A stretch of DNA of 35,332 nucleotides. It comes from Desulfobacteraceae bacterium. Lineage in GTDB: Bacteria > Desulfobacterota > Desulfobacteria > Desulfobacterales > UBA11574. This document shows positions 1 to 35,332 of the stretch, piece after piece. Numbering within the stretch: the first letter of the stretch is position 1; the number at the start of each line of letters is the position of its first letter. A program made the translations under genes and the position numbers. The notes beneath the pieces were generated by a model. That model searched no databases and was not told where the DNA came from. It saw nothing but the letters and a program-made list of their open reading frames with translations. The DNA is taken from contig JAUWLP010000006.1 of assembly GCA_030613575.1 (NCBI GenBank), forward strand, positions 1 to 35,332, in the 5' to 3' direction.

Positions 1-567
1 AAGCATCAGGTATATGTATACCGGTGGATGCACAAAGCCAACACCCACCTTATCCACTAATGAATAGGCTGCAATAGTCCCGCCAGTACAAAGTGCCCAG
101 AGAGAACCTCCGCCCCGCAGTGTCAGGAAGGGCTCAAGAAAGGATTTTCCGGAAAAGGATGGCAGATGAATTACATAGATGCCGAAAACAACCAGGGCAA
201 TGCCGAACGCTCCGAAGAGAGAGATTTGTTCATGGATTAGAACAACGGCAAGAAAAGGCACAAAGAGGGGCCCCGAACCACGGGAAAGCGGATAGACCAG
301 TGAGAGATCCCCCCGCTCGTAAGCGCCTCCCATGAACCAGAAATAGAGAAAGTGCAGGAGTCCGGTAGCTGCTACGCATGTCCAGCCCTGTGCTGAGATG
401 ATAGTCTTGGGCCAGAAATAGAGAAACATAGGAAAATAAATGACCAGTGCAACCAGCAGGAACCACCAGATGAACACTATCTTTTTTTGGCTTTTTTTAA
501 GCAGATAGTTCCAGCCAGCGTGCAAAAAAGCGGCTATGAGCACAATGCACAGGGCCAGCCCACTCAT
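1..567 (-). CDS. EamA/DMT-family permease, truncated by the window edge
   Basis: Minus-strand reading from ATG at 567 is open for 189 codons to the edge: MSGLALCIVLIAAFLHAGWNYLLKKSQKKIVFIWWFLLVALVIYF...GAYERGDLSLVYPLSRGSGPLFVPFLAVVLIHEQISLFGAFGIALVVFGIYVIHL. Hydrophobic segments and the DLSLVYPLSRGSGPL motif are typical of EamA transporters. Confidence 0.8.
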   Translation of the reverse strand, partial: MSGLALCIVLIAAFLHAGWNYLLKKSQKKIVFIWWFLLVALVIYFPMFLYFWPKTIISAQGWTCVAATGLLHFLYFWFMGGAYERGDLSLVYPLSRGSGPLFVPFLAVVLIHEQISLFGAFGIALVVFGIYVIHLPSFSGKSFLEPFLTLRGGGSLWALCTGGTIAAYSLVDKVGVGFVHPPVYIYLML

Positions 568-1224
568 AAAAAGGTTCCTTGCTCGAGTAATTGAGCTCCG
601 GAGTACCGGATAAATGGGATTGATATGTGATCGGTGTTTAGCATTGCACCTTGCCTGTTGCATGTATGAAAGGTTTTATTGATTAACGTTGTGGGTAGTT
701 CTCAGAATTGGAAAATGTTGTTGCACTGGAGTTTCCAATATTGAATCGCAGGAGGAGGCTGCAAAAACATCTAAACATTTACTATAAATCAATATCTTAA
801 CATTTATGTCAAGTTTTATGTGCTTATGGCTTTGCCCCACCTCCCCACAAAAAAGAGGCCCGCATGGCCCCCCAGGAAAGGAGACTATACCCGGATCTGT
901 TGAGAACTTACTTTTCACCACTTAAAATAAAGGGGAATTCTGAGCAATCTGAACGAAAGTAAAAAAACAATGGTCTTCACACTAATCCACGATGAGCCAT
1001 AATTTCTTAAAAGGTATAGTAAAGATCCGGGCCCAGCCTCCGGCCCTGAGGGAGAACCCGGCTTTGGTTTAGCCCCAGAGGGGGCTTTAGTCTCTTGGAA
1101 TTTCAATTCAAAAAAGCGCTGATGATGCTGTCCCGGGCAAAAGTATGCTCAAGGGTTCTACACACAACCGAGAATGGCTTACCGTTGGGCGCAGAATCAA
1201 ATTAAAAGTTTTTTAAGACACTAG

Positions 1225-1553
1225 TGCCCCGTCTCATAAATTATGTATTTCAAATTGGCAAAATAAAATGTCCTCAACAGGGTTACATTTAATCCACTTA
1301 TCAGAGACGGGGAAATCCGAAATTCGAATATCGAAATTCTAAACAAATTCGAATGACATAAATTCAAATTCACAAAACATTTTAAAATCGAGGTAGTTAG
1401 CCGCATTTGTTTTTGATTTTGAACATTCGGATTTTGATATTGTTTCGGATTTCGGATTTCGATATTCGGATTTTTTAAGGTAGTTCCTGTGATTTGAGGA
1501 CATGTTAAATTGATAACATCGTGCATATAACTTTTAAGACGCTGCACTAGTGG
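1225..1553. repeat. Nested inverted-repeat element with an AAATCCGAA/TTCGGATTT palindrome core
   Basis: CCCCGTCTC (1227-1235) pairs with GAGACGGGG (1304-1312). AAATCCGAAATTCGAATATCGAAATTC (from 1313) pairs with GAAATCCG...CGATATTCGGATTT (to ~1473). ATGTCCTCAACAGG (~1268) is echoed as CCTGTGATTTGAGGACAT (~1485-1503). TTTTAAGACACTAGTG (~1211) is repeated as TTTTAAGACGCTGCACTAGTG (~1531). Confidence 0.6.
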
Positions 1554-1786
1554 TCGATATTGGTTTTATTTCCGTCATTTCTCTCGTACCTGTGTCCAAT
1601 GTCAAGACCTGACACCTTTTGATACAAAATTTTTGAATGATAATTAAAAAGTTTGAATTAATATTTAAAAATAATTGACATTCCCAATGTTTTATTTTAG
1701 TGTTTAATCTGAAAATAAAAACAACACTGGAGACTCCTGTTCTTTTTTGTAATAAGAATGCAATTTTCATTCGGTAAGGAGAAAGT

Positions 1787-3133
1787 GTGTCACAAATTCT
1801 TATAAAAAACGGCACTGTAGTAACGATGAATTCCGGCAGAGAAATTCTTGAAGCCGATATTCTCATCGAAAACGACCTGATAAAAGAGATAGGTTCCAGC
1901 CTTGACTTAAAAGCAGAAAAAGAGATTGATGCTTCAGGTCTTGTTATAATTCCCGGACTTATTCAATCTCACATTCATCTGACTCAGGTTCTTTTCCGGA
2001 GCCTGGCAGATGACATGGAACTTCTGGACTGGTTAAAAAAACGAATATGGCCCCTGGAAGCATGCCATACTTTTGAGTCCAACGCAGTATCGGCCAGGCT
2101 TGGAATTGCAGAGCTTATTATGGGCGGTACAACCGCAATTATTGACATGGGTACTGTGAATCATACAGAAGCAATATGCGAGACAGTGCAGGATACCGGG
2201 TATCGTGCAGTTGTTGGGAAATGTATGATGGATCATGGAAGCGGAGTGCCGGCCGGTTTAATGGAGAACACCTGGGATTCCATTAAGCAAAGCACATATC
2301 TGATGAACAAATGGCACGGCGCTGCCAACGGAAGGATAAAATACGCATTCACTCCACGATTTGTTGTTTCCTGCAGCGATGATCTTCTTCTTAAAGTAAG
2401 TGATCTGTCACGCGATAACGATATTATTGTTCATACCCATGCTTCTGAAAACCGTTGGGAAATTGCACTGGTTGAGCAGGAGAGAGGCATGCGTAATGTG
2501 AAATACCTGGAAAAATTAGGACTTACCGGAGAAAATCTTGTTCTTGCCCATTGCATCTGGCTCAATGATGAAGAGATGAAAATACTCAGTGATACAGGTA
2601 CGAAAATAGCTCACTGTCCTGGCAGTAATCTTAAACTTGCATCTGGTATTGCTAAAATTCCTGAACTGCTGAAGATGGGAGCAAATGTATCTCTGGCAGC
2701 AGATGGTGCCCCATGCAACAACAACCTGAGCATGTTCAGGGAGATGCGCCATGCTGCTTTGATACAAAAGGTCAGGCTGCTGTCACCAACAGCTCTGCCT
2801 GCACACCAGGTGTTTGAAATGGCCACACTTGGCGGAGCAAAGGCAATGGGAATGGAAGATGAACTGGGAAGTATTGAAACAGGTAAAAAAGCAGATATAG
2901 TTTTAGTTGATCTGAAAAAAGCGCATACTTCGCCCGGCATCAACCGTGATCCTGTTTCCCAACTGGTTTATTCAGCAACTACCCAGGATGTTCAGACCAC
3001 AATTGTTAACGGTAAAATACTTATGCGCGACCGAAAGCTTGAGACCATAGATATTGATGATACAATCCTGGAAGCTGATCGAATCTGCGGAAAATTGCTT
3101 ATGTCAGATAATATAAGACCTCTTTTTGCATAA
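1787..3133 (+). CDS. Amidohydrolase, 5'-deoxyadenosine / MTA / SAH deaminase-like (TRZ/ATZ family)
   Basis: 448 aa from a GTG start with an upstream TAAGGAG. Motifs SHIHLTQVLFRSLADDMELLDWLKKRIWPLEA, HTHASE, AHCIWL, HCPGSNLKLASG and AADGAPCNNNLSMF are typical of the MTA/SAH/5'-deoxyadenosine deaminase group. Confidence 0.85.
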   Translation: MSQILIKNGTVVTMNSGREILEADILIENDLIKEIGSSLDLKAEKEIDASGLVIIPGLIQSHIHLTQVLFRSLADDMELLDWLKKRIWPLEACHTFESNAVSARLGIAELIMGGTTAIIDMGTVNHTEAICETVQDTGYRAVVGKCMMDHGSGVPAGLMENTWDSIKQSTYLMNKWHGAANGRIKYAFTPRFVVSCSDDLLLKVSDLSRDNDIIVHTHASENRWEIALVEQERGMRNVKYLEKLGLTGENLVLAHCIWLNDEEMKILSDTGTKIAHCPGSNLKLASGIAKIPELLKMGANVSLAADGAPCNNNLSMFREMRHAALIQKVRLLSPTALPAHQVFEMATLGGAKAMGMEDELGSIETGKKADIVLVDLKKAHTSPGINRDPVSQLVYSATTQDVQTTIVNGKILMRDRKLETIDIDDTILEADRICGKLLMSDNIRPLFA

Positions 3134-3159
3134 AATACCTCCAGTATTTAAGCAGATGG

Positions 3160-3300
3160 TTGAAAATCCTTGCAAACTGTATAATTGACGAAAAAATGAA
3201 ACAGGATTCCATCAAAAGATCCAGAAATCTTTTAAAGAGATTTCCCTTGTATCCGGAGCTTGATCTTGACTTTTTAATGGATCAGTTTCTGGTGAAATAA
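3160..3300 (+). CDS. Possible small ORF or gene remnant (46 aa)
   Basis: Open frame from TTG at 3160 (or ATG at 3196) to TAA at 3300: (M)KILANCIIDEKMKQDSIKRSRNLLKRFPLYPELDLDFLMDQFLVK. The RBS is weak. Confidence 0.3.
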   Translation: MKILANCIIDEKMKQDSIKRSRNLLKRFPLYPELDLDFLMDQFLVK

Positions 3301-3330
3301 CATATTTTTTTAAATCATGCCGGAGGCAAT

Positions 3331-4593
3331 ATGAAATATGTAACAGGTGCAAAATGTGTGATTTGCGGCAAGTTTTTTAAAAAAGATCAATTTGAATATA
3401 TCTGCCCGGATCATGGGAATGAAGGAATCCTTGATATCAAGTATGATTATGATTCCATAAAAAAAGATTTTACAAAACATTGTCTTGCCAACAATAAAGA
3501 CCAATCCGTCTGGAGATACGGACCCCTTCTTCCGGTAAATGAGGATTCCCCTGTGCCCAGGCTCTCTGTTGGCCCAACCCCGCTCTACCACCTGGAAAAG
3601 TTAGCCACCAGGCTTGGCATAAAGGATCTATATTTAAAAGACGATGGACGATTGCCCACAGCATCGTTTAAAGACAGGGCAAGCGCAATTGCCGTTGTAA
3701 AGGCATGGGAAAAGAGAGCCAAGGTTATTACAACTGCAAGCACAGGTAATGCAGCTGCTGCATTAAGCGGTCTTTGCGCTTCTGTTGGACAGGAAAATGT
3801 GATCTTTGTTCCAGTATCTGCGCCTAAGGCGAAAATTGCCCAGCTGCTTATGTTTGGATCAAAAGTTATACTTGTTAACGGGACATATGATGACGCATTT
3901 GATCTCTGCCTGAAAGTAGCAAAAGAGTACGGTTGGTACAACAGGAATACAGGCTATAATCCATATATGTCAGAAGGCAAAAAAACCTGCTCTTTTGAAA
4001 TTTGTGAACAGCTAAAGTGGAAAGCACCTGACACAATTTTCGTCAGTGTGGGTGACGGCTGCATAATTGGCGGTATTCATAAAGGGCTTAAGGATCTCCT
4101 TGAAATGGGGTGGATTGACATAATGCCAAGGCTTGTCGGAATCCAGGCTGAAGGCAGCAGCTATATGTATCAGGCCTGGAAAAACAATGAGGATATTATT
4201 ACAAAACCTGCGGTAGTTGCAGAAACTATTGCAGACAGTATCAGTGCCGGACTTCCAAGGGACCGGGTTAAAGCCCTTGATGCAGTAAATAAAACCAAAG
4301 GAGAGTTCATAACGGTAAGTGATGAAGAAATTCTAAAAGCGATTCCCGATCTTGCCGGGAAAACCGGAGTTTTTGCGGAGCCTGCTGGTGCCGCCACATG
4401 GGCAGGCGTTCTAAAAGCTGCAGAAACAGGCATGTTTTCTTGTGATGAATCTGTGGTTGTTATTAATACAGGAAGCGGCTTAAAGGATATTAACAGTGCC
4501 ATGAAATCGGTTGAACTTACAAATATGCAGTACTTCAAAGTTGAACCGTCAATTGATAAATTCAGGATAATTGCATCTTATCTAAAGCTATAA
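3331..4593 (+). CDS. Threonine synthase-like PLP enzyme with N-terminal Cys-rich zinc-ribbon-like segment
   Basis: 420 aa; N-terminal CVICGKFFKKDQFEYICPDHG, PLP-lysine region PTASFKDRASAIAV, STGNAAAALSGLCA, VSVGDGCIIGGIHKGLKDL. Confidence 0.85.
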   Translation: MKYVTGAKCVICGKFFKKDQFEYICPDHGNEGILDIKYDYDSIKKDFTKHCLANNKDQSVWRYGPLLPVNEDSPVPRLSVGPTPLYHLEKLATRLGIKDLYLKDDGRLPTASFKDRASAIAVVKAWEKRAKVITTASTGNAAAALSGLCASVGQENVIFVPVSAPKAKIAQLLMFGSKVILVNGTYDDAFDLCLKVAKEYGWYNRNTGYNPYMSEGKKTCSFEICEQLKWKAPDTIFVSVGDGCIIGGIHKGLKDLLEMGWIDIMPRLVGIQAEGSSYMYQAWKNNEDIITKPAVVAETIADSISAGLPRDRVKALDAVNKTKGEFITVSDEEILKAIPDLAGKTGVFAEPAGAATWAGVLKAAETGMFSCDESVVVINTGSGLKDINSAMKSVELTNMQYFKVEPSIDKFRIIASYLKL

Positions 4594-4634
4594 TTTGCTT
4601 ATAATATAAAAATGCAACACAGGAGATAAAAACC

Positions 4635-6104
4635 ATGATCGATTTAACTGTTTTCCCGGATGCCTTAAACAGGACAATGGAACATGCCAGGGAAAGAGAC
4701 ATCATTATTCCCACTCTGAAACAGCAGAGGGACCCTTCTTTAATCCCGGAAAAGATACAGGACAGGCTTAAGAACGTAGGTCTCTGGGATCTTGATCCGC
4801 TGAATCTTTTCAGGATTTCATGGCAGAATGAGCCCAAGGAGGTCGGCGGCGGATATACAGGCGTAAACTTCATGGAATTTCCTGAAGAGCTGACAGGTGT
4901 TAAAGCACGTATCATTGCTCTTGTGGGCAAGTATTTTCCAACAGGTGCCCATAAAGTAGGTGCAGCTTTTGGATGTCTTGTTCCAAGACTTGTTACAGGA
5001 CAGTTTGATTCCACAAAACAGAAAGCGGTTTGGCCTTCAACAGGTAATTACTGCAGGGGCGGAGCATATGATTCAGCCCTTCTAGGATGTGAATCCATTG
5101 CAATCCTGCCCGAAGAGATGAGCCGCGAGCGTTTTGAATGGTTGAAAAAAGTTGCTGGCAGGATCATCAAGACCCCAGGTTCTGAAAGTAATGTAAAAGA
5201 GATATTCGATAAATGCTGGGAACTTAGAAATTCAGGTGAAGATCTTGTAATCTTCAACCAGTTTGATGAGTTTGGAAACTACCTGTGGCACCATGAAGTT
5301 ACAGGACCTGCAATGCTTGATGTATTAAAGAGTGTTCTGAAAGAGGGTGACAGGATAAGGGGTTTTGTTTCCGCGACAGGTTCCGGCGGAACAATTGCAT
5401 CAGGTGATTTCCTGAAGAAAATATTCCCTGAATGCAAAATTGTTGCAAGCGAAGCCCTCCAGTGCCCCACACTTCTTAATAACGGATTTGGTGCCCACAG
5501 GATCGAAGGTATTGGTGACAAACATATACCCTGGATTCACAATACTAAAAATACCGACTTTATTGTTGCCATAGATGACAATGTTCCCATGAACCTGATC
5601 CGCCTTTTTAATGAACCTGATGGGAAAAAACTTCTTAAAGAAAAAGGTGTGTCAGATAATATTGTAAACAATCTTGATCTGGTTGGAATTTCAGGAGCTT
5701 CAAACCTTGCATCTGCAATAAAATTCGCAAAGTACTATGAACTTACCGAAAACGACCTGGTGGTGACTGTTCTGACCGATTCAATGGAGATGTACAAAAG
5801 CAGGCTTGATGAGCTGACGCAAGAGTTGGGAAGTTTTTCAGATAAAGATGCTGAAGCTGTTTATTCAAGATATCTACAGGGTCTTACAATCGATTATATG
5901 GAAGAGCTGACCTATTACGGTAAAAAACGCATTCACAATCTGAAATACTATACATGGGTTGAACAACAGGGGAAAACCTATGAAGAGATCCAGGAACAGT
6001 GGTACAATGACTCTTACTGGACCTCTATTGTAGATAAGGCTGAAGAGATTGATTCCCTGATTGATGATTTTAACAAAAAAACCGGACTGCTTGAAAAATT
6101 ATAG
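4635..6104 (+). CDS. Fold-type-II PLP-dependent enzyme (cysteine synthase/TrpB-like, function uncertain)
   Basis: 489 aa with AGGAG RBS at 4621. Motifs FPTGAHKVGAAFG (likely PLP lysine), WPSTGNYCRGGAYDSALLG and VSATGSGGTIASGDFLKK (phosphate-binding glycine-rich loop). Confidence 0.8.
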   Translation: MIDLTVFPDALNRTMEHARERDIIIPTLKQQRDPSLIPEKIQDRLKNVGLWDLDPLNLFRISWQNEPKEVGGGYTGVNFMEFPEELTGVKARIIALVGKYFPTGAHKVGAAFGCLVPRLVTGQFDSTKQKAVWPSTGNYCRGGAYDSALLGCESIAILPEEMSRERFEWLKKVAGRIIKTPGSESNVKEIFDKCWELRNSGEDLVIFNQFDEFGNYLWHHEVTGPAMLDVLKSVLKEGDRIRGFVSATGSGGTIASGDFLKKIFPECKIVASEALQCPTLLNNGFGAHRIEGIGDKHIPWIHNTKNTDFIVAIDDNVPMNLIRLFNEPDGKKLLKEKGVSDNIVNNLDLVGISGASNLASAIKFAKYYELTENDLVVTVLTDSMEMYKSRLDELTQELGSFSDKDAEAVYSRYLQGLTIDYMEELTYYGKKRIHNLKYYTWVEQQGKTYEEIQEQWYNDSYWTSIVDKAEEIDSLIDDFNKKTGLLEKL

Positions 6105-6114
6105 GAAGGAATAA

Positions 6115-7320
6115 ATGAAGCCTGATTACAGAGAGATATTAAAAAAAGCTGAAGAGTATAAACCCCGGATGTCAAAATTTCTCCGCGACATGATTGCAAT
6201 TCCCAGTGAAAGTTGTGATGAAAAAGATGTTGTACTGAGAATTAAACAAGAGATGGAACTTGTGGGTTTCGATTGGATTGAAATTGATCCCATGGGAAAT
6301 ATTCTGGGATATATCGGAAAAGGCAAAACCCTTATCGCAATGGATGCTCACATAGATACTGTTGGTGTTGGAAACATGGAGAACTGGGATTATGACCCCT
6401 ATGAAGGGTATGAAGATGATGAGATCATTGTGGGAAGAGGTGCAAGTGACCAGAAAGGCGGAATGGCTTCCATGGTTTATGCCGGAAAAATAATTAAAGA
6501 CCTGGGCCTGGAAGATGATTATACACTGCTTGTAACAGGAACTGTTCAGGAAGAGGACTGTGACGGTCTATGCTGGCAATATCTTATTGAACAGAGCAAA
6601 ATCAGACCTGATCTTGTAGTCTCCACAGAACCCACTTCATGCCGCATTTACAGGGGGCAGAGGGGAAGAATGGAAATAAAGGTTGAAACAAGCGGTGTCA
6701 GCTGCCATGGTTCGGCTCCTGAAAGAGGAGACAATGCAATTTTTAAAATGGGACCGATTCTCAATGATCTTCAGGAACTGAACCAAAAATTGAAAAATGA
6801 TGATTTCCTGGGTAAAGGCACTCTTACGGTTTCTGAGATATTCTTTTCATCCCCTTCAAGATGTGCTGTCGCTGACGGATGCAGCATCTCAATTGACAGA
6901 CGTCTGACCTTGGGTGAAACATGGGAAGGAGCGCTTGATGAAATCAGAGAACTTACTTCGGTAAAAGAATTTAAGGCTGTTGTTTCAATGTACAACTACG
7001 ACAAACCTGCATACACAGGTCTTGTTTACCCTAGTGAAGCATATTTTCCGGCATGGGTCCTTAATGAAGACCATGATGCCTGCGTAAGCCTTGTATCTGC
7101 ATACAGAGAGCTTTTTAACAAAGATCCTGTTGTTGACAAATGGACATTCTCCACAAACGGTGTCTCTATAATGGGAAGATTTGGAATCCCCTGCATTGGA
7201 TTCGGTCCGGGCCATGAAGATCAGGCACATGCTCCCAACGAAAAAACCTGGAAAAAAGAACTTGTTGAGGCTGCTGCAATGTATGCGGCTATTCCGTCAA
7301 TGTATATGAAAACCACTTAA
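6115..7320 (+). CDS. ygeY: YgeY-like M20-family hydrolase
   Basis: 401 aa; [70 protein letters not shown]20 metallohydrolase motifs in the YgeY arrangement. Confidence 0.85.
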
Positions 7321-7340
7321 CGAGATCTGAAGGTTGAGCC

Positions 7341-8291
7341 ATGAAGAAATTTGCTGTAGTCGCCATTGGTGGAAATTCATTGATACGGGACAAACACCAT
7401 TTAAAAGTGGAAGATCAGTACCAAGAAATAAAAAAAACAGTAAAGCACATTGTTGACATCATTGAAGTCGGATATGGGGTTGTTATTACACACGGAAACG
7501 GACCCCAGGTTGGTTTTATCTTTAGAAGATCTGAAATTGCATATGAGCATGAGGGACTTCATTTTGTTCCGCTCCAGAGTTGTGTGGCCGACACCCAGGG
7601 GGCCATAGGCTACCAGATCCAGCAGGCCCTGGACAATGAATTTAAGATAAGGAAGATAGAACAAAAGGCCGTAACCGTTGTTACACAGGTTAAGGTTTCA
7701 AAACAAGATCCGGGCTTTAAAAATCCCACAAAACCCATTGGCACTTTTTGTGAAGATGAAAAGGCCAAGAAGATTGCAAAGGATCATCCTGACTGGAAAA
7801 TGGTATTTGATGCAGGGCGGGGATACAGAAGAGTGGTTCCTTCGCCAAAACCTGTGGAAATCATTGAAATGGATATGGTTAAAGAGCTGGTAAAAAGCAA
7901 TTACAGCGTTATTGCTGTTGGCGGAGGCGGCATTCCGGTTATAGAAAACAAGGATGGAACCCTTGAAGGGGTAAGTGCCGTTATAGATAAGGACTTTGCT
8001 TCGGCATTGCTTGCCAGGAATCTTAAGGCGGATCTACTGATCATCTCAACAGGTGTTGACAGGGTATGTCTCAATTTCGGACAGGAAAATGAAAAAGCTT
8101 TATCTGAAATAACAGCTGACCAGGCAAGAGAGTATATGGAAGATGGCCATTTTGCAGCAGGAAGCATGCTTCCAAAGATACAGGCAATTCTCTGGTTTCT
8201 CCAAAACGGTGGGAAAAAAGCGATCATAACTAAACCTGACAATCTGAAACAGGCGATTAATGGAAGATGTGGAACCCATATAATCAAATAA
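7341..8291 (+). CDS. arcC: Carbamate kinase
   Basis: 316 aa; AIGGNSLIRD, VITHGNGPQVG, AVGGGGIPVIE, AVIDKDFASALLARNLKADLLIISTGVD, GSMLPKIQAILWFL. Confidence 0.93.
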   Translation: MKKFAVVAIGGNSLIRDKHHLKVEDQYQEIKKTVKHIVDIIEVGYGVVITHGNGPQVGFIFRRSEIAYEHEGLHFVPLQSCVADTQGAIGYQIQQALDNEFKIRKIEQKAVTVVTQVKVSKQDPGFKNPTKPIGTFCEDEKAKKIAKDHPDWKMVFDAGRGYRRVVPSPKPVEIIEMDMVKELVKSNYSVIAVGGGGIPVIENKDGTLEGVSAVIDKDFASALLARNLKADLLIISTGVDRVCLNFGQENEKALSEITADQAREYMEDGHFAAGSMLPKIQAILWFLQNGGKKAIITKPDNLKQAINGRCGTHIIK

Positions 8292-8303
8292 ACGGAGGGA
8301 TTT

Positions 8304-10862
8304 GTGATTGAGTTTAAATTAAACGGAAGATCCATATCGTTCAAAGGCAGTGATGACCTTCCCCTTCTTACCTGGCTAAGGGAGGATCAAGGCATTGTCT
8401 CTGTAAAGAACGGATGCTCCGGGCAAGGCGTATGCGGAGCCTGTCTTATTGAAATTAACGGCAAACCGGCTCTGTCGTGCAGAACGCCCATGAAAAAAAT
8501 CAAGGGTGCTGACATCGTTACAATAGAAGGTTTTGCCCCTGTTCTCAAGGATCTCTTAGCAAAAGCCTTTGTTAAACAGGGCGCAGTACAATGCGGATTC
8601 TGTACCCCAGGCTTTCTTTCACGGACAAAAATTCTTCTTCAAAACAACTCTTTTCCCAACCGCGATGAAATTAAAAAAGCTCTTGGTGCAAACCTGTGCC
8701 GCTGCACAGGTTACGCAAAGATAATTGATGCTGTGGTACTTGCTGCAGAATCGCTTAGGGACAAAAAGGAAATTGAGCTTCTTGAAAATGTCGGTGTGGG
8801 TAAAAGCAGACCAAAACATGATGCATATCTCACAGCACTTGGGAAAAGAGAGTTTGTCGATGATATGAGATTTCCCGGCATGCTCTTTGGCGCACTTAGA
8901 TTCAGCGACCATCCCAGGGCAGAGGTAATCAGCATTAATACGGAAAAAGCTGAAAAATTGCCCGGTGTAGTAAGGGTCTTTACCGGAAAAGAGATTCCAG
9001 GTGACAGGATGACCGGCATAATCCATAAGGACTGGCCTGTGATGGTTCTTGAAGGAGAGAAAACCAGATACATCGGTGATGTGCTTGCAGGGGTTGTTGC
9101 CAAAGATGAGGAGACTGCCAGGAAAGCTGTCATACTTATTGAGGTTGAATATAATGTCCTGGAACCTGTTACAGATCCTGTTGAGGCGCTTAAAGACAAA
9201 ATTAAAGTACACGACAAAGGCAACCTGCTTGCAATTACCGAATTTTCCAGGGGCGGTGACATTGATGAAGCATTTAAGTCATCGGCTTATACTGTTTCTG
9301 CCCAATACCGCACACAGCTGCTTGAACATGCCTTTCTTGAGCCTGAGACCGCAATAGCAAGACCCCTTGAAAATAAAGGCATACAGATATACACCCAAAG
9401 CCAGGGAATTTATGAAGACAGGCACGCTATTTCAAGAATTCTTGGACTTCCCAAGGAAAAGGTGATAGCAACCCTTGTTCCCTGCGGCGGTGCCTTTGGT
9501 GGAAAAGAAGATCTGACGGTCCAGGGGCACGCAGCTCTCTTCTCCTATCATCTTAAAAAACCCGTAAAGGTTAGTCTTTCCCGTGAAGAGTCCATCAGGA
9601 TGCATGTAAAGAGACATCCATTTATCATGAAATACAAGATAGGGTGTGATGAAAAAGGTATGTTGACAGCCCTTTCTGCTGATATTATCGGCGATACAGG
9701 TGCCTATGCCTCCCTTGGCGGAGAAGTACTGAACCGTGCAGCAGGCCATGCTTCAGGCGGATATCATGTGCCTGTGGTGGATGTGGTTTCAAGAGCCGTA
9801 TATACCAACAACCTTCCTGCAGGTGCAATGAGGGGATTTGGTGTAAACCAGGTTACATATGCAGTTGAATGCATGATTGACGAGCTTTGCGAGAAAGGCG
9901 GGTTTGATCAATGGCAGTTCAGATTTAATAATGCCTTGAAAAAAGGGTCAATGACTGCAACAGGCCAGGTTTTGGGTGAGGGTGTAGGTTTGAGGGATAC
10001 TCTTAATGCTGTAAAGGATGATTATTACAGTGCCAGATATGCAGGCCTTGCCCTTGGCATAAAAAATATCGGGTTTGGAAACGGCCTGATCGATGAAAGT
10101 GAAGCTGAAATTGAAGTTGTTTCCGATAAAAAAGTCGTAATACATCACGGATGGACCGAGATGGGCCAGGGTGTTGACACCATCTCAAAACAGATCCTCT
10201 ATGATGTGGCAGGATTAGAAGATGTTGAGATCGATGTTGTGTCAAGCACCGATTCCGAGGTTATAGGCGGAACAACAACTGCAAGCAGGGGAACCTTTCT
10301 ATTGGGAAATTCTCTTATTGCTGCCGCGGAAAAGCTGAAAAAAGAACTTAAAAAAACAAGGCTTAAGGATCTTGTTGGAAAAAAATTCAAGGGAAGGTGG
10401 TTCTGTGACTGGACAACAAGACCTGGCAAGAATGTGAAGAACCCTGAAACCCATTTTGCGTACGGGTATGCAGCCCAGGTTGTAACCCTTGACAACAAGG
10501 GCCGAGTCGAGAAAGTGATTGCAGCCCATGATGCAGGCAAAGTGATCAATCCCAAACTTTTTGAAGGCCAGATAGAAGGCGCTGTTATGATGGGTCTTGG
10601 TTATGCTTTTACTGAAAAACTGGAACTTGACAAAGGAGATCTTGTATCTGCAAGCATGGCAAAACTTGGAGTCCCAAAGATAAAATCAATGCCTGAAATA
10701 ATCGTTAAACCAGTTGAGGTAAAAGATCCCAGGGGACCAATGGGAGCAAAGGGTGTGGGTGAGATAGGACTTGTTCCCACGGCACCTGCGGTAATCAATG
10801 CTCTATACAGGTTTGACGGGAAAAGACGTTATGAACTACCTGTTGGACAGAGGATAAAATAA
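8304..10862 (+). CDS. xdhD: Selenium-dependent xanthine dehydrogenase-like molybdenum hydroxylase (fused 2Fe-2S and molybdopterin domains, XdhD-like)
   Basis: 852 aa from a GTG start. N-terminal [37 protein letters not shown] (two 2Fe-2S clusters). C-terminal CGGAFGGKED, AGAMRGFGVNQ, MGAKGVGEIGLVPTAPAVINA (Mo-cofactor and active-site Glu). No FAD domain is seen between them. Confidence 0.88.
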   Translation: MIEFKLNGRSISFKGSDDLPLLTWLREDQGIVSVKNGCSGQGVCGACLIEINGKPALSCRTPMKKIKGADIVTIEGFAPVLKDLLAKAFVKQGAVQCGFCTPGFLSRTKILLQNNSFPNRDEIKKALGANLCRCTGYAKIIDAVVLAAESLRDKKEIELLENVGVGKSRPKHDAYLTALGKREFVDDMRFPGMLFGALRFSDHPRAEVISINTEKAEKLPGVVRVFTGKEIPGDRMTGIIHKDWPVMVLEGEKTRYIGDVLAGVVAKDEETARKAVILIEVEYNVLEPVTDPVEALKDKIKVHDKGNLLAITEFSRGGDIDEAFKSSAYTVSAQYRTQLLEHAFLEPETAIARPLENKGIQIYTQSQGIYEDRHAISRILGLPKEKVIATLVPCGGAFGGKEDLTVQGHAALFSYHLKKPVKVSLSREESIRMHVKRHPFIMKYKIGCDEKGMLTALSADIIGDTGAYASLGGEVLNRAAGHASGGYHVPVVDVVSRAVYTNNLPAGAMRGFGVNQVTYAVECMIDELCEKGGFDQWQFRFNNALKKGSMTATGQVLGEGVGLRDTLNAVKDDYYSARYAGLALGIKNIGFGNGLIDESEAEIEVVSDKKVVIHHGWTEMGQGVDTISKQILYDVAGLEDVEIDVVSSTDSEVIGGTTTASRGTFLLGNSLIAAAEKLKKELKKTRLKDLVGKKFKGRWFCDWTTRPGKNVKNPETHFAYGYAAQVVTLDNKGRVEKVIAAHDAGKVINPKLFEGQIEGAVMMGLGYAFTEKLELDKGDLVSASMAKLGVPKIKSMPEIIVKPVEVKDPRGPMGAKGVGEIGLVPTAPAVINALYRFDGKRRYELPVGQRIK

Positions 10863-12133
10863 TGACTCTTTATATAAAAGATGCAACCTTTATTGACTGG
10901 CAGGGTTTAACCTTTAAAAAAACTGATATAGAGGTGGATCAGGGGATAGACGGCGGAATAAACTTGGTTGACGTCATTGACCTTAAACCCGGTGACAGAT
11001 CAAGAGTCCTGGATGCAAAGGGCAAGTTTGTAACAAAATCGTTTGGCTGCGGTCATCATCATATCTATTCAACACTTGCCAGGGGCATGCCGGCACCTGC
11101 CAAAACTCCTGAAAATTTTGTTGAGATCCTGAAATACATCTGGTGGAACCTGGACAAGAACCTTGACCTTGACATGATAAAGGCCAGTGCACTTGCAGCG
11201 GCTCTTTTTTGCGCCAAAAACGGTGTCACTTTTGTTATTGATCACCATGCCTCCCCTTTTGCTGTGGAGGGTTCGCTCTCTATCATTAAACAGGCATTTG
11301 ACTTCATTGGCATCTCCCATCTCCTCTGTTATGAAATTTCAGACCGTGGTGGCGAGAAAATAAGAGATGCAGGGCTCTGTGAAACCGAAAACTTCCTTAA
11401 AGCAGGAAACCAGGGCCATGTCGGCCTTCATGCATCCTTTACAGTGGAAGATGATCTTCTTGAAAAAGCTGTAAAACTTGCTGGAAAGTACAATACCGGT
11501 ATCCATGTCCATGTTGCCGAAGACCTGGCTGATCAGGACCACTGTGTGAAAAATTATAAAAAAAGAGTTGTCCAGCGTTTTTCAGATGCAGGTGTACTTG
11601 ATCTTTCCGGATCAATCCTGGGCCACTGTATCCATCTTGATGAGGATGAGAAAAAAACTCTTAAGGATTCAGGCGTATGGGTGGTAGAAAATGTTGAAAG
11701 CAACCTGAACAACAATGTGGGGCTTACTGATTATTCAGCCCATGGTTCAAATATTATGCTTGGAACGGACGGTATGCATTCCGATATGCTGAGAAGCGCC
11801 AAATCGGCATTCTTTGTGGGACAGGGCACAGAAGGGATAAGTTTTCCGGAAATTTATCAAAGGTTCAGGAATATTCACAGATTTATAAAAGAGAACAGAT
11901 ACAGAGGAGATAGTGACAACAACCTGGTTGTCCTTGATTACAACACTCCAACTCAGATGAGTCAGGATAATTTCCTGGGGCACTTTTTGTTCGGCATTGA
12001 GTCGTCACATGTGGATAGTGTCATATCTTCAGGCAGGCTTATTGTGGAAAACAGAAAACTTATTACAGCAAATGAAGAGGACATTTTGTCTTTTGCAAAA
12101 GAGATGGGTAATAAACTCTGGAAAAAACTATAA
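10862..12133 (+). CDS. ssnA: SsnA-like amidohydrolase
   Basis: 423 aa. ATG overlaps the xdhD stop (TAATG). Motifs FGCGHHHIYSTLARGMPAPAKTPENFVEILKYIWWNLD, HVHVAED, GHCIHLDEDE, NVESNLNNNVGL, GTDGMHSD. Confidence 0.85.
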   Translation: MTLYIKDATFIDWQGLTFKKTDIEVDQGIDGGINLVDVIDLKPGDRSRVLDAKGKFVTKSFGCGHHHIYSTLARGMPAPAKTPENFVEILKYIWWNLDKNLDLDMIKASALAAALFCAKNGVTFVIDHHASPFAVEGSLSIIKQAFDFIGISHLLCYEISDRGGEKIRDAGLCETENFLKAGNQGHVGLHASFTVEDDLLEKAVKLAGKYNTGIHVHVAEDLADQDHCVKNYKKRVVQRFSDAGVLDLSGSILGHCIHLDEDEKKTLKDSGVWVVENVESNLNNNVGLTDYSAHGSNIMLGTDGMHSDMLRSAKSAFFVGQGTEGISFPEIYQRFRNIHRFIKENRYRGDSDNNLVVLDYNTPTQMSQDNFLGHFLFGIESSHVDSVISSGRLIVENRKLITANEEDILSFAKEMGNKLWKKL

Positions 12134-12210
12134 AATTTGATCCGGATTTGTAACCTGAGTACAGGCAGGCAAATAAAGGATGCCAAACAATAAAAAACCT
12201 GGAGGATATC

Positions 12211-13407
12211 TTGGACAAAATTAGAATTATTGAAAGTATAAAATCCTTGTCTGTGAAAAAAACAGACAACATGTATCTCAACGATTTTTTCCTGACATGG
12301 AACAAAAAAGATGATGAAATTGCAGCTGTATTTCAGGTGGCGGAAATCCTTCGCTCAATGAGAAAGAATAACATCTCTCCCAGGGTTTTCGATTCAGGAC
12401 TTGCTGTGTCGCTCTTCAGAGACAACTCAACAAGAACACGTTTCAGCTTTTCTTCGGCATGCAACCTTTTAGGTCTTACCATCCAGGATCTTGATGAGGG
12501 AAAATCCCAGATTGCCCACGGAGAAACTATAAGGGAAACTGCAAACATGGTATCTTTCCTTGCCGACGTCATAGGAATCAGGGATGATATGTTTCTTGGT
12601 GCTGGTCACACATACATGAAAGAGGTTGCAGCATCCGTACACCAGGGTTATGAAGAGAGAGTGCTTCCCCAACGTCCCACACTGGTTAACCTGCAGTGCG
12701 ATATTGACCATCCTACCCAGACAATGTCAGATGCACTTCACCTGATCAAATGGTTTGGCGGAATTGATAAGCTGAAAGGTAAAAAAATAGCCATGACCTG
12801 GGCATACTCACCTTCCTACGGCAAACCCCTTTCCGTACCCCAGGGAGTTATCGGGCTTATGACAAGGTTTGGAATGGATGTACGCTTTGCGTATCCGGAA
12901 GGTTATAATGTTATGGATGAAGTCGTTGATATAGCAGAGAAAAATGCTGAAAAAAGCAACGGAAAGTTTGAGATCGTAAATTCAATGGAAGATGCTTTTA
13001 AGGATGCTGATATTGTTTATCCAAAGAGCTGGGCTCCTTATGCTGTTATGGAAGAAAGAACAGAGCTTCTACGTGCAGGCGATGATAACGGACTTAAGGA
13101 CCTTGAGAAGAAATGTCTGGAAAACAATAAAAAATTTGTTTCATGGGAATGCACCCGGGAACTTATGAATACAACAAAGAACAAAAACGCTCTTTACATG
13201 CACTGCCTGCCTGCCGACATTACAGACGTAAGCTGTGAACAGGGCGAGGTCCAGGCTGATGTATTTGATCAGTACAGAGTCCCCCAGTATATCCAGGCAG
13301 GGTACAAACCATACATAATTGCAGCAATGATTTTCCTAAGCAGATTTGCAAATCCTGCTGAAAAGCTCATGGAGGTTATGGATAGAGCAGACAGAAGAAT
13401 TTATTAG
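12211..13407 (+). CDS. ygeW: YgeW-like knotted carbamoyltransferase
   Basis: 398 aa from a TTG start after GGAGG. SLFRDNSTRTRFSF (carbamoyl-phosphate site), DEGKSQIAHGETIRETA, QCDIDHPTQTMSDALHL, HCLPADI: transcarbamoylase motifs in the YgeW arrangement. Confidence 0.9.
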   Translation: MDKIRIIESIKSLSVKKTDNMYLNDFFLTWNKKDDEIAAVFQVAEILRSMRKNNISPRVFDSGLAVSLFRDNSTRTRFSFSSACNLLGLTIQDLDEGKSQIAHGETIRETANMVSFLADVIGIRDDMFLGAGHTYMKEVAASVHQGYEERVLPQRPTLVNLQCDIDHPTQTMSDALHLIKWFGGIDKLKGKKIAMTWAYSPSYGKPLSVPQGVIGLMTRFGMDVRFAYPEGYNVMDEVVDIAEKNAEKSNGKFEIVNSMEDAFKDADIVYPKSWAPYAVMEERTELLRAGDDNGLKDLEKKCLENNKKFVSWECTRELMNTTKNKNALYMHCLPADITDVSCEQGEVQADVFDQYRVPQYIQAGYKPYIIAAMIFLSRFANPAEKLMEVMDRADRRIY

Positions 13408-13452
13408 AAAGTTGTGAGCATGATGCCCATGGATGTTTATTATTCGGCCTAA

Positions 13453-13473
13453 ACCACTACCTCAGGTAGTGGT
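13453..13473 (+). terminator. Perfect 9-bp stem-loop after ygeW
   Basis: ACCACTACC-TCA-GGTAGTGGT. There is no strong T-tract, so intrinsic terminator function is uncertain. Confidence 0.4.
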
Positions 13474-13515
13474 ATCATAATAAGGTTCTACCAGGTAAAG
13501 GAATTACTTGGCCAT

Positions 13516-13811
13516 AAGTGATCTAAAGTGACTAAAGTGAACTAAAGTGCCTATTTATCCCGCTTGCAGCGGGGAAGTTCAAGGTAATATTTAACATTTT
13601 CAAATTGTCTAAAATTCTCGATCAAGCTCTTGGCTGAGCCAACTGCTACTATGCATCTTGGCAGGCAAGACAGTCGAATTCTTTGACTACAAATGACCCG
13701 AGTCCCTTGGTCTGATTTGTCGCGCAGGCCTTGTGAAAACCACCCATTAAAAAAGTCACGAAGTTCCTTAACTTTAGGCACTTTAGTTCACTTTAGCCAC
13801 TTTAGGCACTT
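13516..13811. repeat. Inverted pair of 9-bp-period AAGTGACTA-type repeat tracts flanking ~220 bp
   Basis: AAGTGATCTAAAGTGACTAAAGTGAACTAAAGTGCC (13516-13552) versus CTTTAGGCACTTTAGTTCACTTTAGCCACTTTAGGCACTT (13772-13811), near reverse complements. Confidence 0.75.
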
Positions 13812-13892
13812 GAATCAGCGTACCTTCCAGGACCAACAAAAACAAGCCACCTCCTCTGGGGGTGGTAATTTGACTACTATTTCAGAGGCGTT

Positions 13893-16800
13893 ATGAGTGA
13901 TAAATTTACCTGCCTTTCTTTGGAAAAACTATTAACCTGGATTAAGAGAGAGGAGAAAACAGGAACAATCTTTGGTATACATAAAGATCTTTTTTTTAAA
14001 CCGTCCGATGCCGATGTTTTCAGGATAAACCGTTACGGCCGGGTTTTGGAAACCCCTGTGGGCGTTGCTGCAGGACCCCATACACAGCTATCACAGAATA
14101 TCATTTCTGCATGGCTTACAGGCGCCAGGTGCATTGAGCTTAAAACGGTCCAGGTGCTGGATGAACTGGAAATAACAAAACCGTGCATAGATATGGAGGA
14201 TGAGGGATATAATTGTGAATGGTCCCAGGAACTGAAACTAGAGGAATCTTATAACGAATATCTAAATGCCTTTATTGCAATTCATATCCTAAAGAAACAA
14301 CTAAAGATCGATAAAGGGAGCGAGACCGGATTCATATTTAATATGAGTGTGGGCTACAATATGGAAGGTATTTTGAGCCCTGGTGTGCAGAAATTTCTGG
14401 ACACAATGACTGAAGCAGGCAGCCTGCTTAAAGAAAAACTTGAAATTGCTGAAAAAATTTTTCCAGGGGCCAGTGATCTTAAAATACCTTCAACTATTTC
14501 TGATAACATCACAATTTCCACCATGCACGGCTGCCCTCCTGACGAGATAGAAAAAATCGGCAGTTATTTCATAGAACAAAGAAAACTTAACACAACAATT
14601 AAGCTTAACCCCACACTTTTAGGACCGGACGAATTAAGAGACATATTAAATAACAGGCTCGGCTTTGACATAACAGTCCCTGACATTGCATTTGAACATG
14701 ATCTTAAATATGATGCAGGAATCAAGCTGATTAAAAATCTTCTAAAAAAAGCAAAAGAGTCAGATGTTGAATTCAACTTAAAGCTCACAAACACCCTGGA
14801 GGCCGAGAACAGAAAAGGCAGGCTTCCCAAAAAAGAACAGATGGTTTACATGAGCGGCAGGCCGCTCCATGTCATAAGTATCAATCTCGCCTCCAAACTG
14901 CAGAAACAGTTCAGTGGCCGGCTTGATATATCATTCTCAGCTGGTGCTGACTGTTTTAACATCACAGATATTCTTTCATGCGGCCTTAAACCTGTTACCA
15001 TATGCTCGGATATTTTAAAACCTGGCGGATATGGAAGAGTTGCCCAATACCTGACAGAAGCAGAAAAGGTATTTAGAGAAAACGGGGCTGATTCCGTCTC
15101 GAACTATATAAAGATCAAGGCAGGAATCAGAGCTGATGAAAATGAAGCCATCCTTTCAAACCTTGATAAGTATGCAAAAAGGGTAAAAACCGATAAAAAA
15201 TATCACAAAAAGAGCTTTCCCTGGTCAAATATTAAAACCAAAAGAGAACTTGACGCCTTTGATTGCGTGCATGCTCCGTGCAGGGAAACCTGCCCCGCAG
15301 GACAGGATGTTCCCTCCTATATGTATTATACTTCAAAAGGTATGTTTGAAGATGCTTTCAGGGTAATTATGCAGACCAACCCCTTTCCAAGTGTCCAGGG
15401 AATGGTATGTGATCACCCCTGCACAGAGAAGTGTACCAGGATAAATTTTGATAACCCCCTTAAGATAAGGGAAATAAAACGATTTATTGCAGAACAGTAC
15501 TCTAAAAATCCTGTTCTTCAACCTTTTGAAGAGAACGGACTTAGTGTCGCAATAATCGGTGGCGGACCATCCGGGTTTTCCGCATCCTATTTCCTTAGGA
15601 TGAACGGGTTTTTGGTTGATGTTTTTGAGGCCAAGAATTTTCCCGGAGGAATGGCAGCCGATGCCATCCCAAGTTTCAGGCTTGATGACAAAAGCATAAA
15701 AAGGGATATTGACAGGATAATATCCCTGGGTGTTAATGTTAAATACGGCGAGAGTGTTGATAAAGAAAAATTCAACAGCATAAGAGATGAGTATGATTAT
15801 GTGTATATCGCCGCAGGTGCTTTGGAGGCATACAAACTTGATGTGCCCGGTTCTGAATCAAAAGGCGTTTTTGATCAGCTTGAATTTTTATGTGCAATCA
15901 GACAGGGAAAAAACATTGATACAGGGAAAAATATTGTTGTCATCGGCGGTGGCAATTCTGCCATGGACGCTGCACGTGCGGCAAAACGCCTGGCAGGAGA
16001 AGGCGGAAAAGTGACCATCCTCTATAGAAGAAGTATCAGGGAAATGCCGGCAGACATGGAGGAAATTGAAGATGCTCTGTTCGAAGGAATAATATTTAAG
16101 GAGATGGTTGCACCTGAAAGTGTTATTGCTGAAAACGGCCTGGTTTCCGGGATAAGATGTCTAAGAATGGAACCAGGGGAACCTGATGACAGCGGAAGGC
16201 CAAGACCTGTAATAGTTGACGGTTCTCTTTTTGAGACAAAAGCCGACACCATCATATCTGCCATTGGTCAAAAGGTTGTAGTGCCGTTCTTTCCCGAACC
16301 TGAACTTAAAGTTGATCCTGAAACTTATAAAACAGGGCTTGAAAAGGTTTATGCAGGCGGAGATGCCATAAGAGGTGCGTCAACACTTATAAAAGCCATT
16401 GCTGATGGCAGGAAAGCTGCCCAAAGCATAATAAATGATGCCTCCCTTTCAGGAACACCCTCTCGTGAAATCAAGGGATATGAAAGAGATTTTGAGAGTA
16501 TTCAGAAGAAAATTGCCAAAAGGTCCTGGGGTTGTGATCTTTTGAAAACTGATTTTTCAAAACGGTCCGGCTTTGACCTTGTAACAAAAACTCTTACACA
16601 AGATATGGCAATTGCCGAAGCTTCGAGATGCCTCTCCTGTGATACTGTATGCAATATATGCACAACTGTATGTCCCAACCGCGCAAATATCCCATACAGG
16701 GTCCAGCCTTTTAAGAGTAAAACTTATAAAGCTGTGTGCAAAAACGGTAAAACATCTGTTGAAGAAGCCGGAACATTCACGATTTCCCAAGCCCATCAGG

Positions 16801-17168
16801 TAATAAATATTGGTGATTTCTGCAATGAATGCGGAAACTGTACTACCTTTTGTCCATCTTCAGGATCACCATATATTGGGAAACCAAAATTTTATCTTTT
16901 AATGGAGAATTTTATTAAAGAACCTTCAGGTTATTTAATAACTGACAACTTAATTTTAAAAAGAGAGGATTGGTCCGAAGTTTCATTAACTGAAAAAGAT
17001 AGAGCATATATTTATGAGACAAAAAGCCTGACAGCAAAGATTGATAAAGAAAGTTTTGAAGTTTCAGATGTGAATTTTAAAAACAGAGAAGACCAGGAAG
17101 TTGACCTTAAAGATGCCCGGGAACTTGGTTTCCTTTATGTTTCGCTTAAGGATCTTCTTCCGGTCTAA
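13893..17168 (+). CDS. ygfK: YgfK-like Fe-S flavoprotein (putative selenate reductase subunit family)
   Basis: 1091 aa. N-terminal dihydroorotate-dehydrogenase-like part (ETPVGVAAGPHTQLSQNI, STMHGCPPDEIEKI), Cys motifs CVHAPCRETCPAGQDVPSYMYY, GltD-like VAIIGGGPSGFSASYFLRMNGF and NIVVIGGGNSAMDAARAAKRL, C-terminal CNECGNCTTFCP. Confidence 0.9.
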   Translation: MSDKFTCLSLEKLLTWIKREEKTGTIFGIHKDLFFKPSDADVFRINRYGRVLETPVGVAAGPHTQLSQNIISAWLTGARCIELKTVQVLDELEITKPCIDMEDEGYNCEWSQELKLEESYNEYLNAFIAIHILKKQLKIDKGSETGFIFNMSVGYNMEGILSPGVQKFLDTMTEAGSLLKEKLEIAEKIFPGASDLKIPSTISDNITISTMHGCPPDEIEKIGSYFIEQRKLNTTIKLNPTLLGPDELRDILNNRLGFDITVPDIAFEHDLKYDAGIKLIKNLLKKAKESDVEFNLKLTNTLEAENRKGRLPKKEQMVYMSGRPLHVISINLASKLQKQFSGRLDISFSAGADCFNITDILSCGLKPVTICSDILKPGGYGRVAQYLTEAEKVFRENGADSVSNYIKIKAGIRADENEAILSNLDKYAKRVKTDKKYHKKSFPWSNIKTKRELDAFDCVHAPCRETCPAGQDVPSYMYYTSKGMFEDAFRVIMQTNPFPSVQGMVCDHPCTEKCTRINFDNPLKIREIKRFIAEQYSKNPVLQPFEENGLSVAIIGGGPSGFSASYFLRMNGFLVDVFEAKNFPGGMAADAIPSFRLDDKSIKRDIDRIISLGVNVKYGESVDKEKFNSIRDEYDYVYIAAGALEAYKLDVPGSESKGVFDQLEFLCAIRQGKNIDTGKNIVVIGGGNSAMDAARAAKRLAGEGGKVTILYRRSIREMPADMEEIEDALFEGIIFKEMVAPESVIAENGLVSGIRCLRMEPGEPDDSGRPRPVIVDGSLFETKADTIISAIGQKVVVPFFPEPELKVDPETYKTGLEKVYAGGDAIRGASTLIKAIADGRKAAQSIINDASLSGTPSREIKGYERDFESIQKKIAKRSWGCDLLKTDFSKRSGFDLVTKTLTQDMAIAEASRCLSCDTVCNICTTVCPNRANIPYRVQPFKSKTYKAVCKNGKTSVEEAGTFTISQAHQVINIGDFCNECGNCTTFCPSSGSPYIGKPKFYLLMENFIKEPSGYLITDNLILKREDWSEVSLTEKDRAYIYETKSLTAKIDKESFEVSDVNFKNREDQEVDLKDARELGFLYVSLKDLLPV

Positions 17169-17183
17169 ATAGCAGGGGAAAAA

Positions 17184-18578
17184 ATGGAAACGGTTTTATT
17201 AAAGAACTGTTTTTATATATGGCCCGGTTTTGAAGATGAGCCTCTTGTAAATTCAGATATCCTGATAATAGGCAATTGTATTAAAAGAATTGCAAAAAAC
17301 ATTTCAAATGATGCAGACAGAACAATTGACTGTTCAAACCATGTTGTTTTGCCAGGTCTTGTAAACACCCATCATCATTTTTTTCAGACACTTACGCGGA
17401 ACCTTCCAGCTGTTCAGAATGCCAAGCTCTTTGACTGGCTCGTTTACCTGTACGAGATATGGAAATATATTGATGAAGAAACAGTTTTTTATTCTTCCCT
17501 TGTTGCCATGGGAGAGCTGCTCAAAACAGGATGCACCCTTTCAACCGATCATCATTATCTCTATCCAAAAGAGATAAACTGCGACATCATGGCAACCCAG
17601 TTCAAGGCGGCAGAGACATTAGGCATTCGTTTCTCTCCCACAAGGGGTTCAATGTCCCTCAGTAAAAAAGATGGTGGTCTTCCGCCTGACACTGTTGTTC
17701 AAAAGGAAGACACTATTTTGAAAGACTGTGAGAGAGTCATAAAAGAGTTCCATGACCCTTCTGAATTATCCATGAAAAAAATTATTTTGGCCCCATGCAG
17801 TCCTTTTTCCGTAACAGAAAATCTTATGAAAGAGACGGTTTGTCTTGCAAGGCACTATAAGGTTAGGCTCCATACACATCTTGCTGAAACTGATGACGAA
17901 AATGACTACTGCATCAGCAAATACGGGCGAAGACCCCTCAGACTGATGGAGGACTGCGGCTTTATTGGTAAAGACGTCTCCTATGCCCATGGTATTTTCT
18001 TTAAGGATGACGAGATAAAGCTTTTGGCTGAAACAGGAACCCATATTGCCCACTGCCCCACATCAAACATGAGGCTTGGGTCAGGAATATGCCGGGTTAC
18101 TGAAATGCTTGCTCATGGAATAAATGTTGCTATAGGTGTTGACGGTTCAGCTTCAAACGATTCCTCGGACATGCTTGGTGAGGTAAGAAATGCACTGCTT
18201 CTCCAGCGTGTAAAATACGGTGCTTCTGCAATCAGCGCAGGGGATATCCTGAAAATTGCAACAGAAAACGGTGCAAAACTATTGAATTTTGAAAAAATCG
18301 GAAAAATCAGGCCAGGATATGCCGCTGACATTGCTGTTTTTAATGTCAACAGCATGGAGTATGCAGGTTCGCTTTCCGATCCTGCGGCAGCCCTTGTTTT
18401 TTCAGGATATAACCATGGAACCGATTATACGCTGGTAAATGGAAAAATCGTTGTTGATCATGGCAGATTGACCGGATTTGATGAAAAAGATATTACTGAC
18501 AGGGCAAATGCACTGTCAGAAAGGATGGTAAGGAGGCATATCAATCATGGCAGTGGGAAAATTGGTAAACCGTGTTGA
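17184..18578 (+). CDS. 8-oxoguanine deaminase-like amidohydrolase
   Basis: 464 aa; NTHHHFFQTLTRNLPAVQNAKLFDWLVYLYEIW, STDHHYLYP, LHTHLAET, AHCPTSNMRLGSG, GVDGSASNDSSDMLGEVRNALLLQRV, characteristic of the 8-oxoguanine/hydroxyatrazine-type deaminases. Confidence 0.85.
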   Translation: METVLLKNCFYIWPGFEDEPLVNSDILIIGNCIKRIAKNISNDADRTIDCSNHVVLPGLVNTHHHFFQTLTRNLPAVQNAKLFDWLVYLYEIWKYIDEETVFYSSLVAMGELLKTGCTLSTDHHYLYPKEINCDIMATQFKAAETLGIRFSPTRGSMSLSKKDGGLPPDTVVQKEDTILKDCERVIKEFHDPSELSMKKIILAPCSPFSVTENLMKETVCLARHYKVRLHTHLAETDDENDYCISKYGRRPLRLMEDCGFIGKDVSYAHGIFFKDDEIKLLAETGTHIAHCPTSNMRLGSGICRVTEMLAHGINVAIGVDGSASNDSSDMLGEVRNALLLQRVKYGASAISAGDILKIATENGAKLLNFEKIGKIRPGYAADIAVFNVNSMEYAGSLSDPAAALVFSGYNHGTDYTLVNGKIVVDHGRLTGFDEKDITDRANALSERMVRRHINHGSGKIGKPC

Positions 18579-20856
18579 TGCGGTTGCCAAGGTAACCGGA
18601 CGTGCAGAATATACTGACGATTTTTACAGGCCAGATATGCTTGTTGCAAAGTATTTCAGGAGCAGTATTGCACATGGCCGTGTTAAGGAAATAAATGTTG
18701 AAAAAGCAAGAAAACTGCCTGGGGTTGAAGCAATTTTTACATATGAACAAGTTCCCCGGATAAAATTCGCCACAGCCGGGCACCCCTTTTCAATGGACCC
18801 TGATCACAAGGATGTTGCGGACAGGCTGCTTCTGACCAGGAATATAAGGTTCATGGGTGATGAGATTGCAATAGTTGTTGCAGAAGATGAAATTGTTGCC
18901 AATAAGGCGTTAAAGCTGATTGAAGTTTCATATGAAGAGTACAAACCTCTTATTCACCCTGATGATATCTTAAAACAAGGTGCAAGGGAAATCCACCAGG
19001 GTTCATCAAATATTGTTGGTGAACACAGGTATGAATGCGGTGGAAAAGTGGATGATGCCCTGAAAGGTGCGGATTATGTTATTAAAGGAGAATATGTTAC
19101 CCCAATGGTTCAGCACTGTCACATAGAAAACCACATCTCCTTTGCGTATATGGATGATCTTGACAGAATTGTTATTGTTTCATCCACACAGATTCCCCAT
19201 ATTGCAAGAAGAATTGTGGGCGAAGCTCTGGATATTCCTTTGAGCCGTGTGCGCGTTATCAAGCCGTTCATGGGCGGCGGATTTGGCAACAAGCAGGATG
19301 TTGTTCTTGAACCAATGGTTGCTTTTCTCACCTTGAAACTCGACGGCAGGGCTGTTCAGATAAATTTGTCCCGTGAAGAGTGCATGACAGGAACCAGGAC
19401 CCGTCACCCGTTTCATGTACAAGTTAAAACAGGTTTTTTGAAAGACGGAACCATGGTGGCAAGAAAAATGGATGTTCTTTCCGTAACAGGCGGGTATGCA
19501 TCCCACGGCCATTCAGTTGCCGCAGCAGGCGGCAGCAAAAGCAGTTTTCTTTATCCTAGAATGGCAATTGAGTATCATGCAAGAACCATATATGCCAATA
19601 TCCCTGTTGCAGGTGCAATGAGAGCTTACGGATCACCCCAGGTAATATATGCCCTTGAATGTGCAACTGAAGATGCAGCCCGTTTTATTGGAATGGACCC
19701 GATTGAATTCAGGCTGAAAAATATTGTAAGACAAGGAGATGTCGCCCAGGTTACAGGAAAGGAGATATTAAGCTGCGGACTCTCCCAATGCCTGCTCAAG
19801 GGAAAAGAACTGATCCATTGGGACAGAAAAAAGAAGGAGTATGAAAAATACAAAACAGGGCCAGTGAGGCGCGGTCTTGGGGTGGCATGTTTCAGTTACG
19901 CGTCAGGAACATATCCGGTCTGTGTTGAAGTTGCAGGAGTAAGACTCGTATTAAACCAGGACGGAACAGTTCATGTCCAGGTTGGTGCCACAGAGATAGG
20001 ACAGGGTTCTGATACTGTTGTAGCCCAGATGGTTGCTGAAACACTTGGATTTCCCTTTGAAAACGTACGGGTTGTCCAGGCTCAGGATACTGACGTATCC
20101 CCCTTTGATACCGGAGCTTACGCTTCAAGACAGGCTTATGTAGTAAGTAATGCCGTTTTCAGGGCAGCCACGTCACTAAGAGAAAAAATTCTTGATTATG
20201 CCTGTTTGATGACCGGAGAAAAGCATGGGAAATTCGATATTGTTGAAGAAAATATTGTTTCTGCGGATAGTGGAAAATTTGTGCTGACCATGAAAGAGCT
20301 TGCTGTTGACAGTTTTTACCATAAGGAGAGGGGCGGGCAGCTGACTTCGGAAGTTTCCCATAAAACAACAACAAATGCTCCTGTTTTTGGTTGCACATTT
20401 GTTGATGTTCTGGTTGATATTCCCCTGTGCAAAGTTAAGATCAACAAAATAGTCAATGTTCATGATTCCGGAGTGATTCTGAATCCTGTCCAGGCTGGGG
20501 GGCAGGTTCACGGAGGGGTCTCCATGGGAATCGGCGCGGCACTGTCTGAAGAGCTACTTATAGATCCTGAAACCGGTTATATTTTTAATAACAACCTTCT
20601 TGATTATAAAGTCCCGACATTTATTGATCTTCCTGAAATAAATCATGAATTTGTTGAAACTTTTGAGCCCACATCAGGTTACGGCAATAAATCCCTGGGA
20701 GAGCCGCCTGTTATCACGCCTCCACCTGCCATCAGGAATGCAGTACTCGATGCAACAGGGGTCAGTATAAACACCCTTCCAATGTCGCCGCACAAACTGT
20801 TTGCTCTATTTAAAAAAAACGGGCTCATGGATCCAAAAGGGAAAGCAGATGTTTGA
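18547..20856 (+). CDS. xdhA: Xanthine dehydrogenase-type molybdopterin-binding subunit
   Basis: 769 aa; KPFMGGGFGNKQDVVLEPM, AGAMRAYGSPQVIYALECA, GATEIGQGSDTV, NKSLGEPPVITPPPAIRNAV. Overlaps the upstream CDS by 32 nt. Confidence 0.92.
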   Translation: MAVGKLVNRVDAVAKVTGRAEYTDDFYRPDMLVAKYFRSSIAHGRVKEINVEKARKLPGVEAIFTYEQVPRIKFATAGHPFSMDPDHKDVADRLLLTRNIRFMGDEIAIVVAEDEIVANKALKLIEVSYEEYKPLIHPDDILKQGAREIHQGSSNIVGEHRYECGGKVDDALKGADYVIKGEYVTPMVQHCHIENHISFAYMDDLDRIVIVSSTQIPHIARRIVGEALDIPLSRVRVIKPFMGGGFGNKQDVVLEPMVAFLTLKLDGRAVQINLSREECMTGTRTRHPFHVQVKTGFLKDGTMVARKMDVLSVTGGYASHGHSVAAAGGSKSSFLYPRMAIEYHARTIYANIPVAGAMRAYGSPQVIYALECATEDAARFIGMDPIEFRLKNIVRQGDVAQVTGKEILSCGLSQCLLKGKELIHWDRKKKEYEKYKTGPVRRGLGVACFSYASGTYPVCVEVAGVRLVLNQDGTVHVQVGATEIGQGSDTVVAQMVAETLGFPFENVRVVQAQDTDVSPFDTGAYASRQAYVVSNAVFRAATSLREKILDYACLMTGEKHGKFDIVEENIVSADSGKFVLTMKELAVDSFYHKERGGQLTSEVSHKTTTNAPVFGCTFVDVLVDIPLCKVKINKIVNVHDSGVILNPVQAGGQVHGGVSMGIGAALSEELLIDPETGYIFNNNLLDYKVPTFIDLPEINHEFVETFEPTSGYGNKSLGEPPVITPPPAIRNAVLDATGVSINTLPMSPHKLFALFKKNGLMDPKGKADV

Positions 20857-21724
20857 TCTTAAAAAAAATATAAAAGCCGAAACTGTTGACAAAGCAATAA
20901 AACATCTTGCAGAAAACCCTGATGCCAAACTGATTGCCGGAGGTACGGATGTCCTGATCAAGCTCAGGCAGGGAAAAAGCGAATATTGTGAACTTGTGGA
21001 CATCCATGATATTGACGAACTGAAATTTATCAGAATTGATGATGACAAGAGCATTGTTATAGGATCGGGAATGGTTTTTTCAAAAATTATAGAATCCGAT
21101 ATAATAAAAAAACATATCCCCATGCTTTGTGAAGCTGCGGAAAGTCTGGGAGGTCCCCAGGTCAGAAACATGGCAACAATAGGGGGCAATATCTGTAATG
21201 GAGTGACAAGTGCGGACAGTGCTTCCAGCCTGTTTACCTTAAATGCTATTCTTATTCTTAAAGGAGAGGACGGAACAAGGGAAATTCCAATTTCCGATTT
21301 TTACCTTGGGCCCGGCAGGGTTGATCTGAAAAAATGTGAAGTTTTGACTGCATTTAAAATAACCCATGATAACTACCAGGGATATTTCGGGCATTACTAC
21401 AAATATGCCATGAGAGACGCAATGGATATTGCCACCATCGGATGTGCAGTTTGCCTGAAAACAAAAAACGGTATTCTCAAAGATTACAGGATAGCATATG
21501 GTGTGGCAGGGCCTGTCCCAATGCGCTGCAGAGAAACGGAAAAAACGGTTATTAACAAAAAAGTGTCAAAAGATCTTTTGGATGAAATAGCAAAGACGGT
21601 TGAAAAAGATGTGAACCCGAGAACATCTTGGCGGGCTTCACGGGAATTTAGGATAAACATCATAAAAGAGCTTTCAAAAAGAGCTACAAAAAAGGCTTTG
21701 AAAAGAGCCGGGGAGAAATTTTGA
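20849..21724 (+). CDS. xdhB: Xanthine dehydrogenase-type FAD-binding subunit
   Basis: [45 protein letters not shown] (FAD-binding). The ORF track starts at 20801, but ATG at 20849 (MFDLKKN) after GGGAAAGCAG gives the expected N-terminus. Confidence 0.9.
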
Positions 21725-22215
21725 TGACAAGCCATGGGTTCAGGGAAATTACATTTTCAATAAACGGAAAAGAAAAAAAGCTTCATATTGATGTTAGAAA
21801 ATCATTGCTTGAGGTACTGCGTGAACAGCTAGGTCTTACCAGTGTAAAACAGGGATGCGCAGTTGGTGAATGCGGAGCGTGCTCTGTCCTGGTTGATGAC
21901 GTTCTGATTGATTCCTGTATTTTCCTTGCAGTGTGGGCACACGGGAAAAAGGTCCGTACTGTTGAGGGTGAGGCAAAAAACAGGAAGCTCTCAAAGGTAC
22001 AGCAGGCATACGTGGATGAAGGCGCTGTACAATGCGGATTCTGCACTCCAGGCTTTATAATGGCAACAACATCCTTTGTGGAAAAACATAAAGGGGAAAA
22101 AAAGACCCGGGAAGAGATCAGAAAGGACCATGCCGGCAATCTGTGCAGGTGCACAGGATACCAGAATATCCTGAAGGCTGTTGAAAAATGCATTAATTCA
22201 GACCTCGTTAAGTAG
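21724..22215 (+). CDS. xdhC: Xanthine dehydrogenase-type 2Fe-2S subunit
   Basis: [42 protein letters not shown] at 21724 (ORF track begins at TTG 21721). Confidence 0.92.
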
Positions 22216-22230
22216 TTGAGTAGTTAATAA
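22203..22230 (+). repeat. 8-bp-period GTTAAGTA/GTTGAGTA repeat tract (copy 1)
   Basis: CCTCGTTAAGTAGTTGAGTAGTTAATAA; shares CAGACCTCGTT(A/G)AGTAGTTGAGTRGTTAA with copies at ~34923 and 32592. Confidence 0.7.
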
Positions 22231-22256
22231 ACAACAATCATTTATGGAGACAGAAA

Positions 22257-22943
22257 ATGTTTGATAATATGAATGAAAAAGAGCAAATATTCACAATCCT
22301 GAAACAGTTGGCGAATCTGGTAACCACGATGTTTGGAGGCAACTGCGAGGTTGCGATTCACGATTTAACGACCGCAAATAGGGGGCTGATTCACATAACC
22401 GGCAACGTCACCAGGAGAAAACCGGGTGCTCCTGTTACAGATGCCGTTATTAAATCCCTTATCAGGGACGGCAATGATGTGCAGGACAGACATTGCTTCA
22501 TGACCATAACCGATGACGGCAGGGAACTTAAATCGTCCACAAGTTATATAAGAGACAGCAAGGGTGAAGTAATAGCTGCTTTTTGCATTAACTTTAATAC
22601 AACAGACTATCTCAATGCCATTCAGCTTTTAGAGTCTTTTGTAAACAGGGGGATAAGCAGCGCCCCTGCTGCAAATATGCCTGAAAAGATGTCTTTTTCC
22701 ATAGAGGGCACGGTGGATTCCCTTTTTGAACAGGCTGTTGCAGAAATAGGGAAAAGACCTGCCACCATGACAACTTATGAAAAAATAAGACTTGTCAGAA
22801 TCCTTGAGAGAAAAGGGACATTTCAGATCAGGGGTGTGGTAAGCCAGGTGGCATTAAGGCTCGGTGTATCTAATTTCACAATCTATAATTATCTGAAAAA
22901 GATCCGTGCTGCAAATGGAACAGCAATTAGAGATGTTATATGA
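22257..22943 (+). CDS. YheO/DauR-like PAS-HTH transcriptional regulator
   Basis: 228 aa; N-terminal LANLVTTMFGGNCEVAIHDL...GNVTRRKPGAPVTD (YheO PAS-like) and C-terminal YEKIRLVRILERKGTFQIRGVVSQVALRLGVSNFTIYNYLKKI (DauR-like HTH). Confidence 0.87.
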   Translation: MFDNMNEKEQIFTILKQLANLVTTMFGGNCEVAIHDLTTANRGLIHITGNVTRRKPGAPVTDAVIKSLIRDGNDVQDRHCFMTITDDGRELKSSTSYIRDSKGEVIAAFCINFNTTDYLNAIQLLESFVNRGISSAPAANMPEKMSFSIEGTVDSLFEQAVAEIGKRPATMTTYEKIRLVRILERKGTFQIRGVVSQVALRLGVSNFTIYNYLKKIRAANGTAIRDVI

Positions 22944-22996
22944 CTCAACTTTCCGGCTTGTTCAAATTTGCTTGTAAGCATTGCTAAAATATTTTA

Positions 22997-24661
22997 TTGA
23001 CACAGCAAGACATTTGTGCTTCATTAAAACATCGTAAAAAAATTACAGTAATACAATCCGGATGGTTCAGTTATATGGATATCATTGGTTTAAAGACAAA
23101 TGATGGGACCCGGAAAAGGAAAGATACCGAAACAGGAGCGGTTCCCCGCCTTGAACTCCGCGGTATGACGAAAATATATCCATCCGTAATTGCAAATGAT
23201 TCAATAGATATAAAAGTTGCTTCTGGTGAAATACATGCTGTGCTTGGTGAAAACGGCGCCGGTAAAAGCACGCTGATGAAGGCGATCTATGGAATTGTAA
23301 AACCTGACAGGGGAGAAATTCTCTGGGAGGGAGAGCACATTGATATTATTAACCCGGCCCATGCGCGAAAGCTTGGTATTGGTATGGTTTTTCAGCATTT
23401 TTCACTTTTTGAGACACTGACTGTTGTGGAAAACATTGCCCTTGGCATGGAAAACCAGAATGATATGGAAAAGCTTTCTAAAAGAATAACCCAGGTGTCG
23501 GAAAAATATGGACTTCCCCTTGATCCTGAAAGACTTGTCCATTCGTTGCCCGTGGGATTAAGGCAGAGGGTTGAGATCGTAAGGTGCCTGATCCAGAAGC
23601 CAAAACTTCTTATTATGGATGAGCCCACATCGGTTCTGACACCCCAGGCTGTGTGGAAAATGTTTGAGACATTAAGAAAACTGTCGGAGGAAGGGTGCAG
23701 TATTCTCTATATAAGCCATAAACTGTATGAGATTAAGGAGCTATGTCATAAGGCAACAATTATAAGGGACGGTAAAGTTACAGGATATGCAAACCCGGCA
23801 GATGAAACACCATCAAGCCTTGCAAGAATGATGATTGGAAAAGAACTTCCTGTCTGCTCCCAGGACAAGCCTGATATTAACGGGCAAAAATGTCTGGAAA
23901 TATCGCGTTTATCCAAAAAAAAGGCTGACCAGTTTGGAACTGATTTAAATAATATCAGTTTAACAATTAATTCAGGCGAAATTCTCGGAATTGCAGGAAT
24001 TTCCGGAAACGGACAGCGTGAACTCACCAACGCGGTTATTGGTGAGTGGTTATCTGAAAAACCCGAAGACATAATGATCTGTGGGAATCCTGCAGGTAAT
24101 CTTGATCCAGGTGAAAGGCGAAAGCTCGGTCTTGGTTTTGTTCCTGAAGAGAGGCTGGGAAGAGGGGTCGTACCAGGAATGAACCTCTTATACAACTACC
24201 TCTTGACTGCGCACAGACATAATTTGATAAACTGGGGACTGATTCTCTTTAAAAAAACATCTGATTTTGCAAAAAAATGTATCACCTCCTTTGATGTAAA
24301 ATGCGGAAGTATAGATGATCAAATCACAAGTCTTTCCGGTGGAAATATTCAAAAGTTCATCACAGGCAGGGAAATCCTGCAGGAGCCTAAACTTCTTTTT
24401 GTATCCCAGCCCACATGGGGTGTTGATGTGGGGGCTGCCAATGTAATTCGCCAGTCCATAATTGATCTGAGAAATCAGGGTACCGCGGTTATGGTTGTTT
24501 CAGAAGATTTGGATGAGCTTTTTGAAATCTGTGACCGTCTTGTTGTTATTGCCGGGGGGCATGTTTCTCCTTGCTTGAATGTTGAAGACACAACAAAAGA
24601 AGAGATTGGATTATGGATGAACGGCATGTTTCCAGGCGGACCTGCTGAATCTCTTAATTAG
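22997..24661 (+). CDS. Nucleoside/BMP-type ABC transporter, duplicated ATP-binding protein
   Basis: 554-aa ORF (TTG start uncertain; true start may be ATG 23074 or later). First NBD has GENGAGKSTLMKAIYG, VFQHFSLFETLTVVENIALG, LLIMDEPTSVLTP. Second NBD has GIAGISGNGQRELTNAV and LSGGNIQKFITGREI. Confidence 0.9.
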   Translation: MTQQDICASLKHRKKITVIQSGWFSYMDIIGLKTNDGTRKRKDTETGAVPRLELRGMTKIYPSVIANDSIDIKVASGEIHAVLGENGAGKSTLMKAIYGIVKPDRGEILWEGEHIDIINPAHARKLGIGMVFQHFSLFETLTVVENIALGMENQNDMEKLSKRITQVSEKYGLPLDPERLVHSLPVGLRQRVEIVRCLIQKPKLLIMDEPTSVLTPQAVWKMFETLRKLSEEGCSILYISHKLYEIKELCHKATIIRDGKVTGYANPADETPSSLARMMIGKELPVCSQDKPDINGQKCLEISRLSKKKADQFGTDLNNISLTINSGEILGIAGISGNGQRELTNAVIGEWLSEKPEDIMICGNPAGNLDPGERRKLGLGFVPEERLGRGVVPGMNLLYNYLLTAHRHNLINWGLILFKKTSDFAKKCITSFDVKCGSIDDQITSLSGGNIQKFITGREILQEPKLLFVSQPTWGVDVGAANVIRQSIIDLRNQGTAVMVVSEDLDELFEICDRLVVIAGGHVSPCLNVEDTTKEEIGLWMNGMFPGGPAESLN

Positions 24662-24664
24662 AAT

Positions 24665-25756
24665 ATGGGTGTAAAATTGCTATTTAAAGTAGAACCAAGA
24701 CCTGTACCATTAAAAAAAATGAGATATCTCTCCCCGCTGATTGCAGCAGTAATGATGCTTTTTAGCGGTTTGATTATTTTTTCTATGCTTGGTAAAAACC
24801 CTGCAATTGCTTTTCATGCATTTTTTATCGAACCTGTAAATGACTTCTATGGTTTAGGAGAGTTGATAATAAAAGCCTCTCCACTTATGCTCATCGGTGT
24901 CGGACTTGCCATCGGGTTCAGAGCAAATATTTGGAATATCGGTGCAGAGGGACAGCTTGCCATGGGAGCTGTTTTCGGTGGAGGAATTGCCCTATATTTT
25001 AATGAAAGCACCAGCGGCTTTGTTCTTCCTGCCATGTTTATTGCAGGTGCTGTTGGCGGAATGCTCTGGGCTTCCATTCCTGCATTTTTAAAAACCAGAT
25101 TCAATGCCAACGAGATCCTTGTCAGTCTGATGCTCAATTATGTGGCCATTCTATTTTTAAGCCTGCTGATTCACGGTCCCTGGAAAGATCCGCAAGGATA
25201 CGGCTTCCCCCAGTCAATACTTTTTTCCGATTCAGCTCTTCTTCCGGTTTTGATAGAAGGCACACGACTCCATGCAGGAGTTATTATCTCATTTGCTGCA
25301 ATAGGTGTTGGATGGATCTTTCTTTTAAGAAGTTTCCTTGGATACCAGTTGCAGGTTTCCGGGCTTGCAATCAATGCTGCTTCCTATGCAGGATTCAAAT
25401 ATAAGAAAATGATCTGGATCGGCCTTCTTGCTGGCGGTTTAGCAGCCGGACTTGCAGGCGTATCCGAGATAGCAGGACCCATAGGACAGCTTCTGCCTTC
25501 TGTATCGCCGGGTTACGGGTTTGCGGCCATTATTGTGGCATATGTGGGACGTCTTCACCCCGGCGGAATCTTTTTATCAAGTCTTTTAATGGCGCTTCTC
25601 TATCTTGGAGGAGAATCAGGACAGATGAATCTTGATCTTCCTTCTGCTGTTACAGGAATATTCCAGGGCATGCTTCTTTTTTATCTTCTTGCTGCTGATT
25701 TCTTAATCAATTTCCGTTTCAGGTGGAAATCAATTCCATTAAGGCAGGGAATATAA
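24665..25756 (+). CDS. ABC transporter permease (nucleoside/BMP type)
   Basis: 363 aa; NIWNIGAEGQLAMGAVFGG, RFNANEILVSLMLNYVA, GAGxAGLAGVSE-like segment and multiple hydrophobic helices. Confidence 0.9.
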   Translation: MGVKLLFKVEPRPVPLKKMRYLSPLIAAVMMLFSGLIIFSMLGKNPAIAFHAFFIEPVNDFYGLGELIIKASPLMLIGVGLAIGFRANIWNIGAEGQLAMGAVFGGGIALYFNESTSGFVLPAMFIAGAVGGMLWASIPAFLKTRFNANEILVSLMLNYVAILFLSLLIHGPWKDPQGYGFPQSILFSDSALLPVLIEGTRLHAGVIISFAAIGVGWIFLLRSFLGYQLQVSGLAINAASYAGFKYKKMIWIGLLAGGLAAGLAGVSEIAGPIGQLLPSVSPGYGFAAIIVAYVGRLHPGGIFLSSLLMALLYLGGESGQMNLDLPSAVTGIFQGMLLFYLLAADFLINFRFRWKSIPLRQGI

Positions 25757-25758
25757 CC

Positions 25759-26688
25759 ATGAGCGCCGATACTATATTAAATATTCTGGTTGCTACGATT
25801 GCTGCCGGAACTCCCCTTGTTTATGCTGCTTTGGGAGAGCTTGTAACTGAAAAGTCAGGAGTTCTTAATCTTGGCGTTGAGGGGATGATGCTTGTGGGCG
25901 CAATATCCGGCTTTATTACAATGGCAAAAACCGGCAGTCTCTTTCTTGCAGTAGTATGCGGAATGACGGCAGGGGCGCTTATGTCGCTTGTTTTTGCAAT
26001 TCTTACCCTTTACCTTATGGCAAATCAGGTGGCAAGCGGCCTTGCCCTTACAATTTTCGGAATAGGTTTAAGCGCTTTTATGGGTATAAAATATACAAGC
26101 GTTGCACTTAATGGTGTTCCTGAGCTCCATATTCCGATTTTAAGCGATATCCCAATACTTGGCCGCCTTGTTTTCTCCTATGATATTTTGATTTACTTAT
26201 CCTTACTTATATTGGCAGGAGTGGCATGGTTTCTTTACAAAACCCGGGCAGGGACTATTCTCCGGGCCATTGGCGAGAGTCCGAAATCCGGTCATGCCCT
26301 TGGATTTTCGGTAATCGGCATCCGTTATCTGGCAGTTCTTTTTGGGGGTGCCATGGCCGGAATCGGCGGAGTTTATGTTGCTGTTGCCTATACCCCCATG
26401 TGGGTTGAGGGGATGGTGGCAGGCCGCGGATGGGTGGCAATTGCACTTGTGGTATTTGCAACATGGAGACCCCTGCGTGTAATGGTCGGTGCTTATCTTT
26501 TCGGGGGTGTTACAATCGCCCAGTTTCATATTCAGGGTTTAGGTATTGAAATACCTTCCCAGTTTCTTTCCATGCTGCCGTATCTTGCAACAATTGCTGT
26601 TCTTGTCATAATATCACGGGATAAAAATACCATCAGGGTCAACTCCCCAGCTTCGCTGGGGATAACATACCATCCGGAAAACAATTAA
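25759..26688 (+). CDS. ABC transporter permease (nucleoside/BMP type, second)
   Basis: GTPLVYAALGELVTEKSGVLNLGVEGMMLVGAISGF is the signature of this permease family. ATG at 25759 preferred over the track start 25723. Confidence 0.9.
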   Translation: MSADTILNILVATIAAGTPLVYAALGELVTEKSGVLNLGVEGMMLVGAISGFITMAKTGSLFLAVVCGMTAGALMSLVFAILTLYLMANQVASGLALTIFGIGLSAFMGIKYTSVALNGVPELHIPILSDIPILGRLVFSYDILIYLSLLILAGVAWFLYKTRAGTILRAIGESPKSGHALGFSVIGIRYLAVLFGGAMAGIGGVYVAVAYTPMWVEGMVAGRGWVAIALVVFATWRPLRVMVGAYLFGGVTIAQFHIQGLGIEIPSQFLSMLPYLATIAVLVIISRDKNTIRVNSPASLGITYHPENN

Positions 26689-26706
26689 TAAAAGGAGGAG
26701 TTTGTT

Positions 26707-27798
26707 ATGAAAGAAAGTAGGCTGATCAAAACCGTATTATTTATTAGTGTCATGGCGTTTATCGTTGCAGGATTTGCGTTTCCTGTATCTGCCAAGGGAA
26801 AACTTAAAGTAGGGTTTGTCTATGTAAGTCCCATCGGGGATGCAGGATGGACATTCCAGCACGATCTTGGACGTATTGCACTTGAAAAGAACCTTGGTGA
26901 CAATGTTGCAACAAAATATATCGAAAATGTTCCTGAAGGTGCTGAAGCTGAACGTGTCATCCGCGATCTTGCAAAAAGCGGACATGATCTTATCTTTACA
27001 ACCTCATTCGGATATATGAATCCGACTTTAAAGGTTGCAAAACTTTTCCCTAAAAAAATGTTTGAGCATTCAACCGGTTATAAACGATCAAAAAATGTTG
27101 GAACCTATATGTGCCGTTTTTATGAAGGCCGCTATCTTACCGGAATAATAGCAGGTAAAATGACCAAATCAAATACTTTAGGCTATGTTGCGGCTTTTCC
27201 GATTCCTGAAGTTATCAGGGGTATCAATGCCTTTACCCTTGGTGCAAAAAGTGTGAATCCTGACATCAAGGTTAAAGTAATCTGGATTAATTCATGGTTT
27301 GATCCGGGAAAAGAACGTGAAGCATCAGAAGCACTGATTGATCAGGGCGTTGATATTGTAACCCACCATACAGATTCGACAGCACCTACAATGACAGCAG
27401 AGGAAAAAGGTGTTTTTGCCATTGCATATCACTCTGACATGTCAAAATACGGTGCAAATGCCCATCTCACAGCAACAACCCATGTCTGGGATAAATATTA
27501 TACAAAAGTTGCAAAAGATGTTTTAAGCGGGACCTGGAAATCGGAAGCTGTATGGGGTGGAATTAAGGAAGGGATGATCAAGCTTGCTCCAATCAGTAAA
27601 AAAGTCCCTGCTGATGTTGTGGCATTGGTGAAAAAAACTGAAAAAATGATCTCAGACGGTTCATTTCATCCTTTTCACGGACCTGTCAAAAGCCAAGACG
27701 GAAAAGTTGTTGTTGAACCTGGGAAAAGTTTGACAGACCAAGATCTTCTCAACATGAACTATTATGTTGAAGGAGTTCTGGGAAATATTCCACACTAA
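26707..27798 (+). CDS. BMP-family ABC transporter substrate-binding protein
   Basis: 363 aa; signal peptide MKESRLIKTVLFISVMAFIVAGFAFPVSA; VGFVYVSPIGDAGWTFQHDLGR, FTTSFGYMNPTLKVAK, FYEGRYLTGIIAGKMTKSNTLGYVAAFPIPEVIRGINAFTLGA. AGGAGG RBS. Confidence 0.93.
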   Translation: MKESRLIKTVLFISVMAFIVAGFAFPVSAKGKLKVGFVYVSPIGDAGWTFQHDLGRIALEKNLGDNVATKYIENVPEGAEAERVIRDLAKSGHDLIFTTSFGYMNPTLKVAKLFPKKMFEHSTGYKRSKNVGTYMCRFYEGRYLTGIIAGKMTKSNTLGYVAAFPIPEVIRGINAFTLGAKSVNPDIKVKVIWINSWFDPGKEREASEALIDQGVDIVTHHTDSTAPTMTAEEKGVFAIAYHSDMSKYGANAHLTATTHVWDKYYTKVAKDVLSGTWKSEAVWGGIKEGMIKLAPISKKVPADVVALVKKTEKMISDGSFHPFHGPVKSQDGKVVVEPGKSLTDQDLLNMNYYVEGVLGNIPH

Positions 27799-27808
27799 TA
27801 TCAACCAG

Positions 27809-27846
27809 GGTGGGACAGGTTAGTTTATCCTGTCTCACCTCAATTT
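27809..27846 (+). terminator. Probable rho-independent terminator after the BMP gene
   Basis: GGTGGGACAGG (27809-27819) / CCTGTCTCACC (27829-27839) pairs at 10 of 11 positions, 9-nt loop, followed by TCAATTTTC. Confidence 0.6.
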
Positions 27847-27889
27847 TCACAACGCCGCAGGTAATCATGATGACCTTTAGGCATTGCTA

Positions 27890-28139
27890 AGGCAGGACCG
27901 CGGGGGCTCTTTTTAAAGGCCGCAATCCCGCCACGGCGGGACTTCCACAGCTTGTGGAACGCCCCCGTGGCTTTGAATAATGGCTCCGAGCAGGTAGAGA
28001 AGGCGTCAGTTGCAACGGAGACCCTCCTTTGGGGCTGTCCTATAACGAATTTCAAGGCTACGCTGCCGTTCAATAGAATGAAGCAGTCCCGCCAAGGCGG
28101 GATTTGCGGCCTTTAAAAAGAGACCCCGCGGTCCTGCCA
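27890..28139. repeat. 250-bp element bounded by ~52-bp near-perfect terminal inverted repeats (MITE-like)
   Basis: Left AGGCAGGACCGCGGGGGCTCTTTTTAAAGGCCGCAATCCCGCCACGGCGGGA (27890-27941). Right arm 28087-28139 reverse complement is TGGCAGGACCGCGGGGTCTCTTTTTAAAGGCCGCAAATCCCGCCTTGGCGGGA. Confidence 0.8.
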
Positions 28140-28361
28140 GATGAAAGCCATAATTAGAATTGCTGAATCTCTCACTCTCACATTGACAAATAGATTAGTC
28201 AGTGTTAAATGGAATGACCTTTATCGAGATAGTATTGAATTATCTTCAGATAACAAGGGGAGCAGATTCGATTTTGTAATAATTCACTCATGCCTGTGAT
28301 ATAGCTTTTCAAACACCGAAGATCCAATTTTCAAGCAAATAATGGATATGATTATTATAAC

Positions 28362-28399
28362 AACAACTTAACAACTCAACTACTTAACCACTTAACGAT
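28362..28399 (-). repeat. 8-bp-period repeat tract (copy 2, inverted)
   Basis: AACAACTTAACAACTCAACTACTTAACCACTTAACGAT; reverse complement ATCGTTAAGTGGTTAAGTAGTTGAGTTGTTAAGTTGTT. Confidence 0.7.
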
Positions 28400-28464
28400 A
28401 TCTGAAAGTAGTAATAACCCCAAAATGATTTTCTGCAGATTTTTTAATTTATAAGGAGACGCCT

Positions 28465-29637
28465 ATGAAAAGTAAAACTTCGAATTTTTTATTTACCTCC
28501 GAGTCGGTCACAGAGGGACATCCTGACAAGGTGGCGGACCAGATATCAGACAATATCCTGGATAAGATGTTGGAGCAGGATCCAAAATCCCGAGTGGCCT
28601 GCGAGACCATGGTAACCACCGGTATGGCTATAATTGCAGGCGAAATTACAACCGAGGCTTACGTGGATATGCCTGAGGTCGTAAGACAGACCATCAAAGA
28701 CATTGGTTACAGTAACTCCTCCATGGGTTTTGACTGGGAAACTTGTGCCGTAATTTCCACAATTGATAAACAATCCCCGGATATCGCGGCAGGTGTTGAC
28801 GAGGGAGACGGGCTTTTCAAGGAACAGGGTGCAGGGGATCAGGGCCTTATGTTCGGCTATGCGTGCAAAGACACACAACCCCTGATGCCAATGCCCATCT
28901 ACCTGGCTCATCGGCTAACCGCAAGACTGGCACATGTGCGTAAATCAGGAAAGCTACCCTGGCTCAGACCTGACGGTAAGTCGCAGGTAACTGTGGAATA
29001 TGAAAATTGGAAGCCGCTTAGAGTTCACACTGTGGTTATTGCGGCCCAGCATGCTCCGGATGTGGATTACGATACTCTTCGGGAAGCAATTGTGGAGGAA
29101 GTAATCAGGGATGTAATCCCCGAAGAAATGCTGGACAAAGATACCCAGTATTTTATTAATACTACAGGCCGGTTTGTTGGAGGCGGTCCTCTGGGCGACT
29201 GCGGCCTTACGGGGCGAAAAATCATTATGGACACCTACGGAGGATTCGGCTACCACGGAGGCGGCGCCTTTTCAGGGAAAGACCCTTCCAAGGTGGACAG
29301 AAGCGCCTCATACATGTGCCGCTATATTGCAAAAAATATCGTGGCAGCAGATCTTGCCACAAAGTGTGAAATACAGGTCGCATACACTATTGGACGGGCT
29401 GAGCCGGTGTCTGTGCTGGTGGGCGCCTACAGTACGGGAGTTGTTTCCAGCCAGGAATTAACCGAAATCGTAAAAAAGAAATTTGACCTCCGCCCTGCCG
29501 CGATTATAGAAAGGCTGGATTTGCTCAGGCCAATATATCGAAAAACCTGTAATTATGGGCATTTTGGGCGGGAATTGCCGGAATTTACCTGGGAAAAGAT
29601 AGACATGGCGGAGGATCTCAAAAGGGCGGTGAAGTAA
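28465..29637 (+). CDS. metK: S-adenosylmethionine synthetase
   Basis: 390 aa; [80 protein letters not shown]. Confidence 0.97.
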
Positions 29638-29648
29638 GGCATAAAAAA

Positions 29649-29693
29649 AAGTGACTAAAGTGAGCTAAAGTGACTAAAGTGACTAAAGTAAAG
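29649..29693 (+). repeat. 9-bp-period GTGACTAAA repeat tract between metK and ahcY
   Basis: AAGTGACTAAAGTGAGCTAAAGTGACTAAAGTGACTAAAGTAAAGG; same unit as the 13516/13772 tracts. Confidence 0.8.
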
Positions 29694-29728
29694 GAAGAAA
29701 TAAATTTTCCAATTATTGAACGGAGTAA

Positions 29729-31057
<1,329 letters not shown>

Positions 31058-31187
31058 TTTGCTGTATCATAGATGTTGATACGGAAGATAGTTAGTTCCG
31101 ATTTCGATCAACCTGTCTCCATGTAAAATCAATGGCGAAGGGCGTAAGGCTAAAGGAAAACGGTTAGGAATATATAGTACGAAATAT

Positions 31188-31218
31188 CACCTCAATTGAG
31201 TCAAACTTAATTGAGGTG
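31188..31218. repeat. Hairpin, 10-bp perfect stem
   Basis: CACCTCAATT (31188-31197) / AATTGAGGTG (31209-31218). Confidence 0.6.
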
Positions 31219-31352
31219 GTACTTGGTATCCGGTACTGGGTACTTGTTTAGAGGAATATTTTTCATTTTTTATATCTCTATCAGGGAAGTAATATTAAGA
31301 TAAGGCGTGAAACACCTTAAAACCAATACCAGATAACCAATACCCAATACCA

Positions 31353-31378
31353 CCTAATTGAGCATCACTCAATTAGGG
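31353..31378. repeat. Hairpin, 10-bp perfect stem
   Basis: CCTAATTGAG (31353-31362) / CTCAATTAGG (31369-31378). Confidence 0.6.
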
Positions 31379-31387
31379 TATCAGAAA

Positions 31388-31476
31388 CCAGTACCCAGTA
31401 CCCAGTACCCAGTACCCAGTACCCAGTACCCAATACCCAATACCCAATACCCAATACCTAATACCTAATACCCAAC
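31388..31476 (+). repeat. Tandem heptamer array (CCCAGTA / CCCAATA / CCTAATA)
   Basis: CCAGTACCCAGTACCCAGTACCCAGTACCCAGTACCCAGTACCCAATACCCAATACCCAATACCCAATACCTAATACCTAATACCC; related imperfect tracts at 31321-31352 and, inverted, 31218-31247. Confidence 0.9.
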
Positions 31477-31489
31477 ATAGGAGGTTTCC

Positions 31490-32494
31490 TTGGCCGCGAC
31501 TGGCCTGAATAACGCTGTGACCGATGTAGATGGGTTAATTGTTGGCCATTACACGGACATTGATGCGGTCTGCGGTGTAACAGCGGTCATCTGCCCCGAG
31601 GGAGCAGTCGCTGGCGTGGACGTGCGGGGTTCTGCCCCGGGCACCAGGGAAACAGATCTCCTTGACCCGGTCAACCTGGTGGAGAAGGCACAGGCCGTTG
31701 TCCTTTCAGGTGGATCCGTGTTCGGCTTGGCCGCTTCAGATGGTGTGGTGCGATGGCTGTCCGAGCATGGTTACGGTTTCCCCCTTGATGAGGAACACGT
31801 GGCTCCCATCGTTCCAGCAGCGGTTCTTTATGATCTGGGAAGGGGCAAGGATTTCCTTCCACCAATCAACGCCGAGTGGGGGCGGCATGCCTGCCAGGCT
31901 GCTAAAGACGGGACAGTTTCCGGTGGTTGCGTTGGGGCTGGGACCGGCGCTATGGCCGGAGGTATCAAGGGCGGCCTGGGTACGGCCAGTTTGGTTCTGG
32001 ATTCTGGCGTCACGGTCGCTACGGTAGTGGCAGTAAATTCCCTGGGATCGGTTATCAACCCGGCCACAGGGCGGCCGTGGGAGATTGGCCTGGAAGTGGA
32101 CGGGGAGTTTGGTAATCAGGGCAAACGGGCTGTCAAGTTGTCACAACCGCCCGAAGGCACTCCCAGTACGAATACAACGATCGGCCTTGTAGCCACTGAC
32201 GCGGCGCTTACCAAGGCCCAGGCAAAAAAAATGGCCCAGATGGCCCACGACGGCATGGCCCGTGCAATTAGACCATCCCATACCCTGTTTGACGGCGACA
32301 CTATCTTTTGCCTTGCTACATGTAAAACGGAGCTGCCTGAAGATCCAGGCTTCTTCGCTTCCCCTCAGGCCCAGGCATTAAACGACCTGGGTTATGCCGC
32401 AGCCAACTGCATGTCCAGGGCTATTATCTCCGGTGTCTTGAGTGCCCGGAGCCTGGCCGGGATGGTTGCCTTCTGCGATCTTGAGGATCGTTAA
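31490..32494 (+). CDS. P1/DmpA-type (S58) peptidase
   Basis: 334 aa from a TTG start after AGGAGG. GLIVGHYTD, GVTAVICPEGAVAGVDVRGSAPGTRETDLLDP, VVLSGGSVFGLAASDGV, VGAGTGAMAGGIKGGLGTAS, VAVNSLGSVINPATG. Confidence 0.92.
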   Translation: MAATGLNNAVTDVDGLIVGHYTDIDAVCGVTAVICPEGAVAGVDVRGSAPGTRETDLLDPVNLVEKAQAVVLSGGSVFGLAASDGVVRWLSEHGYGFPLDEEHVAPIVPAAVLYDLGRGKDFLPPINAEWGRHACQAAKDGTVSGGCVGAGTGAMAGGIKGGLGTASLVLDSGVTVATVVAVNSLGSVINPATGRPWEIGLEVDGEFGNQGKRAVKLSQPPEGTPSTNTTIGLVATDAALTKAQAKKMAQMAHDGMARAIRPSHTLFDGDTIFCLATCKTELPEDPGFFASPQAQALNDLGYAAANCMSRAIISGVLSARSLAGMVAFCDLEDR

Positions 32495-32591
32495 CGCCTC
32501 GGAATTTCAACTCTCTCCAACCTCACCGTTACCTCAAACCTCCCTGTTAAGGAAGCGAAAGGGTGTTTATTGACTTTTTACAAATCCGGAT

Positions 32592-32619
32592 CTCGTTAAG
32601 TGGTTAAGTAGTTGAGTAG
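32592..32619 (+). repeat. 8-bp-period repeat tract (copy 3)
   Basis: CTCGTTAAGTGGTTAAGTAGTTGAGTAG; an inverted partner ACTCAACGAGGTCTG lies at ~32894-32908. Confidence 0.7.
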
Positions 32620-33095
32620 ACTTCTCAAAAAGTTCGGGTGGAGTTTATCCCTGGCCCAGACCTGTCTTTAAGGGTTTTAGTTTTATGATTTCAACTTCCG
32701 AAGAATTTCAGATAAAGCGGCGTATTTACGGCAAGTCACACCAGGGCGGGCCGTAAGGATTTTATTAAAGGCTTACGCCTAAACTCCCCTCCGGCCTGTA
32801 AGTCCTCCGGGCTGGAAGCGGAAAGGCTATAAAGCCATCATCATTCGGTCAAGGCCTATATTCTGTTTTTTATGCCCGAACTCTTATTGAGTTACTCAAC
32901 GAGGTCTGAATAAAAGAGGAGTCTAAAATATTAGAAAATATATTTTGTTCTACCTAACTTGTTATTGACACGTTCTATTTGATGTGATATGCAGTATGCA
33001 CTTTAAGTTAACCGGTTCAGGTCATAAGAAGCTCTGTATGTTCTCAAAAAGTTCGGCTGTGCGGTTAGATGTAACTCACTGAAATTTATCATGTC

Positions 33096-33220
33096 GTAGG
33101 GTGGGTTGAGCCCCGCTGAAAGCGGGACTAATTACACATAGCTTGCATATTATGGGAAGTATGCAAAATAAGGTTAAAACAGCGAAACCCACCATTCTTT
33201 TGACACTCAACCCATCCTAC
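33096..33220. repeat. Inverted-repeat element of the GTAGGGTGGGTT type
   Basis: GTAGGGTGGGTTGAG (33096-33110) versus CTCAACCCATCCTAC (33206-33220), 14 of 15 complementary; internal hairpins CCCGCTGAAAGCGGG and TTGCATA...TATGCAA. Confidence 0.7.
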
Positions 33221-33270
33221 AACTTTTCGGCCTGTGCTGAGGTAGAATTTTAGAGTTAAGGAGGCAAAAA

Positions 33271-33978
33271 CTGGGTCAGGAACCTCTTAATAAAAAAGCC
33301 TACCAGACTATTAAAGATTGGATTGTCCATTATCAGCTAAAACCGGGTTCGCTCGTTGGCTGCAAGCAGTTGGCAGGGGCTTTGGGTATGAGCCAAACGC
33401 CGATCCGCGAAGCCCTGGTTATATTGGAGCATGAACGCCTGGTCGAAAGCGTTTCAAAAAAAGGATACAGGATTAAGGCGCAGGACATTCAAGAGATAGA
33501 GGATCTATATGATGTGAGGATCGCTGTCGAGGTTTTAGCCGCTGAAAAAGCGGCCAATTCTATGAGCCGGGTCGACCACGACCGTTTGGCAGACGTCATA
33601 GATCAGTTCCCAAACCTCATCAAACTGGGCGAAAAAGCGCAAATCCTGGAACTGGAACAAAGGGTTCATATTATGATCATGGAGGCCACTGGCAACCCCC
33701 GTTTGTCGGAGATCGGCAGGGATATATTAGATCGAATCTGGATGGTCCAGAAAATTGTGCTTTTTACTTCTGAGCACTGGAGTGAGTCTTACCGGCAGCA
33801 CGCGGAAATCTCCCGCATGCTGAAAGATGGGGATTCAGCCGGAGCTGCTGCCTTAATGAAGAAACACCTTCATTGGGGAAAAGAGCTTGTACTTGCACGG
33901 CTCAAGGACAAAGATGATTTTATGTCCAGTATCATCAGCGGGTTTCCCGAGGCGCGCATGAATTTCGAGAATCGATAA
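33271..33978 (+). CDS. GntR-family (FCD-type) transcriptional regulator, probable CTG start
   Basis: The in-frame extension of the 33370 ORF supplies the missing wHTH N-terminus: (M)GQEPLNKKAYQTIKDWIVHYQLKPGSLVGCKQLAGALGMSQTPIREALVILEHERLVES. AAGGAGG at 33258-33264 sits 6 nt before CTG 33271. Confidence 0.82.
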   Translation: MGQEPLNKKAYQTIKDWIVHYQLKPGSLVGCKQLAGALGMSQTPIREALVILEHERLVESVSKKGYRIKAQDIQEIEDLYDVRIAVEVLAAEKAANSMSRVDHDRLADVIDQFPNLIKLGEKAQILELEQRVHIMIMEATGNPRLSEIGRDILDRIWMVQKIVLFTSEHWSESYRQHAEISRMLKDGDSAGAAALMKKHLHWGKELVLARLKDKDDFMSSIISGFPEARMNFENR

Positions 33979-33981
33979 ATA

Positions 33982-34905
33982 ATGCATAAAATGAAAATAG
34001 CTGTGGTTGGTGCTGGCGCCATGGGCAGCCTTTTTGGAGCCTTGCTGGCTGAAGCAGGTTCCGAGGTCTGGTTGCTAGACGTTTGGGCCGAGCACATTAA
34101 GGTCATAAACGAAAAGGGATTAAGTATTGAGCGCGAGGGTAAGACCCGCTCGGTGGAGGTCGAAGCGACTACCGATCCGCAACGTATAGGTCTGGCTGAT
34201 CTGATCATTGTCTTTGTGAAATCGACGCAAACCGCTGAAGCTGCCAGGGTAGCTAAGGAGATGGCTGGTTCGGGGAGTCTGGTACTGACATTACAGAACG
34301 GCATGGGCAACGCCGATGTTATCGCAGAAGTCATTAATCCGGCCCAGGTGGTGGCAGGGACAACCTCCCACGGTGCGACGATGATGGGCCCCGGAATCAT
34401 ACGACACGCTGGTGCCGGCCCGACGGTGATCGGCATGTGGAGCGGAAAAGACCTGGCCAAGGCGCGTGGAATCGCCCAGTTGTTCACTCACGCTTGTATT
34501 GATACCAAGGTTGTGGAAAACGTGCGCGAGGTTATCTGGGACAAACTTCTGGTTAACGTGGGGATAAACGCCATTACGGCTCTTACCGGGATTAAAAATG
34601 GTCAACTCCTCGATCTTGAAGTAACAAAAACCCTCTCGCGAAAGGCAGTTGAAGAAGCGCTGGCAGTAGCCCGCGCCCAAGGCATTGCGCTTCGGGACAA
34701 TACGGTGGAGCATGTCTTAAAGGTGGCTGAGGCGACAGGCCCCAATCGGTCGTCAATGGGTCAGGACGTGGATAAAAGACGCCGGACCGAGATCGGAACA
34801 ATCAACGGGGTGATAGTATCCGAAGGTCGCAAGTTGGGATTAGAGACGCCAGTGAACGAGACACTGACCGCGTTGATCGAGACACTCCAGGCCCATTATA
34901 AATAA
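33982..34905 (+). CDS. panE: 2-dehydropantoate 2-reductase
   Basis: 307 aa; IAVVGAGAMGSLFGALLAEAGSEVWLLD, VKSTQTAEAA, LTLQNGMGNADVI, WDKLLVNVGINAITALTGIKNGQLL. Confidence 0.93.
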   Translation: MHKMKIAVVGAGAMGSLFGALLAEAGSEVWLLDVWAEHIKVINEKGLSIEREGKTRSVEVEATTDPQRIGLADLIIVFVKSTQTAEAARVAKEMAGSGSLVLTLQNGMGNADVIAEVINPAQVVAGTTSHGATMMGPGIIRHAGAGPTVIGMWSGKDLAKARGIAQLFTHACIDTKVVENVREVIWDKLLVNVGINAITALTGIKNGQLLDLEVTKTLSRKAVEEALAVARAQGIALRDNTVEHVLKVAEATGPNRSSMGQDVDKRRRTEIGTINGVIVSEGRKLGLETPVNETLTALIETLQAHYK

Positions 34906-34926
34906 TTCCGGCAATCCAATTTCAGA

Positions 34927-34964
34927 CCTCGTTGAGTAGTTGAGTGGTTAAATGGTTGAGTAGG
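34927..34964 (+). repeat. 8-bp-period repeat tract (copy 4)
   Basis: CCTCGTTGAGTAGTTGAGTGGTTAAATGGTTGAGTAGG. Confidence 0.7.
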
Positions 34965-35072
34965 AAAATAATTACTATTATTTACAGATAAAGATTTTGG
35001 ATATATAAATTCTCATGAGTTTTTAGATAAACTATTTGTTTCTCAAAATGCCGTACTAAATTTAGGGATTCA

Positions 35073-35142
35073 GGAATTGAGGAATTGAAATCAACAAAAC
35101 ACCTTCAATTCCTCAATACCTCAATTCGGAATTCCTCAATTC
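35073..35142. repeat. AATTGAGG / CCTCAATT inverted repeat between panE and panB
   Basis: GGAATTGAGGAATTGAA (35073-35089) versus TTCAATTCCTCAATACC (from 35104), then further CCTCAATTCGGAATTCCTCAATTC units. Confidence 0.7.
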
Positions 35143-35236
35143 TACAGTGGTTCGCTCCGGGTCTTATTTTTAGATTAAATGATCGCAAACAACAAAAAGA
35201 TTATCTTAAGATACAAAATATGAGGAGGGCATCAAG

Positions 35237-35332
35237 ATGAAAAATAGAAAAGTGACTGTTCTGGATATTCAAAAGGCCAAGGAGGAAGGTCGTAAGCTTG
35301 TCATGGTAACCGCCTATGACTATCCGTTCGGG
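35237..35332 (+). CDS. panB: 3-methyl-2-oxobutanoate hydroxymethyltransferase, N-terminus only (runs off the window)
   Basis: MKNRKVTVLDIQKAKEEGRKLVMVTAYDYPFG; VTAYDYPxA-type motif; follows panE; GAGGAGGG RBS. Confidence 0.9.
   Translation, partial: MKNRKVTVLDIQKAKEEGRKLVMVTAYDYPFG

What the first reader, a model, noticed from the sequence alone, without database searches (positions are those of the whole stretch)
4635..6104. 489-aa PLP enzyme as a candidate non-orthologous replacement for diaminopropionate ammonia-lyase
It sits directly upstream of ygeY and has fold-type-II PLP motifs (GAHKVGAAFG, VSATGSGGTIASG) with a C-terminal extension of roughly 100 aa beyond the expected core. In the E. 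coli-type pathway the YgeY/YgeW products feed a PLP ammonia-lyase (YgeX). Its placement suggests it acts on 2,3-diaminopropionate, a ureido derivative or a related amino acid rather than making cysteine.
Basis: inference. Interest (0 to 1): 0.75.

Follow-up and report, generated by a model that had tools for sequence, protein, structure and literature searches.

The report
Partnered PLP enzyme in uric-acid cluster
This gene encodes an uncharacterised vitamin-B6-dependent enzyme that almost always travels with a second such enzyme in bacteria that break down uric acid without oxygen; together the pair seems to replace or extend the last known step of that pathway, but the neighbour, not this gene, is the likelier stand-in for the known E. 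coli enzyme.

Summary
Window 4635-6104 (+) encodes a 489-aa fold-type-II PLP enzyme ("P1") 10 bp upstream of ygeY, inside a reductive uric-acid cluster (YgeY, carbamate kinase, Se-XDH, SsnA, YgeW, YgfK) that lacks ygeX. P1 is not CysK, CBS or TrpB: it is a separate monophyletic family. Its link to YgeY is strong: in 395 genomes of the phylum it is in 6 of 11 YgeY genomes and 4 of 384 others (p=2e-8), and every YgeY genome has P1 or YgeX. 51 of 59 P1 genomes carry its ortholog. 63 of 80 informative P1 loci have a second PALP gene within 5 kb, always on the same strand. In a Mycoplasmatota genome P1 is followed twice by a true YgeX, with no ThrC-like gene. So the ThrC-like neighbour is the better candidate YgeX substitute and P1 is its constant partner. 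P1 keeps the CysK/CBS catalytic set plus an invariant Asp295 that aligns with Asp232 of the cysteine hydroxyl-lyase Fn1055. Beta-substitution or elimination on 2,3-diaminopropionate or a ureido-alanine is my best guess, untested.

The parts
4635..6104 (+). P1: 489-aa fold-type-II PLP enzyme of an unnamed CBS/CysK-superfamily clade, with conserved N- and C-terminal extensions
   Evidence: ORF and translation; PALP 57 bits; AlphaFold2 model pLDDT 90.6; Foldseek best matches CBS and CysK; own clade in tree 100/100
4944..4973 (+). GAHKVGAAFG motif, residues 104-113; K107 is the presumed PLP Schiff-base lysine
   Evidence: Invariant G104, H106, K107, V108 in 37 homologs; aligned with the CysK lysine motif
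5037..5048 (+). STGN loop, residues 135-138 (CysK TSGN, DAL TDGN position): no Asp where YgeX has Asp120
   Evidence: Invariant in 37 homologs; YgeX alignment shows invariant D120
5511..5522 (+). IGDK, residues 293-296: invariant Asp295 aligns with Asp232 of Fn1055 (wild type D in 5b53, N in the D232N mutant 5b55)
   Evidence: alignment; conservation; Fn1055 chemistry in PMC12940168
5805..6101 (+). C-terminal helical extension, residues 391-489, with the conserved HNLKYYTWVEQQG motif
   Evidence: Model secondary structure; conservation; no Pfam family
3331..4593 (+). ThrC-like PLP enzyme with an N-terminal Cys-rich (zinc-ribbon-like) segment; constant partner of P1 and the better candidate YgeX substitute
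   Evidence: NF006050 304.8 bits vs cut-off 303; A2 family; co-occurrence; model
6115..7320 (+). YgeY hydrolase
   Evidence: TIGR03526 707 bits
7341..8291 (+). Carbamate kinase
   Evidence: NF009007 455 bits, TIGR00746 378 bits
8304..10862 (+). Selenium-dependent xanthine dehydrogenase type enzyme (likely urate reductase by position)
   Evidence: TIGR03311 928 bits
10862..12133 (+). SsnA-type aminohydrolase
   Evidence: NF005540 376 bits, below the 444 cut-off
12211..13407 (+). YgeW carbamoyltransferase
   Evidence: TIGR03316 701 bits
13893..17168 (+). YgfK reductase
   Evidence: TIGR03315 901 bits

Best explanation
P1 is one half of a two-PLP-enzyme module at the amino-acid end of the anaerobic reductive uric-acid (2,3-diureidopropionate) pathway. 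Shown: P1 is a distinct family, sits in the operon ThrC-like - P1 - YgeY - carbamate kinase - XDH - SsnA - YgeW, and co-occurs with the ThrC-like gene and with YgeY. Inferred: the ThrC-like enzyme does the alpha,beta-elimination of 2,3-diaminopropionate that YgeX does in E. coli. P1 acts on 2,3-diaminopropionate or a beta-ureido-alanine precursor. It would form an external aldimine through K107, expel the beta-nitrogen to give aminoacrylate, and release either pyruvate plus ammonia or, with Asp295 activating water as in Fn1055, serine.
For: Operon position. P1-YgeY association 6/11 against 4/384, p=2e-8, and no YgeY genome lacking both P1 and YgeX. ThrC-like ortholog in 51 of 59 P1 genomes against 6 of 395 in the phylum panel at over 450 bits. 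Second PALP gene within 5 kb, same strand, at 63 of 80 informative loci. P1 - YgeX adjacency twice in Mycoplasmatota zrk6, which has no ThrC-like gene, implying a ThrC-like/YgeX swap beside a constant P1. The P1 family also lies in operons with HyuA, carbamoyltransferase and carbamate kinase genes in Anaerolineae. Catalytic lysine, STGN loop, Gln209 and Asp295 invariant. ThrC-like profile close to YgeX.
Against: No biochemistry; substrate and product are guesses. About a fifth of informative P1 loci show no second PALP within 5 kb, and G237, G253 and G260 have no YgeX or close ThrC-like gene, with P1 beside an M20 hydrolase and a dihydropyrimidine-dehydrogenase-type gene. 21 of 48 P1 genomes have no YgeY above threshold, so P1 may serve a wider route. 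The named genomes were chosen by similarity to P1, so their counts are not a random sample.
Confidence: 0.45

Rival explanations
1. One reading: P1 itself is the non-orthologous replacement of YgeX, cleaving 2,3-diaminopropionate to pyruvate and ammonia; the ThrC-like neighbour does something else.
For: All five YgeY genomes without YgeX have P1, four of the five have the ThrC-like gene, and the five without P1 have YgeX. G144 has P1-YgeY-YgeW with no YgeX and no close ThrC-like ortholog. P1 occupies the slot next to ygeY.
Against: P1 sits beside a true YgeX twice in zrk6. YgeX and P1 coexist in G376 and G474. G144 also has a divergent PALP gene just upstream of P1. In G065 the ThrC-like gene, not P1, is next to YgeY and YgeW. 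P1 lacks the YgeX Asp120; so does the ThrC-like protein.
Confidence: 0.25
2. P1 and the ThrC-like enzyme divide the two enantiomers: one cleaves L-, the other D-2,3-diaminopropionate, doing together what the non-stereospecific YgeX does alone.
For: E. coli YgeX is equally active on both isomers (PMC12507026), and the stereochemistry of the pathway is an open issue (PMC12990295). The two genes travel together. Both lack the YgeX Asp120, named as a potential catalytic residue in PMC4000059.
Against: Does not explain why zrk6 keeps P1 beside YgeX. No residue evidence says which enantiomer either enzyme would take.
Confidence: 0.12
3. P1 is a biosynthetic beta-replacement enzyme (cysteine or cystathionine synthase, or a relative using a pathway amine as donor) that happens to sit in purine clusters.
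For: Closest sequence and fold matches are CysK and CBS, and the core catalytic motifs match CysK.
Against: Scores 105.8 against a cut-off of 351 for CysK and 79.5 against 510 for CBS; separate clade. A CysK-like gene lies elsewhere in the genome (G000:C174). Linked to catabolic rather than sulfur genes. Asp295 takes the place of the Ala of CysK.
Confidence: 0.08

Closest known systems
YgeX, 2,3-diaminopropionate ammonia-lyase (TIGR03528; E. coli b2871)
   Same: Fold-type-II PLP enzyme next to ygeY in a reductive uric-acid cluster; weak profile similarity to P1 around the GN loop
   Different: P1 does not match TIGR03528 or NF006058 at E 0.001, has STGN instead of TDGN (no Asp120), is about 90 aa longer, and coexists with YgeX in several genomes
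CysK / cystathionine beta-synthase superfamily (TIGR01139, TIGR01137)
   Same: Best sequence and structure matches; Schiff-base Lys, S-T-G-N loop, Gln209, GSGGT phosphate loop
   Different: Far below family cut-offs, own clade with a long stem, two extra terminal regions, invariant GDKH in place of the CysK GAGF loop, catabolic gene context
Fn1055 cysteine hydroxyl-lyase of Fusobacterium nucleatum (5b53, 5b55)
   Same: HRIEGI(S/G)D segment with Asp232 equivalent to P1 Asp295; Fn1055 makes serine and H2S from cysteine by beta-replacement (PMC12940168)
   Different: About 25% identical overall, about 150 aa shorter; P1 activity unknown
Reductive uric-acid cluster of E. coli and C. difficile (PMC12507026)
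   Same: YgeY, YgeW, SsnA, YgfK, carbamate kinase and an XDH-type enzyme present
   Different: No YgeX or HyuA found in the held genome; P1 plus the ThrC-like enzyme at the terminal step instead
Threonine synthase family NF006050/PRK08197 (for the neighbour at 3331-4593)
   Same: Above the curated cut-off by 2 bits, same fold
   Different: Own clade apart from the other ThrC-type genes sampled, catabolic context, SVGDGC where ThrC has a VGNAGN-type loop

Membership tests
2,3-diaminopropionate ammonia-lyase (YgeX) | Score over the curated TIGR03528 cut-off (532 bits) | tested here: not met
   P1 has no match at E 0.001; the only hit in the held genome is the ThrC-like gene at 36 bits
2,3-diaminopropionate ammonia-lyase (YgeX) | Asp120 in the TDGNHG loop (invariant in the YgeX alignment) | tested here: not met
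   P1 has invariant S135-T136-G137-N138; the ThrC-like protein also has STGN
2,3-diaminopropionate ammonia-lyase (YgeX) | Linkage to ygeY/ygeW | tested here: met
   Adjacent in the window and several other loci; genome-level association p=2e-8
2,3-diaminopropionate ammonia-lyase (YgeX) | Pyruvate and ammonia from D- and L-2,3-diaminopropionate | not testable with these tools
   Needs an enzyme assay
Cysteine synthase (CysK/CysM) | Score over the curated cut-off (351 bits TIGR01139) | tested here: not met
   105.8 bits
Cysteine synthase (CysK/CysM) | Falls within the CysK/CysM clade | tested here: not met
   P1 is one clade, 100/100, beside the CysK/CysM clade and not inside it
Cystathionine beta-synthase | Score over the curated cut-off (510 bits TIGR01137) | tested here: not met
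   79.5 bits, though best Foldseek hits are CBS
Fn1055-type cysteine hydroxyl-lyase | Asp at position 232 of the HRIEGI-D loop | tested here: met
   P1 D295, invariant in 37 homologs
Fn1055-type cysteine hydroxyl-lyase | Beta-replacement by water | not testable with these tools
   Needs an enzyme assay
Fold-type-II PLP (PALP, PF00291) | Pfam gathering score and fold | tested here: met
   57.3 bits vs 35; model matches fold-II structures with target TM about 0.8
Reductive uric-acid gene cluster | XDH-type reductase, YgfK or UacX, SsnA, YgeW or UacY, YgeY together | tested here: met
   HyuA and YgeX not found in the held, 82% complete genome

The most novel reading that the evidence does not exclude
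The last step of anaerobic uric-acid degradation has a second, non-homologous solution in many environmental bacteria (Anaerolineae, Desulfobacterota and others). It is a co-dependent pair of PLP enzymes, P1 and a recruited threonine-synthase-like lyase, in which P1 performs a reaction not present in the E. coli pathway, such as water-dependent conversion of 2,3-diaminopropionate to serine or direct release of urea from ureido-alanine.
Probability: 0.3. Interest if true: 0.75.

Novelty: new variant of a known kind. Interest (0 to 1): 0.6.

Why it matters
The reductive uric-acid pathway was only worked out in 2025 (PMC12507026), with YgeX as its last enzyme. Its genome survey counted YgeX by the broad Pfam family PF00291, which P1 and the ThrC-like protein also match, so this variation would have been invisible. 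A widely distributed PLP family with no name and a consistent genetic partner gives a directly testable enzyme function. It would also bear on the open questions of stereochemistry and ureido order raised in PMC12990295. The ThrC-like partner is probably being annotated as threonine synthase in many genomes.

Tried and rejected
P1 as an ordinary cysteine synthase, CBS or TrpB: rejected on scores and tree. P1 as a simple one-for-one YgeX replacement: first favoured by the phylum panel, then weakened by P1-YgeX adjacency in zrk6 and coexistence in G376 and G474. P1 and the ThrC-like protein as close homologs: rejected, profile comparison not significant. G144 first looked like a P1-only case until a divergent PALP gene was found just upstream of P1. 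The C-terminal extension as a known domain: no Pfam hit. Membership in other NCBIfam PLP families: nothing near a cut-off. Some alignment calls failed on stop codons at the ends of ranges and were repeated. The main DAL structure paper (PMC3370218) is not held.

Full report
What is there. The reading frame at 4635-6104 (+) is real: 489 aa, ATG start, a plausible ribosome site, with homologs of 43-81% identity in several phyla. It is the second gene of a tight run: ThrC-like (3331-4593), 41 bp, P1, 10 bp, YgeY, 20 bp, carbamate kinase, 12 bp, selenium-type xanthine dehydrogenase, SsnA, YgeW, then YgfK, an 8-oxoguanine deaminase, XdhABC, a regulator and a BMP-type ABC transporter. This is the gene set of the reductive uric-acid pathway (PMC12507026), minus YgeX and HyuA, neither of which is found in the held genome. 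That genome is only 82% complete, but four close relatives with P1 (G432-G435) also have no YgeX over cut-off.

What the protein is. P1 passes Pfam PALP but is far below the cut-offs of every curated PLP family (best CysK, 105.8 against 351). An AlphaFold2 model from 37 homologs is confident (pLDDT 90.6); its nearest solved structures are CBS and CysK, and YgeX is not in the top 50. In a 77-sequence maximum-likelihood tree P1 is one clade with full support, beside and not within CysK/CysM. It has an N-terminal extension of about 85 residues and a helical C-terminal one of about 99 with an invariant HxLKYxTWxEQQ core. Neither matches a known domain.

Active site. K107, S135-T136-G137-N138, Q209, the GSxGT loop and T381-D382 are invariant or nearly so. 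YgeX has an invariant Asp120 in its TDGN loop; P1 does not, and nor does the ThrC-like neighbour. P1 has an invariant Asp295 in the loop where CysK has Ala. Alignment to 5b53 and to its mutant 5b55, described as D232N, places Asp295 on Asp232 of Fn1055. A review describes Fn1055 as a cysteine hydroxyl-lyase making serine and H2S by beta-replacement, with Thr73, Ser74, Gln147 and Asp232 as key residues (PMC12940168). This is a lead to chemistry, not proof.

Link to YgeY and YgeX. In 395 genomes drawn from the phylum, YgeY occurs in 11, P1 in 10, YgeX in 16. P1 and YgeY co-occur in 6 (p=2e-8, not tree-corrected). The five YgeY genomes without YgeX all have P1; the five without P1 all have YgeX; one has both.

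The partner. The gene upstream of P1 is also a fold-type-II PLP enzyme. It barely passes a threonine synthase cut-off (304.8 against 303) and forms its own clade. Orthologs over 450 bits are in 51 of 59 P1 genomes and in 6 of 395 panel genomes, five of which have P1 (p=2e-8). At 63 of 80 informative P1 loci a second PALP gene lies within 5 kb, always on the same strand. In Mycoplasmatota zrk6, with no ThrC-like gene, P1 is followed by a true YgeX at two separate loci. In G144 the partner is a divergent PALP gene. In G065 the ThrC-like gene is with YgeY and YgeW while P1 is elsewhere. In G376 and G474, YgeX and the ThrC-like/P1 pair lie on one contig. Profile comparison puts the ThrC-like family nearer to YgeX (E 1.5e-22) than P1 is (3.8e-6).

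Conclusion. The simplest reading is that the ThrC-like enzyme and YgeX are interchangeable and P1 is a constant partner acting on the same or a neighbouring substrate. Exceptions remain: some P1 genes stand alone, three genomes (G237, G253, G260) have P1 beside a dihydropyrimidine-dehydrogenase-type reductase and an M20 hydrolase with no partner, and 21 of 48 P1 genomes lack YgeY. No step of the chemistry is shown.

Noticed in passing
window 3331-4593: Would be auto-named threonine synthase (2 bits over cut-off) but belongs to a clade tied to purine catabolism; likely misannotated widely.
   Followed up: partly
window 22257-22943: YheO-like PAS plus HTH regulator (PF08348, PF13309); homologs sit beside YgeX in G376 and G474 and beside YgeY in zrk6, so it is a candidate regulator of the pathway.
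   Followed up: partly
window 12133-12211: HyuA is missing between SsnA and YgeW, where the Desulfobacula relative L053 has it (8000-9370); no D-hydantoinase found in the held genome, so the hydantoin-opening step is unassigned.
   Followed up: partly
window 10862-12133: SsnA-type protein scores below the curated SsnA cut-off (376 against 444) yet sits in a full cluster.
   Followed up: no
L044, L046, L047: P1 homologs in clusters with a PreA-like dihydropyrimidine dehydrogenase and an M20 hydrolase (plus XDH genes in L044 or TRAP transporters in L046/L047), without YgeX or a close ThrC-like gene: possibly another heterocycle route.
   Followed up: partly
L059, L061, L066, L074, L079 and other Anaerolineae loci: A PgfS-type glycosyltransferase gene is conserved between the ThrC-like gene and P1, and an unknown protein of about 190 aa follows P1.
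   Followed up: no
L082, L089, L106, L108: The P1 cluster is followed by a conserved block with a NuoN-like protein and SelB.
   Followed up: no
window 28465-31057: MetK and AhcY follow the purine cluster, and a 5'-deoxyadenosine-deaminase-like gene (1787-3133) precedes it: a possible S-adenosylmethionine salvage link.
   Followed up: no
G457 (zrk6), L087 and L219: Two copies of a P1-YgeX gene pair in one 2.2-Mb Mycoplasmatota genome.
   Followed up: yes
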